NCBI RefSeq assembly: GCF_000511955.1
Contig: NZ_AZSU01000001.1
Location: forward strand, 98,596-162,595
Length of the DNA: 64,000 bases
From: [Clostridium] ultunense DSM 10521
Lineage (GTDB): Bacteria > Bacillota > Clostridia > Tissierellales > Tepidimicrobiaceae
Direction: 5' to 3'
Part shown: one piece after another, positions 1-64,000 of the stretch
How the letters are laid out: each line of letters begins with the position of its first letter
How positions within the stretch are numbered: the stretch's first letter is position 1
Program-made: the position numbers and the translations under genes
Notes under the pieces: generated by a model
Seen by the model: the letters and a program-made list of their open reading frames with translations, nothing else
Database searches by the model: none
What the model was told of the DNA's origin: nothing

Positions 1-581
1 TAAAGTATAGTACAACCAATAGAGATGGCTATAGGGAGTATAAATCAGATCCTAAAATATGTATAAATTGCCCAGATATAAACAAATGCACAAATAGCAA
101 AAACCATACTAAAGTTGTTACCCGTCATATATGGGAAAATTATATGGAGGGAGTCGAGCATTTAAGGCATACAAGCATTAATAAAGAAATATACGATATG
201 AGAAAGGAAACAATAGAACGTGTATTTGCAGATATGAAAGAGAAGCATGGCATGCGCTGGACAACCCTACGGGGCTTAAAAAAAGTTAAGGCGCAGGCGA
301 TGCTTATTGCTGCTTGCATGAATTTAAAGAAGATAGCGAATTGGATGTGGAGGTCCAGGAAAAATGGACCAAATCCATCCAATCCATGCGTTAATATGCA
401 TGGTCTTTTATCAAATTTATATAGTTTTATTATTTGTTCATTAAGAAACACGGTTTCCATAAAGAAGGAAACCGTGTTTTGTCTACAAACTGAGGGAACT
501 CTCTATATAGAGAGTTCCCTTCTTTTTTCTTGGTGGATAAATAGTTTTTTAATCTTAACATGTAGTTCATACTCAACTTGA
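1..581 (+). CDS. IS1182-family transposase, C-terminal part (5' end outside window)
   Basis: The frame is open from base 3 and shows the C-terminal end of a DDE transposase. A cysteine cluster (CINCP, then a Cys about six residues on) is followed by the conserved stretch ETIERVFADMKEKHGMR and the helix AQAMLIAACMNLKKIANW, which are characteristic of IS1182-type transposases. The start and the first two catalytic acids lie outside the window. The reading frame continues through the hairpin at 446-479, which is common at the right end of this IS family where protein end and terminal inverted repeat overlap. It closes only at 581, inside flanking DNA, so the last 25 or so codons are probably not part of the original protein. 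The other IS end is not visible and activity cannot be judged. Confidence 0.75.
   Translation, partial: KYSTTNRDGYREYKSDPKICINCPDINKCTNSKNHTKVVTRHIWENYMEGVEHLRHTSINKEIYDMRKETIERVFADMKEKHGMRWTTLRGLKKVKAQAMLIAACMNLKKIANWMWRSRKNGPNPSNPCVNMHGLLSNLYSFIICSLRNTVSIKKETVFCLQTEGTLYIESSLLFSWWINSFLILTCSSYST
446..479. terminator. Hairpin at the right end of the IS1182-type element
   Basis: AAACACGGTTTCC (446-458) pairs with GGAAACCGTGTTT (467-479) across an 8-nt loop, 13 perfect pairs with a short T run after it. It lies inside the extended transposase frame and could be both a transcription terminator and part of the IS end. Confidence 0.6.
493..520. terminator. Perfect 28-bp palindrome, probable bidirectional terminator
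   Basis: AGGGAACTCTCTAT (493-506) is followed directly by its exact reverse complement (507-520) and then a T-rich tract. The stop codon of the reverse-strand small gene falls inside the stem. It separates the IS1182 remnant from that gene and probably terminates transcription from both sides. Confidence 0.7.
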
Positions 582-667
582 GATATCTTCTCTGCCTTTC
601 TTAAAGTATCCAATAACAACAAAAAATCGGTACATAGTTCACATAATTCATATTTAACTCTATCCAC
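503..667 (-). CDS. Small hypothetical protein (54 aa)
   Basis: A 54-codon reverse-strand frame starts at GTG (667) four bases after a GGGGTGGT Shine-Dalgarno-like stretch and ends with TAG inside the palindrome at 493-520. The product begins MDRVKYELCELCTDFLLLLD and ends in a Lys/Arg/Glu-rich helix, so it looks like a soluble helical protein with two cysteines three residues apart. No family is recognised. Support is the good ribosome site, sensible composition and a stop codon embedded in a terminator. No promoter was identified, and it could also be an interrupted gene end beside the IS. Confidence 0.45.
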   Translation of the reverse strand: MDRVKYELCELCTDFLLLLDTLRKAEKISQVEYELHVKIKKLFIHQEKRRELSI

Positions 668-1049
668 AACACCACCCCATATACTTTATACTTATTTAAA
701 TTAAATATAAGATTTAAAAATCCTTTATTAAAATTAGAATATTACAAAAAATTAATATAATTTATACCAGGACATGGAAATTTATTATAATAAAAATAAA
801 TTAATAGAAAAATGCATACTTAGTATATTTCTATAGTATATGTTATAGTAGTGATAAGATATTCTAAATTCAAAATAGTTAAACAATTCGACGAAATATG
901 ACACAAAAAATTTAAAGGATTATTTAAATGAGCGTAGAATAGTCTTAAGTATAGCATATAGAACAAAGGGTTTAACATTTATGAACTCGGTCCTAGGTTT
1001 ACAGCTTTTACTCTATTCAGTTTATAAAAGTATTGTATTATACCTTTTA
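668..1049. other. A/T-rich intergenic region
   Basis: No open frame with a ribosome site, no RNA-like structure and no clear repeat was found here. It separates the reverse small gene from the promoter of the oligopeptide-binding gene. Confidence 0.5.
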
Positions 1050-1079
1050 TTGACAGAAATAAGTTAATAGTAGTATAAT
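1050..1079 (+). promoter_or_regulatory. SigA-type promoter of the opp operon
   Basis: TTGACA at 1050-1055 and TATAAT at 1074-1079 are both consensus hexamers with an 18-bp spacer, about 50 bp before the oppA start codon. Confidence 0.75.
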
Positions 1080-1129
1080 ACAGTATATTAACAATATTCA
1101 AAAAAATGAATTAAAGGGGGAGTATTTTA

Positions 1130-2851
1130 ATGAAAAGAAAGTTATCGTTATTACTAGCGCTAGTGTTAGTATTATCAGTTTTCTTAGCAGCCTGCGGTAA
1201 AACTGAAGAACCTGCAGATGTTGGTAGTGACGAACCAACAGAAACAGAAGCTCCTGAAGAAGGGGCAAAAAACCCAGCTAAGGACAGGGAGGGTGCAGAT
1301 AATACTATAATAATTGGTATGACAGAAGCAAAAGGTGAATTAATGCCAGTTTATTATAGTACTGGCTACGATGGCTACGTAGTTGATTATATGTTTGATC
1401 AATTATTTACCAATGACGAAGCTGGAGAGTATATACCCCATGTGGCTAAAGAATGGGAGATATCGGATGATAAATTGACCTATACCTTCCATTTGAGAGA
1501 TGATGTTAAGTTTGCAGATGGAACACCACTTACAGCCCATGATGTTGAATTTACTTACTTAGCAATGGCAGATCCAAACTATGACGGCAGATATTTTGCT
1601 TATGTAGATGGATTAGTTGGCTACGAAGAATATGCTGAAGGAAATGCTGAAAATCTATCTGGTGTTGTAGTACATGATGACTATACAATATCCTTTACAT
1701 TTAAGGAGCCGCGAGTTGCAAACTTTACTTATTGTAATATGCATATAATGCCAAAACATCATTATGATTTTGAAAAAGGAGATATTGAAGCATTAAAGGC
1801 TAAAATGCGGGACCCACTTGGCTCTGGCGGATATTCCTTTGTACATTTAGAACCAGGTCAATATATAGAATTAAAAGCAAATATGGATTATTTCTTAGGG
1901 GCACCTAAAATTGAAAATTTAATACTTAAATTTACAACTGCTGAAACTTACATGGCTGAGCTAGAAAAAGGTACTATTGACGTTCAAAATTCAGTAACCA
2001 ATACGGTGGAAAACAAAGAGACTATGGAAGCTATGGGATTTGTACATCTTAACGCATTTCCTAACAATGGATATGCTTATATAGGATTAAACCATTCAGA
2101 CCCAAGATTAGCAGATAAGAATGTACGTCAAGCATTGGTTTATGGACTAGACCGTCAAAGTTTTGTAACAAACTTCTTTAAAGGTCATGGTCAAGTATGC
2201 CATGTACCATTATCACCAGTATCTTGGGCTTATACAGATACTTTAGCTGAAAAGATGAACAAATATGAATACAATCCAGATAAGGCTGTAGAATTATTAG
2301 AAGAAGCTGGATGGAAACTTGGTTCCGATGGAATTAGAGAAAAAGATGGTATGAAACTTAAATTTGTATATTCCACATATCCAGACTCAGAATGGGTTGA
2401 GCAATTGATTCCAGTATTAATAGATAACTGGGGTAAAATCGGCGTTGCTATAGAAATAAACTATATGGACTTTAATGCATTATCTGATGCCGTATATGAA
2501 GAACATGATTTTGATATGTACAATATGGCTTGGAGCTTAACTGTTGACCCAGACTCTTATTCCGTATACCACAGCAGTCAAACAAGAAAAGCCGGTAACA
2601 ATGCGGTTCAATTTATAAATGAAAAGAATGATCAATTGTTAGAAGCAGGCAGAAAAGAATTTGACCAAGAAAAACGTAAAGAAATATATGAAGAGTGGGC
2701 TCTAAATATAAACGAAGAACTTCCATATATATATATATATCAAAGAGAGGAATGGAATATGGTTAACGACCGTATAAAAGGCTTTGAATGCTCACCATTT
2801 GTAGATATGAGCTATCCGCAAGTATATTTAAATATGGAGATAGTAAAATAA
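1130..2851 (+). CDS. oppA: Oligopeptide ABC transporter, substrate-binding lipoprotein
   Basis: The 573-residue product is a family 5 extracellular solute-binding protein (SBP_bac_5, OppA/DppA type). It should sit on the outer face of the membrane and deliver peptides to the OppBCDF importer encoded downstream. A lipoprotein signal with lipobox LAAC puts the acylated Cys at residue 22, followed by a Glu/Pro/Thr-rich linker to about residue 55. The start of the fold (DDVKFADGTPLTAHDVEFT) and its central lobe (VRQALVYGLDRQ) are typical. GGGGGAG lies 8 bases before the ATG, and a consensus promoter is at 1050-1079. A 115-bp gap with a hairpin separates it from oppB, a usual arrangement that lets the binding protein be made in excess. 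Confidence 0.93.
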   Translation: MKRKLSLLLALVLVLSVFLAACGKTEEPADVGSDEPTETEAPEEGAKNPAKDREGADNTIIIGMTEAKGELMPVYYSTGYDGYVVDYMFDQLFTNDEAGEYIPHVAKEWEISDDKLTYTFHLRDDVKFADGTPLTAHDVEFTYLAMADPNYDGRYFAYVDGLVGYEEYAEGNAENLSGVVVHDDYTISFTFKEPRVANFTYCNMHIMPKHHYDFEKGDIEALKAKMRDPLGSGGYSFVHLEPGQYIELKANMDYFLGAPKIENLILKFTTAETYMAELEKGTIDVQNSVTNTVENKETMEAMGFVHLNAFPNNGYAYIGLNHSDPRLADKNVRQALVYGLDRQSFVTNFFKGHGQVCHVPLSPVSWAYTDTLAEKMNKYEYNPDKAVELLEEAGWKLGSDGIREKDGMKLKFVYSTYPDSEWVEQLIPVLIDNWGKIGVAIEINYMDFNALSDAVYEEHDFDMYNMAWSLTVDPDSYSVYHSSQTRKAGNNAVQFINEKNDQLLEAGRKEFDQEKRKEIYEEWALNINEELPYIYIYQREEWNMVNDRIKGFECSPFVDMSYPQVYLNMEIVK

Positions 2852-2880
2852 TTAAATTTTAAAAAAGAAGTAGGAATAGT

Positions 2881-2910
2881 ATAAACCCGGTATTAGACCA
2901 CCGGGTTTAT
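2881..2910 (+). terminator. Intercistronic hairpin after oppA
   Basis: ATAAACCCGGT (2881-2891) pairs with ACCGGGTTTAT (2900-2910), 11 perfect pairs with an 8-nt loop. There is no long T run, so partial termination or protection of the oppA mRNA 3' end is more likely than full termination. Confidence 0.55.
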
Positions 2911-2966
2911 GTTGTATTAACCATAACTTTATGGCGTTAAAGGGTTAATAATTAAGGAGGGAGAAT

Positions 2967-3929
2967 ATGCTGAAATATATTGGGAGAAGATTATTACATT
3001 TAATACCTGTAATCTTAATAATATCTTTTTTAATATTTGGAATCATCAAAATGACTCCTGGAGATCCTGTTGGAGCAAATTTAGACCCAAGATCTACTGC
3101 TGAGCAAAAAGCAGCAGAAAGGGCTAGACTAGGGTTGGACAAACCGGTTCATATTCAATATTGGAATTGGTTAAAGCGTTCAATTAGGGGGGATTTTGGA
3201 AACTCCTATATCTATAAAGTGCCTGTAAAAGATGTAATTCCCGGATTCATTAAAAATAGTTTTATTTTAAATGTTTTTGTATATATATTTGCTTTTTTAA
3301 TATCCATCCCAATAGGTATAATCACAGCGGTAAAACAGTATTCCAAGACGGATAATTTTTGGAGTGCTTTTTCCATTATAGGAATTTCCATGCCTACATT
3401 CTTCTTTGGATTGCTGTTAATCTATTTCTTTGCAGTAAAAATGGATCTATTTCCTATAAGTGGAATGATGACGGTAGGAAGCAAAGCTACAGGTTTAGCT
3501 AAAGTTAAGGATACATTACACCATATGGTTTTACCGGGCACGGTTTTAATAATAGGAAGTTTAGCCAGTTTAGTCCGTTATACCAGGACTTCTATGTTAG
3601 AGGTTATAAATCAAGATTATATTCGTACTGCTAGATCTAAGGGGCTTGAAGAAAAGGTGGTAATATATAAACATGCTTTCAGAAATGCCCTCATTCCAAT
3701 AATAACTATTGTAGGGTTTATGATACCCGGACTTTTTTCAGGTGCGGTAATGTTAGAAACAGTATTTAATTGGCCTGGTATTGGAAGGAGATTAATTGAA
3801 GCCGTTAATCTTAGGGATTATAACCTTATGATGGCTCTAAATATGTTTTTCGCAATATTAACTTTATTAGGAAATTTATTGGCGGATATAGGATATGCTT
3901 TAGTAGATCCGAGAATAAAAGTGGATTAG
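2967..3929 (+). CDS. oppB: Oligopeptide ABC transporter, permease OppB
   Basis: The 320-residue inner-membrane permease belongs to the BPD_transp_1 family, DppB/OppB type. It starts MLKYIGRRLLHLIPV with the usual first transmembrane helix and then the periplasmic-side motif PGDP. Five more hydrophobic segments follow, with the EAA coupling loop near residue 225 (DYIRTARSKGLEEKVV) that contacts the ATPases. AAGGAGGG is well placed before the ATG. oppC follows after 12 bases, so the two are certainly co-transcribed. Length and motif order are normal for the family. Confidence 0.95.
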   Translation: MLKYIGRRLLHLIPVILIISFLIFGIIKMTPGDPVGANLDPRSTAEQKAAERARLGLDKPVHIQYWNWLKRSIRGDFGNSYIYKVPVKDVIPGFIKNSFILNVFVYIFAFLISIPIGIITAVKQYSKTDNFWSAFSIIGISMPTFFFGLLLIYFFAVKMDLFPISGMMTVGSKATGLAKVKDTLHHMVLPGTVLIIGSLASLVRYTRTSMLEVINQDYIRTARSKGLEEKVVIYKHAFRNALIPIITIVGFMIPGLFSGAVMLETVFNWPGIGRRLIEAVNLRDYNLMMALNMFFAILTLLGNLLADIGYALVDPRIKVD

Positions 3930-3941
3930 GGGGGACATCTG

Positions 3942-4874
3942 ATGGCTGAGAAGAATATAGATTTAAAACCTGATAATATAAATGTAGAAGAAAAAAGTGA
4001 AATTGAACAGGAAATACTAACACCTTGGAAATTAATAAGGCGTAAATTCTTAAAGAGGAAGCCTTCGGTAGTGGCCTTGATAATATTAGGAATTATTATA
4101 CTGGCTGTTATATTGGCTCCCCTCTTAACGGTTCACGATCCTTATGAATTGAATATGACCAATACCAATCAACCTCCATCTAGAGAACATAAATTAGGAA
4201 CGGATGAACTCGGTAGAGACAATCTTTCAAGGGTATTGCATGGAGGTAAAGTTGCATTACAGGTAGGTATATTTGCGGTAGTCATCGAAGTAATATTAGG
4301 AACCCTAATTGGAGGGATTGCAGGGTATTATGGAGGATGGGTAGACAATATTCTGATGAGGATTACCGAGGTCTTCATGTCCTTTCCATTCTTACCCTTG
4401 GTAATTACCATTTCGGCAGTTGTTGGAGTTAGAATAAGTCCAGAACAAAAAATGTACTTGGTCATGGTTATTCTTGGAGTTTTAAGCTGGCCAGGTCTTG
4501 CTAGAATAGTTAGAGGTCAGATATTGTCTTTAAGGGAACAGGAATTTGTCCTTGCTGCAAAGGCTTTAGGTATAAGGAATACAAAGATTATTTGGAGACA
4601 TTTAATTCCAAATACCGTAGGATATATTGTTGTTAATGCTACAATAGGAGTAGCTTCTGCAATACTGCAGGAAAGTGCACTATCCTTCCTTGGCCTAGGG
4701 GTAGCACCACCAGTACCCACTTGGGGTAACTTAATACAGTATGCAAGGGATATGTACAATCTACAGCATCGTCCTTGGTTATGGATACCACCAGGATTAT
4801 TAATCTTTGCTACAGTAATGTGTATAAACTTAATAGGTGATGGCTTACGTGATGCTATTGACCCTAAATCTTAA
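3942..4874 (+). CDS. oppC: Oligopeptide ABC transporter, permease OppC
   Basis: The 310-residue second permease has a charged N-terminal tail of about 35 residues, one transmembrane helix, the DppC/OppC landmark HKLGTDELGRDNLSR near residues 84-98, and then the BPD_transp_1 bundle. The EAA loop FVLAAKALGIRNTKII and the C-terminal ESALSFLGLGVAPPVPTWG motif are intact. A GGGGGGAC ribosome site overlaps the end of oppB. It forms the translocation pore with OppB. Confidence 0.95.
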   Translation: MAEKNIDLKPDNINVEEKSEIEQEILTPWKLIRRKFLKRKPSVVALIILGIIILAVILAPLLTVHDPYELNMTNTNQPPSREHKLGTDELGRDNLSRVLHGGKVALQVGIFAVVIEVILGTLIGGIAGYYGGWVDNILMRITEVFMSFPFLPLVITISAVVGVRISPEQKMYLVMVILGVLSWPGLARIVRGQILSLREQEFVLAAKALGIRNTKIIWRHLIPNTVGYIVVNATIGVASAILQESALSFLGLGVAPPVPTWGNLIQYARDMYNLQHRPWLWIPPGLLIFATVMCINLIGDGLRDAIDPKS

Positions 4875-4893
4875 GAGGATAGGAGGATAGAAT

Positions 4894-5871
4894 ATGACCA
4901 AATTATTAGAAGTTAAGGATTTAAAAACTTACTTTTACACGGATGATGGAGTAGTAAAAGCTGTTGATGGCGTTGACTTTTCAGTAGAAGCAGGTAAGAC
5001 TATAGGAATAGTAGGGGAATCAGGCTGTGGTAAAAGTATAACGGCCATGTCCATACTACGCTTAATACCAGATCCTCCAGGAAAGATAGTAAACGGAGAA
5101 GTCATATTTGAAGAAGAGGATCTTACTAAGGTATCGGATAAGAGGATACGGGAGATAAGAGGGAATAATATTTCCATGATATTTCAGGAACCTATGACTT
5201 CACTGAATCCGGTATTCACTGTAGGTTTTCAGATAGGAGAAGTACTAATGCTTCACCAAAAGCTCAGTGAGGAAGAGGCTAAGAAAAGAGCTATTGAAAT
5301 GATAAATTTAGTAGGGATTCCTAATGCGGAAAGGATTGTTGGTGAATATCCCCACCAATTGTCTGGTGGAATGAGACAGAGAGTAATGATAGCTATGGCT
5401 TTGGCATGTCAACCTAAGCTTCTCATTGCTGATGAGCCTACTACGGCTCTAGATGTAACTATTCAAGCTCAAATATTAGAAATTATGAATGATTTAAAAA
5501 GCAGATTAAATACATCTATAATGTTAATAACCCATGATCTAGGGGTTATTTCAGAGATGGCAGACCATGTTATAGTGATGTATTCTGGGAAAGTAGTTGA
5601 GGATGCACCTATTATGGAATTGTTTAAGAATCCAAGGCATCCCTATACTATTGGACTTATGGCCTCTATCCCTTCTTTAGTTAAAGAAGGTCAAAGATTG
5701 GAAACTATTCCAGGGGCTGTACCAAATCCACTTTATCTACCTAAAGGATGCTATTTCCATCCTAGATGTAAATATGCCACAGATGAATGTAAGAAGGCTC
5801 AACCAGAATTAAGGGAAGTAGCACCTGGCCATAAAGCTGCCTGTATAAGAGCTGAGGAGGTGACTAGATAA
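4894..5871 (+). CDS. oppD: Oligopeptide ABC transporter, ATPase OppD
   Basis: The 325-residue ATPase has Walker A GESGCGKS, a Q-loop, signature LSGGMRQRV, Walker B LLIADEPTTALD and H-loop THDLG. The C-terminal oligo_HPY region with spaced cysteines (CYFHPRCKYATDEC) is typical of Opp/Dpp ATPases, where it can bind an iron-sulfur cluster. AGGAGG lies ahead of the ATG. Its TAA stop shares a base with the oppF start codon, which implies translational coupling. Confidence 0.95.
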   Translation: MTKLLEVKDLKTYFYTDDGVVKAVDGVDFSVEAGKTIGIVGESGCGKSITAMSILRLIPDPPGKIVNGEVIFEEEDLTKVSDKRIREIRGNNISMIFQEPMTSLNPVFTVGFQIGEVLMLHQKLSEEEAKKRAIEMINLVGIPNAERIVGEYPHQLSGGMRQRVMIAMALACQPKLLIADEPTTALDVTIQAQILEIMNDLKSRLNTSIMLITHDLGVISEMADHVIVMYSGKVVEDAPIMELFKNPRHPYTIGLMASIPSLVKEGQRLETIPGAVPNPLYLPKGCYFHPRCKYATDECKKAQPELREVAPGHKAACIRAEEVTR

Positions 5872-6842
5872 TGAGTGAAGTTTTATTAGAAGTAAATAAT
5901 TTAAAAAAATATTTTCCTATTACTAGGGGCTTTATAAAAAGCAAGGTAGGGGATGTTAAGGCTGTAGACGATGTTTCCCTATTTATTAAAGAAGGTGAAA
6001 CATTAGGTATAGTAGGAGAATCAGGATGTGGAAAATCCACTTTAGGAAGAACTTTATTAAGGTTATATGATGCTACAGCTGGAGAGGTAAGATTTAGGGG
6101 TAAAGATGTACTAAATGCGCCAAAGGACCAGATAAAAGAATTAAGAAAGGAAATGCAGATAGTATTTCAAGACCCTTATAGCTCATTAAATCCTAGGATG
6201 ACCGTATCTCAAATAGTGGGGGAAGCATTAGTTGAACATGGATTGTATAGGAAAGGAAAAGAATTAGATGATTATGTCGTAGAAATTATGAATAAATGTG
6301 GATTGGCTAGATACCATATGAATAGATATCCTCACGAATTTTCTGGAGGTCAGAGACAGCGGATTGGTGTTGCTAGAGCTTTAGCACTAAGTCCATCTTT
6401 TATAGTAGCAGATGAACCTGTTTCAGCTCTTGATGTGTCCATCCAATCTCAGGTTATAAACTTATTTACAGATCTGCAGAGGGAATTAAATATTTCATAT
6501 ATGTTTATTTCCCATGATTTAGGAGTTGTTAGATATATATCCCATAGGGTTGGGGTTATGTATTTAGGTTCTATGGTGGAGTTGGCAGATAAAAATGCTT
6601 TATTTGACAACTCAAAGCATCCATATACCCAGGCCCTATTATCGGCTATCCCCCATCCAGATCCAACTATGAAAAGGGATAGAATTATACTTGAAGGAGA
6701 TATACCAAGTCCAGCAAATCCACCATCTGGGTGCAAATTCCATACCCGATGTATGTATGTAGAAGATATTTGTAGGGAAGAGGTACCTGAATTTAGAGAT
6801 TTAGGAGGAGAACATTTTGTGGCGTGCCACCTGGCGAAATAG
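5871..6842 (+). CDS. oppF: Oligopeptide ABC transporter, ATPase OppF
   Basis: The 323-residue partner of OppD carries Walker A GESGCGKST, signature FSGGQRQRIG, Walker B FIVADEPVSALD and the C-terminal oligo_HPY segment CKFHTRCMYVEDIC. The start ATG overlaps the oppD stop by one base. Its own 3' end overlaps the next small gene, whose ribosome site lies inside the oppF coding sequence. OppD and OppF are expected to form the heterodimeric motor of the importer. Confidence 0.95.
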   Translation: MSEVLLEVNNLKKYFPITRGFIKSKVGDVKAVDDVSLFIKEGETLGIVGESGCGKSTLGRTLLRLYDATAGEVRFRGKDVLNAPKDQIKELRKEMQIVFQDPYSSLNPRMTVSQIVGEALVEHGLYRKGKELDDYVVEIMNKCGLARYHMNRYPHEFSGGQRQRIGVARALALSPSFIVADEPVSALDVSIQSQVINLFTDLQRELNISYMFISHDLGVVRYISHRVGVMYLGSMVELADKNALFDNSKHPYTQALLSAIPHPDPTMKRDRIILEGDIPSPANPPSGCKFHTRCMYVEDICREEVPEFRDLGGEHFVACHLAK

Positions 6843-7041
6843 AAAGCCAATTAAAGAACATGAAAAAGAAATAAAAAAAGAAGTGGATAAAAAACATGAG
6901 GAAGAGCCTTTTGAATTCACAAAAGAGGATATTCTAGCTATGATTATCGCAGGATACCGAGTGATAATGCCCATTGTTTTAATAGGAGCTTTGGTAATGA
7001 CCATATTTACCTATGTTTTTTTGAAATTCTATTTAAAATAG
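6817..7041 (+). CDS. Small single-pass membrane protein coupled to oppF
   Basis: The 74-residue product starts at TTG (6817), six bases after GGAGGAG (6804-6810), and overlaps the last 26 bases of oppF in another frame. Residues 1-40 are highly charged (Lys/Glu/His). Residues about 46-72 form one hydrophobic helix (YRVIMPIVLIGALVMTIFTYVFLKF). It is not a recognised family. The strong ribosome site, the overlap and the terminator directly after it place it as the last gene of the opp operon, so an accessory role at the importer is possible but unproven. Confidence 0.6.
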   Translation: MWRATWRNRKPIKEHEKEIKKEVDKKHEEEPFEFTKEDILAMIIAGYRVIMPIVLIGALVMTIFTYVFLKFYLK

Positions 7042-7062
7042 ATTTGGTTACAACAAATAGAT

Positions 7063-7100
7063 AACATGGTAACTAATATTAGTTATCATGTTTATCTTTT
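7063..7100 (+). terminator. Rho-independent terminator of the opp operon
   Basis: AACATGGTAACTAAT (7063-7077) pairs with ATTAGTTATCATGTT (7078-7092) with one G-U pair, followed by a T-rich stretch. Confidence 0.75.
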
Positions 7101-7111
7101 TAAAAAAATCA

Positions 7112-7139
7112 TTGACATGCTAATATAAAATGTTATAAT
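7112..7139 (+). promoter_or_regulatory. Promoter of tRNA-Leu
   Basis: TTGACA (7112-7117) and TATAAT (7134-7139), both consensus with a 16-bp spacer, end 23 bp before the tRNA. Confidence 0.7.
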
Positions 7140-7162
7140 AATTAAGGTAGGATTTTTCATAA

Positions 7163-7246
7163 GCGGGAGTGGCGGAACTGGCAGACGCGCTAGACTTAGG
7201 ATCTAGTGTCTTCGACGTGGGGGTTCAAGTCCTCTCTCCCGCACCA
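7163..7246 (+). tRNA. tRNA-Leu (anticodon TAG)
   Basis: The 84-nt cloverleaf has acceptor stem GCGGGAG/CTCCCGC, a D-arm with GGCAGACGCG, anticodon stem-loop CTAGA-CTTAGGA-TCTAG with anticodon TAG, a long variable arm as expected for a class II leucine tRNA, the T-arm GTTCAAGTC and an encoded ACCA 3' end. It has its own promoter and terminator. Confidence 0.97.
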
Positions 7247-7252
7247 ATATTC

Positions 7253-7280
7253 AACCAGTGGTTATACCATTGGTTTTTTT
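7253..7280 (+). terminator. Terminator of tRNA-Leu
   Basis: AACCAGTGG (7253-7261) and CCATTGGTT (7267-7275) form a 9-bp stem with a 5-nt loop, followed by a T run. Confidence 0.8.
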
Positions 7281-7406
7281 CATATTTAATCAAGTTATGA
7301 TATAATACATATGAATTGGATAATAATATTTTATATGGTATAATTTTATGGTATAATATATTAGTTTTAGAATGTAATAAATATTAAGTTTAGGGAGGAC
7401 AATATA

Positions 7407-8696
7407 ATGAATTCTGTTCTAGAAAAAAAAGAAAATAACAAAGCTTTTTTTAATATTGAAATCGGCGAAGACGAATTTGAAAAAGCTATTCAAAAAGCAT
7501 ATTTAAAAAACAGAAATAGATTTACAATACCTGGTTTTCGTAGAGGGAAAGTGCCAAGAAAGATAATCGAAATGAATTATGGCGAAGGTGTATTTTATGA
7601 AGAGGCATTGAATATCCTTTTACCAGAAGCCTATGATGAAGCCATAGATAAATTGGAGTTAGAGCCAGTTGATACTCCGGATGTAGATATTGAACAATTA
7701 GAAAAGGGAAAACCTATAATTATTAAGGTAGAAGTGATTGTAAAACCAGAAGTTAAGTTGGGAAATTATAAAAGTATAGAAGTTGAAAAAGTAGAGTATA
7801 ATGTTACAGATGAAGATATAGATAAAGAATTAAAAGCTGTTCAAGAAATGAATGGAAGGATTATTGATGCTGGAGATAGGGAAACTAAAGAAGGAGATAT
7901 ACTTACCATAGATTTTGAAGGCTATATAGATGGCGAACAGTTTGAAGGTGGTACTGCAGAAAATCAAGAACTAGAAATTGGTGCTGATAGATTTATTCCA
8001 GGATTTGAGGAACAGCTTAAGGGCAAGAAAAAGGGAGAAGATGTAGAAGTAAAGGTAACTTTCCCAGAGGATTATTTTGAAGAAATCCTCCAAAACAAAG
8101 AAGCTTTATTTAAAGTCCATATTCATGAAGTAAAAGAAAAGGAATTACCAATATTAGACGATGAATTTGCAAAAGACGTAAGTGAATTCGATACATTGGA
8201 AGAATATAAGGAAAGTATTAAAGAAAAATTGGAGAAGGAAGCAAAGAATAAGGAAAAAGTTGAATTGGAAAATAGAATAATTGAAAAAGTAGTTGAAGCC
8301 TCCGAGGTAGATATACCAAATGTAATGATAGAACGTCAAGTTGAAAATGAAATAAATGAATTCGATTATAGATTAAAACTGCAAGGTTTAGACATAAACC
8401 AATACCTAGGACTGACTAATACTGACTTAGAAGCTTTTAAGGAACAAATAACTCCTGTAGCAGAAAAAAAGATTAAAACGGATTTAGTTCTTGAGGCTAT
8501 AGCCAAAGGAGAGAATTTAGAAGTTTCAGATGAGGATATTGATAAAGAACTAGAAAAACTAGCTAAAGAATACAATCAAGAGGATGTTGAGAAATTCAAA
8601 GAGAATATGAAAAAAGGAGATTTGGAATACCTTAAGTCGGGTATAATGAGGGATAAGACTATAGAACTATTAGTAAATAGTGCTAAATTAAATTAA
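7407..8696 (+). CDS. tig: Trigger factor, ribosome-associated chaperone and prolyl isomerase
   Basis: The 429-residue protein has the trigger factor domain order. The N-terminal ribosome-binding domain carries the signature GFRRGKVPRK near residues 44-53. An FKBP-type PPIase domain follows at about 150-245 (GDILTIDFEGYIDG, FIPGFEEQLKGKKKGE), and then a long helical chaperone domain rich in Lys and Glu. It binds nascent chains at the ribosome exit. TAGGGAGGA lies before the ATG. Several TATAAT-like boxes lie in the A/T-rich leader, but no single promoter stands out. It heads the tig-clpP-clpX order common in Firmicutes. Confidence 0.96.
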   Translation: MNSVLEKKENNKAFFNIEIGEDEFEKAIQKAYLKNRNRFTIPGFRRGKVPRKIIEMNYGEGVFYEEALNILLPEAYDEAIDKLELEPVDTPDVDIEQLEKGKPIIIKVEVIVKPEVKLGNYKSIEVEKVEYNVTDEDIDKELKAVQEMNGRIIDAGDRETKEGDILTIDFEGYIDGEQFEGGTAENQELEIGADRFIPGFEEQLKGKKKGEDVEVKVTFPEDYFEEILQNKEALFKVHIHEVKEKELPILDDEFAKDVSEFDTLEEYKESIKEKLEKEAKNKEKVELENRIIEKVVEASEVDIPNVMIERQVENEINEFDYRLKLQGLDINQYLGLTNTDLEAFKEQITPVAEKKIKTDLVLEAIAKGENLEVSDEDIDKELEKLAKEYNQEDVEKFKENMKKGDLEYLKSGIMRDKTIELLVNSAKLN

Positions 8697-8715
8697 GTTT
8701 TAGGAGGGGTATGGT

Positions 8716-9300
8716 ATGGCATTAGTTCCTATTGTTGTAGAACAAACTAATAGAGGAGAAAGATCCTATGATATATATTCTAGACTTCTAAAGGAAAGGA
8801 TCATATTTCTTGGAGGAGAAGTAAACGATGTAACCGCAGATTTAATCGTTGCCCAATTATTGTTTTTAGAAGCTGAAGATCCAGATAAGGATATACAACT
8901 TTATATAAATAGTCCTGGTGGGGCAGTTAGTGCTGGGTTTGCAATTTATGATACTATGCAATATATAAAGCCTGATGTGTCCACTATATGTATAGGTAGG
9001 GCAGCTAGCATGGGTGCATTTTTGTTAGCGGCAGGAGCAAAAGGAAAAAGATTTTCATTGCCTAATTCCGATATTATGATCCATCAACCTTTAGGTGGCA
9101 CTCAAGGTCAAGCTGAAGACATTAGAATCCATGCTGAAAAAATAATACAAACTAGAGAATTGATAAATAAAATATTAAGCGAAAGAACTGGGCAACCTTT
9201 AGAAAAAATTTCTAGGGACACAGACAGAGATTTCTTTATGACTGCCAAAGAAGCTAAAGAATATGGTATAATAGATGAGGTAATACAACCAAGAAAATAA
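8716..9300 (+). CDS. clpP: ATP-dependent Clp protease, proteolytic subunit
   Basis: The 194-residue serine protease has its triad at Ser98 (GRAASMGA), His123 (MIHQPLGG) and Asp172 (DTDRDFF), the same numbering as B. subtilis ClpP. The oxyanion-side motif [10 protein letters not shown] is present, and the first residues [19 protein letters not shown] are the processed N-terminus region. It forms the double-heptamer chamber used with ClpX, encoded 19 bases downstream. No CtsR heptad repeat or CIRCE element was seen before it. AGGAGGGG precedes the start. Confidence 0.97.
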
Positions 9301-9319
9301 GATTAAGTGAGGTGTCATA

Positions 9320-10600
9320 ATGGCAAAGTATGATGATAAACAGCTTCGTTGCTCTTTTTGTGGGAAACCTCAAGATCAAGTACGAAGACTTATTGCCGGA
9401 CCAAATGTGTTCATCTGCGATGAATGTATAGAACTATGTCAAGAGATTATAGATGAAGAGTTTATTGAAAGTTTTGATTATCAAATACGCGAATTACCAA
9501 AACCTGCAAAGATAAAAGAAACTCTGGATGAATATGTAATTAAACAGGAAAGGGCAAAAAGGGCTTTAGCTGTTGCAGTATATAATCATTACAAAAGAAT
9601 AAATAAAAAACCATCAAAAACTAATGATGTAGAATTACAAAAATCCAATATTGTTATGATTGGACCAACGGGTTCTGGTAAAACTTTACTAGCTCAAACC
9701 TTAGCTAAAATATTGAACGTACCTTTTGCAATAGCAGACGCAACTTCTTTAACAGAAGCTGGATACGTTGGCGAAGATGTGGAAAATATTATTCTAAAGC
9801 TTATTCAAGCTGCAGATTATGATATAGAGAGAGCTGAAAAGGGTATAGTATATATAGACGAAATAGATAAAATTGCCCGAAAGACAGAAAATCCATCAAT
9901 TACAAGGGATGTGAGTGGTGAGGGAGTACAGCAAGCCCTTCTTAAAATCCTTGAAGGAACTATAGCTAATGTTCCACCGCAAGGGGGAAGGAAACATCCT
10001 CATCAAGAATTTATCCAAGTAGATACAACCAATATTTTATTCATAGTTGGTGGAGCCTTTGATGGTATAGATAAAATAATCCAAAGTAGGGTAGATACTA
10101 AATCTATGGGATTTGGTGCTGAAATAAAGGGTAAGGAAGATATTAGGATTGGAGAATTATTAAAACAGATCCAACCGGAAGATCTATTGAAATATGGATT
10201 AATACCAGAATTTGTTGGACGATTACCTGTAATTGTCACATTAGAAGAATTAGACGAGGAAGCTCTTGTAAGGATATTAACAGAACCTAAAAATGCTCTT
10301 GTAAAACAATATAAAGAATTGTTCAATATGGATGGAGTAGATTTGGAATTCGACGATGAGGCATTGAAAGCCGTTGCCAAAAAAGCTATCGATAGGAAAA
10401 CAGGAGCAAGGGGATTACGTAGCATAATTGAAGAAACCCTATTGGATATTATGTATGATATTCCTTCGAGAGAAGATATAGAAAAATGTCTAATTACCAA
10501 AGAAACTATTGAATCTAATGGAGAACCAACATTGGTGTTATCAGAAAGAAAGGCTAAAAATAGAGCTAAGAAAAAGGATAACAAGGAATCTGCATCATAA
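9320..10600 (+). CDS. clpX: ATP-dependent Clp protease, ATPase subunit ClpX
   Basis: The 426-residue AAA+ unfoldase begins with the four-cysteine zinc-binding domain (CSFCGK at 11-16, CDECIELC near 34-41). Walker A GPTGSGKT follows, then the pore loop GYVGED, Walker [11 protein letters not shown] and the small C-terminal domain with sensor 2 GARGLRS. The IGF-type loop used to dock on ClpP should lie before Walker B, but I did not assign it residue by residue. The Lys/Glu-rich tail is normal. A terminator follows directly, so tig-clpP-clpX looks like one transcript. Confidence 0.97.
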
Positions 10601-10608
10601 AATAAAAG

Positions 10609-10634
10609 GCTCACGGTCTGGTGAGCTTTTTTTT
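10609..10634 (+). terminator. Terminator after clpX
   Basis: GCTCAC (10609-10614) and GTGAGC (10621-10626) form a stem with a 6-nt loop, followed by eight T residues. Confidence 0.85.
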
Positions 10635-10648
10635 GACAAAATAACCCG

Positions 10649-10693
10649 GGGAACAATTTATTAGGGCAGAAAGTATTACCTTGTATTGTTCCC
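10649..10693 (+). repeat. Inverted repeat in the lon leader
   Basis: GGGAACAAT (10649-10657) is exactly inverted at 10685-10693 with 27 bases between. It lies between the clpX terminator and the lon ribosome site, so it could structure the lon 5' leader or be a regulator site. It does not match CIRCE or CtsR sites. Confidence 0.35.
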
Positions 10694-10721
10694 TAATTCG
10701 ATAGATAGAAGGAGTGAGGTT

Positions 10722-13082
10722 ATGTACAAGAACCCTTATGTTGTACAAAATAAAACAATACCCCTTATACCATTAAGAGGTATGTCTGTATTTCCTCACA
10801 TGGTCATTCATTTTGATGTAGGGAGAGAAAAATCTGTTAATGCATTGGAAAAGGCTATGATAGATGATTCGTTAATTCTATTGTGTACTCAAAAGGATGC
10901 GAAAGTAGAAGACCCATCATTGGAAGATTTCTATCATATAGGGACTATTGCCAAGATAAAGCAGATGTTGAAATTACCTGGTGGAAGTATTAGAGTTTTA
11001 GTTGAGGGAATAAATAGGGGAAGAGTTGTGGAACTAATTAAAGAAGAAGATTATTTTGAAGTTATAGTGGAGGAATTTACCTACGATCCTGAAGATATAG
11101 TTGTAGATAAAGAGACGGAAGCAGCCATGAGGTTAGTAATTAACGATTTTGAAGAATATTTGACTTTAAGCCGTAGAATATCTCCGGATATATTGTTGAC
11201 TGTCACAGATATTGATGATCCAGGTAGATTAGCTGATGTTATTGCCTCCTATATTAATTTAAAAATTGAAAATCATCAAAAGATACTTGAAACTTTTAAT
11301 TTTTATGAACGATTGGAAGAACTCCATAAGATATTGCAAGAGGAAATTGAATTATTGAGAATAGAAGAGAAGATCAACCAGAGGGTTAAGAAACAGATAA
11401 CAAAGGTGCAGAAGGAATACTATTTAAAAGAGCAATTAAGGGCAATACAGAAGGAATTGGGAGAAGAAAATGAATTAGATGACGAAATAGAGGAGTACAA
11501 GACTAAGATTTTAAAGATGAAGATGCCCAAAGAAGTAAAAGAAAAGGCATTAAAGGAAGTGGAAAGGTTAGATAAGATGTCTCCTCATTCAGCAGAAACT
11601 GCAGTTATTAGAACCTATCTAGATTGGATAGTAGAACTGCCATGGGATAAGGAAACAAAGGATAAGGTTGATATTAAGAAAGCAAGAGATATATTAAATA
11701 GAGATCATTATGGACTTACTGATGTAAAAGAAAGAATATTAGAATTTATTGCTATAAGAAAATTAGCTATAAGTATGAAAGGACCTATATTATGCTTAGT
11801 AGGACCTCCTGGAGTAGGAAAAACGTCTATTGCCAAATCTATTGCAGAATCACTAAATAGAGAGTTTGTCCGCATGTCCCTAGGAGGAGTAAGAGATGAA
11901 GCTGAGATGAGAGGTCATAGGAGAACTTATGTGGGCGCTATGCCTGGAAGGATTATTTCATTAATTAGAAAAGCAGGTACTAAAAACCCAGTTTTCCTAT
12001 TCGATGAAATCGATAAGCTGAGCACTGGTTTTAGAGGAGATCCTGCTAGCGCTTTATTGGAAATCTTAGATCCAGAGCAAAATAATACCTTTACAGATCA
12101 TTTTTTGGAACTACCCTTCGATCTATCAAAGGTACTCTTTATCACTACAGCTAATACCGTAAATTCCATACCTGCACCTTTACTAGACAGGATGGAAGTT
12201 ATTAGGATAAGCGGTTATACAGAAGAGGAAAAATTAAAGATTGCTACCAACCATCTATTACCAAAACAGCTTAAGGAGCATGGCCTAAAAAAGGAAAACT
12301 TAACTATATCCGAAAGAGCTATGAGAAGTATAATAAATAATTATACTAGAGAAGCAGGAGTAAGAAATCTAGAAAGGAATATTGCAAATATATGTAGGAA
12401 GGCTGCAAAGAAAATAGTTGAAACTAATGCTGAAAAGGTTAGAGTAAACAAAGGAAATCTCCATAAATATTTAGGAATAGAAAAATATAGATATGATTTA
12501 GGAGAAAGGGAAAATCAAGTAGGCGTAGCAACAGGCTTAGCATGGACCGCTTTTGGTGGAGATACCCTTTCCATAGAAGTCAATTCTATGAAAGGTACCG
12601 GAAAGCTTCAATTGACAGGACAATTAGGTGAGGTTATGAAGGAATCAGCTATGGCTGGTATTAGCTATATTAGGGCTAACTCGGATAAATTAGGAGTAGA
12701 TAGCAATTTTTATAAGGAAATGGATATCCATGTTCATGTGCCTGAAGGAGCAATTCCAAAGGATGGACCATCAGCAGGTATAACCATGGCAACGGCTGCA
12801 ATCTCTGCTTTAACTAATAAGCCAGTGAACAATAATATTGCTATGACTGGAGAAATTACATTGCGAGGTCGAGTTCTGCCTGTAGGAGGTATAAAGGAGA
12901 AAGCATTGGCAGCCAATAGAATAGGTATTAAAAAAGTTTTAATACCTTTTGAAAATAGCAAGGACTTGGAAGAAATACCTGAAAAGATTAGAAGAAAGAT
13001 GGATTTCGTGGCAGTAAAAAATATGGAACAGGTCCTTGAACATGCATTATTAGAAGAGGATAGAAAATATGAAGATAATTGA
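10722..13082 (+). CDS. lon: ATP-dependent protease Lon (LonA)
   Basis: The 786-residue LonA protease starts with the substrate-recognition domain ([15 protein letters not shown]) and a long coiled-coil (about 190-300). The AAA+ module follows with Walker [10 protein letters not shown] at 361-369 and Walker B VFLFDEID. The serine-lysine protease domain has Ser684 (KDGPSAG) and Lys727 (GGIKEKA). I chose ATG 10722 because AAGGAGTGAGGT lies directly ahead. An in-frame TTG at 10686 would add 12 residues without a ribosome site. The gene overlaps engB by 14 bases, a conserved lon-ysxC arrangement in Bacillus and relatives. Confidence 0.96.
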
Positions 13083-13677
13083 TGTCCAATTGGAAAGGAT
13101 TGCTGTTAATAAAAAACAGTATCCTGATGAGAATTTATGTGAAATAGCCTTTGCGGGGCGCTCTAATGTGGGGAAATCTTCCTTCATAAACTCTATGTTA
13201 AATAGGACAAATCTGGCTAGAACTAGTGGTAAACCTGGAAAGACTAGGACTATAAATTTCTATAATGTAAATGGGGAATTTAGATTTGTAGATTTGCCTG
13301 GATACGGATATGCCCAGGTTTCAAAAAAGGAAAAGGAAAAATGGGGCTATATAATCGAAGAATATTTAAATACAAGAAAAAACTTAGTTGAAGTAATTCA
13401 ATTGGTAGATATAAGACATGAGCCTACAGAACAGGATCTATTGATGTATAATTGGATAAAAACCTTCAATTTTACGGGAATAGTTATAGCGACAAAGGCG
13501 GATAAAATTTCAAAGGGAAAGTATCAATCCAGTATAAAAGTTATTAGGAATAAATTGAAAATAGGAGATCCTAGCTTAGTAATACCTTATTCTTCATCGA
13601 AAAAGATTAACAGGGATAAGGTATGGCATATTTTTCAAGAGTTGTTTAGGAAGAATAAAGAGCAGCAATCTAGATAG
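13069..13677 (+). CDS. engB: Ribosome biogenesis GTPase EngB/YsxC
   Basis: The 202-residue TRAFAC-class GTPase has G1 [11 protein letters not shown]2/G3 region TRTINFY and DLPGYG, and G4 as ATKADK. It is needed for 50S subunit assembly in Bacillus. The start overlaps the last 14 bases of lon. The stop lies close to a hairpin shared with the converging rubredoxin gene. Confidence 0.96.
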
Positions 13678-13688
13678 ATAGCTGCTCT
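13659..13688. terminator. Hairpin between engB and rubredoxin
   Basis: AGAGCAGC (13659-13666) pairs with GCTGCTCT (13681-13688) across 14 bases that include the engB stop codon. The T run is weak in either direction, so it is a modest terminator candidate for two converging genes. Confidence 0.45.
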
Positions 13689-13694
13689 AATCAA

Positions 13695-13856
13695 TTATTC
13701 TTCCTTAACAAACATATCCTTTGTAGCACCACAAACTGGGCAAACCCAGTCTTCTGGTAGCTTTTCAAAAGGTGTACCTGGCTCTATGCCATTATCTGGA
13801 TCACCTTCTGCCGGGTCATAAACGTATCCACAAGGTTCACAAACATATCTGTCCAT
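13695..13856 (-). CDS. Rubredoxin
   Basis: The 53-residue protein [18 protein letters not shown]... has the two rubredoxin knuckles [10 protein letters not shown] (Cys6, Cys9) and CPVCGATKD (Cys39, Cys42), which hold one iron by four cysteines, plus the conserved PEDWVCP. It is a small cytosolic electron carrier, typical of anaerobes, often serving oxygen and peroxide defence. AAGGAG lies ahead of the ATG. It is transcribed alone toward engB. No partner reductase is nearby. Confidence 0.95.
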
Positions 13857-14031
13857 TATATATTCTCCTTTCAATATGTAATCAATGGGATATTACCCAT
13901 TTATAATAGACTTTAAACTATATTTTTAAAATATTATAAATGAATTATATCAAAAAATAATAGAATTGTACAATAGATTAAAGGGCATAATTATGGGTAA
14001 ACTAATAATAGTTAATACATTACATTTGTAG

Positions 14032-14436
14032 ATGGGCGTGATGGAATTGTCTTTTATTTTCCAAGGATCTGTGCGTAGTAACCTAGATGATATTAAGATC
14101 TTTATAAAAAAAGTGTTGAATAAAGTTGAAAATATTATCCATGACAAGGATTTGATTTTTGATTTAAAATTAATATTAAATGAATTGATTATAAATAGCG
14201 TTATCCATGGTAACCAATGTAATGATAATAAGTATGTAAAACTTTTTCTAGAAATAGCTGGAGATACCATTAGAATTGAAGTAAGCGATGAAGGGGAAGG
14301 AATAGACTTTGATATTGCCAGCTATAATCCCACAGAATTAAAATGCTGTGGGAGGGGTTTAGTAATCGTTGATGGCTTATCAGATGAGGTATATATTGAT
14401 AATAATAGAATAGTAGCCGTTAAGTATATGGAGTAG
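14032..14436 (+). CDS. RsbW/SpoIIAB-like ATP-binding protein
   Basis: The roughly 134-residue HATPase_c_2 protein shows an N-box LNELIINSVIHGN and G1 box DEGEGID, followed by the lid-like CGRGLVIVDGLSD. Proteins of this shape are serine kinases that act as anti-sigma factors (RsbW, SpoIIAB) or modulate phosphorylation switches. No sigma factor or anti-anti-sigma gene is adjacent, which is unusual for the classical partners. Two in-frame ATGs (14032 and 14041) compete, and neither has a strong ribosome site. A hairpin ends the gene at 14457. Its target cannot be told from context. Confidence 0.75.
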   Translation: MGVMELSFIFQGSVRSNLDDIKIFIKKVLNKVENIIHDKDLIFDLKLILNELIINSVIHGNQCNDNKYVKLFLEIAGDTIRIEVSDEGEGIDFDIASYNPTELKCCGRGLVIVDGLSDEVYIDNNRIVAVKYME

Positions 14437-14456
14437 GAATTTGATACAAAGTAAAT

Positions 14457-14479
14457 ATGGCAGGGTTAAACCCTGCCAT
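14457..14479 (+). terminator. Hairpin after the RsbW-like gene
   Basis: ATGGCAGGGT (14457-14466) and ACCCTGCCAT (14470-14479) form a 10-bp perfect stem with a 3-nt loop. The downstream T run is poor. Confidence 0.6.
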
Positions 14480-14567
14480 CATAATTTGCTATCATTTTAA
14501 TGGGAATTATGTTAGAATTAAGTTTGATAAATAAATATAAACTAAAAACAGGAAGTGATATTTTTTT

Positions 14568-16388
14568 ATGCAAATTACAAGAGATGATCTTAGAAATATA
14601 GCTATTATTGCTCACGTAGATCATGGAAAGACTACACTAGTAGATAGTATGTTAAAGCAGAGTGGAATATTTAGAAAAAATCAAGTAGTTGAAGATAGAG
14701 TTATGGATTCTAATGAAATAGAGAGGGAACGTGGTATTACCATTTTATCAAAAAATACCGCTATTTACTATAAGGATATTAAGATAAATATAGTGGATAC
14801 CCCAGGCCATGCAGATTTTGGTGGAGAGGTAGAACGAGTCCTTAAGATGGTAAATGGGGTAGTATTATTAGTAGACGCTTTCGAAGGACCTATGCCTCAG
14901 ACCAAATTCGTGCTAAAGAAGGCCTTTGAATTAGATCTTCCAGCAGTTGTATGTATCAATAAAATAGACAGACCAGAAGCAAGACCAGAGGAAGTAATTG
15001 ACGAAGTATTAGACCTATTTATAGAATTGGGTGCAGGAGAAGAATACTTGGATTCACCTTTTATATTTACTTCTGCTAAAGAGGGTATTGCAACTATAGA
15101 TTTAGAGGAAAAAAAGGATAATATGGAAGACCTATTTGAAACTATAATCAATTATATCCCCGAACCAAAAGGGGATATAGATGGACCATTGCAAGTATTG
15201 ATTTCTACTATAGATTACAATGATTATGTAGGTAGGATTGGTATTGGCAAAATTGAAAGGGGTAAAGTAAAGACAAATCAAGAAGCCCTAATCGTTAACC
15301 TAGAAAGAAAAGATGAAATAAAAAAAGTAAAGATAACCAATATTTATGAATTTGAAGGATTGAATAGGGTAGAAGTAGAAGAATCGACAGTAGGAAGTAT
15401 AATTGCAGTTACAGGAGTGGAAGGAATCCATATTGGAGACACCATATGCCATGTAGAAAATCCGGAACCTTTACCTTTTGTAAAGATATCTGAACCTACT
15501 ATTGCTATTACCTTTTCGGTAAACAATAGTCCCTTTGCAGGTAAGGAAGGGAAATATGTTACCTCAAGGCAGATAAGGAATAGATTATTTAAAGAACTAC
15601 AGACAGATGTTAGCCTTAGGGTAGAAGAAACAGATTCGACAGATGCTTTTAAAGTTTCAGGTAGAGGGGAATTGCACCTATCAGTCCTTATAGAAAATAT
15701 GAGAAGAGAAGGCTATGAATTCCAAGTTTCAAAACCAGAGGTGCTATATAAATATGAAGATGGTAAAAGATTAGAACCTATGGAAATAGTAACAATTGAT
15801 GTAATGGAAGCATATATTGGAGCAGTAATAGAGAAATTAGGTATGAGAAAAGGTGAGTTAATAAGTATGACTGAAGCCAATGGAGGATATGCAAGATTAG
15901 TATTTTCCATACCTGCTAGGGGTTTAATTGGATATAGGGGAGAGTTTATGACGGATACCAAGGGTAATGGTATTCTTAACTCAGTATTTGACGGTTATGG
16001 CCCTTATAAAGGGGATATACCAACTAGGAAAGAAGGCTCGTTAATTTCCTTTGAAACAGGTGAGGCTACTGCCTATGGGCTATACTCAGCTCAGGATAGG
16101 GGGATCCTTTTTATTACTCCAGGAACTAAAGTTTATGAAGGAATGGTTATTGGCTCTAATCCTAAGGGGATGGACATAGAAATAAATGTATGTAAGAAAA
16201 AACATCAATCTAATATTAGGGCTTCAGGCTCTGATGAAGCCTTAAGATTATCTCCCCCTAGACAGATGTCCTTAGAGGAAGCACTAGAATTTATAGAGGA
16301 AGATGAGCTTATTGAGATAACTCCTACTAATTTTAGAATTAGAAAAAAAATTCTGGATACCAATAAGAGGTATAAATCTAAAAAATAA
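14568..16388 (+). CDS. typA: Translational GTPase TypA/BipA
   Basis: The 606-residue ribosome-binding GTPase has G1 AHVDHGKTT, switch [13 protein letters not shown]3 DTPGHADF and G4 NKIDRP. EF-G-like domains II, III and V follow, then the BipA-specific C-terminal domain ([11 protein letters not shown]-like region [17 protein letters not shown]). It supports ribosome assembly and stress adaptation. AGGAAGTGA lies about nine bases before the ATG. Cardiolipin synthase follows after 39 bases on the same strand. Confidence 0.95.
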
Positions 16389-16427
16389 CGATTAAAATAT
16401 TAGGATTTTAAATATAAAGGTGATTCT

Positions 16428-17885
16428 ATGGAGTATATAGTAAATGGATATATGTGGTTTTTAAAAAATATATTGTGGTTAAATATCTTATTTGCCATAT
16501 TGTTGGTGTTCTTTGAAAGAAGGAATCCTACAACCACTTGGTTATGGCTTATGGTGTTAACCTTCCTTCCCGGTATTGGATTTTTATTGTATCTATTTAT
16601 TGGCCAGGACATGAGCAAGAAAAAGATGTTTAAAATAAAGGAAGAAGAGGATAGGGGGATTAGAGATCGAGTATTGAAGCAAGGACAAAAAATCCATGAA
16701 GATGAATATAGATTTTCTAATCCAAGGTTTTTAGAATATGAAGATATAATAAAAATGCATATTTTGACCAGTGAATCCTATTTTTCTCAAGATAATGATA
16801 TTGAACTCTATTTTTCAGGGGAAGAAAAATTTAATGCTTTAATAGAGAGTATTAGGAAGGCCAAAAAGTATATATATTTAGAATATTATATTATGAAAAG
16901 CGATGGAATAGGTACTAAAATAATAGATGAATTGACTAGGAAGGCCAAAGAAGGTATAGAAGTAAAGGTATTATACGATGGGATGGGAGGAAGGAAATTA
17001 AAAAGACATTGTTTTGATGAATTTAAAAAAGTTGGTGGAGAAGTGGAGGTTTTTTTCCCTCCTTTTGCTCCTTATATTACTCCTAGAATCAACTATAGAA
17101 ATCATAGGAAGATTTGTATAATTGATGGAGAAGAAGCCTTTGTAGGCGGCTTTAATATAGGGGATGAATATTTAGGGCTTTCAAAGAAGTTTGGTTATTG
17201 GAGAGATACCCATATGAAGATAAGGGGAACTGCAGTAGGAGGACTTCAATGGAGGTTTTTTAAGGACTGGCGATTTGCAGCTAAAAAGGATAATGTCCAA
17301 TGTGAGATAAATCTGCCTCAGAAGAAGAACAAGGGAAATTCAGGAGTCCAAATAGTAAGCAGTGGGCCTGACTCTAAATGGCCTAGTGTTAAGGATGGGT
17401 ATTTTAAAATGATAAATAATGCACGGGAGCGAGTTTATATCCAAACGCCTTATTTTATTCCAGACGATAGTATCTTTGAAGCATTGAAGGTAGCTGGTCT
17501 TTCTGGAATAGATGTAAAGGTTATGATACCTTGTAAACCAGACCATATATTTGTATACTGGGCAGGCCTTTCCTATATAGGAGAACTTTTAGAAGCAGGA
17601 GTAAAGTTTTACACCTATGAAAATGGCTTTCTCCATAGCAAAACCTTTATAATGGATGATTTTGTAACCTCCATAGGCACTGCAAATTTAGATATTAGGA
17701 GTTTTAAACTCAATTTTGAGGTAAATACTTTTATTTACGATGAAGAAGTAAATAGAAAAATGGTAGAACAGTTTAACCTGGATTTAGAGCAATGTAAAGA
17801 GATTACAATAGAAGAATATAGTAAAAGGTCTAATATAGTTAAATTAAAAGAATCCATTTCAAGACTATTATCGCCAATATTATGA
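16428..17885 (+). CDS. cls: Cardiolipin synthase (phospholipase D type)
   Basis: The 485-residue membrane enzyme has two N-terminal transmembrane helices (PLDc_N, about residues 5-65) and two HKD catalytic motifs: NHRKICIIDGEEAFVGG near 225 and LHSKTFIMDDFVTSIGTANLD near 400. It condenses phosphatidylglycerol molecules to cardiolipin at the cytoplasmic membrane. Length and motif spacing match Bacillus ClsA. AAGGTGATT precedes the ATG. No terminator separates it from the following lipoprotein gene, although TTAGGATA/TATCCTAA (about 17890-17927) could form a weak stem between them. Confidence 0.95.
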   Translation: MEYIVNGYMWFLKNILWLNILFAILLVFFERRNPTTTWLWLMVLTFLPGIGFLLYLFIGQDMSKKKMFKIKEEEDRGIRDRVLKQGQKIHEDEYRFSNPRFLEYEDIIKMHILTSESYFSQDNDIELYFSGEEKFNALIESIRKAKKYIYLEYYIMKSDGIGTKIIDELTRKAKEGIEVKVLYDGMGGRKLKRHCFDEFKKVGGEVEVFFPPFAPYITPRINYRNHRKICIIDGEEAFVGGFNIGDEYLGLSKKFGYWRDTHMKIRGTAVGGLQWRFFKDWRFAAKKDNVQCEINLPQKKNKGNSGVQIVSSGPDSKWPSVKDGYFKMINNARERVYIQTPYFIPDDSIFEALKVAGLSGIDVKVMIPCKPDHIFVYWAGLSYIGELLEAGVKFYTYENGFLHSKTFIMDDFVTSIGTANLDIRSFKLNFEVNTFIYDEEVNRKMVEQFNLDLEQCKEITIEEYSKRSNIVKLKESISRLLSPIL

Positions 17886-17939
17886 CCCGTTAGGATAAAA
17901 AAATTCTTACAGGAAACACTATCCTAAGAGGTGGTGAAC

Positions 17940-18818
17940 TTGAAAAAGGGAATATTAACAATTATACTTATGATAAGTATGTTTTTATCCATATCCTGTG
18001 CCAACCAACCAAATAAAAAATCTAGTAATATTGACCGAAGAGAGAAGGCACCACAAACTTTGACTAAGGTTATGGATGGGATTGATAAATTATTGACTTC
18101 AGTAGATGATATAGCCAAGACTACTGAATTGACGGAAATGGAATTTCAGGCTCAAAAGTTGGAAAAGGAGGGCAATGGAAAACCATCTGATGGAAATAAA
18201 CAGGGAAACCCACAGAGTAATCAGGATGGAAACCAAGCAAAAAATCAGAAAAAAGATGGAGAACAGAAGGGCAATATAACTAGAGATGAAGAGATATTTA
18301 TGAAATGGAGGGGAATTGATAAAAATTTGGAGGAAATTCATAAAGACTGGAATAGTTATGAGGTAGAAGGGGTAAAAAAGGGAGCCAATCCAGACCAAGG
18401 AAAGGAATTTAAAAAATCATTGAATTCCTTTACAAAGGCAATAGAAAATAGACAAATGACGGATATTATGGATACTGGAAGTAGATCTATTAATTCTTTA
18501 GCACCTTTTTTTGATCTTTATAAAGACGAAATAAATGGAGATCTTTCTAGGATAAATTATTCCACTTATCAAGCCTTCTTAAAGGCTAAAGAAGGAGATA
18601 TAAAAACAGCAGATAAGTTGATAAATGAAGCAGCAGAATACTCTGGAAGAATCAGACAAAAATTAGATAAAGATAAGGATAAAGATAAAATAAAGGAATT
18701 AGATAAATTGTCCTTAGCAATTTCTGATATGAAGCTAGCGTTAAATGAAAATAGTATAAAGCTATTAGAAATTAAAAGAGATATTACCCTTAAAAATATA
18801 AAAGCTTTAAGGGAATAG
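17940..18818 (+). CDS. Putative lipoprotein of unknown function
   Basis: The roughly 292-residue product begins MKKGILTIILMISMFLSISC, a lipoprotein-like signal with the candidate acylated Cys at residue 20. The start TTG at 17940 is preferred because AGAGGTGGT precedes it; upstream GTG codons at 17931 and 17934 overlap that ribosome site. After the signal comes a low-complexity Asn/Gln/Gly/Lys-rich linker (about 75-115), then an almost fully helical Lys/Asp/Glu-rich domain with possible coiled coils. No family is recognised. The aminotransferase gene starts 22 bases downstream, so the two are likely co-transcribed. Confidence 0.7.
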   Translation: MKKGILTIILMISMFLSISCANQPNKKSSNIDRREKAPQTLTKVMDGIDKLLTSVDDIAKTTELTEMEFQAQKLEKEGNGKPSDGNKQGNPQSNQDGNQAKNQKKDGEQKGNITRDEEIFMKWRGIDKNLEEIHKDWNSYEVEGVKKGANPDQGKEFKKSLNSFTKAIENRQMTDIMDTGSRSINSLAPFFDLYKDEINGDLSRINYSTYQAFLKAKEGDIKTADKLINEAAEYSGRIRQKLDKDKDKDKIKELDKLSLAISDMKLALNENSIKLLEIKRDITLKNIKALRE

Positions 18819-18840
18819 ATGAAATAAGGGGGACTTTTGG

Positions 18841-19674
18841 ATGAAACCTGAGGCAATAAAAGATTGTTTCCTAGTAAATGGTCGAGTGGAATTGACTGCA
18901 AATGTAGAAATATTTGAAAGAATAAAAAAGCCACCTATATACGAAGTAGTAAGAGTAATAAATAAAGTACCATTGTTTTTAGAAGACCATTTAGATAGGA
19001 TGAGGGAGTCTGCAAAGATAGTGGATTATCATATTGAAAGAAAAGATAAGGATATAGAAAAGGATATAAAAGAGTTAATTAACAAAAATGGCATTGAAAA
19101 TTTAAATGTTAAACTATTATGTACAGATATTGAAGGGATGGGACAGATATTCTTAGCTTATTTTATAAAAAGTTTCTATCCGCCAGAAGAATACTATAAA
19201 GAAGGTATACACACTATATTATTCCACTACGAAAGAGAGAATCCTAACGCTAAGATTCAGATGGCATCTTTTAGAGAAGAGGTAGCAAGAGAATTAGAAA
19301 AAAACAATGCCTTTGAAGCCCTATTGGTAAATAAAGATGGATATATCCCTGAAGGTAGTAGATCCAATATGTTTTTTGTAAAAGGAGATAGAATATATAC
19401 TGCTCCTAAAGGAGATGTCCTACTAGGTATTACAAGAAAATATATACTCCAAGTATGTGAAAAATTGAATATAAAAATTATTGAAGAAAATATACATATG
19501 GAAGATTTGAAAAAATTAGATGGAGCTTTCATGTCAGGCACCTCGGTAAACGTTCTTCCTATCTCAAGTGTAGATGATATAAAATTGGATTCAGTAAATA
19601 ATAGAATTATAAAAGAAGTGAATAATCTATACGTAAATAAGATGAAGGCATATATAGAAAGTAAAACCTTGTAA
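18841..19674 (+). CDS. Aminotransferase class IV (IlvE/PabC fold)
   Basis: The 277-residue PLP enzyme of fold type IV shows EVVRVINKVPLFLEDHLDRM at the N-terminus, the substrate loop NAFEALLVNKDGYIPEGSRSNMFFV and the C-terminal GAFMSGTSVNVLPIS. The PLP-binding lysine is likely within ENPNAKIQMASF, although this segment departs from the usual branched-chain enzyme motif. It could be a branched-chain or D-amino-acid aminotransferase or an aminodeoxychorismate lyase, and the sequence alone does not decide. AGGGGGAC precedes the ATG. A strong terminator closes the unit. Confidence 0.85.
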   Translation: MKPEAIKDCFLVNGRVELTANVEIFERIKKPPIYEVVRVINKVPLFLEDHLDRMRESAKIVDYHIERKDKDIEKDIKELINKNGIENLNVKLLCTDIEGMGQIFLAYFIKSFYPPEEYYKEGIHTILFHYERENPNAKIQMASFREEVARELEKNNAFEALLVNKDGYIPEGSRSNMFFVKGDRIYTAPKGDVLLGITRKYILQVCEKLNIKIIEENIHMEDLKKLDGAFMSGTSVNVLPISSVDDIKLDSVNNRIIKEVNNLYVNKMKAYIESKTL

Positions 19675-19683
19675 CTATTATGA

Positions 19684-19750
19684 TATGCTCCCCTTGTAGT
19701 AAGCAGTAAAAATTAAAACTGTTTAATACAAGGAGGAGTATTTTTTATTT
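19684..19750 (+). terminator. Long terminator hairpin
   Basis: The arm at about 19684-19707 (containing CTCCCCTTGTAGTAAGCAGT) pairs with the arm at 19719-19742 (ACTGTTTAATACAAGGAGGA...), mostly Watson-Crick with a few G-U pairs, and ends in TTTTTT. It ends the typA-to-aminotransferase block. Confidence 0.8.
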
Positions 19751-19755
19751 TTCTA

Positions 19756-19799
19756 TTGACAAAAAAACAACATTAGTGTACCATATAATTAATACACCA
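19756..19799 (+). promoter_or_regulatory. Promoter and YtrA-type operator of the GntR-ABC cassette
   Basis: TTGACA at 19756-19761 is followed 17 bp later by TACCAT (19779-19784) as a possible -10. An inverted repeat, TAGTGTA (19774-19780) and TACACCA (19793-19799) with 12 bases between, overlaps it. This resembles the AGTGTA/TACACT operator described for B. subtilis YtrA, so autorepression by the adjacent regulator is likely. Confidence 0.6.
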
Positions 19800-19826
19800 G
19801 GACATTAGGACGATGGAGGTGAAAGG

Positions 19827-20195
19827 ATGGATTTTAACGAAAATCTTCCAATATATATTCAGATTATGAATCTATTAAAGAGTAAGATGGTTTCGGGAGA
19901 AATTAGTGGAGGTGATAAATTGCCATCAGTAAGAGAATTTTCAAAGGAATTAAAGGTAAACCCCAATACAATCCAAAGAGCCTATCAGGAATTAGAGAGA
20001 GAAGAATTAGTTTTTACTCAAAGGGGAATGGGTACCTTTGTTACGGAGGATATAGAAATAATTAAAATGTTGAAAAAGAATATGGCTACAAATGTAGTGA
20101 ATAATTTTCTAATGGAGATGAAAAAATTAGGATTTAACTCCAATGAAATAATAGAAATTGTATCAGAATGGGTTGAAAAGGAGGAGAGAGAATGA
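19827..20195 (+). CDS. GntR-family regulator, YtrA subfamily
   Basis: The 122-residue repressor has an N-terminal winged helix (PIYIQIMNLLKSKMVSGEISGGDKLPSVREF, NPNTIQRAYQELEREELVFTQRGMGTFV) and a short C-terminal helix pair, the compact layout of YtrA-type GntR proteins. These usually repress the ABC transporter encoded with them, in response to cell-envelope stress. The stop overlaps the ATPase start by four bases. An inverted repeat at 19774-19799 is the likely operator. Confidence 0.9.
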   Translation: MDFNENLPIYIQIMNLLKSKMVSGEISGGDKLPSVREFSKELKVNPNTIQRAYQELEREELVFTQRGMGTFVTEDIEIIKMLKKNMATNVVNNFLMEMKKLGFNSNEIIEIVSEWVEKEERE

Positions 20196-20890
20196 AGAAT
20201 ATTGTAGAAATTAATAGTCTTACTAAGAATTATTTCAATAAAAGAGCCTTGGACAATATAAGTTTAAATATTGAAGAAGGAAAGGTAGTAGGTATATTGG
20301 GGCCTAATGGCAGTGGAAAAACTACTTTAATAAAGATACTAACCGGACTTTTAAGGCAAACAAAAGGTGAGGTTCTTATAGATGGACATCAAATAGGAGT
20401 ATATACCAAATCCATAGTCTCCTATTTACCTGATAGAAACTTTTTATATAATTGGATGACTATAAAGGATGCTTTTGAATTTTATAAAGATTTCTATACG
20501 GATTTTGATGAAAAGAAATTTGAAGATTTATTGGATTTTATGAAATTAGAAAAGAGTATGAAAATAACTTCCCTTTCAAAAGGGATGCATGAAAAATTAA
20601 ATTTAACTTTAGTATTATCTAGAAATGCAAAACTCTATATATTAGACGAACCAATAGCAGGAGTAGATCCAGTAGCAAGAGATCAAATATTAGATGCCAT
20701 AATAAATAATTACAATGAAAACAGCTCTATGTTAATAACCACTCATCTAGTAAGGGATATGGAAAATATATTCGAAGATGTAGTTTTTTTAAAGGATGGG
20801 GAGATAGTACTAACAGGCAATGCAGAAACCTTAAGAGAGGAAAAGGGTAAACAAATAGATGATATCTACAAGGAAATATTTGGAGAATAG
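20192..20890 (+). CDS. ABC transporter ATPase (YtrA-cassette)
   Basis: The 232-residue ATPase carries Walker A GPNGSGKTT, a Q-loop near SYLPDRN, signature SLSKGMHEKL, Walker B LYILDEPIAGVD and switch His in TTHLVRD. The start overlaps the GntR stop (ATGA), so the two are translationally coupled. It should energise the membrane partner encoded at 20901. Such three-gene cassettes export or sense envelope-active compounds, and the substrate is not visible here. Confidence 0.93.
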   Translation: MKNIVEINSLTKNYFNKRALDNISLNIEEGKVVGILGPNGSGKTTLIKILTGLLRQTKGEVLIDGHQIGVYTKSIVSYLPDRNFLYNWMTIKDAFEFYKDFYTDFDEKKFEDLLDFMKLEKSMKITSLSKGMHEKLNLTLVLSRNAKLYILDEPIAGVDPVARDQILDAIINNYNENSSMLITTHLVRDMENIFEDVVFLKDGEIVLTGNAETLREEKGKQIDDIYKEIFGE

Positions 20891-20900
20891 GAGGGAAGAC

Positions 20901-21731
20901 ATGGGTAGATATATTAAATATGAAATAAGAGGCTCTTATAAGTTTATACTAGGAGTATTGGCTTTAGTTCTAATACTTACAACAGGAATATACGCCTATA
21001 TATCTAATGCTAGAGAAGGTTCAGCATTAGGGGCGACATTTACAGGTCTATCGGTTTTAGTTATATTTGGAACATTGCTAACTACATTTTTATATATAGT
21101 AAATTCTTTTAGAAAGGAATTATATGAGGATAGAGGATATTTAACCTTTACATTGCCTTTGACAGGAAATCAAATATTAGGTGCTAAACTAATAGTAGCT
21201 TTTATGTGGTTTGTCCTTTTAGGAGTGGTCATAGCAATATATAACGGTATTATGGTATTAAGTTTTAGTCCAGTTAAAATCAAGATTTCTGAATTGTTTT
21301 CTATGTTAAAAAATATGAACATACCCTATAGAGAATTAGTGGTTTTTGGTTTAACAGCTATTATTGGTGGGGTTAGTACTCTAATACTGATATATTTCTC
21401 CATGGCTTTAAGTAGAGTTACATTTAGAAATAAAAAAATTGGCGGTTTCTGGTTTGTAATATTCTTGGTACTAAGTGGAATAGTAACCTATGGACAGGTG
21501 AAAGTTATTCAATTATTACCATACTATCTAGATCTAAACACATTTAAAATAGCATCTTCCCATATGCTAAGCTATGGATTTAATATTACCATTAACAATG
21601 GTGGCCTTATAATGAATGGGGATTTAGGAGGTACTATACTAAATATTGCAGGATTTATATATAGTATAGTAATAGGAGTTTTGATGTTTTTAGGTACTGG
21701 ATATTTAATTGAAAATAAGATTGATTTATAA
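20901..21731 (+). CDS. ABC-2-type membrane protein of the YtrA cassette
   Basis: The 276-residue integral membrane protein has six hydrophobic segments, beginning MGRYIKYEIRGSYKFILGVLALVLIL. I chose ATG 20901 because AGGAGGGAAG lies just before it; an earlier in-frame start would overlap the ATPase gene by 30 bases without a ribosome site. The pattern (YKFILGV, then TFLYIVNSFRKELYEDRGYLTFTLPLTG) is typical of permeases paired with YtrA-regulated ATPases. A strong terminator follows directly. Confidence 0.85.
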   Translation: MGRYIKYEIRGSYKFILGVLALVLILTTGIYAYISNAREGSALGATFTGLSVLVIFGTLLTTFLYIVNSFRKELYEDRGYLTFTLPLTGNQILGAKLIVAFMWFVLLGVVIAIYNGIMVLSFSPVKIKISELFSMLKNMNIPYRELVVFGLTAIIGGVSTLILIYFSMALSRVTFRNKKIGGFWFVIFLVLSGIVTYGQVKVIQLLPYYLDLNTFKIASSHMLSYGFNITINNGGLIMNGDLGGTILNIAGFIYSIVIGVLMFLGTGYLIENKIDL

Positions 21732-21737
21732 AAAAAC

Positions 21738-21760
21738 AAAATCCCCTTTTTGGGGATTTT
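21738..21760 (+). terminator. Terminator of the first YtrA cassette
   Basis: AAAATCCCC (21738-21746) and GGGGATTTT (21752-21760) form a 9-bp stem with a 5-nt T loop and continuing T residues. Confidence 0.85.
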
Positions 21761-21777
21761 TATTTGCGTAAAACCAC

Positions 21778-21822
21778 CCCGATTTGAATCGGGTTGCATA
21801 TAGGATTTTTATCAGGTATTAT
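21778..21822 (+). promoter_or_regulatory. Palindromic activator site 1 and promoter of the candidate signal-peptide gene
   Basis: The palindrome CCCGATT-TG-AATCGGG (21778-21793) abuts a -35-like TTGCAT (21794-21799), followed by 17 bp and a -10-like TATTAT (21817-21822). The same core GATTTGAATC, the same GGTTG step and the same -35/-10 spacing occur at 22823-22867. The bases flanking the core differ between the sites (C with G here, A with T there) but stay complementary. This placement is what a class II activator would use, and the adjacent HTH/TPR regulator is the obvious candidate. Confidence 0.65.
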
Positions 21823-21872
21823 TATGGTAAATAGAGCTTGTATATTAAAAAACGAATGGGGAGATAGAGATA

Positions 21873-22025
21873 ATGTTTGAAAAATTTTTATTTGCAATGG
21901 TTATTGTTCTAACATTATTTGTTATTGGATCCAGAGAACAAAATAATATACTTATAGCTGAGAAAGATGATGCAATAGAGTGGAATAATTATGAGATAGA
22001 AGATATTCAGCAACACCTTTTCTAA
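21873..22025 (+). CDS. Candidate signalling-peptide precursor (50 aa)
   Basis: A 50-codon ORF starts at ATG 21873, nine bases after GGGGAG (21858-21863). It begins MFEKFLFAMVIVLTLFVIGS, a short hydrophobic export-type segment, and continues with a polar acidic tail ending in EIEDIQQHLF. Size and layout match pheromone precursors such as PapR that work with RRNPP regulators. The last 74 bases overlap, in antisense, the 3' end of the regulator at 21952-22785, an arrangement known among Rgg/SHP-type pairs. A promoter with a palindromic site lies 50-95 bp upstream. Which part would be the mature peptide cannot be told. Confidence 0.55.
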   Translation: MFEKFLFAMVIVLTLFVIGSREQNNILIAEKDDAIEWNNYEIEDIQQHLF

Positions 22026-22785
22026 AGTATAAAAGATTTAATCCATTGTAATCCCTATGTTGTATACAATAGTCTATGCCTAAATCGGAGTACTTTAAGG
22101 CACTTTCATGGATATCAAGCCGGTGATAGGTATAGGATAAGTTATAGCATATTTTAGGATAAAGTTTCTCATTTGGATCTACTATTTGTATACAGAACTC
22201 CATTATTTCTAAGCTTTTTTCTGTAGATTCAATTTTATTAATTAAAAGAGCTATGTTCATTAGAATTCTTGATTCCATAGAACTGTAGATAAGGTTTTTA
22301 TAGTTATTTAATGAAAATTCAGGTGTAGTTATTTTCATAGCCGCTATTAATTTATCAAGCGCTTCATTAATTTTACTATATTTCTTATTTAATATTATGG
22401 ATTCTATTAATAATATAAGTTGGTTTATTAGATTGATGAAGTAAGTATTAGATTCAGTATGGAGCAAAGCCTTTAAATCATCTAATTCTACTGATAAGGT
22501 TTGGTATTCGTCTCTATCTATTTTAGATTCTAATCTATTTCTTATTTCTTCAAAGGCCTGATAATTATTTAGTCTATAATTTAGTAAGAGTTGGTTTAAA
22601 TCTTTTTTAAGTATAGGGGAAAGTAGGTCTAAAGTTTTTTGGATAGGAATTACTTTACCATTTTCAATCTTTCGTAAGGTATCTTCATGGATTCCTGACA
22701 GTTCACAGACATCTTTCTGAGTAAACCCTAAATTAGTCCTAATGCTACGTGCTTCTTCCCCGAAAGCCTGAAGATTATAATACAT
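21952..22785 (-). CDS. RRNPP-type HTH/TPR transcriptional regulator
   Basis: The 277-residue protein has an N-terminal XRE-type helix-turn-helix (about 8-62: EEARSIRTNLGFTQKDVCEL, HEDTLRKIENGKVIP). An all-helical C-terminal region of about 200 residues with TPR-like segments follows (CYNLSYTYHRLDIHESALKY, LYFRKGVAEYLLSHN). This size and layout match PlcR, NprR and Rgg regulators, which bind imported peptides in the TPR groove. AAAGGGG precedes the ATG. Its own upstream region contains palindrome site 2 (22823-22838), and a reverse promoter TTTACA/TATAAT (22892-22863, 18-bp spacer) lies beyond it, so autoregulation is plausible. Its 3' end overlaps the candidate peptide gene. Confidence 0.8.
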   Translation of the reverse strand: MYYNLQAFGEEARSIRTNLGFTQKDVCELSGIHEDTLRKIENGKVIPIQKTLDLLSPILKKDLNQLLLNYRLNNYQAFEEIRNRLESKIDRDEYQTLSVELDDLKALLHTESNTYFINLINQLILLIESIILNKKYSKINEALDKLIAAMKITTPEFSLNNYKNLIYSSMESRILMNIALLINKIESTEKSLEIMEFCIQIVDPNEKLYPKICYNLSYTYHRLDIHESALKYSDLGIDYCIQHRDYNGLNLLYFRKGVAEYLLSHNYSTLLHHLSQL

Positions 22786-22822
22786 AATATCTCAACCCCT
22801 TTAAATTAACCTTCAAAGCAAC

Positions 22823-22867
22823 CCAGATTTGAATCTGGTTGAAATTTCATTATTTAATATATATTAT
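22823..22867 (+). promoter_or_regulatory. Palindromic activator site 2 and promoter of the binding-protein/peptidase gene
   Basis: The palindrome CCAGATT-TG-AATCTGG (22823-22838) is followed at once by TTGAAA (22839-22844) as -35, a 17-bp spacer and TATTAT (22862-22867) as -10. A TATAAT at 22865-22870 is an alternative. The geometry is identical to site 1 at 21778-21822. On the other strand the palindrome lies about 38 bases before the regulator start codon, so one bound protein could act on both divergent genes. Confidence 0.65.
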
Positions 22868-22967
22868 AATAAAAAGGTTGTGGGCATGTAAAGATAAGGT
22901 TTCTTCAAATTAATAGTAACATTAGATTTTTTAATGATATTTTTTAGAAAGGAGAGCTATCAGTAAT

Positions 22968-25397
22968 ATGAACAAGACGAAGGTGATTACATTATTATTA
23001 ATTTCTATATTAATATTCATTACATTTGTATCAGGCTGTAATATAGTTGATACTTTCAAAGAAGAAAAACCTAATACGGAAAATACATTAGTATGGCATT
23101 TGTCATCAAGTAATGTTACTTTTTGGGACCCGCATTTGAGTAACAGTAGTGATGTGGTTAATATTGCACGTCAAATATTTGAAGGATTAACTGTTTTAAA
23201 TGAGGATGGATATGAATTAGGCGTTGCAGAAAGCTTTACAGTGTCTTCCAATGCCGAAGGGGTAGATAATACTGTATATACTTTTAAATTGAGAGATGAT
23301 GCTAAATGGTCAGATGACAAGGATGTAACAGCTTATGATTTTGAATATAGCTTTAAAAGAGCATGTGAACAAAAGGGTGATATCTCTGAAGTGTACCAAT
23401 TGTATATAAAAGGAGCAGATAAATATATAAATGGAACGGGTAGCAAAGATGATATAAGAGTAAAAGCATTGGATAAATATACATTGGAAATAGAACTTAA
23501 TGAACCAACTCCATATTTCATGGAAATTTTAGCAATGCCTCAATTTCTACCTGTGAGGGAAGATATAATAGAGACTGCAGGTGAAGGATGGGAAACAAAT
23601 CCAAAAACATGTATATCAAATGGTCCATTTAAGCTTTATTCATACGAACCTGGTTCCCATATTTTGCTATCTAAGAACAACAGCTATTATAATAAAAATG
23701 TTAAAGTATCATATGTAAAGTGTCTAATCAATACACAGAACAAGGATATAAATCTCATGTATGATAATGATGAAGTTCATATAATGAGGATATTCCCTTA
23801 TGGGAACATAGATGAAGAGTCTTTGCTATATTCAAATTATATTGGAACTTCTTACATAGTGCTTAATACTGATAAAAAGCCATTTGATGATGTTAACATT
23901 AGGAAAGCATTTGCTTACGCTATTGACAGTAAATACTACTGTGAAGAAATTTATTCAGACAGTATGCAAGCATATGGCTTTATACCATCTGATATAAAGC
24001 TTAGTGATGGTACTCCTATTGGAGAAAAACGTAAAGATGTAGATTATCTATTGAACGTTAGTTCAGAAAAGGCAAGGGAATTATTAAATATAGCAGGATA
24101 CAATGATGATTTTCCACAAGTTAAACTGACTGTAGATGATGAAAACTATGGAAACATTTTTAAGAGCATGCTTGAGAATAATTTGAACATTAAGGTGAAA
24201 CTTGAAGTAGTAACATTTGAAGAACTCATAGATAAAAGTAATACTGGTGATTTTGAAATGATTACCAACTCATGGAGAGCAGATTATAATGATTCTATGA
24301 CGTTCCTTTCTAATTTCAGTACAAACTTAAATGATAATAATTTTTGGTATAATCAATATTTCGAAGATGCAATAGCAAATTCTGCCGTAACTGCAGGAAT
24401 AGAAAGAGACGAGTATCTAATTGGTGCAGAGGAAATATTGATTGAAGAATTGCCCGCTATTCCAATAAATCATTACCGTATGTGCTATCGCTTCAATGAT
24501 AAGCTATTAGAAAATTTAAAGTGTGATGTATTAGGGAATTTAATTTTTAAGGATTGCATTTTACTTTCTGACAATATTAAAGTAAATGATATAGAAGGGT
24601 TAGAAAATGATGAAAATAGAAATATTTATAGATTTGATAATAGGAACAGGATTGAGGAAATAGATAAAAATGGTTATTTTGAAGACAGTGCAGGATATAG
24701 ATTTGATAAGTATATAGTAAGTGAGCATTTTGAACTATATTATAATTCAAACAATGAATTAAATGAGCTTTATGCTTCAAATTCTATCAAAACATTGGAA
24801 GAAGAATATGACAGAATATTAAGCTTCCTAGATGTAGATGAAGAAAACATGCCTGTTGTTAAAATCAATATGTATGATAATTATGAAGCTTTACGACAGA
24901 ATATAATCAAAGAGCAAAGTGTTGATTATGAAGATAAGAGCATAAATGTAGCGGGTTATGCTGGAAATAGCAATACATTTTATTACACCTGGAAGTATAA
25001 AAACGGAAAGGTTGGCAGGCTTGCGGAATTAGATACTACTGTATTACATGAATTTGTCCACAATGTGACAATGGCGTTAGCAAACGAAAAGCGTCATGAT
25101 AGTTGGCTTATGGAGGGAACAGCAATGTATTTGGCACAGCATAAGGATAGGCAAGAGCCCTACTACGATGAATTGCTAGAGCAGGGGATACCTGAAATAT
25201 ATACATTAAAAGTGCCCAGTGAGGATGTATATAAATACGGTTACAGCATGGTTGAATATATTGTTGAAACCTACGGTAGGGAAAAACTGGTTGAATTGCT
25301 AAGAGAATATGGTGATATAGAAAAAGTCTTGGATATTTCTGAAAGTGAATTCAGAGATGAATGGGTAGAATTTTTAAATGATAAAATAAATTATTAA
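22968..25397 (+). CDS. Lipoprotein fusing an oligopeptide-binding domain to an HExxH metallopeptidase
   Basis: The 809-residue lipoprotein has lipobox VSGC (Cys24). Residues about 40-545 form an OppA-type SBP_bac_5 domain (WDPHLSNSSDVVNIARQIFEGL, LRDDAKWSDDKDVTAYDFEYS, VNIRKAFAYAIDSKYY). Residues about 595-805 look like a gluzincin peptidase of the peptidase_MA type: HEFVH at 694-698 and a downstream Glu716 in WLMEGTAMYLA as third zinc ligand. Both domains would face outward. The fusion could bind and cleave peptides at the cell surface. The gene sits beside an RRNPP regulator and a candidate pheromone gene and has a copy of their shared palindrome at its promoter. AAAGGAGAG precedes the start. 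No permease or ATPase genes accompany it, so import would rely on Opp proteins encoded elsewhere. Confidence 0.85.
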   Translation: MNKTKVITLLLISILIFITFVSGCNIVDTFKEEKPNTENTLVWHLSSSNVTFWDPHLSNSSDVVNIARQIFEGLTVLNEDGYELGVAESFTVSSNAEGVDNTVYTFKLRDDAKWSDDKDVTAYDFEYSFKRACEQKGDISEVYQLYIKGADKYINGTGSKDDIRVKALDKYTLEIELNEPTPYFMEILAMPQFLPVREDIIETAGEGWETNPKTCISNGPFKLYSYEPGSHILLSKNNSYYNKNVKVSYVKCLINTQNKDINLMYDNDEVHIMRIFPYGNIDEESLLYSNYIGTSYIVLNTDKKPFDDVNIRKAFAYAIDSKYYCEEIYSDSMQAYGFIPSDIKLSDGTPIGEKRKDVDYLLNVSSEKARELLNIAGYNDDFPQVKLTVDDENYGNIFKSMLENNLNIKVKLEVVTFEELIDKSNTGDFEMITNSWRADYNDSMTFLSNFSTNLNDNNFWYNQYFEDAIANSAVTAGIERDEYLIGAEEILIEELPAIPINHYRMCYRFNDKLLENLKCDVLGNLIFKDCILLSDNIKVNDIEGLENDENRNIYRFDNRNRIEEIDKNGYFEDSAGYRFDKYIVSEHFELYYNSNNELNELYASNSIKTLEEEYDRILSFLDVDEENMPVVKINMYDNYEALRQNIIKEQSVDYEDKSINVAGYAGNSNTFYYTWKYKNGKVGRLAELDTTVLHEFVHNVTMALANEKRHDSWLMEGTAMYLAQHKDRQEPYYDELLEQGIPEIYTLKVPSEDVYKYGYSMVEYIVETYGREKLVELLREYGDIEKVLDISESEFRDEWVEFLNDKINY

Positions 25398-25472
25398 GTT
25401 TTACAAACAAATTAAAATACACTACCTAATGAAGTAAATTGACATTTTTATGGAAATCTATTATCTAAACTA

Positions 25473-25690
25473 CATTCATATTATAAACATAGTTTTCAGG
25501 ATTTGCCTATTCAAGGTAAAAAAGTCATTATAGGGATTAAGTAATAGATTTACGTTCTAAGGAAAAAACCTATAAACAAATTACAAAAATATTGTGGGAA
25601 AAAGGATATACAGGAAACTATAAATATAATTCACTCTATTGCAGATGGAGAGAGTTAAGCGAAAGTTTTTGTTGCTTATTCTTTTAAATC
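25473..25690 (+). pseudogene. Remnant of an ISL3-type transposase gene
   Basis: A short frame at about 25473-25545 encodes HSYYKHSFQDLPIQGKKVII, which resembles the N-terminal DLPI.GK motif of ISL3 transposases, and ends in TAA. Another frame just after it (about 25543-25690) encodes LRSKEKTYKQITKILWEKGY and a basic continuation, resembling a later part of the same family. The catalytic region is missing. The roughly 400-bp gap between neighbouring genes otherwise contains only A/T-rich DNA with TATAAT-like boxes near 25740. Confidence 0.4.
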
Positions 25691-25800
25691 ACTTTTTAAA
25701 TTTTGCTAGTGCCTTTAGTTAGATAGGTATAATATTTGGATATAATATATAATATAGATAATACTATAGCAAATTATTTTCATATCAAATGGAGGCTAAA

Positions 25801-27024
25801 ATGGGGAAAAGATTATCTTTATCCATTGGCATATTTTTTGTTTTTTTAATACTTTTTATTACAATAATACTCATAAGTGAATATAGGAATATGGACAGAT
25901 TAAAAATAGAATACCCTAATATTCCAAAAGAAACCTATGATTATAGAAAATCCAGTTTAAAAATATGGGCTATAAATTTAATGCTTAAATTTTTAGTTCC
26001 TCTTTTATTCTTGACTACCGGATTATCTAAGAAAATAGGGAGTTTTGCAGAAAGCAATGGTAGGAATCTATTTTTAACCGGAATTATCTATGTAATATTA
26101 TTTTCAATAATCGACTTGTTGATTTCATTACCTACTAATTTTTATGGTGGGTTCATTTTAAAACATAGGTATGATCTATCCAACCAAACCCTATTTAGAT
26201 GGTTAGAGTTGACATTTAAAAGTTTTGCCTTAAATACAGTAGTATTTTCCTTATTTATATGGTTTCCCTATTACTTAATATATAGAAACCCTACCAGATG
26301 GTGGTTATATTTAGGGTTATTATCTATACCTGTTTTTGCTTTTATAACTTTTATCTCTCCTATGTATATAGACCCTATATATAATAAATATACATCCATA
26401 GAAGATGAAGAATTAGGAAAGGAAATAAAACAACTTTTAAAAAAAGCAGAAATAGAAGATGCAGAAATATATAAAGTAGATAAGAGTCGGGATACTAAAG
26501 AGATGAATGCTTATATGACAGGAGTTTTTAAATCTAAAAGAATAGTTCTATGGGATACCACCATGGAAAAGTTGGATAAAGATGAAGTGCTATCTGTTAC
26601 TGCCCATGAAATTGGCCATTATATAAAAGGACATATCTGGAAGAGTATAATATTAGGAGGCTTGTTTTCAGTAGCTTTAATGTACTTAGTACATAGGACT
26701 TCTAATTGGATACTTATCAATTCCAATGGAGTATTTGGATTTAATAGATTATATGATATAGCTTCTATTCCTTTAATTATCTTAGTATTAAACTTCTATA
26801 TGTTTTTCGCAAATCCAATAATTAATTTTAGCTCTAGACAGATGGAAAGGGAGGCCGATATGATAGAAATACAATTGACAAAAAATAAAGAGGCAGCTAT
26901 ATCTACTATGTTAAAACTATATGAAGGCAATTTAAGTATTTCTAGGCCGAGTAAATTATTTAAAATATGGTACCATAGCCATCCTACAGCAGAAGAAAGA
27001 ATTAAGTTTTTCACTGAATATTAA
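25801..27024 (+). CDS. M48-family membrane metallopeptidase (Ste24/CAAX protease type)
   Basis: The roughly 407-residue integral membrane protease has a transmembrane helix at the start, further hydrophobic segments, the zinc motif HEIGHYIKGH near residue 274 and the third ligand in EREADMI near 350. This is the Peptidase_M48 plus M48_N layout. ATG 25801 is preferred because GGAGG lies six bases before it; the ATG at 25789 overlaps that site. The gene ends at 27024, sharing bases with the stop of the converging sigma factor gene. In bacteria such enzymes are linked to membrane protein quality control, and the substrate here is unknown. Confidence 0.88.
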   Translation: MGKRLSLSIGIFFVFLILFITIILISEYRNMDRLKIEYPNIPKETYDYRKSSLKIWAINLMLKFLVPLLFLTTGLSKKIGSFAESNGRNLFLTGIIYVILFSIIDLLISLPTNFYGGFILKHRYDLSNQTLFRWLELTFKSFALNTVVFSLFIWFPYYLIYRNPTRWWLYLGLLSIPVFAFITFISPMYIDPIYNKYTSIEDEELGKEIKQLLKKAEIEDAEIYKVDKSRDTKEMNAYMTGVFKSKRIVLWDTTMEKLDKDEVLSVTAHEIGHYIKGHIWKSIILGGLFSVALMYLVHRTSNWILINSNGVFGFNRLYDIASIPLIILVLNFYMFFANPIINFSSRQMEREADMIEIQLTKNKEAAISTMLKLYEGNLSISRPSKLFKIWYHSHPTAEERIKFFTEY

Positions 27025-27851
27025 TATTCTAATAGATAATCTTTAAGGCCTTTTCTAGAGTTAAGTCTTTTTAATTTTTTTAATGCTTTATTTTCAATTT
27101 GCCTAATTCTTTCCCTTGTCAGATCATATTTATTTCCGATGGCCTCTAGAGTTAAGGGATCATTTCCATTTAAACCGAATCTAAGCTCCAAAACCTCCTT
27201 TTCTTTGGGAGATAATGTATTTAGTATTTCTATTAATTGTTCTTTTAAGCTTTCTGAAATAATTATATCTTCAACGGAAATATCTTGGCAAGGGATATAA
27301 TCTTGAAGTTCTACATAGTTTTCATCTGAATCTGTATTTATGATAGAATTTAGAGAAGTAAAGTTAGAATAGTTTTTCTTGTAGTAATGAATTAAAAAAT
27401 ATTCTTGTTCTGTCATATTTGCTTCGTTACATAGCTCTTTTAAATCAATTTCTTCGTTTTTAGCCATATAATTGTTTTCCACTGCAGATAGACTGTTAAT
27501 TTTTTCATATATATAAGCAGGGAGTCTTACCATATATCCATTATTCATTAAGGCTCTATCCATTTGCTGGACAATCCAATAATAGACATAGGTAGAAAAG
27601 CTAGTATCTCTAGTAGTATCAAACCTTTCTATACCTTTCATCATGCCAATAACCCCTTCTTGTACTAAATCTTCTAATGTGTAACAAGTAGGATTTTTCA
27701 TTCTCTTTCTTGCTGCAGAATATATTAGGCCTATATTATTTACTATAATTTTATTCCGAATATTTATATCTTTATTTTTCTTATAAAGGGCAACAAGCTC
27801 TTCGTTGGAAATATAATTCTTCTCCCTTAATTCTAAATGCTCAGCCTTCAT
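27021..27851 (-). CDS. Sigma-70 family RNA polymerase sigma factor
   Basis: The roughly 276-residue factor has region 2 (LEDLVQEGVIGMMKGIERFD, then TYVYYWIVQQMDRAL), a region 3 segment (AVENNYMAKNEEIDLKEL) and region 4 with a full -35-binding helix-turn-helix (LTLEAIGNKYDLTRERIRQIE). Having both 2 and 4 with a region 3 makes it a group 2/3 type, closer to SigA-like or sporulation factors than to ECF factors. I chose ATG 27851 because AGGTGATG lies in front; a GTG and an ATG a few codons earlier overlap that site. No anti-sigma gene adjoins it. Its stop overlaps that of the M48 peptidase. Confidence 0.88.
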   Translation of the reverse strand: MKAEHLELREKNYISNEELVALYKKNKDINIRNKIIVNNIGLIYSAARKRMKNPTCYTLEDLVQEGVIGMMKGIERFDTTRDTSFSTYVYYWIVQQMDRALMNNGYMVRLPAYIYEKINSLSAVENNYMAKNEEIDLKELCNEANMTEQEYFLIHYYKKNYSNFTSLNSIINTDSDENYVELQDYIPCQDISVEDIIISESLKEQLIEILNTLSPKEKEVLELRFGLNGNDPLTLEAIGNKYDLTRERIRQIENKALKKLKRLNSRKGLKDYLLEY

Positions 27852-27914
27852 CTTCATCACCTAGTATATTATATTCTACATAGATTCATAAAATCCTTCC
27901 TTTTTAGAAAACTA

Positions 27915-27954
27915 TTGAAGATAAATTTATCCTGTTATATAATTTATATAACAG
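27915..27954 (+). promoter_or_regulatory. Promoter with a 23-bp perfect palindromic operator (YtrA-type GntR at 27973)
   Basis: TTGAAG (27915-27920) and TATAAT (27938-27943) are spaced by 17 bp. A perfect palindrome CTGTTATATAA-T-TTATATAACAG (27932-27954) covers the -10 box. The inner arms TGTTATATA...TATATAACA occur again at 38017-38037 before the ABC operon. A repressor bound here would block RNA polymerase, so autoregulation by the next gene is likely. Confidence 0.75.
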
Positions 27955-27972
27955 ATAGGAAGGATGAAAAAT

Positions 27973-28344
27973 ATGATCATTAAAATTGATTTTGAATCGG
28001 AAATGCCTATATATGAGCAATTAAGAAGACAAATAATAGAGGGGATAGCTAGAGGACAATTAGAGAAGGGAGAACAATTACCTTCGGTTAGGCAATTGGC
28101 GGAGGATATTGGAATCAATCTCCATACTGTAAATAAAACGTATAATATATTAAAGAATGAAGGTTTTTTAACCATAGATAGAAGAAGAGGGGCTATGGTA
28201 AATAATATAATGCCTAAAGCTACAGAGGAATATATAAAGCATTTGAAAGAGGAGTTGAAATACTTAATCTCCAATAGTTATTGTAGGGATATAGAAAAAG
28301 AAGAATTTTTGAATATTTGTAAAAGTATCTATGATGAGATATAG
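27973..28344 (+). CDS. GntR-family regulator, YtrA subfamily
   Basis: The 123-residue winged-helix regulator has MPIYEQLRRQIIEGIARGQLEKGEQLPSVRQLAE and HTVNKTYNILKNEGFLTIDRRRGAMV, then a short helical tail, the compact YtrA form. ATG 27973 is preferred because AGGAAGGA lies nine bases upstream; the ATG at 27964 abuts that site. A strong palindromic operator overlaps its promoter. The following gene encodes a membrane protein instead of an ABC transporter, so its transporter target is probably the operon at 38059, which has the same operator. Confidence 0.88.
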   Translation: MIIKIDFESEMPIYEQLRRQIIEGIARGQLEKGEQLPSVRQLAEDIGINLHTVNKTYNILKNEGFLTIDRRRGAMVNNIMPKATEEYIKHLKEELKYLISNSYCRDIEKEEFLNICKSIYDEI

Positions 28345-28373
28345 ATAACTATAAAATTAGGTGGTGAATATAG

Positions 28374-29498
28374 ATGACTGAAAGGTTCATATTAGCGTTA
28401 ACTAATGGCTTTGTACTTCTATTAGCTCTAATAATCCAGATTATAATGCCTAAAACTACTAGAAAAAATATCCTATTTGGCGTTAAGGTGCCAGAAAATA
28501 TTATGTATGATGAAGAGGCAGTAGCTTTAAGAAAAAAGTTTATAAAGAACAACCTTTTGATAGGGATTCCTACTTTGTTTATTTTGTCATTTTTGTTATA
28601 TAGATTTCCTAAGCCTATTTATCCAGTAATTATAGTATTTATCTATTTAGGGATATTATTTCTAATCTATTTGAAATTTAACTCTAAAGTTAAAGAACTA
28701 AAAAAGGTAAAAGGCTGGGATGAAAATGGGCAGAAGATAGTGGTTGTAGACATGAAATATAGCAGAGATAAATCCAAATTAGGAATTATATCTCCTTTAT
28801 GGTTCTTGATACCTTTAGTTTTAGTTTTATTTAATTTTATATTAGGAATAACCTTATACCCTACTTTACCGGATAGGATTCCTACTCACTGGAATTTCCA
28901 AGGTGAAATAACTACTTATAGTAATAAATCATATGGGGTAGTACTAATATTACCTATCGTTCAATTGCTAATGTTAGGGATTTTGTACTTTTCTTACTGG
29001 ACTATTGGTAGGACAAAGCAACAGATAAATCCAAATAATCCTGAAGATTCTTTAAAGAAAAATATCATATTTAGAAAAGCTTGGTCTATTTATCTGTTTA
29101 TAATCACTTTATTAATTATCTTACTATTTACATCATTAAATTTATTATCTTACGGGATATTTTTTAAGACCATAAAAGTTGTCAATATCCTTAGCTGGAT
29201 TATATTAGGATTTAGCATAATTGGTGCTATTATATTGAGTGTAAAAATAGGTCAAGGGGGAGAAAGATTAAAACTGAAAGATAATGAAGAGTTAGAGGGG
29301 ATTTATGCTAGAGATGATGATTATCTATGGAAATTAGGTAATACGATATACTATAATCCAGAGGATTCATCTATCTTTGTAGAGAAGCGTTATGGTGTTG
29401 GTTGGACTGTCAATGTAGGAAGGCCTTTAGGGATGCTTTTTATGATATTACCCTTTATTATTGTTATTGTAATTTTAATTATAGTAGCAAGATTATGA
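28374..29498 (+). CDS. Integral membrane protein, DUF1648 with C-terminal DUF5808-like region
   Basis: The 374-residue protein has about eight transmembrane segments. The motif TLPDRIPTHWNFQGEIT near residue 165 is the DUF1648 signature, also found in SdpI-type immunity/signal proteins. The C-terminal DDDYLWKLGNTIYYNPEDSSIFVEKRYGVGWTVNVGR segment, broken here into DDDYLWKLGNTIYYNPED and VEKRYGVGWTVN, matches the DUF5808-type domain. Such genes frequently follow YtrA-type regulators, as here (29 bases after the GntR stop, with GGTGG ribosome site). A role in envelope stress or bacteriocin tolerance is an inference. Confidence 0.8.
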   Translation: MTERFILALTNGFVLLLALIIQIIMPKTTRKNILFGVKVPENIMYDEEAVALRKKFIKNNLLIGIPTLFILSFLLYRFPKPIYPVIIVFIYLGILFLIYLKFNSKVKELKKVKGWDENGQKIVVVDMKYSRDKSKLGIISPLWFLIPLVLVLFNFILGITLYPTLPDRIPTHWNFQGEITTYSNKSYGVVLILPIVQLLMLGILYFSYWTIGRTKQQINPNNPEDSLKKNIIFRKAWSIYLFIITLLIILLFTSLNLLSYGIFFKTIKVVNILSWIILGFSIIGAIILSVKIGQGGERLKLKDNEELEGIYARDDDYLWKLGNTIYYNPEDSSIFVEKRYGVGWTVNVGRPLGMLFMILPFIIVIVILIIVARL

Positions 29499-29520
29499 GG
29501 AAAATATAGATGTTATATAA

Positions 29521-29555
29521 TAATTAAAGTGATGGGTTCCCCATCACTTTAATTA
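29521..29555. terminator. Bidirectional terminator, 15-bp perfect stem
   Basis: TAATTAAAGTGATGG (29521-29535) and CCATCACTTTAATTA (29541-29555) form a perfect stem with a 5-nt loop. It contains the stop codon of the reverse gene and lies between converging genes. Confidence 0.8.
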
Positions 29556-29785
29556 TGTCTTCTGGATAAATCCTCCAATAAATCGGAGGTTAATTTATTG
29601 ATATCTTCAACTTTACTATTGAGTTCTTCAAATTTTTTACTCAATCCGCTATCTTTTGTTTTGCCTAAATCATTAGATGTAAGGAGCATATTTATACTAT
29701 TCAAATATTGGCTGGTATTCCAATTGTTTTCATCGATTTTTTTAGTCTGGTTTAAGATTTCACCTATTGCTCTTGGATTTTCCAT
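29549..29785 (-). CDS. Small helical protein of unknown function
   Basis: The roughly 78-residue hydrophilic protein is rich in Asn, Leu, Lys and Glu, with a probable coiled coil near the C-terminus (KFEELNSKVEDINKLTSDLL) and basic end RRHN. Start ATG 29785 gives the better ribosome-site spacing to GAGAGG; ATG 29794 is also possible. The stop lies in a terminator stem. No family recognised and no operon partner is obvious. Confidence 0.6.
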   Translation of the reverse strand: MENPRAIGEILNQTKKIDENNWNTSQYLNSINMLLTSNDLGKTKDSGLSKKFEELNSKVEDINKLTSDLLEDLSRRHN

Positions 29786-29849
29786 AGGACTCATCCTCTC
29801 TTAGTATTACACTTCCCCATATCTAGTATGTGCGAAAAATAGAAAATTA

Positions 29850-30113
29850 TTAAATTTTAAAGAGAAACCATTTATAGGTGTCTACTTCATATTTCAATTC
29901 ATATATTTTTTGCGTATTATTGATTATACTTTCACATCTATAAAGGATCATCCTATTACCTGCTAATTTTTCTTCTTCAGCAAATAAAATCTTATCTACC
30001 TTTATTACTTTATATATATTGTTTTCATCTATAATTCTATATCTTAATGGAATTGGCTTTTCCTTAGTAGTAAACCAAGCAATCATCTCTATTGGTTTCA
30101 TCAATATTTTCAT
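29850..30113 (-). CDS. Small protein encoded downstream of dinB
   Basis: The 87-residue product contains predicted beta strands and several aromatic residues (PLRYRIIDENNIYKVIKVDK, YELKYEVDTYKWFLFKI), a small all-beta-like fold. AGGAG lies upstream of the ATG. It follows dinB after 12 bases and shares its SOS-type promoter. Small genes of this type are often found next to Y-family polymerases in Clostridia and Bacilli, but its function is not known to me. Confidence 0.7.
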   Translation of the reverse strand: MKILMKPIEMIAWFTTKEKPIPLRYRIIDENNIYKVIKVDKILFAEEEKLAGNRMILYRCESIINNTQKIYELKYEVDTYKWFLFKI

Positions 30114-30125
30114 ATAATACCACTC

Positions 30126-31370
30126 CTAAAAAATACTAGACATCATAGGATAATCTTCTTCTGCCACTACCCCTCCGATAATAGGTTTTATACCAGAGTA
30201 GAGGAAGCAAGAGCGAATTACAGAATTATATCCATATCTATTTCTTATTTTATCTATGGTTTTATCTAAGATTTCTTCTCTTGGATCATAATCCTCTAAT
30301 AAAGAAAGCTGACAGAATTCATTAGAATAAAGTTCAGATATATTTACGGAAAAACGCCTTATAGGTTCTTCGTTCCAAATCTTATCAAATAGTTTTTTAG
30401 CAGTTTTATATATAGCATTAGTAGAATCTGTAGGTATATCTAGTTTTTTTTGGTGGGAATAGGAATGAAATTGGTGGCTTTTCAAAGATATAGAAATTAC
30501 CCTTCCACTTTGTTCTAAATCTCTTATTCTCATGCCTACCATTTCCGATAGTGCCAATAGAAACATGTAACTTTCCTTCCTATTATCTACATCATAAGAG
30601 GTGGTAGTAGAATTGCCTACAGACTTTACTGGAAGGGGAATATTTCTTACAGGGGAATTTTCTATTCCATTGGCATATTCCCATATGAGAAGGCCAGGTT
30701 TTTTTAACCAGGAGTAAATATACTCCCTATCCAGTTTAGCCAATTCTCCTATTGTAAATACACCTCTTCCGTTAAGTTTCTTTTTAGTCTTAGAACCTAC
30801 CATAAATAGTTTATCTACCGGCAATGGCCACATTTTATCTTCTATCTCGTAATGAAACAGGGTATGTACTCTATCAGGCTTTTTGAAATCTGAAGCCATT
30901 TTAGCCAATAGTTTATTTGGACCTATACCAATATTCACAGTAAAACCTAATTCATTTTTTATTCTTTCCTTTATTTCATAGGCAATGTCTAGGAAATTTT
31001 GTTCAGTATCATAAGAATAATCTAAAAAAACCTCATCAATAGAATATCTTTGTATATAGGGAGAATATTCCTCTAATAAATCTACCATGGAACTACTAGC
31101 CTTCATATATCTCTCATAATTGGGAGGAATAATGGTTAGATTAGGACATTTCTGTTTAGCTGAATAAATGCTTTCTCCTGTTAGGATCCCATACTTTTTT
31201 GCGGGTATGGATTTAGCCAATACTATACCATGCCTTTTGGATTCATCGCCTCCTACTATTGATGGTATATTCCTTAAATCTGTACTTTCTCCATGTTGTA
31301 ATCTATAGGCTGCTTCCCAAGAAAGGTAGGCAGAATTAACATCTATATGGAATATAATCCTGTGTTTCAT
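30126..31370 (-). CDS. dinB: DNA polymerase IV, Y-family translesion polymerase
   Basis: The 414-residue ImpB/MucB/SamB protein opens with the active-site motif HIDVNSAYLSWEA (first metal Asp) and carries YSIDEVFLDY, whose Asp-Glu pair completes the catalytic triad. A helix-hairpin-helix region (KLFMVGSKTKKKLNGRGVFTIGELA) and a little-finger domain follow. ATG 31370 is chosen because AGGAGGGA precedes it. A LexA/DinR box sits inside the promoter spacer, so it is induced by DNA damage. It is co-transcribed with the small gene downstream. Confidence 0.93.
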   Translation of the reverse strand: MKHRIIFHIDVNSAYLSWEAAYRLQHGESTDLRNIPSIVGGDESKRHGIVLAKSIPAKKYGILTGESIYSAKQKCPNLTIIPPNYERYMKASSSMVDLLEEYSPYIQRYSIDEVFLDYSYDTEQNFLDIAYEIKERIKNELGFTVNIGIGPNKLLAKMASDFKKPDRVHTLFHYEIEDKMWPLPVDKLFMVGSKTKKKLNGRGVFTIGELAKLDREYIYSWLKKPGLLIWEYANGIENSPVRNIPLPVKSVGNSTTTSYDVDNRKESYMFLLALSEMVGMRIRDLEQSGRVISISLKSHQFHSYSHQKKLDIPTDSTNAIYKTAKKLFDKIWNEEPIRRFSVNISELYSNEFCQLSLLEDYDPREEILDKTIDKIRNRYGYNSVIRSCFLYSGIKPIIGGVVAEEDYPMMSSIF

Positions 31371-31389
31371 AAAAATCCCTCCTAGGCCC

Positions 31390-31418
31390 ATTATAGCAGA
31401 ACATACGTTTGCTGTAAA
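31390..31418 (-). promoter_or_regulatory. dinB promoter with LexA/DinR box
   Basis: On the reverse strand TTTACA (31418-31413) and TATAAT (31395-31390) are spaced by 17 bp. The spacer holds a near-consensus LexA box, read on the forward strand as AGAACATACGTTTG (31398-31411), which differs from CGAACRNRYGTTYG only at the first base. LexA bound here would cover the promoter. Confidence 0.85.
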
Positions 31419-31461
31419 TAAGAATTTAATATTTTTGAAGATTACAAGGATAGTATAATTA

Positions 31462-31490
31462 TTGACGGGATTTTGGGTTATATATATAAT
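31462..31490 (+). promoter_or_regulatory. Promoter of the transketolase gene
   Basis: TTGACG (31462-31467) and TATAAT (31485-31490) with a 17-bp spacer, 37 bp before the start codon. Confidence 0.7.
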
Positions 31491-31527
31491 AGTATGAAAA
31501 TTAGATTAAATTATAGGAGTGGATTAA

Positions 31528-33504
31528 ATGAATATAGATGAACTAACTATTAACACTTTAAGGGTTTTATCAGCAGAGGCTGTAGAAACGGCTAAATCTG
31601 GGCACCCAGGTTTACCTTTGGGGGCAGCTCCAGCTGCATATACTCTTTGGGCAAAGATAATGCGCCATAACCCTAAAAATCCAAATTGGGTTAATAGGGA
31701 TAGGTTTATTCTGTCGGCAGGCCATGGGTCTATGTTATTGTATTCTCTATTACATCTATTTGGATATGGCCTAGATAAGGAAGAATTAAAAAACTTTAGA
31801 CAATTGGATAGTAAAACTCCTGGCCATCCTGAATACGGTCATACAATAGGAGTAGAAGCCACAACTGGCCCTTTAGGGCAAGGATTTGCCAATGGTGTTG
31901 GGATGGCCATGGCAGAAGCTCATTTAGCAGCATACTTTAATAGACCAAGACATAATATCATAGATCATTATACTTATGTTCTCTCTGGAGATGGGTGCTT
32001 AATGGAAGGAATTAGTTATGAAGCAGCTTCTTTAGCAGGCCATTTAGGATTAGGGAAACTTATTGTACTTTATGATTCCAATTCTATTACAATAGAGGGA
32101 GGCACTGATTTAGCTTTTACGGAAAACGTACCTAAACGTTTTCAGGCCTTAGGTTGGGAGACTTACAGAGTAGAGGATGGGAATGATATAGAAAAGATCG
32201 AAGAAACCATACTAAAAGCTAAGGAAAATACTTCTAAACCATCATTAATAGAGATAAAAACGGAAATAGGTTATGGTTCCCCAAAACAAGGAAAAAGTTC
32301 TGCCCATGGAGAACCTTTAGGGGAAGAAAATTTAAAAGAGCTGAAAAATTATTTAGGCTGGAAGGAAAAAGAAGAATTTACTGTACCAGAAGAAGTTAAA
32401 GAACATATGAAAAAGTTGATAGAAAGAGGAATAGAGGCGGAAGAAGACTGTAAGAGAAAATGGGAAAGATATAAAGAAGAATATCCAGATTTAGCTAAAG
32501 AATTAGCAAAGTGGATGGATTTAGAAATTCCTAAAGATTATTTAGAATCTGAAGAGTTTTGGAGCTTTGAAAAAGATATCTCCACAAGGGAAGCCTCTGG
32601 AATATTAATAAATAGATTGGCAGAGAAAGTACCTAATCTAATGGGGGGTTCTGCAGATTTAGCACCTTCCAATAAGACTACCATGAAGGAAAGAAAGGTT
32701 TTTTATTCTGATGATTACACTGGTTCTAATATCCACTTTGGAGTAAGGGAACATGCTATGGGAGCTATATTAAATGGAATGGCTTTACATGGTGGGTTAA
32801 GGGTATATGGTGGAACTTTTCTTGTATTCAGTGATTATATGAAACCCGCTATGAGATTAGCAGCCCTTATGAATCTACCAGTAACCTATGTATTAACCCA
32901 TGATAGTATAGGGGTAGGAGAAGATGGACCTACTCACCAACCTATAGAACATCTGGCTATGTTAAGATCTATGCCAAATATGACGACGATTAGACCAGCT
33001 GATGCTAGAGAAACATCAGCAGCCTGGTATAGGGCATTGACAAAAGAAGGTCCAACAGCTTTAATACTTACAAGACAAGGGTTACCTCTTTTGAAGGGAA
33101 CTGGAAAAGAAGCTTTAAAAGGAGGATATATATTAAAGGAAGATGAAAAAGTGGATATAATCCTAATGGGAACTGGTTCTGAAGTTCAGTTGATTTATGA
33201 AGCATCAAATAAGTTAAAGGAGAAGGGAATTGGTACCAAAGTGGTAAGTATGCCTTCTTGGGAAATATTCGAAGAACAAACTGAAGAATATAAGGAAAAG
33301 GTATTGCCTAAAGAAATAACAAATAGATTAGCAGTAGAAGCAGCCTCTTCCTTGGGATGGCATAAATATGTAGGTAACAATGGAAAGGTTTTAGGCCTTA
33401 AGGATTTTGGGGCTTCTGCACCAGGAAATGAATTATTTGAAAGATTTGGATTTACAGTAGATAGAATAGTAGAGGAAGCATTAGAACTATTAGAAGATAA
33501 ATAA
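31528..33504 (+). CDS. tkt: Transketolase
   Basis: The 658-residue ThDP enzyme of the pentose phosphate pathway has the full three-domain layout. The N-terminal ThDP domain has [30 protein letters not shown] and the metal motif [12 protein letters not shown]. The central pyrimidine-binding domain ([38 protein letters not shown]) and a C-terminal domain (PSWEIFEEQ) follow. Length is normal. It has its own promoter and no close operon partner. GGAG lies before the ATG. Confidence 0.95.
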
Positions 33505-33539
33505 AATTTGACAGGTATTGCTAAGTATTTAGAACTGTA

Positions 33540-33706
33540 GTATTATATGAAATATAATAGGGTAGGCTTTGCACACCCATTAAAATATTATAGGGTAGGG
33601 ACTATTCGAATTAACGCCTGTGAAGATAGTAGGTTACGAGGTCAATAAAGCAGGAAATTCTAGTAGTGATGCTAGAGGCCCATCACTTCAGTGATGGGAG
33701 GTTCAC
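33540..33706 (+). mobile_element. Orphan IS200/IS605-like right end, possible omega-RNA remnant
   Basis: This non-coding stretch has the look of the right end of a TnpB-carrying element: ACGCCTG..., later GCAGGAAATTC..., then the hairpin CCCATCACT-TC-AGTGATGGG (33679-33698) and TTCAC (33702-33706), the usual cleavage context. No tnpB gene is present. It may be a non-autonomous derivative or the remnant of a lost insertion. It lies immediately before the cobalamin riboswitch. The left boundary is a guess. Confidence 0.4.
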
Positions 33707-33730
33707 TTAGATAAAAATTTAATAGAATAG

Positions 33731-33880
33731 TATAGGTTGCTATTTAGCATTAATAGGGAAACAGGTGAAATTCCTGTGCGGTCCCGCCGCCGTAAGGTGT
33801 TTTAGTAGTTTATAATGCCACTGGAAAACTGGGAAGGCAAACTACTTATATAAGCCAAGCCGGAAGACCTGCCTATACTT
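33731..33880 (+). ncRNA. Cobalamin riboswitch
   Basis: The aptamer is closed by TATAGG (33731-33736) pairing with CCTATA (33872-33877). Core features in order are GGGAAACAGGTG near 33756, CCTGTGCGGTCCCGCCGCCG (33773-33792), TGCCACTGG near 33816, GGGAAGGCAAAC near 33830 and AAGCCAAGCCGGAAGACCTGCC near 33852-33874. These are the conserved B12-box and arms of the AdoCbl class. It controls the downstream uptake genes, probably through the terminator at 33931. Confidence 0.9.
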
Positions 33881-33930
33881 GCACAACGATAACTTCACGG
33901 GGAATGAAGGGGTTGTAGATACAGAAAACA

Positions 33931-33962
33931 AAACCTTTCAGCTTGAAGTTGGAAGGTTTTTT
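33931..33962 (+). terminator. Riboswitch expression-platform terminator
   Basis: AAACCTTTC (33931-33939) pairs with GGAAGGTTT (33951-33959) with one G-U pair, followed by T residues, 25 bases before the next start codon. An alternative hairpin around CTTCA/TGAAG (about 33892-33909) precedes it. Confidence 0.65.
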
Positions 33963-33986
33963 GATTTGAAGATGAGGAGGAATATT

Positions 33987-34385
33987 ATGAATAAAAAATT
34001 TAAGGTGATTTTATCGATTTTAATAGTAACATTGCTGGTATTTGTTGGTTATAAGGCTTTTTTAAGCCCTAAAGGAGTAGAAGGAGCTAAGGCGGTTACA
34101 ATCCGCGTAATTAATGAAAATGAGGATGTGAATAAGACCTTTGAATATAATACAGATCATGAATTCTTATTGGAATTATTAGAGGAAAAGCAAGAAGAAC
34201 TAGGAATAACTTTTGAAAAATATGATTTTGGTACTATGGTGATAGGAATGCTAGACTATGTTGCAGATCCTAATAAGCAGGAATATTTTCACATAAGTAT
34301 TAATGGCGAAGATGCATTAACAGGTCCAGGAGAAATACCTCTGACAGATGAAGATGTTTATGTTTTTGAATTGAAAAACTATTAA
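33987..34385 (+). CDS. DUF4430-domain exported protein under cobalamin control
   Basis: The 132-residue protein has one N-terminal membrane/signal helix (FKVILSILIVTLLVFVGYKAF) and a DUF4430-type domain, related to the C-terminal beta domain of transcobalamin-like proteins (HEFLLELLEEKQEELGITFEKYDFG, FHISINGEDALTGPGEIPLTDEDVYVFEL). ATG 33987 is chosen because GAGGAGG lies just before; a longer upstream frame would run through the riboswitch platform. It may be a surface binding subunit for the S component encoded next. The following gene starts four bases after its stop. Confidence 0.78.
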   Translation: MNKKFKVILSILIVTLLVFVGYKAFLSPKGVEGAKAVTIRVINENEDVNKTFEYNTDHEFLLELLEEKQEELGITFEKYDFGTMVIGMLDYVADPNKQEYFHISINGEDALTGPGEIPLTDEDVYVFELKNY

Positions 34386-34389
34386 GGCC

Positions 34390-34899
34390 ATGAAGATAAG
34401 AGATATTGCTCTTATAGGGATTCTAAGTGCAACTATAACGGCAGGAAAGTTGGCTTTAAGCTTTATACCTAATGTTGAAATTGTTACTTTATTATTTATT
34501 GTATATACTATTGTATTTGGTTATAAAAAGGTTCTTCTAGTATCCCTAGTATTTACAACTACTGAAGTATTTATATATGGATTTTCTACCTGGTTTCTTG
34601 TATATTATATGATTTGGCCTTTGCTTATAATAATAACGGAGTCAATGAAAAAAAAGGTAAAATCCGAATATGGTTATGCAACCATTGGAGCTATATTCGG
34701 CTATTCTTTTGGAGCCTTCTTTGCTGTAGTAGAATCCTTTTTCTATGGGGTAGCCTATGGATGGACTTACTGGGTTAGAGGTATACTATTTGATCTGCTT
34801 CACGGCACTTCTAATTTTATAATAATTCTAGTTCTTTTTAAGCCAATAATAGATATATTGACAAGGCTTAAGAAATCTTATTATAGAAATAAAAACTAA
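34390..34899 (+). CDS. ECF-transporter S component, probable cobalamin or precursor uptake
   Basis: The 169-residue protein has five to six transmembrane helices (start MKIRDIALIGILSATITAGKLAL, then VEIVTLLFIVYTIVFGYKKVL), the size and pattern of ECF substrate-binding (S) components. It has no ATPase of its own here, as expected for a group II system sharing the EcfAAT module. The cobalamin riboswitch upstream suggests corrinoid specificity, by analogy with CbrT. The start has no strong ribosome site, so translational coupling to the DUF4430 gene is likely. Confidence 0.75.
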   Translation: MKIRDIALIGILSATITAGKLALSFIPNVEIVTLLFIVYTIVFGYKKVLLVSLVFTTTEVFIYGFSTWFLVYYMIWPLLIIITESMKKKVKSEYGYATIGAIFGYSFGAFFAVVESFFYGVAYGWTYWVRGILFDLLHGTSNFIIILVLFKPIIDILTRLKKSYYRNKN

Positions 34900-35040
34900 G
34901 GCATTGCTGAGACCACTGAAAAGTACTTAATTTGTCATTCTAAGCATTGGTGAAGAATCTATAAATGGCATAAAAGCAAGATCCTTCACCTTCGGTTCAG
35001 GATGACAATCTGACTTTTTCAGTGGTCTCGGTATTGTCCT
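34899..35040. repeat. MITE-like inverted-repeat element
   Basis: Outer arms GAGACCACTGAAAAGT (34909-34924) and ACTTTTTCAGTGGTCTC (35013-35029) are inverse with one extra base. Inside is a second inverted repeat, TTGTCATTCTAAG near 34932 and TTCAGGATGACAA near 34996-35008, of the widespread TGTCATCCTGAG type. No ORF lies within. A related inner repeat is at 55284-55363. It is probably a non-autonomous element downstream of the uptake unit. Confidence 0.6.
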
Positions 35041-35178
35041 AGCTTTATTTAAAACTATTTAAATAGTACTGGTATTGATTTTTCTGTAAAACTTTCATTA
35101 TATATGTTAAAATGATTTAAGTAGGACAAAGGTTTATATTTATAAATATATGGACAGAATAGAATATGAGGTGGAGTA

Positions 35179-36369
35179 ATGAAAACTAAAGCTGTTATTC
35201 TCGGAGCTAATTATTATATAGGACTCAGTATAATTCGTTGTTTAGCTATTCATGGAGTACCTACCATTGCAATAGATTATTCATCTAAAGGTACCTATGG
35301 ATTCCATTCTAAATATTGCTCAGAGACTTTGATTGGTCCAAATTGTAAGGAGGATCCAGAAGGACTATTAAATTTTTTAATAGAATATAGTAAAAAACAG
35401 GGCCATAAGCCTGTTTTATTTCCATCTGCTGATGGTTATGTAGAGTTTATAGACAAGTATTTATCTATTTTATCAAAATATTATTTAGTTACACAAACAG
35501 AAGAGGGTCTATATACTAAGGTTATGGATAAGGGAGCCTTACATTCCTTAGCAAAAGAACATGGATTATTAGTACCAGAGACAGTCCATATAGATGAGGA
35601 AAACTTTAGAGAGAAGGTAGAAGAGAATATAAAGTTTCCATGTTTAGTAAAACCCACTGACTCACCTGCCTTCGTATCTAAATTTAGAAAGAAATTATTT
35701 AAAGTTTATAATATGGGGGAATTAGAAGAGGCTATAGGAAAAGCTACTTCTGCTAATTTAGACGTAATAGTTCAAAGGATTATACCTGGTTTTGATGATC
35801 ATATGTATACCTTTGATGCTTACCTAAATCAAGATGCCAAGGTAACCCATTGGGTAACATGCCAAAAATATCGTCAATTTCCCATTAATTTTGGAGCCTC
35901 TGTATATACTGGACAAAAATATGTACCTGAGTTATATGACATAGGAGGTAAATTTTTAGAAGCTATTGGCTATAAAGGCTTTGCAGAAATAGAGTTTAAA
36001 AAGGATGCTAATACTGGAGAATACTACCTAATAGAGATTAATACTAGGACCACAAATCTTAACAGTCTGCTATTTAAGGCAGGAGTAAATATGCCGTATA
36101 TTGCTTATCGGGAATTAATAGGGAAACCTTTAGAATCTTATGCCGTTACCCATGATACTAATTTAGTATTTTGGTACGCCTTTGAGGATTTATTAGCAGT
36201 AAGAGGCTATTTAAAAACTGGACAATTGAAGCTTATGGATGTAATAAAATCCTATATTAAACCAAAAGCTTATGCTATTTGGGATTGGAAGGATCCTAAA
36301 CCTGCCTTTGTGTTTTTTGGAAACAAGCTTGGTTCTTTGATTAAAAAAATACCCAAATTCAATAGATAA
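35179..36369 (+). CDS. ATP-grasp ligase, D-aspartate ligase-like
   Basis: The 396-residue protein shows the ATP-grasp fold: pre-ATP-grasp domain KAVILGANYYIGLSIIRCLAI (an N-terminal Rossmann-like GANYYIG), the central nucleotide-binding region KFPCLVKPTDSPAFVSKF and the metal-binding LIEINTRTTNLNSLLFKAG (Glu and Asn ligands). It resembles carboxylate-amine ligases of the AslFm/D-aspartate ligase group. The neighbour 26 bases downstream is a Mur-ligase-like protein, so a cell-wall peptide or another amide conjugate is the likely product. The substrate is not fixed by the sequence. GAGGTGG is the ribosome site. Confidence 0.8.
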   Translation: MKTKAVILGANYYIGLSIIRCLAIHGVPTIAIDYSSKGTYGFHSKYCSETLIGPNCKEDPEGLLNFLIEYSKKQGHKPVLFPSADGYVEFIDKYLSILSKYYLVTQTEEGLYTKVMDKGALHSLAKEHGLLVPETVHIDEENFREKVEENIKFPCLVKPTDSPAFVSKFRKKLFKVYNMGELEEAIGKATSANLDVIVQRIIPGFDDHMYTFDAYLNQDAKVTHWVTCQKYRQFPINFGASVYTGQKYVPELYDIGGKFLEAIGYKGFAEIEFKKDANTGEYYLIEINTRTTNLNSLLFKAGVNMPYIAYRELIGKPLESYAVTHDTNLVFWYAFEDLLAVRGYLKTGQLKLMDVIKSYIKPKAYAIWDWKDPKPAFVFFGNKLGSLIKKIPKFNR

Positions 36370-36395
36370 CTATACTGTAATGAAAGGAGTTACCA

Positions 36396-37937
36396 ATGAT
36401 GAAGCTATATAAATTACTTCAGTCTATAGAAGTCATTGAATCTTGGAATAAAAAAGATATAGATATAAAAGGCATTGCCTATAATTCTAAAAAGGTATGC
36501 CCAGGGGATTTGTTTATCTGCATAAAGGGGAATAAAACCGATGGACATAAATATATTTCACAGGCTATTGAAAAGGGTGCCGTTGCAATTATTGTAGAAG
36601 ATTATCAACTAGTTTCAAATATTCCACAATTTCGTGTAAAAGATAGTCGTAAGGCCTTAGCTATTTTAAGTAGTACCTATTATGACCACCCTTCGGAGAA
36701 AATGAAGGTAATTGGTATTACTGCAACTAATGGCAAGACTTCTACTTCTTTTATGGTCAATGCTATTTTGGAAAAGTATAGATTGAAAACAGGGATAATA
36801 GGTACGGTTATGGTGAAATATGGTAACTATATAGAGCCTTCCATATTGACGACCCCAGAGTCTCTAGATCTTCAGCATTATTTTTCACAGATGAGGAAGG
36901 AAGATATATCCCATATAGTAATGGAAGTATCATCTTCCGCCTTAGAGCTTAGTAGAGTTGAGGAAGTTGATTTTGATATAGTAACTTTAAATAATATAGG
37001 AAGGGAGCATATAAATTTACATGGTTCTTTTGAAAAATATTTTGAATATAAAGCTAGTTTAATAAGAAATGCAAAACCAGCAGCATGGGCAATATTAAAC
37101 TTAGATTGTCCTTATTCTAAATCCTTAATAGATGAGACGGAAGCAAAAGTTCTAACCTTTGGGGTGAAGGATAGAAGTGGAAATTTATCCTGTAGCAATT
37201 TAGATCTGTCTACTGGTCGGCCTAAATTTAAAGTCAAAATAGAAAAACCAATTAAGGTTGGAGAAGTAGAATATACCCCCCAAGAATTTAGTGTAGATTT
37301 ATCTGTCCCAGGATATCACTCTGTTTATAATTCAATGGCAGCCATATCCGTTGGATTATTATCTGGTGTGCCTATTCCTGTAATTCAGGAAGCAATTAAT
37401 TCTTTTAAAGGTGTGGAAAGGCGTTTTCAAATTATTTACGATAAAAACTTTAAAATAATAGATGACCATTTTGCAAACCCTGGAAATATCAATGTAACAT
37501 TGGAAACATTGAGTATGATGGATTATAATAAAACACATCTTATATATGCTATTAGAGGTAGCAGAGGAGTAACTACTAATAAGGAAAATGCTAAAACTAT
37601 AGTTAAATGGGCTTCAAAACTTGGTATAAAAGAAATAATTGCTACATTAAGCAAATCTCATGTTGGAGAAAAAGATAGGGTAACAGACGAAGAAATAAAA
37701 GCCTTTAAGGAAATAATGGATGAGGCAAAAATTAAAGTCTATCTATATGATGAACTACCAGATGCTATTTCCTATGGATTATCTAAGGTATCAAAGGGAG
37801 ATGTCCTGCTTTTGGCAGGTTGTCAAGGAATGGACTATGGTGCAAAAATTGCCTTAGAGGAAATATATAAGTCAAAATCAGGCATAGATAGAAAAGAAAT
37901 ATTCGGAGCATTAAAAAATAGGATAGCAGGGATGTGA
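36396..37937 (+). CDS. MurE-like Mur ligase with divergent C-terminal domain
   Basis: The 513-residue protein has the three Mur-ligase domains: the N-terminal UDP-MurNAc-type domain (NSKKVCPGDLFICIKG), the ATPase domain with P-loop GITATNGKTSTS (107-118; Lys114) and a C-terminal domain. The usual MurE motif near the domain II/III border (YAHTPD-like) is replaced here by DDHFANPGN (356-364). A GCGGDRD-like stretch appears as YAIRGSRG, and no DNPR/DNPA amino-acid-selecting motif is visible. It is therefore unlikely to be the housekeeping MurE. It is co-transcribed with the ATP-grasp gene, and a hairpin at 37942 follows. AAAGGAG precedes ATG 36396. Confidence 0.8.
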   Translation: MMKLYKLLQSIEVIESWNKKDIDIKGIAYNSKKVCPGDLFICIKGNKTDGHKYISQAIEKGAVAIIVEDYQLVSNIPQFRVKDSRKALAILSSTYYDHPSEKMKVIGITATNGKTSTSFMVNAILEKYRLKTGIIGTVMVKYGNYIEPSILTTPESLDLQHYFSQMRKEDISHIVMEVSSSALELSRVEEVDFDIVTLNNIGREHINLHGSFEKYFEYKASLIRNAKPAAWAILNLDCPYSKSLIDETEAKVLTFGVKDRSGNLSCSNLDLSTGRPKFKVKIEKPIKVGEVEYTPQEFSVDLSVPGYHSVYNSMAAISVGLLSGVPIPVIQEAINSFKGVERRFQIIYDKNFKIIDDHFANPGNINVTLETLSMMDYNKTHLIYAIRGSRGVTTNKENAKTIVKWASKLGIKEIIATLSKSHVGEKDRVTDEEIKAFKEIMDEAKIKVYLYDELPDAISYGLSKVSKGDVLLLAGCQGMDYGAKIALEEIYKSKSGIDRKEIFGALKNRIAGM

Positions 37938-37941
37938 TAAA

Positions 37942-37963
37942 AAGGAAGGGGAGACCCTTCCTT
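37942..37963 (+). terminator. Hairpin after the Mur-ligase gene
   Basis: AAGGAAGGG (37942-37950), loop GAGA, CCCTTCCTT (37955-37963). Only a short T tract follows. Confidence 0.6.
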
Positions 37964-37998
37964 ATATTAATTTAATCTATAAAAATGAGATAAAATCA

Positions 37999-38037
37999 TT
38001 GCAAAAATCATATGCTTGTTATATATTATATATAACA
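37999..38037 (+). promoter_or_regulatory. Promoter with a palindromic operator shared with the GntR gene at 27973
   Basis: TTGCAA (37999-38004) and TATATT (38022-38027) are spaced by 17 bp. The palindrome TGTTATATAT-T-ATATATAACA (38017-38037) covers the -10 box. Its 9-bp arms TGTTATATA and TATATAACA and their 3-bp spacing are identical to those at 27933-27953. No GntR gene adjoins this operon, so the regulator at 27973 probably acts here in trans. Confidence 0.7.
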
Positions 38038-38058
38038 GATACAAAAGGAGGGATACTA

Positions 38059-38787
38059 TTGTTAAAATTGCAAAATCTATCTAAAATCTATAGTAGGGGA
38101 GATATTAAAGCTGTAGATAATATAAATTTAGATATAAAATCAGGAGAGATATTTGGGTTTTTAGGGCCTAATGGGGCAGGGAAGACTACTACAATAAAGA
38201 TGATAGTAGGCTTACTTAAACCAGATAATGGGAAAGTATTTATAGATGGAATAGATGCATGGAAAAATCCTATAGATGCTAAAAGACGGATATCCTACGT
38301 GCCTGATTCTCCAGAAATATACGATAAACTGAAAGGCATAGAATATCTTAATTTTATAGCTGATATGTATGAAATACCCAAGGAGATTAGACAGGAGCGT
38401 ATGGAAAAATATTTAGAAATATTTAATTTGAAACATGCAGTAGGAGATATTATAGGGAGTTATTCCCATGGTATGAAGCAGAAATTAGTTCTCATTTCCG
38501 CTTTAATTCATGAACCAAAACTATTTATATTAGATGAACCTATGGTAGGATTAGATCCTAAATCTTCTTTCCAATTGAAAGAAATTATGAGGAAAAGATG
38601 CGATGAAGGTAAAACAGTATTTTTCTCCACCCATGTGTTGGAGGTGGCAGAAAAATTATGCGATAGAATAGCCATTATAAATAAAGGGAAAATAATAGCT
38701 TTAGGGACTATGGAAGAATTGCGTAATCATGCAGAAGAAAGGGAGTCTTTGGAAAATATTTTCTTGGAGTTGACTGAAAATGAATAG
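38059..38787 (+). CDS. ABC transporter ATPase
   Basis: The 242-residue ATPase has Walker A GPNGAGKTT, a Q-loop, signature SYSHGMKQKL, Walker B LFILDEPMVGLD and switch His in STHVLEVAEKL. I chose TTG 38059 because AAGGAGGG (38045-38052) precedes it; an earlier in-frame ATG would translate through the promoter and operator. The stop overlaps the permease start by eight bases. Export of an envelope-active compound is the common role of this group (CcmA-like). Confidence 0.9.
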   Translation: MLKLQNLSKIYSRGDIKAVDNINLDIKSGEIFGFLGPNGAGKTTTIKMIVGLLKPDNGKVFIDGIDAWKNPIDAKRRISYVPDSPEIYDKLKGIEYLNFIADMYEIPKEIRQERMEKYLEIFNLKHAVGDIIGSYSHGMKQKLVLISALIHEPKLFILDEPMVGLDPKSSFQLKEIMRKRCDEGKTVFFSTHVLEVAEKLCDRIAIINKGKIIALGTMEELRNHAEERESLENIFLELTENE

Positions 38788-40447
38788 GATATTATCGTTA
38801 ATTAAAACCGATTTAAATACCACTTTTGGATTTTCAGCCTTAGAATACAAGTTTAAAAGTAAAAAGGATAGATGGCAAATTATCATTTTTGGAATTGCAA
38901 TTCTTTCTCTTATACCTTCTTATTTATTAATAGTAAATGGACTTTCTAGTTTATATGAAGCCTATAGGAATATTGGACAAAAACCAATGTTTTTATTAAA
39001 TGGATTCCTGTACTCTCAACTAATTGTATTCATATTTGGCATACTATATGTTATGTCTAAATACTATTTTTCCAATGATTTAAGTGTATTAGTACCTTTA
39101 CCGCTGAATCCTAGAGATATTATTGGGAGTAAGTTCATATCCTTAATGGTCAATGAATATTTAACATCCTTACCAATAATACTTCCCTTTATTATTATAT
39201 ATGGAACAAGAGGAAAAGAAGGCATACTTTATTGGCTATATTCTTTAATACTAATATTATTTGTGCCCGTAATACCTTTGACTTTGGCTTCTATAATAGT
39301 AATGTTATTCATGAAGTATACAAATATTAAAGGTGAAAAGGATTTATTACGTATAATTGGTTATTTTCTATTGTTAATAGCTATTTTGGCATTCCAATTT
39401 AAAATTCAATCTATAACTCAAAATGCAATGATAGAAGGGGAAGATTTCTTCTTGAAAATGGCAACAGATTCTAATCTATTGGTAAGGAAATTAGGACTGG
39501 GTTTTCCACCCAGTATGTGGGGAGCCTTATCTCTAAGTAGTTATTCAAGTATTATCGGTTTATTAAACCTAATATTATTTGTAGGAGTAGCTATAATCAT
39601 TTTTATAGCAATGATCTATTTAAGTGAAAGACTATTCTTTGATGGACTTATAGGGAATTTGGAAGTAAGTATATCTAGGGGAAGTAGTAAGATAAAGGCA
39701 ACAGACTATAATAAAAAAATTCCCTCCTTTTTAGCCTTGGGATTAAAGGAGATAAGATTGCTTATAAGGACTCCAGTCTATTTATTGAATTCTATTGGTG
39801 GGGTCGTTATAGTACCCATAATATTTATCATATCTACCTCTATGGATGGAGGGCAATCCTTGGAAGGATTAAATATGTTAATAAAAGGTAATCCTCATTT
39901 AATATCTATTGCAGGTGTGGGCATAATAACTTTATTAGGCATAATGAATTGTGTAGGATGTACTACCTTTTCTAGAGAAGGTAAAAGCCTTTGGATCCAA
40001 AGGACTATACCTATAAAAGCAAAAGATCAAATATTTGGTAGGGTACTATCATCCCTTTTGGTACAATTTATAGGTGTTGGGGCAGTGCTATGCACTGTAG
40101 CTTATCTAGGGTATTTAACTATAGAAAATGTGTTTTGGATTACGATATTAGGAGTTTTAGGTAGCATTGCTATGGCTGAATTAGGTATGATAATAGACAT
40201 ATACAGGCCATTACTTGATTGGGATAACCCACAAAAGGCTATGAAACAAAACCTAAATGTATTAATCGCTATGGGTATAGGTGCTCTTTACCTATTAGGA
40301 GTAGGGTTTTTAGTATATAAATTATTAGATAAAGTGGATATATTATTCATATATGGGATAATGGGGTTAGTGTTTATAATAACATCCTTTGTACTTTATA
40401 TGCCTCTTAAGAAATTAATTGAAAGGCAGTTTCAAATATTGGAGTAG
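38780..40447 (+). CDS. ABC transporter large permease (ABC_tran_2 type)
   Basis: The 555-residue membrane protein has about a dozen hydrophobic segments in two halves. A cytosolic loop contains SISRGSSKIKATDYNKKIP, and the region CTTFSREGKSLWIQRTIPIKAKDQ resembles the putative ABC exporter family PF16949. The start lies within the ATPase gene, a coupling typical for such pairs. A bidirectional terminator follows at 40461. The pair is the probable target of the YtrA-type GntR at 27973. Confidence 0.85.
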   Translation: MNRILSLIKTDLNTTFGFSALEYKFKSKKDRWQIIIFGIAILSLIPSYLLIVNGLSSLYEAYRNIGQKPMFLLNGFLYSQLIVFIFGILYVMSKYYFSNDLSVLVPLPLNPRDIIGSKFISLMVNEYLTSLPIILPFIIIYGTRGKEGILYWLYSLILILFVPVIPLTLASIIVMLFMKYTNIKGEKDLLRIIGYFLLLIAILAFQFKIQSITQNAMIEGEDFFLKMATDSNLLVRKLGLGFPPSMWGALSLSSYSSIIGLLNLILFVGVAIIIFIAMIYLSERLFFDGLIGNLEVSISRGSSKIKATDYNKKIPSFLALGLKEIRLLIRTPVYLLNSIGGVVIVPIIFIISTSMDGGQSLEGLNMLIKGNPHLISIAGVGIITLLGIMNCVGCTTFSREGKSLWIQRTIPIKAKDQIFGRVLSSLLVQFIGVGAVLCTVAYLGYLTIENVFWITILGVLGSIAMAELGMIIDIYRPLLDWDNPQKAMKQNLNVLIAMGIGALYLLGVGFLVYKLLDKVDILFIYGIMGLVFIITSFVLYMPLKKLIERQFQILE

Positions 40448-40460
40448 TATTCAAAAAATA

Positions 40461-40496
40461 AAAGGCGTAATGGCTCTTCATAACCATTACGCCTTT
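40461..40496. terminator. Bidirectional terminator between the permease and ppa
   Basis: AAAGGCGTAATGG (40461-40473) and CCATTACGCCTTT (40484-40496) form 13 perfect pairs with a 10-nt loop. T runs lie on both sides for the converging genes. Confidence 0.85.
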
Positions 40497-40500
40497 TTCA

Positions 40501-40983
40501 TCATTTTTGATAATTCTTTCTTGCTTTTTCAATAGCTGAATGGGCTTCATCCACATCTGCCCATCCCTTTACATGAACCTCTTTCCCCTCCAATTGTTTA
40601 TATTCAGAAAAGAAATGCTCAAATTCTTTTTTCATATGGGAACCTATATCTTCTATGGTCTTTATTTCTTCATATCTTGGATCCCCTAGGGGAACGGCTA
40701 TTATTTTTTCATCTTTTCCCTTTTCATCCTCCATTAAGAACATACCTATTACTCTAGACCGTATCATACATCCTGGAAAGGTAGGATTAGCCATAAGCAC
40801 CATAATATCTATAGGGTCTCCGTCTTCTGCCAAAGTATTAGGGATAAATCCATAATCAGCAGGGTAAAACATAGGAGAAAACAAGGCCCTATCTAATATA
40901 AATACTTTTCTTTTCTCATCATATTCATATTTATTACTGCTGCCCTTTGGTATTTCTATAAATGCATCTACTATAATATCCAT
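40501..40983 (-). CDS. ppa: Soluble inorganic pyrophosphatase, family I
   Basis: The 160-residue enzyme hydrolyses PPi to phosphate. It has the family I signature EDGDPIDIMVL with three metal-binding Asp residues, plus the conserved EIPKGSSNKYEYD near residue 12 and MFYPADYGFIPNT. Length is at the short end but normal for bacterial enzymes. It shares a transcription direction with the thioesterase and MATE genes upstream. Confidence 0.95.
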   Translation of the reverse strand: MDIIVDAFIEIPKGSSNKYEYDEKRKVFILDRALFSPMFYPADYGFIPNTLAEDGDPIDIMVLMANPTFPGCMIRSRVIGMFLMEDEKGKDEKIIAVPLGDPRYEEIKTIEDIGSHMKKEFEHFFSEYKQLEGKEVHVKGWADVDEAHSAIEKARKNYQK

Positions 40984-40996
40984 CTAATCATCTCCT

Positions 40997-41416
40997 CTAT
41001 CTTAAGTTTTCTGTTCTGGTCCTTATTTTTATATCTTCATCATCTATAGGTTCTGCTAGCTTAATATTATGAGGTATAGCTTTCCCATTTTCGTCAACAA
41101 ATACAAAAGTTATGAATCCATCGGAAAGAATTTTATCTGAATTATTCTTTGTTATCTTCCCGTAAACGACAAAACTAGTTCTGCCAACTTTAGCAATTTT
41201 AGTTTCTAAGTTGATAATATCTCCCTTGTTTGCAGGTTCGGTAAAAGTTAATCCATGAATATTAATGCAAACGATATTCTCTGGTTTCTCCGTGTGTTTT
41301 GCACCGCATATAAAGCAGGCTTCTACAAACCATTCAGCAACTCTACCAGCAAATAGAGTGCCATGATGATTTAAATCTTCAGACTTAACTAATCTAGATA
41401 CTTTTACTGTATTCAA
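40997..41416 (-). CDS. Acyl-CoA thioesterase, hotdog fold (BFIT/BACH type)
   Basis: The 139-residue hotdog protein has HHGTLFAGRVAEWFVEACFI, the conserved Asn/His-Gly-Thr-Leu-Phe-Gly-like entry, and a long beta region FVVYGKITKN...FVFVDENGKAIPH. I chose TTG 41416 because AAAGGAGGAG precedes it by six bases. A longer frame starting at ATG 41479 would overlap the end of the MATE gene and lacks a ribosome site. It hydrolyses acyl-CoA esters, but the chain length is not shown. Confidence 0.87.
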   Translation of the reverse strand: MNTVKVSRLVKSEDLNHHGTLFAGRVAEWFVEACFICGAKHTEKPENIVCINIHGLTFTEPANKGDIINLETKIAKVGRTSFVVYGKITKNNSDKILSDGFITFVFVDENGKAIPHNIKLAEPIDDEDIKIRTRTENLR

Positions 41417-41457
41417 AACAGACTCCTCCTTTGTTGAAAAAGTATTTATAATATTGG

Positions 41458-42831
41458 CTATACCCTTTTTGTTTTCCATTTTCCTTTTTTATAATGGATT
41501 AATATTATGACAATCTCTCCAATTTCAGCTGCTACGAAGCTAAGCCAAACGTAGATAACTGGAAGGTTAAATATTTTAGTGGTAATAAAGAGCATAGGAA
41601 CTTGTATACCCCATCTGGAAATAATGCTAGATAATAGATAAGGTATATTATGACCAGAACCGGTAAATACAGACCCTAATCCCATAGACCATCCAGCCAA
41701 TATTAGAGCAGGAATCAATATTCTTATCATAGGTATGCCTACATTGATAACCTCTAAATCTTTAATAAAGATTCCCATTATCTTATCTGGTATTAATATG
41801 GACACAATGGATAGAAACCCCATCATAACTATATTGGTTAAGGCGGCAAATTTTGCTGTATCTCTCGCCTTATCCACATCTTCTGCTCCTAAAGCCTGAC
41901 CTACTATAGTACTAGCTCCCATGACTATACCCATTATGGGCATAAAAGCAAAACTAAATAATCGGCTACCTATCCCCATGGCAGCCACCGTATCTGTACC
42001 ATAAATGGATACAAATTTCAATGTAGCAATACTAGATAAATTTCTCATAAGAACTTCAATACCAGTTGGTAATCCTATGGTCAATAATTTTTTATCGATT
42101 TCCCAATCTAACTGGAATAATCCTTTAAAGGTTATTTTTAACTTTTCATTTCCTTTAAGTAATATATAAAATCCCATAGAAAAGGCTATTACTGTAGAAA
42201 TAACTGTAGCTAAGGCTGCACCAAATACTCCCATATTAAAGCCGGGTATATTAGTCCCTGGTATTTTATCAAACATAAAAACAGGGTCTAAAATTATATT
42301 AGCAATAGAAGATACTATCATTATCTTCATAGGGGTTTTAGCATCCCCTAAGCATCTTAGAGCAGTATTTACCGAATAGGAAGAAAACATTATGGGAAGA
42401 AAAAACATCCTTATATATCCATAATCTAAGGCAGCTTTAAGGACTATTTGATCTGTTGAAAAAAATGATAATAAAGGTTTCAATATAATTGAAATAATAA
42501 TTGCAGAAATAATAGCCACCAAGGCTTTAAAGGTCAAAGTTTGTTCCACTACCTTCCTAGTTCGCTGAATATCTCCTTTTCCATAGCTTTGAGTAATCAA
42601 AGAAATGGAACTAGCACCGATAATTTCATTTAACACCGTTACTAGCCAAAAAACCGTAGAAAAAATAGTAACTCCTGCTACTGCAGAAGCCGAAATCCGA
42701 CCAATCCATATCATATCTACCATATCGTATACGGCTTGTAAAGCAAAACCCAGCATAGTAGGTATGGATACTTTAAGTAGGTTCTTCCTTAAATCACCTA
42801 TTAATAGTTCGTTATTTTCTATATTGTTCAT
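41458..42831 (-). CDS. MATE-family efflux transporter
   Basis: The 457-residue membrane protein has about twelve transmembrane helices in two six-helix halves. Landmarks are SISLITQSYGKGDIQRTRKVVEQ, then GTNIPGFNMGVFGAALATVIS, which match NorM/DinF-type MATE proteins. It probably extrudes drugs or metabolites by cation antiport. It lies upstream of the thioesterase and pyrophosphatase on the same strand. A second MATE gene is at 43934, facing the other way. Confidence 0.92.
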   Translation of the reverse strand: MNNIENNELLIGDLRKNLLKVSIPTMLGFALQAVYDMVDMIWIGRISASAVAGVTIFSTVFWLVTVLNEIIGASSISLITQSYGKGDIQRTRKVVEQTLTFKALVAIISAIIISIILKPLLSFFSTDQIVLKAALDYGYIRMFFLPIMFSSYSVNTALRCLGDAKTPMKIMIVSSIANIILDPVFMFDKIPGTNIPGFNMGVFGAALATVISTVIAFSMGFYILLKGNEKLKITFKGLFQLDWEIDKKLLTIGLPTGIEVLMRNLSSIATLKFVSIYGTDTVAAMGIGSRLFSFAFMPIMGIVMGASTIVGQALGAEDVDKARDTAKFAALTNIVMMGFLSIVSILIPDKIMGIFIKDLEVINVGIPMIRILIPALILAGWSMGLGSVFTGSGHNIPYLLSSIISRWGIQVPMLFITTKIFNLPVIYVWLSFVAAEIGEIVIILIHYKKGKWKTKRV

Positions 42832-43002
42832 AAAATTCCCCCTTAAACAATTGGGTATCTTGAAATATATACATATATACTAATATATTTTCTAGAATAT
42901 AGCAATATTTAAAAAAATAAAACAAATTACATTAATAAATATATATTATTCTAAAATCCTGCTATAATGAATATATAAAGGATTAAAAAGGGGGCTTATG
43001 TT

Positions 43003-43800
43003 ATGAAGATATATATAAGTGCTGATATTGAAGGGGTTACTGGGGTTACCCATTGGGATGAAACGGAAAAACCAGAGGAAGACCATAAAAAGTTTGCCCA
43101 TCAAATGACGTTGGAAGTAAAGGCTGCTTGTGAAGGTGCTATCAATGCAGGGGCAGATGAAATATGGGTTAAGGATGCTCACGATAGCGGAAGGAATATA
43201 GACCATAATCTATTGCCTAAAAATACTAAGCTTATAAGGGGATGGAGCGGACATATGTACTCTATGGTTCAGGAATTAGATGAAACCTTTGATGCATTAA
43301 TGTTTATAGGATACCATTCTGCAGGAGGAACTAATACTAATCCATTGTCCCATACTATGAATACAAATATTGATTACATTAAACTTAATGGAGAATATCT
43401 ATCAGAGTTTCTTCTACATTCCCATATAGCGACCTACCTAGGAGTACCAGCAGTGTTTTTGAGTGGGGATTTAGGATTATGTGATGAAGTAAAGAAATTC
43501 AATAGAAGTATAATTACCATTCCTGTAAAAGAAGGAAGAGGAAATTCCACCATAAATATTCACCCTCAATTGGCTTTAGAACTTATAAAGGATGGGGTAG
43601 AAGAAAGTTTAAAGAAGGATTTTTCTTTATATGAAATGGAATTGCCAAGAGAATTTAATTTGGAAATAAAATACAATCAACATTCAGAAGCCTTAAGGGC
43701 TATGAACTATGCAGGAGTAGACCAAATAGATTCCAAAAGAATTAGCTTTAAAACTAAGGATTTAATGGAAGTAGTTAGAGCCATAAGGTTTTTATTATAA
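43003..43800 (+). CDS. dppA: D-aminopeptidase, M55 family
   Basis: The 265-residue zinc peptidase begins with the conserved SADIEGVTGVTHWDE (metal ligands Asp and Glu), followed by HDSGRNIDHNLLP, and by the cluster FIGYHSAG with a further His. It forms a ring-shaped decamer in B. subtilis DppA and releases D-amino acids from short peptides such as D-Ala-D-Ala. AAGGGGGC lies upstream of the ATG. Its stop codon coincides with the beginning of a short repeat at 43797. Confidence 0.93.
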   Translation: MKIYISADIEGVTGVTHWDETEKPEEDHKKFAHQMTLEVKAACEGAINAGADEIWVKDAHDSGRNIDHNLLPKNTKLIRGWSGHMYSMVQELDETFDALMFIGYHSAGGTNTNPLSHTMNTNIDYIKLNGEYLSEFLLHSHIATYLGVPAVFLSGDLGLCDEVKKFNRSIITIPVKEGRGNSTINIHPQLALELIKDGVEESLKKDFSLYEMELPREFNLEIKYNQHSEALRAMNYAGVDQIDSKRISFKTKDLMEVVRAIRFLL

Positions 43801-43850
43801 CGAATAGGAAAGTTTCCTTAATAACGCTTCGATAGAAGCTTTTCTTATAA
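43797..43850. repeat. Repeat copy B (deleted form), immediately after dppA
   Basis: The sequence from ATAACGAATAGGAAAGTT through TTAATAACGCTTCGATAGAA to TTTTCTT matches both ends of the reverse complement of the longer repeat at 60821-60930, with about 55 bp of the middle missing. A weaker third copy lies at 48541-48580. All three begin within a few tens of bases after a gene end. Confidence 0.6.
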
Positions 43851-43933
43851 GTTTTAAAGAGGTTTTGATTTTGATATATAATAAAATTTCAATTTAGTAT
43901 ATAAAATATTAATGACAGAGGAAAGTAAAAGAG

Positions 43934-45331
43934 ATGATGACAAAAGGTAAAGACAGAGAAAATAAAATAATTAGAAAAAAAATATTATCTATGATTTTTC
44001 CCATAACCCTTGAAAACATCCTTCAGATGACAGCGGGGATTGTTTCTATGGCTATGATTGGCAGAATCAATCCTTTAGCTGTTGGGGCTTTAGGGATGAG
44101 TAATATTATTTTTAATATGATATGGGCTATATTTAAAGGAGTATCAACAGGGGTATCTGTATTTGTTGCTCAAGCCCATGGTGCCAATAATTATGCTAAA
44201 TTAAAAAGGATTGTTACCCAGACTCTATTTTTTTCAATTCTATTAGTTATAGTACTACAACAACTATTATTTTGGAATACTCAAACCTTACTGAAGATAT
44301 TCAACCCTAGTAAAGAGCTTTTAGCCAATGGAGTATTATATCTAAGGATTATTTCTTGGGGATTACCTTTTATTACTATAGTTTTAATAGTAGCAGGGAC
44401 TTTGCAAGGTATGGGTAATGCTAAAACCCCTATGAAGATAGCTTTAATAATGAATATTGTAAATATTACCTTTAGCTATATTTTCATATTTGGAAAACTT
44501 GGGATTAAACCTATGGGTTTAAGAGGGGCTGCCTTTGGCTTACTAATTGCCCAATTTACAGCTGCTCTACTAGGATTAAAAGTGTTATTTGGTAGGGCAG
44601 GCACATTAACTACAATAGGAGATAAATTGTCCTTTACTATCCAATTGGAGGAAGTTCTACCTGTATATAAAGTAGGATTACCTACATCCTTTGAAACCAT
44701 TTTTTGGGAAGGAGCAGCAATTCTCATGACTAAGGCTATTCTAACTTACGGAGAAATTGCCTATGCAGCCTATCAATTAGGGTTACAAGCAGAGGCTATT
44801 TCCTATATGCCTGCAGCAGGATTTGGGGTAGCAGCTACTACTTTTATAGGACATTCCATAGGTTCCCAAGATAGGGAACAAGGGAAGAAATATATTCATC
44901 AATTAATTAAATGGACTAGCATTCTAACCATATTTACTGGAGGAGTATTAATATTTTTCCCAAAACAGGTTATGAGACTTTTAACTAATGATGGGGAAAT
45001 AATTAAAATAGGGGCTATGTACTTGTTTGTAATGGGTCTGGTGCAAATACCTCAAAATATAAATGGGGTATTAAACGGTGCCTTAAGAGGTGCAGGTCAT
45101 TCTAAAATTCCAATGATAGTGGCTATGTTAGGATTATGGCTAATAAGAGTACCTCTTTCTCTACTAGGAGCCTTTGTATTTAAAACCAGTATTACTTTTA
45201 TCTGGATTGCATTGGGATTGGACTTAATATTTCGATTCCTTTGTGGTGTAATAATATTTAAGAAGAAGGATATATATGAAAGTAAATCTTTAATTGGAGC
45301 TGAGGAAAATGAAGGATATAGAAATAGCTAA
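43934..45331 (+). CDS. MATE-family efflux transporter
   Basis: The 465-residue twelve-helix protein is a MATE family member (GVSVFVAQAHGANNYAKLKRI, GTLQGMGNAKTPMKIAL, GALRGAGHSKIPMIV). It is distinct from the reverse-strand pump at 41458, so the window holds two non-identical paralogues. GAGG precedes the start with a second ATG next to it. It overlaps the DUF1893 gene, so the two share a transcript. Confidence 0.92.
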   Translation: MMTKGKDRENKIIRKKILSMIFPITLENILQMTAGIVSMAMIGRINPLAVGALGMSNIIFNMIWAIFKGVSTGVSVFVAQAHGANNYAKLKRIVTQTLFFSILLVIVLQQLLFWNTQTLLKIFNPSKELLANGVLYLRIISWGLPFITIVLIVAGTLQGMGNAKTPMKIALIMNIVNITFSYIFIFGKLGIKPMGLRGAAFGLLIAQFTAALLGLKVLFGRAGTLTTIGDKLSFTIQLEEVLPVYKVGLPTSFETIFWEGAAILMTKAILTYGEIAYAAYQLGLQAEAISYMPAAGFGVAATTFIGHSIGSQDREQGKKYIHQLIKWTSILTIFTGGVLIFFPKQVMRLLTNDGEIIKIGAMYLFVMGLVQIPQNINGVLNGALRGAGHSKIPMIVAMLGLWLIRVPLSLLGAFVFKTSITFIWIALGLDLIFRFLCGVIIFKKKDIYESKSLIGAEENEGYRNS

Positions 45332-45734
45332 AAAATATTTAGAAGAAGAAAACCTAGCTATTGCGGTGGTAAAAGATGGTAATTTAATATTTAAAAGCCA
45401 TGATAAAGGCATAAAGCCTATGTATACTTTAGCCACTCAAATGGTAGAAATGACTAAAGGTTCCTCTATAGCTGATAAGGTAATAGGTAGAGGTGCTGCT
45501 ATGTTATGTGATTCATTATATGTTAAAGAGGTATATGGGAAATTAATATCTGACAATGCCATAGAGGTATTGAAAAAAAGCGGCATAATATTTAGTTATG
45601 GCAATATTTGTGATTATATTAAAAATAGGGACGGAACAGATATTTGTCCTATTGAAAAAATAGCTCTTCAATCTGAAAATTCAGAGGTGCTTTTGAGTAA
45701 AATAAAGGGTTTTTTTAAGGCTGCTAGTAGATAG
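45309..45734 (+). CDS. DUF1893 protein
   Basis: The 141-residue DUF1893 protein starts MKDIEIAKKYLEEENLAIAVVKDGN and contains the conserved KGSSIADKVIGRGAAMLC, in a deaminase-like fold family of unknown role. GAGGAAA precedes ATG 45309, which lies inside the MATE gene (23-base overlap). A terminator sits over its stop codon. The coupling to the pump is a hint but not proof of common function. Confidence 0.85.
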   Translation: MKDIEIAKKYLEEENLAIAVVKDGNLIFKSHDKGIKPMYTLATQMVEMTKGSSIADKVIGRGAAMLCDSLYVKEVYGKLISDNAIEVLKKSGIIFSYGNICDYIKNRDGTDICPIEKIALQSENSEVLLSKIKGFFKAASR

Positions 45735-45742
45735 CAGCTTTT
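45720..45742 (+). terminator. Terminator overlapping the DUF1893 stop codon
   Basis: GCTGCTA (45720-45726) and TAGCAGC (45732-45738) with a 5-nt loop, followed by TTTT. Confidence 0.7.
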
Positions 45743-45967
45743 AAAATATTTAGATAAAATATTATATTGATATAAACCTAGCAAAAAAGATATATGATTT
45801 TAACAAAAATGATGAGGCTTTATTCTTTTTTATTAGTATAATGAAGTATTAGCCTATATATTTTGGGAATGAGATGGCATAATTTATATAAAATATTTAA
45901 AAATAAAAACCTAAGTGTATAAATATATCTTTATATTTAACACTAGGAGTAAAATGGGGGGAATCAT

Positions 45968-48529
45968 ATGAGGGATTTTAAGGAGTATCAATATGAAATG
46001 ATACAAGGGCAGGAAAGCCTGCCTATAAATGTGATAATCCATAGTGTTGAGGAATTTCAAATGCATTGGCATAAGGAAATAGAAATATTATTTATCCTAG
46101 AAGGTAGCATTAACGTGAGGGTAGGGGAAGAAAGCTATTTTCTCAGAGAGAATGATCTAATACTGATAAATTGTAATGAATTACATAGCACAAGAAGACT
46201 TAAGGATAACAATGCATTATTAGCTATCCAAATAGATCCAGAGTTTTATAATAGTTGTTATCCCCAATTTAACAAGTTGGTCTTTGATTGTAAATCCTTT
46301 ATATTTGGCGAGGAACAGGAAAGATTTGATATAATTAGGTATTATATTGCAAAGATAGTTTGGGAATTAAATAAAAGAAACAAAGGATACCAATTTGTCA
46401 TAGGAAACTATCTATACTTATTGGCAAAACATCTGTTGACTAATTTCGATTATGTCATAATAGAAGATGAGGCGGAAGAATTAAGAGATGAGGATATTGT
46501 TAGGCTTCAGCGTATAATAGAGTATGTAAATAAAAATATAGATAGGAAGATAACTTTAAAAGAGATTGCAGAAAGAGAACATGTCAATTATTATTATCTA
46601 TCCCATTTTATAAAAGGCAAGATGGGCATTTCTTTCCAAGAATATGTAAATAGTGTAAGGTTATATAATGCTGTAGATATGTTGAAAAACACCGATAAAT
46701 CCATAATAGATATATCTCATGCCAGTGGCTTTTCTAATGTAAATTCTTTCAATAGGATTTTTAAAGAAACCTACAATTGCTCTCCATCAGAATATAGAAA
46801 GAATTCCAAGAACATGTCTGAATATGTCAATAATTCAACAAACTATAAGACTATAGCTAGAAGTAAAACTTATTTAGATGTAGATAGAACATCGGCATTA
46901 AAGAAATTATTCACCTATTTAAAGCCTATAGGGGTAGAAGTTAAAGAGGATTATGGAATTACGAATAGTATAGAATATATTTCAGTAAGCGGAATGGATG
47001 AAGGCCAATATCTTGAACATTATTGGCAAAATTTAATTACCTTTGGTAGAGCACATGAAGGTTTAAGGGCTAATTGGCAAAAACAATTTAGGGAAATACA
47101 AAGAGAAATTGGATTTAAATATATTAGATTTCATGGTATATTTATGGATGAAATGATGGTATATAATGTATCTCCTGAGGGGAATGTAGAATATAATTGG
47201 ACCTATGTAGATGAATTATTTGATTTTTTTATGGAAATGAATATTAAACCCTTTATAGAATTGAGCTTTATGCCTAGAGGATTGAAACGTTCCGATGAAA
47301 CAGTTTTTTGGTGGAAAGGAAATATATCTCCACCAAAGGATATAAAACTATGGACGGATTTAGTGCAAGAATTTATAAAACATTGTATTAATAGATATGG
47401 CATAGGAGAAGTAGAATCCTGGTATTTCGAAGTATGGAATGAACCCGAGTATGAATACGTTTTTTGGGCAGGTACTAGGGAGGAGTATTTTGAATTTTAT
47501 AAAGATACAGCATTAGCCATTAAATCTATATCTAAAAACTTAAAAGTAGGAGGGCCTGCTATAACCCATGGCACAATATTAGGTAGTTCTTGGTTAAAAG
47601 ACTTTCTAATATTTTGTCAAAAAAACAATGTTCCATTGGACTTCTTATCCATACACATATATCCAGAATATATACCGGAAGAAAGTGTAGAGAAATTTTA
47701 TCAATTAATAGAATCTGGTGTAGATGTGGGAAATAAAAATTTTAAACCTAAAAGGATATATCATGAAAAAAATCATGTTTTAAACACTATAAATATTGTT
47801 AATGAAAAGATAGAAAGCATATTAAATAGGAGAATGGAAGTTCATATCACTGAATGGAACGCATCTTCCCAGTTAGGTAATCCAATACATGACACCTGCT
47901 ACGTATCTACATATATAATAAGTAATGTATTACAATCCATAGACAAAGTAGATTCTCTAGGTTATTGGGCCTTTACAGATATATTTGAGGAACAAAAGCT
48001 AGGCATATCCCATTTCCATGGAGGTTTTGGATTAATGAACAAAGATGGAATAAAGAAACCTTCCTATTTTGCTTATTATTTATTATCGAAATTAGGAAAT
48101 GAGATAATAGACCAAGGAGAAGATTATATAATTACTAGGAGTGGAGAGGATATCCAAATATTAGCTTATAACTATACTTATTTTGATGATTTGTTTTTAT
48201 CCGGAGACACTTCTCACATAAACCATAGAGAAAGATATTTAATTTATGAAAATAAGGATATTAGGGAAATAGAATTTAATATAAATGGAGTTGTTGGAGA
48301 TTATAAAATAATAAAATATAAACTAAACAGGGAACATGGTTCTGCCTTTGACGAATGGCTTAAAATGGGGCTACCTGAAAATATGACATTGGAAGAGATA
48401 GAATATTTGAAAGGAAAAGCTAAGCCTGAAATAATAGTAGAATATGTGGGATTAAAAGGAGAATACAGGATCAGGTTTCAGATGCCAGTTCATGGAGCGG
48501 AGATGTTAGTGTTGGAGAAGAAAGCGTAA
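45968..48529 (+). CDS. AraC-type regulator fused to a GH39-like glycosidase domain
   Basis: The 853-residue fusion has an N-terminal cupin/AraC sensor (about 1-160: HWHKEIEILFILEGSINVRVG) and two helix-turn-helix motifs (about 190-276: LKEIAEREHVNYYYLSHFIK, IIDISHASGFSNVNSFNRIF). A GH39-type (beta/alpha)8 domain follows, with the acid/base motif WNEPEYEY (Glu492) and the nucleophile in ITEWNAS (Glu629). A C-terminal beta region closes it. No signal peptide is present, so it is cytoplasmic. Putting the enzyme fold inside the regulator suggests sugar sensing or turnover by the DNA-binding protein itself. Upstream is A/T-rich; the start has GGGGGGA. A decayed relative is at 56300-57413. Confidence 0.88.
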   Translation: MRDFKEYQYEMIQGQESLPINVIIHSVEEFQMHWHKEIEILFILEGSINVRVGEESYFLRENDLILINCNELHSTRRLKDNNALLAIQIDPEFYNSCYPQFNKLVFDCKSFIFGEEQERFDIIRYYIAKIVWELNKRNKGYQFVIGNYLYLLAKHLLTNFDYVIIEDEAEELRDEDIVRLQRIIEYVNKNIDRKITLKEIAEREHVNYYYLSHFIKGKMGISFQEYVNSVRLYNAVDMLKNTDKSIIDISHASGFSNVNSFNRIFKETYNCSPSEYRKNSKNMSEYVNNSTNYKTIARSKTYLDVDRTSALKKLFTYLKPIGVEVKEDYGITNSIEYISVSGMDEGQYLEHYWQNLITFGRAHEGLRANWQKQFREIQREIGFKYIRFHGIFMDEMMVYNVSPEGNVEYNWTYVDELFDFFMEMNIKPFIELSFMPRGLKRSDETVFWWKGNISPPKDIKLWTDLVQEFIKHCINRYGIGEVESWYFEVWNEPEYEYVFWAGTREEYFEFYKDTALAIKSISKNLKVGGPAITHGTILGSSWLKDFLIFCQKNNVPLDFLSIHIYPEYIPEESVEKFYQLIESGVDVGNKNFKPKRIYHEKNHVLNTINIVNEKIESILNRRMEVHITEWNASSQLGNPIHDTCYVSTYIISNVLQSIDKVDSLGYWAFTDIFEEQKLGISHFHGGFGLMNKDGIKKPSYFAYYLLSKLGNEIIDQGEDYIITRSGEDIQILAYNYTYFDDLFLSGDTSHINHRERYLIYENKDIREIEFNINGVVGDYKIIKYKLNREHGSAFDEWLKMGLPENMTLEEIEYLKGKAKPEIIVEYVGLKGEYRIRFQMPVHGAEMLVLEKKA

Positions 48530-48540
48530 AGGACAAAAAA

Positions 48541-48580
48541 GGCTTACTTAGTAATGCTTCCACAGAAGCTCTTTTATATA
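48541..48580. repeat. Repeat copy C (diverged), after the AraC-GH39 gene
   Basis: GGCTTACTTAGTAATGCTTC followed by ACAGAAGCTCTTTTATA matches, with several changes, TTTCCTTAATAACGCTTCGA and TAGAAGCTTTTCTTATA of copy B at 43797-43850. Confidence 0.4.
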
Positions 48581-48697
48581 GCAAAAATGATTTAGTAATA
48601 TAACAAAAATCATAAAGAATTTAAGAAAATCTGTTGGTATAATAAATTATTGGATAAAAAAATTCATATATACATTTTTATTGGAAGGATGTAAAGA

Positions 48698-49945
48698 TTG
48701 AAAGGGAAACAAGCTCTTTTGCAAAAGGTTATTATGGAGAAAAACAAACAATTCGATAATATTATAAAATATTCCATGGCAGGAGATATAAAATACTTAG
48801 AAAAAATAGAGGAATTTTATCGTGAAATAAATGATTTGGATATGGAATTAAAAGATGGAATGTTTGCAAATATTTTAGAGGATTTTGATGCTTGTATTTC
48901 AGGAAGTAGAGAAATTACCGTATCAAATATATTGAATTTATACGGTAAACTCTATTCAGTGGTGGAGAATATAGATGGAGAATTAAGTAATGGTGTATAT
49001 AAAAAATGTAAAAGCAACCAAGTGGAAATTTCCAGCAAAAAAAGCATTGAAAAAATTTTAATTATTGATGATGACATTTTATTTTTAAAAATGATTGAAG
49101 AAAATCTAGAAAAAAGGGGCTACAACACCATATTATGCTCAAATCCCTTTGAAGCTATTAAATGTTTAAATGAGGAAAATATTTCTTTAGTAGTATTAGA
49201 TATGATATTGCCAGGTATAGATGGATTTAAGATGACTAAAATAATTAGAGATATAGACCCAATCCTTCCCATAATTATAATTTCATCAAAAAATGATTTA
49301 GAAACTAAAATAAATGTACTTAAAATAGGTGCGGATGATTATATCACCAAACCCATTAATATGGAAGAATTTTATGCTAGAATAGATAGAACTTTAGACA
49401 GAACCACTAATTATAATGCCCTATCTATAAAAGATGGATTAACAGGAGTCTATACAAAGGAATATTTCTGGGAAAGGGCGAAGGAAAAAATGGCCCTTTA
49501 CAATAGGAATAAAGAGACTTTTTCCATTGCATTTGTAGATATAGATGATTTTAAAACAGTAAATGATAATTTAGGTCATTTAGTGGGGGATAAAATTCTA
49601 AAATGTTTTGCTAGAATTTTAAAAAACACCTTAAGAAGTACTGATTTAATTTTTAGATTTGGTGGCGACGAATTTATTATAATATTTCCTGAAACTAGAG
49701 AAATGGAAGCAAAACTAGTTCTAGAGAGATTTAATAGAACCAAAAGATGTAGTAAATGTGGCAATGAACAATGTATTACTGTAACTAATGTAAATTTTTC
49801 AGCAGGTATTACTGAAATAAAAAGCGCAGAAGATACTGTTGAAAAAATGATAGGAAGAGCCGATAAAGCATTGTACGACGCTAAAGGCAATGGGGGAAAT
49901 GGAATATTTATATATGAAGAAAAAATAAGCTATGGATATTTTTAG
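48698..49945 (+). CDS. Response regulator-diguanylate cyclase (REC-GGDEF)
   Basis: The 415-residue protein has an N-terminal helical region (1-115), a receiver domain at about 117-235 with phospho-acceptor Asp168 (VLDMILPGIDG) and conserved Lys in DDYITKPI, and a GGDEF domain with the intact motif GGDEF at 322-326. It should make c-di-GMP in the cytosol. A start TTG lies nine bases after GGAAGG. A c-di-GMP-I riboswitch and cell-surface genes follow nearby. A CxxC pair near 348 (RCSKCGNEQC) inside the GGDEF domain is unusual. The cognate kinase is not in the window. Confidence 0.92.
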   Translation: MKGKQALLQKVIMEKNKQFDNIIKYSMAGDIKYLEKIEEFYREINDLDMELKDGMFANILEDFDACISGSREITVSNILNLYGKLYSVVENIDGELSNGVYKKCKSNQVEISSKKSIEKILIIDDDILFLKMIEENLEKRGYNTILCSNPFEAIKCLNEENISLVVLDMILPGIDGFKMTKIIRDIDPILPIIIISSKNDLETKINVLKIGADDYITKPINMEEFYARIDRTLDRTTNYNALSIKDGLTGVYTKEYFWERAKEKMALYNRNKETFSIAFVDIDDFKTVNDNLGHLVGDKILKCFARILKNTLRSTDLIFRFGGDEFIIIFPETREMEAKLVLERFNRTKRCSKCGNEQCITVTNVNFSAGITEIKSAEDTVEKMIGRADKALYDAKGNGGNGIFIYEEKISYGYF

Positions 49946-49962
49946 GTATCCGTAGCTTATTT
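49923..49962 (+). terminator. Terminator of the REC-GGDEF gene
   Basis: AAATAAGCTATGGATA (49923-49938) and TATCCGTAGCTTATTT (49947-49962) pair with one G-U. The stop codon lies in the loop/stem region. Confidence 0.8.
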
Positions 49963-50191
49963 GTTATTTATATAATGAAATTTTTGAGCACGTTGGATTT
50001 AACGTGAAAAACACTCTCAAACCTAGCAAAAAACAATGACTATTAAAACAAAAAACAAGAAGAGCAAATTAGTAGGATGTGATACTATAAAAAAAAGGTA
50101 ATTGGTGGCAATAGATATAAACTATATGGAAAACTTTCCAAGAATACCAGATGAAATTTGAAACTTGACAATTGAAAAGGGAGGAGATAAA

Positions 50192-53100
50192 GTGAAATTT
50201 TTAAATACAACAACTAAATATAGAATGAGTATACTAGTTGTTATGGTAATGTTATTACAGATGTTGATGCCTGTGGTGGGAGATGTGGTTTGGGCTGAGG
50301 AATTAATGGATCCTGAGGTAGTAGAAGAGCAGGAACTTGGTGAAACCATGGAAGAAAGCAATGGTATAGTAGATCAAAATGATGACGGTGACGACACACC
50401 TGAGGAAGATACTGAAAGTGATGATAATATTCTAACGGAACCAGAAGAATCCAAGGACGAAGGAATATTAGGGATCGACATAAATGAATTGAATGGAGAA
50501 AAAGAAATAGAAGATAATAGTGAAGATAGTTCCAATGTCTCTAATGAATTTCCTTATATAATCGGTGTAGAGATAAAAGACGAAAATGGCGATGATTTTT
50601 TGGGACCGGTTAAGAAGGATTCAAAAATACGCATTGACTATAAATTTGAAATTCCTAACGAAGAAATAGTAGATACGGAGAAAAGCTATACCATAAAGAT
50701 TCCAGAACTAATTAAGATAACAAAAGAAATGAGATTTGAAGCAAAGAATGGTGACCGTGTATTGGCAGTTGCTACCTTTAATAATGATAATGAGATGATT
50801 ATTCAGTATATGGATGAAGTAAACAATCCAGAACTCCTATATGATCGAATAGGGTATTTTTGGGTATATACTGAATTTGATGCTGCAAAGGTAGGTGTTG
50901 GTGGGGAGACTGAAATTGAGTTTGATATTGGTGGAGAAAGTAAAAAGATTATTGAAATAAATTTTGAAAAAGAGGAAGAAAAGGTAGATGTAAAATTATC
51001 TAAGTCAGGGCATTATGACAAAGAAAACAATATAATAATATGGACTATCACAGTTAAACCAGAAACAACTCCTAGTGGAAGGACTATAAGTAATGTAGTT
51101 ATAACAGATGTGATTGAAAAGGGACAGACTTATATTGATGATTCCGCCAATATTGACCCGAATACTGAAGGAGAAGGTAGTTTTTCATTTGAAGGGAATA
51201 GATTAAGCTACACATTTAACGAAGCCATAAAAAGCGGAGATGAATATACCATCACCTTCAAAACAAAGCCTGATTTATCAGCTTTTAATTCCGAAGGGAA
51301 AACTATTTACTTTAAAAACAAAGCAGAAGCTACCTTTGAGGATGATGGAGAATCTACCTCTAATGAAGCAAGTGTAGATACAACAGTTGATTTTATACGA
51401 AAAGAAGGCGAATTTGAAAAGGGAAATAGTCGAGAAGAAAATAGAATAGATTGGACTATTCATATAAACAATAATAATTTGAAGATAGATAATGCAGTAA
51501 TAAGGGATACTATTCCTAAAGGGTTAAAGCTGGTAACAGATACTATTAAATTAGAACCTGAATTAACTGGGGCAAGTTACAGCATTGAGGGAAATGAAAA
51601 TGCTGAAACGGGTACCGAATTAACCTATGAACTTGGGGAAATTACAGGATACCATAAATTGACTTATTCAACCACTGTTGTAGATGAAGAAGCATATAAT
51701 TCTAATACATCTAAAGAATATAAAAACTATGTAGAAATAACAGGGGTAGATGTACCTACCAATGCAAATAATAAAGATGATAAAGATGGTGTATTAGTTC
51801 CAACTAGTGTAATTGTTAAATCAGGTAAAGGATATAACCCTTCTACTCAAGAGATTACTTGGGAGATAGTGGTTAACAATAATAAGATTGCTATAGAAAA
51901 TGCTAAGGTTACTGATGATATACCATTAGGGTTAGAATATGTAGAGGGCTCATTTAAAGTAGATGGAAACATACCAATATCTGGGTTTGAATATATGAAA
52001 GCAGATAGTGAAGATGCAAGTAAAACAGGGACCTGGGTATATAATTTTGGAAATATTAATCAGACCACACATATAATAACCTTTAAAACCAGAGTAACAG
52101 ACAACAATATCTGGGCTAATAATGCTAATAAAACTTTCTATAATACTGCCAAACTGACTGGAGATGGGGTAGAAGATTCGTCTTCACTAGGAGAAGAAGA
52201 TGTATCAAGCCAAGTTATCGAAAAAACTGGCATAGGTTATCACTATTTAGATAGAGAAGCTACTTGGAAAATTGTAATCAATTGGAACAAAATGCCTATG
52301 ATAAATGTCGTGGTTACAGATTTAATAGGCGAGTACCAAGAGTTTGTGGAAGGTTCTGTAGAAGTTACAGGTCCTAGTAAGGAAAAAACTGCAATTAATT
52401 TTGACAATGAAACCAAAACTTTAACTATCGGATTCCTCGAAACAATAAATGATACACATACTATTACTTTCAAAACTAAGATAAATGATGAATCAATCTT
52501 CTATAGCAATGGAGATAAAACATTATACAATACAGCTAAATTGGAAAGTAATGAAACTCCGGAAAATGGAGTATCATCAACTGGTAATAATAAAATTCAA
52601 AATACTGTTGTCAACAAAACAGGCAATTATGAAGATGGCAATGATTATATTGATTGGGAAGTAGTAATCAATCAAAATCAGTTATCAATATATGATGCTA
52701 TACTTGAAGACGAATTGCAAGAGGGATTAGAATTAGATACATCATCAGTAAAACTAATTAAATTAATAGTTGATGAAGAAGGAGATCATAAAGAGGGGGA
52801 AGAAGTAGAATTAAGCTCTTCAAATATAAAATACAATGGTGAAACAAGAAAATTTGAATTCCATTTCACAGAAGAAATAAATGAAGCCTATATTCTAAAA
52901 TTCCGAACTGATATCTTAGATACCCACAAAAATGCTACTTTCATGAATACTATAAATTTCAAAGGAAGTAATAGAGCCGAAACAGGCAGTAGTGAAAGTA
53001 TAAAGGTATCATTCCAAACTGGAGGTGGCGGTGCAGGAGCATCTGGAAGGGGAAGTATAAAGATAATAAAAGTAGATGAAAATAATAATTCTACTAAATT

Positions 53101-54262
53101 ATCAGGAGCTGTATTTGAACTATTAGACATCTTTGAAAATGTATTAAAGACATCTGAACCCACAGGAGATAATGGGGAAGCACTATTTGGAGGGCTAAAA
53201 TTTGACACAACTTATCTTATCAGAGAAAAAACACCACCTGCGGAATATGCGCTAAGTGGCATAGTTCATAAGTTCCAAGTGAAAAATGAAACTGGTAAAA
53301 AGGATATAGAGTATGAATTCAAAAATACTAAAATCAAAGGTAATATTGAATTCACTAAATATGGTGATAATCAAGAACCTTTACAAGGTGCAGGATTCGC
53401 CCTATACAATGCAGATGACAATGATTTTGAATATCCAATTACAACTGTATCTAGCGATAAAGATGGAAAAGTAAAATTTGAAAATATAGCTTTTGGAAGC
53501 TATAAAATCAAAGAGACTAAAGCACCAGAAGGATATTTGCTATCAGACGAAGTATTGGAAGCAACCATTAGCGAAGATGATTCCACTGTTTCAACTATTC
53601 CTGAGAGTATATCTAATACTATGATAAAAGGTAATTTCCAACTTAAAAAGATTCGGAAAAACACAGATACTCCATTATCAGGTGCTAAGATAGCAGTATA
53701 CAGAGAGGATGGAACTTTTATTGAAGAACAAACAACAGATGATGATGGATTTGCTTTATTTGAAAAACTACCTTATGGAAGATATTATTTCATAGAAACA
53801 AAAGCACCATCGGGATACTACAGAAATAATGAAAAACATTATTTCAATATAGAAGAAGATGGAGTAACAGTAGAAGAAACATTGGAAAATATAAAAATAC
53901 CACCATATGGACCACCAACAGATCCGAAAGATCCAAAGCCAGAAAAACCAACTAAGCCAACGAAACCAGAAGACCCTGAAAAACCAATGGAACCAACTAA
54001 GCCAGCAGATCCAGAAGGCCCAGCAAACCCAGAAGATCCATTAACCGATATAGATGGGGAGACACCAGCAGGCGGTATCGATGTAGATAAAGAAGATGAT
54101 GATGACCCAACAATTGGCTTGGATGATAACACACCAAAAGGTGGTACAAATGTTGACAAGCCAATATTACCAAAGACAGGAGAAAACAATAATATATTCT
54201 TCTATTTCATAGGCTTAATATTAATAACATTAGGCTTTGTATTTAGAAGAAAAACAGTATAG
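50192..54262 (+). CDS. Large LPXTG-anchored surface protein, adhesin-like
   Basis: The roughly 1356-residue protein starts at GTG 50192 after GGGAGGAG, with a signal peptide (SILVVMVMLLQMLMPVVG) and an acidic Asp/Glu-rich stretch. An N-terminal adhesin-like domain is followed by about five repeats of roughly 135 residues, each beginning with K-S/T-G and a TW.I.V.NN core (for example QEITWEIVVNNNK). Then come three SpaA/Cna_B-type modules (GSIKIIKVDE, GNIEFTKYGD, GNFQLKKIRK), each with an ETKAP-like end that fits isopeptide bonds. A Pro/Lys-rich wall-spanning region follows, then LPKTG, a hydrophobic segment and the tail RRKTV. The sortase at 55451 is a candidate for anchoring it. The ligand is unknown. 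Confidence 0.9.
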   Translation: MKFLNTTTKYRMSILVVMVMLLQMLMPVVGDVVWAEELMDPEVVEEQELGETMEESNGIVDQNDDGDDTPEEDTESDDNILTEPEESKDEGILGIDINELNGEKEIEDNSEDSSNVSNEFPYIIGVEIKDENGDDFLGPVKKDSKIRIDYKFEIPNEEIVDTEKSYTIKIPELIKITKEMRFEAKNGDRVLAVATFNNDNEMIIQYMDEVNNPELLYDRIGYFWVYTEFDAAKVGVGGETEIEFDIGGESKKIIEINFEKEEEKVDVKLSKSGHYDKENNIIIWTITVKPETTPSGRTISNVVITDVIEKGQTYIDDSANIDPNTEGEGSFSFEGNRLSYTFNEAIKSGDEYTITFKTKPDLSAFNSEGKTIYFKNKAEATFEDDGESTSNEASVDTTVDFIRKEGEFEKGNSREENRIDWTIHINNNNLKIDNAVIRDTIPKGLKLVTDTIKLEPELTGASYSIEGNENAETGTELTYELGEITGYHKLTYSTTVVDEEAYNSNTSKEYKNYVEITGVDVPTNANNKDDKDGVLVPTSVIVKSGKGYNPSTQEITWEIVVNNNKIAIENAKVTDDIPLGLEYVEGSFKVDGNIPISGFEYMKADSEDASKTGTWVYNFGNINQTTHIITFKTRVTDNNIWANNANKTFYNTAKLTGDGVEDSSSLGEEDVSSQVIEKTGIGYHYLDREATWKIVINWNKMPMINVVVTDLIGEYQEFVEGSVEVTGPSKEKTAINFDNETKTLTIGFLETINDTHTITFKTKINDESIFYSNGDKTLYNTAKLESNETPENGVSSTGNNKIQNTVVNKTGNYEDGNDYIDWEVVINQNQLSIYDAILEDELQEGLELDTSSVKLIKLIVDEEGDHKEGEEVELSSSNIKYNGETRKFEFHFTEEINEAYILKFRTDILDTHKNATFMNTINFKGSNRAETGSSESIKVSFQTGGGGAGASGRGSIKIIKVDENNNSTKLSGAVFELLDIFENVLKTSEPTGDNGEALFGGLKFDTTYLIREKTPPAEYALSGIVHKFQVKNETGKKDIEYEFKNTKIKGNIEFTKYGDNQEPLQGAGFALYNADDNDFEYPITTVSSDKDGKVKFENIAFGSYKIKETKAPEGYLLSDEVLEATISEDDSTVSTIPESISNTMIKGNFQLKKIRKNTDTPLSGAKIAVYREDGTFIEEQTTDDDGFALFEKLPYGRYYFIETKAPSGYYRNNEKHYFNIEEDGVTVEETLENIKIPPYGPPTDPKDPKPEKPTKPTKPEDPEKPMEPTKPADPEGPANPEDPLTDIDGETPAGGIDVDKEDDDDPTIGLDDNTPKGGTNVDKPILPKTGENNNIFFYFIGLILITLGFVFRRKTV

Positions 54263-54303
54263 ACACAAAGAAGGCAGAGGAAACTCTGCCTTCTTTGTGT
54301 CTA
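54260..54303 (+). terminator. 20-bp perfect stem terminator after the LPXTG gene
   Basis: TAGACACAAAGAAGGCAGAG (54260-54279), a GAAA tetraloop, then the exact complement (54284-54303). The first TAG is the stop codon of the LPXTG gene. No long T run follows. Confidence 0.8.
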
Positions 54304-54370
54304 TGGGGCCTAATGCCTATGGACAAACCTCCCAAATTATTGTATAATACTGGAAATGAATATGTATTTA

Positions 54371-54471
54371 ATCGGTGACTTTCCACCGATAAAGGCAAAT
54401 TTGGTGAAAACCAAGGGCGCAAAACTACAGGGCCTTCCTTGAGATGTCAAGATGGCAGCCAGTTACCGAAG
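54371..54471 (+). ncRNA. c-di-GMP-I (GEMM) riboswitch
   Basis: The core has AAAGGCAAA (near 54391), the tetraloop-capped helix TTTGGTGAAAACCAA, then GGGCGCAAAACTACAGGGCC (54415-54434) and ATGGCAGCCAGTTACCGAA (54452-54470). These correspond to the conserved G/A-rich junction and the GGACGCAAAGCC-like segment of the class. The strand TCGGTGAC (54372-54379) can pair with GTTACCGA near 54462-54469 as P1, or locally with ACCGA at 54385-54389. The ribosome site GGGAGGAG for the next gene starts right after the aptamer, which favours translational control. Confidence 0.85.
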
Positions 54472-54483
54472 GGAGGAGTGAAT

Positions 54484-55272
54484 ATGTTTAAAAAACATAT
54501 TATAAACTCCACAATAGTCATCTTTTTTATTTTATTAATTTCAACTATAAGTTTTGCTCAAAACACTATTGTGGATGTTAAGAATTTGGACAAGGGTATA
54601 GTAATGATAAACTACCATAAAAAAGCTGGTAATATAAAAGTGCTAATAGCTAAAGGTAATAATAAAGAGCATTATGATTTAGAACCAAATATGAACTATC
54701 CCCTACAATTTGGTAACGGAGAATACACTATTTCAATTTTGGAACATGTCAATAGAAATCAATATAGAATAGTAGGCACAGAAAAAGTAAATTTGAAATT
54801 AAATGATGAAAAACAATTATTTTTGCAATCCATTCAAATGATTAATTGGGATAAGGACATGCTTGCTATAAAAAATGTAAAGGAGTTAACTAAGAATGCT
54901 AAGGATGATGAAGAAAAATTTAAGATCGTATATGACTATGTAACTAATAATATAAAATATAGCGATAAAAAGGCTGATATAGTAAAAACAGGTTATATAC
55001 CATCAATAGATGCCACATTAAATTCCCAATCTGGAATATGCTATGACTATGCAGTATTAACAGCTGCAATGTTAAGAAGTCTAGACATACCTACAAAACT
55101 AATCATGGGATACAAATCGGATATTGAAAAATACCATGCCTGGAATCAAGTATACCTAAATGGAAAATGGATAAGTATTGATACAACTTATGATTCTGCC
55201 TATGTACAAAAAGGTGTTCCAATTAATATGATTAAGGATGATAAGGATTACAAAATAGAAAAAATATATTAA
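54484..55272 (+). CDS. Exported transglutaminase-like protein under c-di-GMP control
   Basis: The 262-residue protein has a signal/membrane segment (IINSTIVIFFILLISTISFAQ) and a transglutaminase-like domain with Cys (SGICYDYAVLTAAMLRSLDIP), His (YHAWNQVYL) and Asp (SIDTTYDSA) in the usual order. It probably acts as a cysteine protease or crosslinking enzyme outside the membrane. ATG 54484 follows GGGAGGAG and the c-di-GMP-I riboswitch. The adjacent LPXTG protein and sortase suggest work on the cell surface. The domain before the catalytic part (residues 20-115) is beta-rich and unassigned. Confidence 0.85.
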   Translation: MFKKHIINSTIVIFFILLISTISFAQNTIVDVKNLDKGIVMINYHKKAGNIKVLIAKGNNKEHYDLEPNMNYPLQFGNGEYTISILEHVNRNQYRIVGTEKVNLKLNDEKQLFLQSIQMINWDKDMLAIKNVKELTKNAKDDEEKFKIVYDYVTNNIKYSDKKADIVKTGYIPSIDATLNSQSGICYDYAVLTAAMLRSLDIPTKLIMGYKSDIEKYHAWNQVYLNGKWISIDTTYDSAYVQKGVPINMIKDDKDYKIEKIY

Positions 55273-55283
55273 TACTAATATAA

Positions 55284-55363
55284 CTGTAATCCTGAGCCAA
55301 AAGCGAAGAAACTCCTATTCAGGTAACTAAAGAGAGTCTATCGGCTTCACCTCAGGATGACAG
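55284..55363. repeat. Inverted repeat of the TGTCATCCTGAG type
   Basis: CTGTAATCCTGAG (55284-55296) and CTCAGGATGACAG (55351-55363) are inverse with one mismatch. The inner part shares AGCGAAGAA-like segments with the element at 34932-35008. It lies between the transglutaminase gene and the converging sortase and may also serve as a terminator. Confidence 0.5.
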
Positions 55364-55450
55364 TATTCTGATTCTAAGATGACCAGAGTTCTAATTTTTA
55401 GGCTGATATAATTATATATTCAAGGGTTCTATTGTAGGTACAAATGATTT

Positions 55451-56107
55451 CTATTCTATAGGATATTCAGCCACCAACTCCCCTAATGCAAAAAATCTCT
55501 TTCCCGTTTTTGATGAAAAATAACAGGTCATAAGTGAAATTATAGGCTTATTCCTCTCATCTGATTTATCATCTGATAACATTTCTATAGCCGTGTCAGG
55601 AACTACAACTATATCATATATGTTGTATTCATAGATTTTCTCTCCATCTGAGATATAAACCCTATTTCCTATTTCGATATCCATCAAACTTCCAAACAAT
55701 AAGTCTTTATTCTTCATATAGTGACCTGCTAAAGTGAAGTTTCCAACGCCAAAAGATTGATCCGGTTTCATAGTTGCAGCACCTATCATAAGATTAGCTT
55801 CGGATAAACCTTTCATTATAGGTAGGTTTATATCCAAATCAGGAATTAATATAGTCCCAATTACAAGTTCTTTATTAAAATCCATTGAACCTTTTATTAT
55901 AGATTTTATATCTACATCTTCTATAACAGAAAAGTCAAATTCTACTTCCAACTGGTCCTTTTGATTATTAGTTTTAATAATTTCATTAGTAATCTCTTCA
56001 TTAATTAAAGATTTACTGTGGTACTTAACTATCTGTTCCGTTATAAAAGGAGCTAATAGAAATAGAACTCCTATCATTATTAACAACACAGGTATTATCT
56101 TTTTCAT
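55451..56107 (-). CDS. Sortase (class A/D-like)
   Basis: The 218-residue sortase has an N-terminal transmembrane anchor (VLLIMIGVLFLLAPFI) and catalytic His in TLAGHYM, Cys in LMTCYFSS and a downstream Arg in KTGKRFF. It should cleave LPXTG-type signals and join the protein to the wall. ATG 56107 is preferred because GGAGG precedes it by seven bases. It faces the LPXTG and transglutaminase genes from the other strand and is the only sortase visible here, so LPKTG of the surface protein is a likely target. Confidence 0.9.
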   Translation of the reverse strand: MKKIIPVLLIMIGVLFLLAPFITEQIVKYHSKSLINEEITNEIIKTNNQKDQLEVEFDFSVIEDVDIKSIIKGSMDFNKELVIGTILIPDLDINLPIMKGLSEANLMIGAATMKPDQSFGVGNFTLAGHYMKNKDLLFGSLMDIEIGNRVYISDGEKIYEYNIYDIVVVPDTAIEMLSDDKSDERNKPIISLMTCYFSSKTGKRFFALGELVAEYPIE

Positions 56108-56299
56108 AAACATACCTCCAAAGGATTATATATAAGTTATACCCAAATACGCTAGGATCTACAAATAGGTTTTTATTCAACATTATGGGGAAATCTCCTA
56201 CAAATTACTAAAAACAACAAAAAACATATAGTATAATAGCAAAGTTTACCATGATATTAAAAACCCTATTATTTTTAATAATATATAGCGAAATTAAAT

Positions 56300-57413
56300 T
56301 ACTTTGAAGATATTGTAATTTTAGGGGGCTTTTCCTTACATTGGCATAAGGAGATGGAGATTATACTTGTGTTAAAGGGGAAAGTAAAAATTAATTTGAA
56401 TGATAAAATGTATTTGCTTAATGAAGACGATATAATATTAATAAATTGCAATGAAGCTCATGGCGTAGCTAATATGGATAAAGAAGGTACTATATTGTCA
56501 TTACAGATAAACCCTAAATTTTGTGTTGAATATTTTCCTAAATTTAATGAAAGGTTTGACCATGAAAAGCTATATACCTATTTAAATTCTCCCACTAATT
56601 TATTGACATTAAAACATCTACAAACTGAGCTTTTGGATCTTATTGACATTAATTGCAATCAATCTGGAAAAGAATGCAAACCCTACTGGAGAAGTCTAAT
56701 CTCTTTTGATAAAGCATCAGATGGGTTAAAAAAGGAATGTCAAATCCAACTAAAGGAGTTACAGATGGATATTGGGTTTGAATATATATGATTTCGTGGA
56801 ATACTAGCAGGGGATATGGTATTATCTTTAATAAAGCATTGCATAAATAGATATGGAATTGAAGAAGTTGAATCTTGGTATTTTGAAATTGGATTTGAAG
56901 AGAAGCTTCAATGTAATAAATTAAAAATAGAGGATTATTTTAAACTTTATGAAAAAGTGGTATTAGAAATAAAAAATATTTCAGAGAATATAAAAGTAGG
57001 TGGAATTTCTATTACTAGCCAAACCATTTTAGATAGTTATTATTTGGAGGAATTTTTAAAATACTGTAATCTAAATTCAGTTCCTTTAGATTTTTATCTT
57101 TTTGCAAATTTCTTATGAATATTCTTCATTAAAGGAGGAAGATAAAAAGCTTTATTATGATAGGACCCAGATTTATGGAGACTATAAATTAACTAGATAT
57201 AGCTTAAATAGAGAACATGGTTCAGTTTTTGATAAATGGATGGAGTTAGGAGCACCAGAAAATATGACGAAAGAAGAAATAGAATATCTTAATGGACAAA
57301 CATACCCCAAAATGGATGTAGAGTATTTGGAGTTAAGTGGAAGATATAACAAAAAGATTTTTTTGCCACCCCATGGTATAGAATTGTTTACCTTTAAAAA
57401 GATAACAAAATAA
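56300..57413 (+). pseudogene. Decayed AraC-GH39 fusion gene, relative of 45968-48529
   Basis: Several short frames match the AraC-GH39 protein in order. LHWHKEMEIILVLKGKVKI aligns with its residues 30-48, and YWRSLISFDKASDGLKK with about residue 350, so the whole helix-turn-helix region is missing. An in-frame TGA replaces an Arg codon in FEYI*FRG (56789). LIKHCINRYGIEEVESWYFE then continues in the same frame after another deletion. The catalytic WNEP motif has become GFEE. The last part (EYSSLKE..., YSLNREHGSVFDKW) is in a shifted frame. It has no ribosome site or start. It is therefore a multiply deleted pseudogene. Confidence 0.85.
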
Positions 57414-57475
57414 TATAGAAGTTCCTAGCCCTTATGATATACTTATCTTAACTAATATGTTAAAGGAGTGATCCA

Positions 57476-58765
57476 ATGAGTCTGCTTATTAAAAATATCA
57501 CCTTAGTACCTATGACTGGTAAAGAGGAAGTGGTAGAAAAAACAAATATTTATATTGAAGGAGATAAAATAATTTATATTGGTGAACTAAGGGAAGATAT
57601 AAAAGTAACTAAAACCATAGATGGACAGAACAAAGTTGCTATGCCCGGATTAATAAATGCCCATACCCATATTGGCATGTCTTTACTTAGAAATTACGCT
57701 GATGATTTACCATTACATGAGTGGTTAACTAAAAAGATATGGCCAATAGAGGCGAAGCTTACAGCAGAGGATGTTTACTGGGGCTCCCTTTTAAGCATGG
57801 TAGAGATGATTCAATCTGGAACTACTACCTTTTGTGATATGTATTTTTTTATGGATCAAGTAGGAAAAGGATTAGAGGAATCGGGAATTAGAGGAATTTT
57901 AACAAGGGGAATTATTGAAGAATCAGGAAAAGAAAAAGAAAAATTAGATGATACAAGAGAACTTTATAAAAATTGGCATGGCAAAGGTGAGGGAAGGATT
58001 AAGGTAATGGTGGCTCCTCATGCACCTTATACTTGTAGTCCTGCTTATTTAGAAGATGTAATGGACTTAGCTCACGAGTTAGATACTGGAATTCATATTC
58101 ATTTATCAGAGACAAAAAAGGAAGTAGAGGATAGTTATAAAACCTATGGGAAATCTCCTATAAAGCATGTATACGATTTAGGGTTATTTAAACTACCCAC
58201 TATAGCCGCTCATTGTGTCCATGTAGATGAATCAGATATAAAAATATTAAGGGAGAACAATGTAAGCCCAGTTAACAATCCTAGTAGTAATCTTAAGCTA
58301 GCTAGCGGATTTGCTCCTATAGATGAAATGCTTAAATTTGGAGTAAATGTTAGTTTAGGAACTGATGGCTCATCTAGTAATAATAATTTGAATATGTTTG
58401 AAGAAATCCATTTAGCATCAATTGTAAATAAGGCAGTCAATATGGATGCCGTATCTGTACCTGCCATAACTGCATTAAAAATGGCAACTATTAATGGGGC
58501 TAAAGCTCTGTTATGGGATAAGGAAATAGGATCCATTGAAATTGGGAAAAAGGCGGATGTGATATTAATCGATATGGATAAATCCCATCTTTACCCACGT
58601 CATAATATAATTTCATCTTTAGCCTATTCAGTACAGGGTTCCGATGTGGACACAGTAATTGTAGATGGAAAAATTATAATGGAAAAAAGAGAGATAAAAA
58701 CTTTAGATGTAGAAAAGATTATGTATAATGCAGAAAAAGCTGCCAAAGATTTGGTGGGCAGGTAG
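57476..58765 (+). CDS. mtaD: 5'-methylthioadenosine/S-adenosylhomocysteine deaminase
   Basis: The 429-residue amidohydrolase of the TrzN/AtzA subgroup has the metal motif [20 protein letters not shown], then [29 protein letters not shown] and [18 protein letters not shown], giving the four His, the Glu and the Asp ligand of the mononuclear site. It deaminates MTA or SAH in SAM turnover. Some members act on other adenosine or cytidine derivatives. AAGGAG precedes the ATG. A terminator ends the gene. Confidence 0.85.
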
Positions 58766-58784
58766 ATTAGACATGGATGAAAGC

Positions 58785-58826
58785 AAAGGAGAGCCTTCGC
58801 TACCTTAAATGATGGCTCTCCTTTTT
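58785..58826 (+). terminator. Terminator after mtaD
   Basis: AAAGGAGAGCC (58785-58795) and GGCTCTCCTTT (58814-58824), 11 perfect pairs with an 18-nt loop and six T residues. Confidence 0.85.
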
Positions 58827-58906
58827 TATATTTAATAAAATGAGCCCTAATACCTTATTTATGCTAGTAGTTTTTATAGTATAATTTATATAAGGGAGGG
58901 ACCATT

Positions 58907-59509
58907 ATGGCTTTTAAAAACATAAATTTAGATGAAAATATAGTCCTTAAAAATAGGATACCTTTATTAATAGAAGATAAAGATTGGTTGAAACTGTTTG
59001 GAAACGTAAGTAATAAAGATATTCAATACCTTAAAGAGGAATTAATGGAACTTGTCAAAATTCGAAAAGAATTAGAAAAAAAGGAGCAATCCTTTCAAGA
59101 AGAAAAAACCCTTGCTATAAAAATGATTTTAGGCATATCCAATGCGGTTAATAATGAAAACAAAACCCATTCTGTTGGGTTACTAGATAAATATAAAGAA
59201 AAAATTGAAAATATAAATGAAGAATTAGATGAGATTGTCTATCAGTTAGAAACCATCCCCCAAGAGATTAGAGAATTAAATTTTAATCTATTAAAGGCTA
59301 CAGTTTACTATGGTTATAAAGAGCTCAAAGACAAAGAAAAAAAATTGAAGGAAGTTAACGATGAGTTGGATAGTATGAGAGAGAGGATTAAAATATTGAT
59401 CAATGAGAAATATGATTATGAAGAGCGAGTAAATTTAACCTATTCTTTCTTACATGGTCTATTGGGCAGTGAAGAAATTGAAAAGCTAGATGAGCAAATA
59501 CTTGATTAA
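58907..59509 (+). CDS. Coiled-coil protein of unknown function
   Basis: The 200-residue soluble protein is dominated by Lys/Glu/Leu heptad-like helices (about 35-75 and 90-180), with no signal peptide or recognised domain. A conserved-looking N-terminal patch INLDENIVLKNRIPLLIEDK precedes the coiled coil. A TATAAT lies near 58879 in the leader, and GGGAGGG precedes the ATG. The AcpS fusion gene starts 12 bases downstream, so they share a transcript. Confidence 0.75.
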   Translation: MAFKNINLDENIVLKNRIPLLIEDKDWLKLFGNVSNKDIQYLKEELMELVKIRKELEKKEQSFQEEKTLAIKMILGISNAVNNENKTHSVGLLDKYKEKIENINEELDEIVYQLETIPQEIRELNFNLLKATVYYGYKELKDKEKKLKEVNDELDSMRERIKILINEKYDYEERVNLTYSFLHGLLGSEEIEKLDEQILD

Positions 59510-59521
59510 AGGAGGCTCCTT

Positions 59522-60781
59522 ATGATTTTAGGTAATGGAGTAGATATAGTTAAAGTATCTAGAATTGAAAACTTGTTAAAGAACAAAAAAGATGGTTTTT
59601 TACACAAAGTTTTCACCCAGAATGAAATAGAGTATATTAAAAATACAGGCTGTAATCCCCAAACTATATCTGGAATTTTTGCTGCTAAAGAAGCCTTATC
59701 TAAATTATTGGGAACAGGGATAGGCAAAGTTAATTGGAAGGACATGGAGGTTTTTCATGATGAGAGAGGGAAGCCTTATGTAAAACTATACAATGAAGGG
59801 CTAAACATTTCTCAAAACCTAGGTATTGAGAATATTGAATTATCTATATCCCATGAAAAGGAATATGCCATAGCTTTTGTAATTGGGGAAGGTAAGTCTG
59901 AAAAAGTCGATGTAAAAGTTCCTGATGATATAAAGAATATTTTACCCATGAGGGAAAAGGACTCCCATAAAGGAACTTTTGGTAGGGTAGGTATAATAGC
60001 TGGCAGTAAAGGCATGGCTGGCGCTGCTTATTTAGCAACTATGGCAGCGCTCAGAAGTGGAAGTGGTTTGGTCTATGCCATAATACCAAATAGTTTAAAT
60101 GAGATCCTTTCTATAAAACTAACGGAGGCAATAATTAAATGTGTAGAAGATGAAGATGCAGGTCATTTTAATTTATATTCCTTTGATGGGTTAAAGGAAA
60201 TAATCGATGATATGGATGTATTAGCCCTTGGACCTGGCATAGGAGTAGATGAAATTAGGATTGAATTAGTCAACAAAATACTATCAACCTATGAAAAACC
60301 AATAGTGCTAGATGCAGATGGAATAAACTGTATATCCAAGGGAAATCCAGATATATTGTCAAATAGAAAAGCGGAAACAGTAATAACACCACATCCTGGT
60401 GAACTTTCGAGACTATTGAGGTTAGATATAGATACCATCCAAAAAAAACGTTTTGAATATTCTAAGATGATATCGAATAAATATAATGTAATAACAGTGC
60501 TAAAAGGTGCTAATACCCTAGTAACCAATCCAAAAGGAGATATATATATCAATTTTTCGGGTAATCCTGGAATGGCAACGGCAGGTAGTGGTGATTTGTT
60601 AACAGGAATCATAGCTAGCTTTATAGGTCAGGGAATAACTTCCTATGAAGCAGCAGTATTGGGGGTATATTGTCATGGGATAGCTGGGGATCTTGCAAAG
60701 ATGGATAAAGGAGAATATGGAATGATTTCCAGGGACATATTGGATAATATACCTTATAGCATTAAAAGGTTGGAATGGTAG
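59522..60781 (+). CDS. Fusion of holo-ACP synthase and NAD(P)H-hydrate dehydratase
   Basis: The 419-residue protein has AcpS at about 1-125 (GNGVDIVKVSRIENLL with the metal Asp, then GIFAAKEALSKLLGTGIG) and a carbohydrate-kinase-like ADP-dependent NAD(P)H-hydrate dehydratase (NnrD, YjeF C-terminal) at about 135-419 (GRVGIIAGSKGMAGAAYLA, VLDADGINCIS, TPHPGELSRLL, GNPGMATAGSGDLLTGIIA). The AcpS part loads phosphopantetheine onto acyl carrier protein, and the NnrD part repairs hydrated NAD(P)H. The epimerase domain (NnrE) usually fused to NnrD is absent. AGGAGG precedes the ATG. The acpS-NnrE/D-alr gene order is common, but the direct fusion is less so. Confidence 0.92.
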   Translation: MILGNGVDIVKVSRIENLLKNKKDGFLHKVFTQNEIEYIKNTGCNPQTISGIFAAKEALSKLLGTGIGKVNWKDMEVFHDERGKPYVKLYNEGLNISQNLGIENIELSISHEKEYAIAFVIGEGKSEKVDVKVPDDIKNILPMREKDSHKGTFGRVGIIAGSKGMAGAAYLATMAALRSGSGLVYAIIPNSLNEILSIKLTEAIIKCVEDEDAGHFNLYSFDGLKEIIDDMDVLALGPGIGVDEIRIELVNKILSTYEKPIVLDADGINCISKGNPDILSNRKAETVITPHPGELSRLLRLDIDTIQKKRFEYSKMISNKYNVITVLKGANTLVTNPKGDIYINFSGNPGMATAGSGDLLTGIIASFIGQGITSYEAAVLGVYCHGIAGDLAKMDKGEYGMISRDILDNIPYSIKRLEW

Positions 60782-60820
60782 ATATTTGATCATATCACTA
60801 TCAACTTTGTAGAAAAATAT

Positions 60821-60930
60821 TAGAAAAGCTTCTATCGAAGCGTTATTAAGGAAGCTTTTCTTGAAACTCATAACGGAAAGTTCTTTTTAATTATTATTTT
60901 ATAAGTTAGAACTTTCCTATTCGTTATAAA
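60821..60930. repeat. Repeat copy A (long form), between acpS-nnrD and alr
   Basis: TAGAAAAGCTTC (60821-60832) and GAAGCTTTTCT (60851-60861) form one hairpin. GGAAAGTTCTTTTTAA and TTAGAACTTTCC (near 60875-60917) form a second. The two ends match copy B at 43797-43850 in reverse orientation. No ORF. It may be a MITE or a duplicated double-terminator element. Confidence 0.6.
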
Positions 60931-61042
60931 AATATTCAAAAAAATTTTATTAAAAAGGAGGATTTTGTCCCTTATAGGTTGAATATATTAAGTGAAAGAG
61001 ATAATATAAGGTTATAGATTTAATAATGGTAGGGGTGGTAGG

Positions 61043-62218
61043 ATGTATACTTTAGATGAAGTAAGACCCGTCTGGGCGGAAATAAACTTAGATAATTTAG
61101 CTCATAATATGAGAGAAGTGAAGAAAAATACGAAAGAAGGTATTTTGATAGCAGCAGTTGTTAAGGCCAATGCTTATGGCCATGGCGCCATTAAATCGGC
61201 GGAGACTTTCTTAAATAATGGAGCCGATAGATTAGCAGTGGCAACTTTGTCGGAAGCCATTGAACTTAGAAAGGCAAATATAGATGCTCCTATTCTCATC
61301 TTAGGGTATACCCCGGAAAATCAATATTCTTTAGTAGTAAAACATAATGTAACCCAAACAATATACAATTATGAAAGTGCTAAATCTCTTTCGGAAGCTG
61401 CTACTACTTTGGATAAAACTAGTATTATCCATTTGAAAATCGATAGCGGAATGGGAAGGCTTGGTTTTTTACCTACAGATGAAGCTATTGAGGAGATAAT
61501 TCAAATTTCTAACCTACCAAATATAAAAGTTGAAGGCATTTTTACCCACTTTGCAACAGCGGATGAAAAGGATAAGGCTTATACTAAAATCCAATACGAA
61601 AGGTTTTCAGAAATTGTTGAAAAACTTGAAGAAAGAGGGGTTTCCATTCCTATAAAACATGTGTCCAATAGTGCAGCTATAATAGATATTCCCGAGTATA
61701 ATTTGAATATGGTTAGGGCAGGGATTATGATATATGGATTTTATCCTTCTAATGAAGTTGACAGGGATAGGATGGATTTAAAACCTGCAATGACTTTGAA
61801 GGCCAGGATTTCTAATATAAAAAGGGTTCCTAAAGATACTGGAATTAGTTACGGACAAATTTTTGTTACAGAAAAAGAGTCTAAAATTGCTACTATACCC
61901 ATAGGTTATGCTGATGGCTTTACTAGATTATTAACCTCAAAGGCTGAAGCTTTTCTAAAGGGAAAAAGGGTACCAATAGTAGGCAAAATATGTATGGACC
62001 AGTGCATGTTAGATATAACGGATTTAGAGGATGTAAGTGTAGGAGATGAAGTAGTCTTATTTGGATATGGAGGAGAAGGATATCCTCATGTAGATGAAGT
62101 TGCAGAAAAGTTAAATACCATCAATTATGAAATAGTATGTATGGTAGGAAGGAGGGTTCCTAGAGTATATATTAAAAATGGAGAGATAGTAGATGTAATA
62201 GACTATCTATTGGATTAA
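61043..62218 (+). CDS. alr: Alanine racemase
   Basis: The 391-residue PLP enzyme makes D-alanine for peptidoglycan. Lys41 (AVVKANAYGHG) binds PLP, and the catalytic Tyr sits in GISYGQIF. The motifs HLKIDSGMGRLGF, VRAGIMIYG and GKICMDQCMLDIT are intact. A GGTAGG ribosome site precedes the ATG. In Firmicutes it usually lies upstream of mazEF, as here. Confidence 0.96.
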   Translation: MYTLDEVRPVWAEINLDNLAHNMREVKKNTKEGILIAAVVKANAYGHGAIKSAETFLNNGADRLAVATLSEAIELRKANIDAPILILGYTPENQYSLVVKHNVTQTIYNYESAKSLSEAATTLDKTSIIHLKIDSGMGRLGFLPTDEAIEEIIQISNLPNIKVEGIFTHFATADEKDKAYTKIQYERFSEIVEKLEERGVSIPIKHVSNSAAIIDIPEYNLNMVRAGIMIYGFYPSNEVDRDRMDLKPAMTLKARISNIKRVPKDTGISYGQIFVTEKESKIATIPIGYADGFTRLLTSKAEAFLKGKRVPIVGKICMDQCMLDITDLEDVSVGDEVVLFGYGGEGYPHVDEVAEKLNTINYEIVCMVGRRVPRVYIKNGEIVDVIDYLLD

Positions 62219-62246
62219 CCAAATTTTGAATAAATCTATATCTATA

Positions 62247-62276
62247 TTGACACAATTAATGTAAAGAATATATAAT
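62247..62276 (+). promoter_or_regulatory. Promoter of mazEF
   Basis: TTGACA (62247-62252) and TATAAT (62271-62276) with an 18-bp spacer, about 70 bp before mazE. Confidence 0.7.
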
Positions 62277-62347
62277 TGATATATGTTATTTTGGCTGGGC
62301 TTATTTTTAGGTTTTAAGGGAAACATTTGCTTGGGGGTGCAAACTTA

Positions 62348-62629
62348 ATGGCTGAAACTAAAAGGATTATGGTTAGTTTACCAAATAGTTTATTAGAAGA
62401 GGTGGACTTTATTGTCTCTATGGAAAAGAAAAATAGAAGTGAGTTTGTTAAGGAAGCTATGAAATTGTATATTCGTGAAAAGAGACGGCTGGAAGTTTCT
62501 CAAAAACTAAAGGATGGATATGTGGAAATGAGTAAAATTAATTTAGCTCTTGCTGAAATAGGTTTTGAACAGGATATGGTAGAACTAAATATATATGAAA
62601 CAAAGCTTACTGGGTGTGAAAAAATGTGA
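62348..62629 (+). CDS. mazE: Antitoxin MazE/EndoAI
   Basis: The 93-residue ribbon-helix-helix protein starts [20 protein letters not shown] with a RHH fold of EndoAI type ([39 protein letters not shown]), and a C-terminal tail that wraps the toxin. ATG 62348 is chosen; a longer frame begins at TTG 62327 without a ribosome site. It ends with the ATGTGA overlap with mazF. It neutralises MazF and represses the operon. Confidence 0.9.
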
Positions 62630-62976
62630 ACGTAAAAAGAGGAGATGTTTTTTATGCTGACTTGAGTCCAGTTGTTGGCTCTGAACAAGGAGGGGTAAGG
62701 CCTGTTCTTGTTATTCAAAACGATATAGGTAACAAGTATAGCCCTACTATCATTGTAGCGGCTATTACATCTCAAATCAATAAAGCAAAGCTGCCTACTC
62801 ATGTAGAAATCAGTGCTCCAGAATATGGCCTACCTAAAGATTCTGTAGTCTTATTAGAACAGGTGAGAACCATCGATAAAAAAAGACTTAGGGAAAAGAT
62901 AGGAAGATTCAATGATGAAATGATGGAAAAGGTAGATGATTGTTTAAAAATAAGTTTAGGATTAATAGATTTATAA
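62626..62976 (+). CDS. mazF: mRNA interferase toxin MazF/EndoA
   Basis: The 116-residue endoribonuclease starts with GTG (62626) overlapping the mazE stop. [33 protein letters not shown]-type motifs ([27 protein letters not shown]) and catalytic residues Arg in VRPV and Thr in AAITSQ match EndoA. B. subtilis EndoA cuts at UACAU; the same specificity here is likely by homology. A terminator follows. The pair closes a canonical alr-mazEF unit, although mazEF has its own promoter. Confidence 0.94.
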
Positions 62977-63010
62977 AAATAAGCATTAATTAAATATGCT
63001 TATTTTTTTA
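62977..63010 (+). terminator. Terminator of mazEF
   Basis: AAATAAGCAT (62977-62986) and ATGCTTATTT (62996-63005) with a 9-nt loop, followed by T residues. Confidence 0.85.
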
Positions 63011-63091
63011 ATTTCTTTAAAAGGATAAGGAATTATAGTATAATCAAATGAAGAAGTGATAGTATTTTAAATAGAAAGTAGGTGTTTCAAT

Positions 63092-63868
63092 TTGCCAAAT
63101 AGAGAGGACATTACCTATGTATGTAAGTTAAGCAGTGAACTTACGGAAATAGAAAAAGAAGGATTCGTCGAAGTATTTAATATAGTTTTCCATACCAAGT
63201 ATAATTTAGAATGGTTTAATTGGAAGTATATAGATAATATATACGGAGATTCATATATAGTTTTAGCTTATGATGGAGAAAATATAATAGGTATAAGAGT
63301 TTTCTGGAGAAATGATATAGAGGGGTATCTGTGCTATCAACCATGTGATACTGCAGTCTTAGAGAGCTATAGGGGGAAGGGCATATTTACAAAATCTAGT
63401 CTAATAGCTTTAGAAAAAACAAAAGGAGCTTTCATCTATAATTTTCCCAATGAAAATTCTTTACCTGGAAATCTAAAATTAGGCTGGGAAATAAATAAAT
63501 TGTCCTATTTAAAATTCGTATTTAAAAAGAGTAAATTGAAAGACGAAACTCAATATATTGACGATGATTATCTAGTTTGGAGGTTTACAAAATCTCCAAT
63601 TAAAAGATATCATTATTGTGAAAAAGATGGGGAGTCCTACTTATTATTTAATAGAGGTAAAAATATTTATTATGTTTTAGGCAGATTTAATAGTAAATAT
63701 AATGATTGTTTTATTAAGGCGGGTTTTCCCATACTATTTACCTATACAACTAAAGAAACTTTAATTTATAAAATATTTAAGAATAGGGCAACCATAGTTT
63801 CTTTTAATAATGGAATTAAGAATTCAGATAAGATTTATATTCCTGAGTATAAGGCGGATTATTTTTAA
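63092..63868 (+). CDS. GNAT-family acetyltransferase-like protein
   Basis: The 258-residue protein starts at TTG (63092) after AGGTG. The first half has a GNAT-like core: FVEVFNIVFHTKYNLEWFNWKY, then SYIVLAYDGENIIGIRVFWRN and the acetyl-CoA loop VLESYRGKGIFTKSSLIAL. The second half has YLVWRFTKSPIKRYHYC, which resembles the second domain seen in sugar-modifying GNAT proteins (WR.......Y). The substrate is unknown. It may start a unit with the exported protein downstream (24-base gap). Confidence 0.78.
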   Translation: MPNREDITYVCKLSSELTEIEKEGFVEVFNIVFHTKYNLEWFNWKYIDNIYGDSYIVLAYDGENIIGIRVFWRNDIEGYLCYQPCDTAVLESYRGKGIFTKSSLIALEKTKGAFIYNFPNENSLPGNLKLGWEINKLSYLKFVFKKSKLKDETQYIDDDYLVWRFTKSPIKRYHYCEKDGESYLLFNRGKNIYYVLGRFNSKYNDCFIKAGFPILFTYTTKETLIYKIFKNRATIVSFNNGIKNSDKIYIPEYKADYF

Positions 63869-63891
63869 AATAGGCTAAGGAGGAAAATTAG

Positions 63892-64000
63892 ATGAGGAAG
63901 AATAAAGTTAAAAAAACCATATTGATTTTGGGACTATTATCTATTATTCTAGGCAGTAAGGTGGTTTTCTCAGAGCCAGGTTCAGAAAAAGATCCTTTAG
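63892..64000 (+). CDS. Exported protein, N-terminal fragment (runs off the window)
   Basis: A frame starts at ATG 63892 after AAGGAGG (63878-63884) and is open to the window end. MRKNKVKKTILILGLLSIIL is a signal-type start, followed by SEPGSEKDPL. This SEPGSEKDPL pattern is reminiscent of exported proteins of Clostridia that continue with a VSKSYVD-like motif, but that part is outside the window. The type of protein cannot be fixed. Confidence 0.6.
   Translation, partial: MRKNKVKKTILILGLLSIILGSKVVFSEPGSEKDPL

Follow-up and report, generated by a model that had tools for sequence, protein, structure and literature searches.

The locus at positions 21778 to 25397 of the window, the 64,000-nucleotide stretch of [Clostridium] ultunense DSM 10521 DNA analysed here, is best explained as a horizontally acquired peptide-signalling circuit of the RRNPP type, in which a propeptide would give rise to a pheromone, the pheromone would act on a regulator, and the regulator on the genes of the propeptide and of an SBP-peptidase lipoprotein; we put the probability of this reading as a whole at roughly 70%. 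Assignment to the RRNPP class is strongly supported by comparison of sequences. Circuits of this class are already known; the signal family, the operator code and the output protein look undescribed, and no description of this RRNPP family was found in the literature searched for Tissierellales and Thermoanaerobacterales, in which peptide signalling has been little studied. The original prediction had placed three ORFs (the regulator, the 50-aa peptide gene and the SBP/HExxH lipoprotein) and two palindromes where they are compiled in Table 1, and re-reading of the sequence confirmed all of them. Its claim of an RRNPP-type system was borne out as well; the exported precursor, the TPR regulator and the palindrome at the promoter recur together in relatives from several bacterial families.

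Table 1. Features of the signalling locus and of the peptide permease operon (window positions)
Feature	Position	Strand	Sequence, domains and basis
Opp/Dpp-type peptide permease operon	1130-6842	+	SBP, two permeases, two ATPases; candidate import pore
Operator 1	21778-21796	+	CCCGATTTGAATCGGGTTG; abuts the -35 box of the propeptide promoter; same architecture in relatives
Propeptide promoter	21794-21822	+	TTGCAT-N17-TATTAT; from sequence
Propeptide gene	21873-22025	+	50 aa, MFEKFLFAMVIVLTLFVIGSREQNNILIAEKDDAIEWNNYEIEDIQQHLF; homologue in L062; core-bearing peptides near most homologous regulators
HTH-TPR regulator	21952-22785	-	277 aa, PlcR-like fold; Pfam, AlphaFold, Foldseek
Operator 2	22823-22841	+	CCAGATTTGAATCTGGTTG; abuts the -35 box of the SBP-peptidase promoter, just downstream of the regulator's own promoter
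SBP-peptidase promoter	22839-22867	+	TTGAAA-N17-TATTAT; same form precedes peptide genes in L103, L097, L101 and L071
Regulator promoter	22863-22892	-	TTTACA-N18-TATAAT; from sequence
SBP-peptidase lipoprotein	22968-25397	+	OppA-type SBP_bac_5 (about residues 36-530) fused to a Peptidase_MA_2 gluzincin-type domain

Both operator sites are exact copies of a 19-bp motif, CCNGATTTGAATCNGGTTG. With up to three mismatches this motif has three matches in the window where 0.10 would be expected, the third being site 1 read in reverse; not one of 100 shuffled sequences gave as many. In the entire 3.2-Mb genome the 20-bp operator form, again with at most three mismatches, occurs at these two sites only, and such a search gave no operator-bearing target beyond the propeptide and SBP-peptidase genes. 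The bare core GATTTGAATC was rejected as a marker of a regulon, its 11 genome matches being no commoner than the 14 of the reversed control. The palindromes had been predicted to lie directly before the -35 boxes of both forward genes, and each site indeed runs into its -35 box, the last three operator bases being the first bases of the box. The -10 element of the regulator promoter overlaps that of the divergent SBP-peptidase promoter; TTTACA-N17/18-TATAAT is also found upstream of homologous regulators.

Homologues of the regulator, with 46-75% identity, occur in many Tissierellales as well as in Thermoanaerobacter and Caldanaerobacter, and in Tissierella, Caldanaerobacter, Thermoanaerobacter and other relatives the regulators adjoin small exported peptides; by manual count, core-bearing peptides of this kind are neighbours of about 17 of the 27 homologous regulator loci. 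The arrangement of operator, TTGAAA, N17 and TATTAT recurs in relatives, even in distant genera, where the identical architecture precedes peptide genes (e.g. CCCCGATTCAAATCGGGTTGAAA-N17-TATTAT in L103). Operator matches in 17 genomes lie mainly at peptide genes of the same kind, and Thermoanaerobacter-type genomes give no control matches. Residue 39 of the HTH domain varies along with the half-site, Lys accompanying GATT and Arg accompanying ACTT or GAAT, a link for which the tree shows no more than 2-3 independent changes. According to the original prediction, retention of the regulator in relatives lacking both small ORF and palindromes would speak against it; such retention is found in a minority of relatives, above all in the uvrA-linked L065 and L066, whose regulators have neither operator nor peptide gene. 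In L061, which carries the closest relative of the window regulator, the operator is degenerate and a recognisable peptide gene was not found. Secreted S8 proteases adjoin the regulator in some relatives; for the divergent ones of L063 and L064, regulation through the operator was rejected, no operator being seen there.

The N-terminus of the propeptide is hydrophobic and, judged by this property, of the export type, and its size and position agree with the 10-100 aa adjacent precursors of RRNPP systems. DDAIEWNNY is the candidate pheromone core. The homologous peptide gene of L062, likewise convergent, encodes an identical core with only synonymous changes inside it, and for the peptide core dN is 0.16 and dS 1.2. 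The core common to the small exported peptides of the relatives is [DE]DxIxWxSY-like, and it is repeated in tandem in the propeptides of L099, with four copies of GEEDMIWLHS(D/A), and L102, with at least seven copies of GEDDLIRLH.

The HTH domain of the regulator is recognized by Pfam (HTH_3, E=9e-8, 32.4 bits against a cut-off of 23). A TPR domain as in the RRNPP superfamily is predicted from an RNPP_C match below the cut-off (E=2e-4, 21.2 bits, cut-off 26.5) together with an AlphaFold model of helical pairs (pLDDT 92), for which Foldseek gave PlcR-PapR7-DNA (3u3w, E=1.5e-7) as the nearest structure and ComR and Rgg2 also among the top matches. By alignment and by comparison with a full-length model, the last ≈ 40 residues of the homologues, i.e. 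TPR5, are missing and replaced by a new tail of ≈ 15 aa, leaving four TPRs vs five in the relatives; the terminal helix pair of the full-length relative (268-281 and 285-299) is reduced to a short new helix, 268-276. Compared with L062 there is a clean deletion of ≈ 150 bp, which fused the regulator to the antisense strand of the peptide gene, and the tail-to-tail overlap of both genes exists because this deletion removed the C-terminus of the regulator. A pheromone response of the window regulator therefore cannot be assumed, and the peptide response of a regulator truncated in this manner is uncertain. Its dN/dS is low (0.13-0.24), a value that could date from before the deletion.

The SBP-peptidase lipoprotein has a VSGC lipobox, read from the sequence. 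Its SBP half matches SBP_bac_5 (Pfam, E=4e-69) and, in a phmmer search of the PDB, OppA of B. subtilis (8are, 7e-61) and PrgZ (4e-40). The peptidase half gave a Peptidase_MA_2 match under the cut-off (E=5e-6, 27 bits, cut-off 32.4) and no convincing relatives in the PDB, and its residues HEFVH ... WLMEGTA, with HExxH and a downstream Glu, point to a gluzincin of the Peptidase MA type. Apart from the window, just one distant genome, G069, was found to have the fusion intact, as a full-length relative; elsewhere peptidase and SBP are separate, with split relatives in G073, and among 391 sampled genomes of the class the peptidase matches were remote only. In neither G069 nor G073 does the SBP-peptidase stand next to a homologous regulator, so that a link to the circuit by co-occurrence in related genomes was rejected, and the notion that the three genes form one conserved unit was not supported either, no relative having been found in which the SBP-peptidase adjoins the regulator. 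From these comparisons the SBP-peptidase is evidently not a conserved part of the circuit; its functional tie is provided by operator 2 and nothing else, because no other member of the regulator family adjoins one.

Judged from the comparison of genomes, the whole locus is an insertion. The assemblies of two same-genus genomes are interrupted on either side of it, both at window bases 21688 and 26573, and thus speak neither for nor against its presence in them. Plasmid and phage origins were rejected, no plasmid match and no viral contig having been found, and a Pfam search with a short reading after the SBP gene, a possible transposase scrap, gave nothing.

In the proposed circuit, the 50-aa propeptide would be exported and cleaved near DDAIEWNNY to a short pheromone, which would re-enter the cell via an Opp-type permease and bind the PlcR-like TPR regulator in the cytoplasm. 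A regulator dimer would occupy the two AACCnGATT-TG-AATCnGGTT operators, directly against the -35 boxes. From there it would activate the SBP-peptidase gene as well as, in a positive feedback, the propeptide gene, and it would block its own transcript, operator 2 lying immediately downstream of the start. The SBP-peptidase may act as a surface device that captures and then trims or destroys peptides, most likely the pheromone or related ones. With regard to import, the view that all parts except the Opp pore are at hand was wrong in its exception, as a complete Opp-type operon lies ≈ 15 kb away in the same window, with further permease homologues elsewhere; re-import of the pheromone by this route is presumed. 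A more far-reaching version, according to which the circuit is self-contained, has a membrane-anchored binder and cleaver of the pheromone as its sole dedicated output, and employs a four-TPR regulator with shifted peptide dependence, appears rather doubtful; if true, the quorum state would directly set capture, maturation or destruction of the signal at the cell surface.

It is improbable, if worth considering, that the regulator acts as a PrgX-like repressor, with the peptide lifting the repression, rather than as an activator. The end of the operator overlaps the start of the -35 box, where binding could block RNA polymerase, and the position of operator 2 downstream of the regulator's own start fits repression there; however, the forward promoters have an imperfect -10 element (TATTAT), and a site just upstream of -35 is the layout of Rgg/ComR-type activators. 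A stronger rival, falling somewhat short of even odds, is a nutritional or defensive output, with the SBP-peptidase scavenging peptides or removing foreign peptides or RiPPs and taking no part in pheromone handling. Secreted proteases belong to the established PlcR and NprR regulons, and the S8 proteases beside the relatives' regulators are in line with this. Furthermore, in G045 the same operator heads a radical-SAM/Cys-rich-peptide/S41/ABC operon, and a related SBP without peptidase resides in a RiPP-like cluster of G073 (YcaO, SagB-like, radical SAM, exporter). On the other hand, no such cluster adjoins the window locus, the genome has no other operator-bearing target, and the SBP half resembles OppA and PrgZ; uptake of RRNPP peptides by OppA-like SBPs is known (PMC4701985).

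That the locus is a broken, constitutive remnant, in which loss of TPR5 uncoupled the regulator, so that it binds the operators free of peptide or not at all and the peptide is a relic, we consider unlikely. The clean deletion with its antisense fusion and the reduced helix pair agree with such a remnant, but the ORFs are all intact, as are both operators, the three promoters and the core of the peptide, and the truncated regulator is still modelled at high confidence. As to mere chance, small overlapping ORFs often arise in this way and the bare core is not enriched in the genome, yet the conservation of the peptide core in non-overlapping homologues, the tandem repeats and the conserved operator-promoter spacing leave such an origin of the small ORF and the palindromes with hardly any probability, and the comparative data already refute it.

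For the RRNPP family to which the preferred reading assigns the locus, a readable pheromone and operator code emerges; conserved core, tandem-repeat propeptides, -35-abutting operator and residue-39 switch together predict the active peptide closely enough for it to be ordered. If the substrate of the SBP-peptidase is the pheromone, surface trimming and capture of RRNPP pheromones would become testable with a single protein.

Among known systems, PlcR-PapR of the Bacillus cereus group is the most similar, with an HTH and TPR regulator of the same fold, a small exported propeptide adjoining it, palindromic operators and known OppA-type uptake of PapR. In contrast, the operator here, AACCnGATTtgAATCnGGTT, is unrelated in sequence to the PlcR box, TATGnAnnnnTnCATA, the core is DDxIEWxSY rather than ADLPFEF, the regulon is local rather than genome-wide, the propeptide gene is convergent and overlapping whereas papR is co-directional, and the window regulator, unlike the PlcR subfamily, lacks TPR5, the five-repeat domain being present in its relatives. 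With Rgg-SHP and ComR-ComS of streptococci the locus shares a regulator site directly upstream of the -35 box of the pheromone gene, an arrangement that gives positive feedback in those systems, but outside the HTH domain the sequences are not closely related (ComR HTH chains, E about 1e-5), and pheromone and export type differ. Clostridial RRNPP regulators with adjoining precursors of signalling peptides, as found here, are QssR-QssP of Clostridium saccharoperbutylacetonicum (PMC7206700) and Qsr of C. acetobutylicum (PMC7376267); QssR and its precursor share one operon, whereas the genes are convergent here and in relatives also divergent with a shared operator. In the part of the RRNPP_detector article covered here (PMC10075063), the candidate systems have the same five-criterion signature and one Tissierellaceae system adjoining a biosynthetic cluster is tallied, while this operator, pheromone family and SBP-peptidase output are not named; the pheromone family may be listed among its candidates. 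Phr propeptides with tandem repeats hold several pheromone copies each (PMC11343458, PMC9765709), as do those of L099 and L102, although they belong to Rap-Phr systems and differ in sequence.

The window regulator combines an HTH_3 domain with a weak RNPP_C match (Pfam), and its AlphaFold model (pLDDT 92) has PlcR bound to PapR and DNA as nearest solved structure (Foldseek, E=1.5e-7). ComR and Rgg2 are among the other structures matched; the TM-scores (~0.56) are moderate, as expected for flexible TPR superhelices. An RRNPP-type circuit is highly probable for the regulator family as a whole, while a working pheromone-responsive circuit in the window is given a probability of about 0.7, lower because the regulator is truncated. 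The class is already known (PMC10075063, PMC9765709). The window circuit is not filed under PlcR, since its operator differs from the PlcR box and its pheromone from PapR. In the main texts of the published papers searched, the pheromone family, the operator code and the SBP-peptidase output are not described, and judged by that literature all three appear to be new.

Features of the window locus and of related loci (L numbers)
Feature	Location	Detail
Regulator gene (HTH-TPR)	window 21952-22785 (-)	
Propeptide gene	window 21873-22025 (+)	core DDAIEWNNY, also in L062
SBP-peptidase lipoprotein gene	window 22968-25397 (+)	
Operator 1	window 21778-21796	before propeptide gene
Operator 2	window 22823-22841	before SBP-peptidase gene
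Non-coding stretch	window 25400-25790	3' of lipoprotein gene
Core	L063	DDSIEWYSY
Core	L064	DDTIEWYSY
Core	L068	DGMIDWHSY
Core	L071	DDLIDAHSY
Core	L072	EVIEWHTL
Core	L097, L101	EDAIELHSY
Core	L103	EDLIRWHSV
Tandem propeptide (MAG)	L099:7600-8000	4 copies of GEEDMIWLHS(A/D)
Tandem propeptide (MAG)	L102:1-386	at least 7 copies of GEDDLIRLH; contig end reached
Operator-promoter	L103	CCCCGATTCAAATCGGGTTGAAA-N17-TATTAT
Operator	L097, L101	GCCGATTCAAATCGGCTTGAAA
Operator	L093	AACCAGATTTAAATCGGGTT
Second operator and operon (G045)	L062:8879-12100	radical-SAM/SPASM enzyme, 80-aa Cys-rich precursor-like peptide, S41 peptidase, ABC exporter
RiPP-like cluster (G073)	L082:5806-16149	ABC exporter, SagB-like, YcaO, radical SAM, HTH-TPR regulator of 425 aa

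Re-reading of the sequence confirmed the three genes and two palindromes where the original prediction had placed them. The extended motif CCNGATTTGAATCNGGTTG matches three times in the window (≤3 mismatches; 0.10 expected, no shuffle reaching three), and its 20-bp form matches only operators 1 and 2 in the whole 3.2-Mb genome, where the bare 10-bp palindrome core is not in excess. The final three bases of each operator form part of a -35 box, 17 bp from TATTAT. Operator 2 lies immediately downstream of the start of the regulator transcript, and the regulator promoter (TTTACA-N18-TATAAT) faces away from that of the SBP-peptidase gene, their -10 boxes overlapping; this layout would suit a regulator activating both forward genes while limiting its own synthesis. 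An Opp-type permease operon is present within the window, so that import would need no missing part.

Among 100 relatives and the named genomes, regulator homologues (~46-75% identity) were found in Tissierella, Caldanaerobacter, Thermoanaerobacter and several MAGs, with remoter ones in Catonella and Proteiniclasticum. Next to most of them lies a peptide of 41-71 aa (or longer) that shares the core and has an N-terminus of the export type; by manual count such a peptide is present in 17 of the 27 loci with a readable regulator. Two propeptides carry tandem copies, and repeated pheromones are known from other RRNPP systems (PMC9765709, PMC11343458). Codon differences between the identical cores of the window and L062 are all silent; as the L062 peptide gene does not overlap the regulator, core conservation is not a by-product of overlap. 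Regulator homologues in L065, L066 and L092 adjoin uvrA, with neither operator nor peptide gene recognisable, and are possible orphan receptors. The several regulator-peptide pairs with operators per Thermoanaerobacter genome (L101, L103, L104, L105) are paralogous signalling systems.

Operators of the window type recur upstream of peptide genes in distant genera, and in a 17-genome scan matches fell mainly at core-peptide genes, with few control matches. Lysine at HTH residue 39 accompanies the inner half-site GATT, arginine ACTT or GAAT; because the regulator tree holds only two or three independent changes, this link is suggestive, not proof. The G045 operon, driven by a second operator, looks like a quorum-controlled RiPP cluster, and peptide-antibiotic-like clusters could thus be controlled by members of this regulator family.

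The overlap of regulator and peptide gene in the original prediction is present, and is the scar of a truncation: alignment with L062, L063 and L064 reveals a clean ~150-bp deletion, which brings the antisense strand of the propeptide gene's 3' end directly behind regulator codon ~265. A fifth TPR (268-281, 285-299) in a full-length relative's model is absent from the window model.

The lipoprotein, tied to the circuit by its operator, joins a family 5 binding domain of the OppA type (E=4e-69; 7e-61 against B. subtilis OppA, 4e-40 against PrgZ) to a predicted C-terminal peptidase domain, Peptidase_MA_2, with HEFVH and a downstream glutamate in WLMEGTA (Pfam). PapR is taken up by OppA-like proteins (PMC4701985), and pheromone handling is the preferred role, at roughly even odds; scavenging or self-protection would fit too. 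The intact fusion was found only in the window and G069 (58% identity); its halves are separate genes in G073, and G480 and G482 have a stand-alone peptidase. Of the expected co-occurrence, regulator, core peptide and operator recur in relatives, but the slot divergent to the regulator, occupied by the SBP-peptidase in the window, holds a peptide gene in Thermoanaerobacter and some Tissierella. The G073 RiPP-like cluster includes an SBP related to the window lipoprotein and is followed by a stand-alone peptidase lipoprotein and transposases. The non-coding stretch beyond the window's lipoprotein gene holds a broken reading, YKQITKILWEKGYTGNYKYNSLYCRWRELSESF, which has no Pfam match and may be a transposase scrap.

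By gene order in relatives, the window locus is an insertion. Its flanking ABC-2 permease and M48 peptidase genes lie ~130 bp apart in G018 and G010 and ~600 bp apart in G016, with no circuit genes between them, and in the regulator tree the window protein clusters with other families, not its own genus. In two assemblies of the same genus (G001 and G002), both flanks end, at window 21688 and 26573, with everything between missing; these shared breakpoints could be due to a repeated sequence, or have arisen through assembly or masking.

Follow-up and report, generated by a model that had tools for sequence, protein, structure and literature searches.

Two palindromes flanking a PlcR-like receptor gene in [Clostridium] ultunense very probably belong to a peptide quorum-sensing switch

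Genes and promoters at the locus

The window, by which we mean the whole stretch of DNA analysed, comprises 64,000 nucleotides of [Clostridium] ultunense DSM 10521, and the features discussed below are collected in Table 1. Two palindromes, each with 7-bp arms around a 2-bp core, bracket a gene read on the minus strand, and at both of them a -35-like hexamer begins at the next base and is followed, after a 17-bp spacer, by the -10 hexamer TATTAT (TTGCAT at 21794-21799 and TATTAT at 21817-21822 for site 1; TTGAAA at 22839-22844 and TATTAT at 22862-22867 for site 2). The base pair beside GATT/AATC changes from C:G in site 1 to A:T in site 2, with complementarity kept. A sequence-only reading of this DNA had described the palindromes, the promoter hexamers and the paired base change, and all proved exact when the coordinates were rechecked; the identity of the regulator, the pheromone open reading frame (ORF) and the overlapping receptor promoter go beyond it. 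Because a terminator-like hairpin ends the GntR/ABC operon upstream, site 1 is insulated from transcription arriving from that side.

Table 1. Coordinates of features in the window, with strand and basis of assignment
Feature	Position	Strand	Basis
Terminator-like hairpin closing the upstream GntR/ABC operon	21738-21760	unsigned	Terminator scoring
Site 1, 16-bp operator (candidate), CCCGATT-TG-AATCGGG	21778-21793	+	Genome search; kept in relatives
Putative pheromone gene promoter, TTGCAT-17-TATTAT, -35 abutting site 1	21794-21822	+	Geometry count
Predicted pheromone precursor ORF, 50 aa	21873-22025	+	ORF list; homologues at like sites in relatives
RRNPP-type (PlcR-like) receptor/regulator, 277 aa, HTH_3 and weak RNPP_C, shortened C-terminus	21952-22785	-	Domain and profile searches
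Junction of ~143-nt deletion; receptor side kept as far as about base 21998	21990-22002	unsigned	Alignment
Site 2, 16-bp operator (candidate), CCAGATT-TG-AATCTGG	22823-22838	+	Genome search
Putative SBP-peptidase gene promoter, TTGAAA-17-TATTAT	22839-22867	+	Promoter scan, exact coordinates
Receptor's own putative promoter, TTTACA-18-TATAAT, 11/12	22863-22892	-	Sigma-70-like promoter scan, comparison with relatives
Lipoprotein-like SBP_bac_5 (OppA family) protein, 809 aa, with C-terminal HExxH Peptidase_MA-like domain	22968-25397	+	Domain search

The protein encoded between the sites scores above the cut-off for HTH_3; for RNPP_C it reaches 21.2 bits, below the Pfam threshold of 26.5, while RNPP_C is matched in seven of the 15 members of the receptor family. 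A profile of that family, searched against PDB profiles, finds PlcR as the best solved relative, aligned along its entire length (E = 1.5e-9); ComR and further regulators rank lower. At 277 aa the protein lies within the 250-500 aa of RRNPP receptors, which combine an HTH with a TPR-type RNPP_C domain, the latter being recognised here through the family members and sub-threshold in the window protein by itself.

Tail-to-tail with the receptor gene lies an ORF of 50 aa (MFEKFLFAMVIVLTLFVIGSREQNNILIAEKDDAIEWNNYEIEDIQQHLF), adjacent to the receptor and of a length, between 10 and 100 aa, that is taken to define RRNPP precursors. It is preceded by an RBS-like GGGGAGA, has a basic, hydrophobic, signal-like N-terminus as judged by eye, and contains the conserved core KDDAIEWNNYE; homologues occur at the same kind of site in loci L037, L038, L039, L045, L069 and L070-L076. 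We predict that it encodes a secreted pheromone precursor, previously overlooked. In two of these loci the precursor carries tandem repeats, four copies of GEEDMIWLHSD in L071 (~6680-6892, minus strand) and at least seven of GEDDLIRLH in L074 (1-280, minus strand), where the contig end cuts the array; such repeats probably mark the mature unit, and their position matches that of the conserved core in single-copy precursors. That a literature search found no RRNPP paper on tandem-repeat precursors is a weak hint that they are new.

Among sigma-70-like sequences around the sites, the one that scores best is the promoter assigned to the receptor gene itself, whose -10 overlaps the forward TATTAT of site 2 on the opposite strand. 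Because this promoter lies at 22863-22892 on the minus strand, operator 2 would be located within the receptor 5' leader. Most loci with a divergent receptor have an overlapping reverse promoter of this kind, TTTAC[A/T]-17-TATAAT, with the two -10s 1 bp apart, and it is missing from the four sites with a convergent or remote receptor, which act as the control for this comparison (window site 1, L037, L038 and L039). Second copies of operator and promoter occur at L070 (6432) and L075 (3367, minus strand), where the reverse TTTACA-17-TATAAT is kept and no receptor gene adjoins, the L070 copy being followed by a pheromone-like ORF; they are probably duplications minus the receptor.

Downstream of site 2, the gene for the binding protein-peptidase fusion (SBP-peptidase) is its probable target. 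Close relatives of this protein are found in only a few Tissierellales genomes (64% in G069; also G073), and since G069 and G073 have neither such a site nor a full-length receptor, the link to site 2 is drawn from the window locus, and the fusion protein was rejected as a conserved partner of the receptor system. A role for it in capturing or trimming the pheromone is a guess. An M48/Ste24-like membrane metallopeptidase gene (25789-27024) lies 3' of it. Elsewhere the sites accompany other genes: in genome G045, the site at L037:12077 heads an operon for a radical-SAM/SPASM enzyme, a Cys-rich small ORF, an S41 peptidase and an ABC exporter, with the pheromone gene last; radical-SAM genes also lie downstream in L040 and L047, a further one in L066 being recognised by sequence inspection only; and in L038, L039 and L044 subtilase genes lie close to that of the receptor or the pheromone. 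As the sites of relatives appear to serve RiPP or subtilase genes, the SBP-peptidase would be one of several different targets. Small RiPP-precursor-like ORFs were seen beside the pheromone system at L037 (~10224-10430, minus strand; Cys-rich) and L043 (~60-210, minus strand; MKIINESKKVVGYDIQPQGTVACMVACAATCILAGG...).

Rarity and geometry of the sites

In the whole genome of 3,216,692 bases, CCNGATTTGAATCNGG occurs exactly twice, both times at this locus, and across 249 genomes of the order the composite GATTNNAATCNGGTTG-N20-TATNAT has three matches, two of them the window sites and the third, in genome G246, adjoining a homologous receptor gene; its reversed control has none in the same 249 genomes. 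The earlier claim that the pattern is hard to obtain by chance is borne out by these counts, and the genome-wide search that had been proposed as a check yielded no scattered copies away from the locus. When three mismatches are allowed, composite matches in this genome fall to the control level, and the regulon here therefore probably consists of just the two window promoters. The next-best composite (G000:C3:326066, two mismatches), tried as a sign of a wider regulon, adjoins an oppositely oriented ORF and lacks a convincing site. A tRNA fragment was likewise considered and rejected: GATTCAAATC looks T-arm-like by eye, with a loop one base too short, and its conserved context is that of a promoter.

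Among 33 homologous loci (394 kb), a palindrome with TTG at offset 0 and a spacer of 17 is matched 22 times, against 1.2 in shuffled sequence, although these are not 22 independent events, since the set takes in both window seed sites and some closely related genomes. Counts of the palindrome/-35/-10 arrangement in these loci peak at a core length of 2, and the other combinations of offset and spacer mostly hold 0-4 matches, the largest (10, at offset 0 and spacer 15) being one that we attribute to TATATTAT echoing the signal in a register shifted by 2 bp. A dyad operator that abuts the -35 in fixed helical phase to the -10, as this matrix of offsets and spacers describes, is the layout of a class II activator promoter, and on this geometry we assign the sites a putative regulatory function of that class.

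Conservation and variation in relatives

Relatives of the receptor are present in 16 of 61 related genomes, the window genome included, and at 21 named loci of a species collection, for example in Tissierella, Caldanaerobacter subterraneus, Thermoanaerobacter and Catonella morbi. The order palindrome, -35, 17-bp spacer, -10 stands before pheromone-like ORFs in about 20 genomes and at most receptor loci, the same arrangement recurring in Tissierellales, Thermoanaerobacter/Caldanaerobacter and Catonella, and the ORFs behind the sites are short, hydrophobic at the N-terminus and acidic in a core that resembles DDxIEWxSY. Of the two genomes from the same genus, G001 has no such site at its receptor locus, the receptor 5' region and neighbourhood being changed, and a full-length receptor was not found in G002. 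In G006, whose contig begins close to the receptor, there is no convincing site. Receptors broken by stops, frameshifts or truncation were observed beside mostly intact operators at L066, L074, L076, L077, L082 and G055:C1:3532380-3533175.

Conservation of the palindromes in relatives, which had been named as a further check, is clear and includes compensating changes: the arms are of the GATT, AATT, ACTT/ACAT or GAAT type, and both halves are mostly altered together. In the recognition helix of the receptor (DTLRK39IE), residue 39 is K at each of the 15 listed sites whose inner arm reads ATT and R at all eight whose arm does not. Residue 35 is D wherever the arm is GATT or GAAT, and E at the two AATT sites; a single D, in L047, occurs among the ACTT/ACAT sites. 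ComR touches its GACA box through R35 and R39 (PMC5131891), which makes a code of this kind plausible; that arm changes track residues 35 and 39 as a two-residue code is put forward as a prediction, because phylogeny confounds the comparison and the assignment of several sites relied on geometry or visual inspection.

Proposed mechanism and alternative explanations

The reading that we favour, at a probability of roughly 84%, is that the RRNPP-type receptor whose gene separates the two palindromes uses them as operators in pheromone-loaded class II activation. The comparisons above show the anatomy of the sites, their uniqueness and conservation, the homology to PlcR and the family of pheromones; from sequence we infer binding, the direction of its effect, maturation and import of the peptide, and the role of the target as follows. 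A re-imported peptide pheromone would load the receptor dimer, which would bind the 16-bp palindrome against the -35 and recruit sigma-A RNA polymerase; from site 1 it would drive the gene for the pheromone precursor, giving positive feedback, and from site 2 the OppA-like binding protein-peptidase fusion, a possible aid in capturing or trimming peptides. As the promoters at site 2 share the same -10 in opposite directions, they should exclude each other; synthesis of the receptor would be the default state, switched off during the response. The sequence-only reading had pointed to a dimeric activator touching RNA polymerase: a dimer-type palindrome fixed relative to the -35, with a matching regulator encoded between the sites, stands, while activation and polymerase contact are presumed.

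An operator touching the -35 can equally block polymerase, and RRNPP proteins include repressors (PMC4162386), so that the receptor might instead repress from the palindrome until the pheromone lifts it, in the manner of Rgg3 or PrgX. We consider this opposite sign unlikely, however, given an operator placed upstream of the core promoter and not over it, in fixed helical phase, and given that PlcR, the relative of known structure that comes closest, activates its targets (PMC2464732); moreover, several relatives have a poor forward -35 (TTTATT in L038 and L039), as expected of a promoter that depends on an activator. Far less probable is an action after transcription, with the palindromes serving as terminators or attenuators in RNA: both do score as terminator-like stems on the minus strand, but their tails there are not T-rich, site 1 has no gene reading through it on that strand, and the conserved direction leaves them 5' of the promoter and untranscribed, at a position fixed to the promoter and not to a reading frame. 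Assignment to another regulator, such as the nearby GntR-family gene at 19827-20195, is if anything more improbable still, for in distantly related species it is the RRNPP receptor, and no GntR gene, that accompanies the sites.

A different matter, compatible with the operator reading, is whether the system still works in this strain. Alignment with three relatives shows a single ~143-nt gap in the window that removes the end of the receptor gene and that of the pheromone gene: it joined the two at their 3' ends, with coding sequences that now overlap by 74 nt, left the receptor about 43 C-terminal residues short of its relatives, and altered the pheromone tail, which gained IEDIQQHLF. Because this one deletion changed both gene tails, present function here is uncertain and the system may be altered or failing. 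That it has decayed, with the receptor inactivated and the sites persisting as relics, is a serious contender to which we give somewhat less than even odds; it agrees with the broken receptors of relatives (open frames of 51 aa in L074, 202 in L076, 47 in L077 and 99 in L082) and with the G246 receptor, which is interrupted by stops, but in the window both palindromes and their promoters are intact, and the remaining receptor frame runs without a stop and keeps its conserved residues up to the junction.

Relation to known systems

The nearest model for the favoured activation mechanism is PlcR-PapR of the Bacillus cereus group, with a small secreted precursor, a palindromic box, a sigma-A -10 downstream, autoinduction and Opp import (PMC2464732). 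The present system resembles it in its receptor of HTH plus TPR type (a full-length profile match), small precursor, palindromic box and downstream -10. It differs in the box sequence, CCNGATT-NN-AATCNGG, which always abuts the -35, whereas PlcR boxes lie at various distances from it (PMC2464732); in a pheromone gene that is divergent or convergent to the receptor and encodes another core; and in its targets, RiPP/subtilase genes and the SBP-peptidase, within a local regulon. With an offset of 0 and two genomic sites, in place of a variable box distance and a large, dispersed regulon, it is not PlcR proper, since box, fixed distance and small regulon all differ.

The class II promoters of Rgg2/3-SHP, RopB and ComR-ComS also carry their inverted repeat at a -35 of poor quality (PMC4162386), and Rgg/SHP controls radical-SAM RiPPs (PMC12445099), as several of the relatives described here appear to do. 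In contrast to those systems, however, the receptor here is nearer PlcR in sequence, the precursors look Sec-type, the -10 is common with the receptor promoter, and the taxa lie outside the streptococci. TprA-PhrA of Streptococcus pneumoniae likewise pairs a PlcR-clade receptor with adjacent peptide biosynthesis genes (PMC12700828; PMC10075063), and its pheromone and box would be expected to differ from those found here. As RRNPP_detector reported one candidate from Tissierellaceae, located next to a biosynthetic cluster (PMC10075063), a member of the present subfamily may already be on record computationally; the words palindrome, Thermoanaerobacter and Caldanaerobacter are absent from the main text of that paper, and a literature search found no report of RRNPP systems in Thermoanaerobacter or Caldanaerobacter.

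Implications

Taken as a whole, the locus very probably encodes a peptide quorum-sensing switch, with the two palindromes as its control sites on the DNA, and this system probably represents a new, so far undescribed RRNPP subfamily. A more specific proposal, which we regard as tentative and rather doubtful in its entirety, is that the subfamily, spread over Tissierellales, Thermoanaerobacterales and Catonella, is a compact divergent switch in which a constitutive receptor promoter and a pheromone-activated promoter have a single -10 in common, with a residue 35/39 code, rewired in the window so that site 2 serves a binding protein-peptidase for capture or maturation of the pheromone. The analysis brings together a candidate receptor, its pheromone, operator and targets for a quorum-sensing family of anaerobes and thermophiles that has barely been noticed before and on which literature searches found no report. 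The recurrent breakage of its receptors provides a natural experiment on the loss of signalling systems. The strict promoter geometry would allow regulated genes to be found from sequence alone, apparently silent radical-SAM peptide clusters among them, and synthetic pheromone cores could switch such clusters on.
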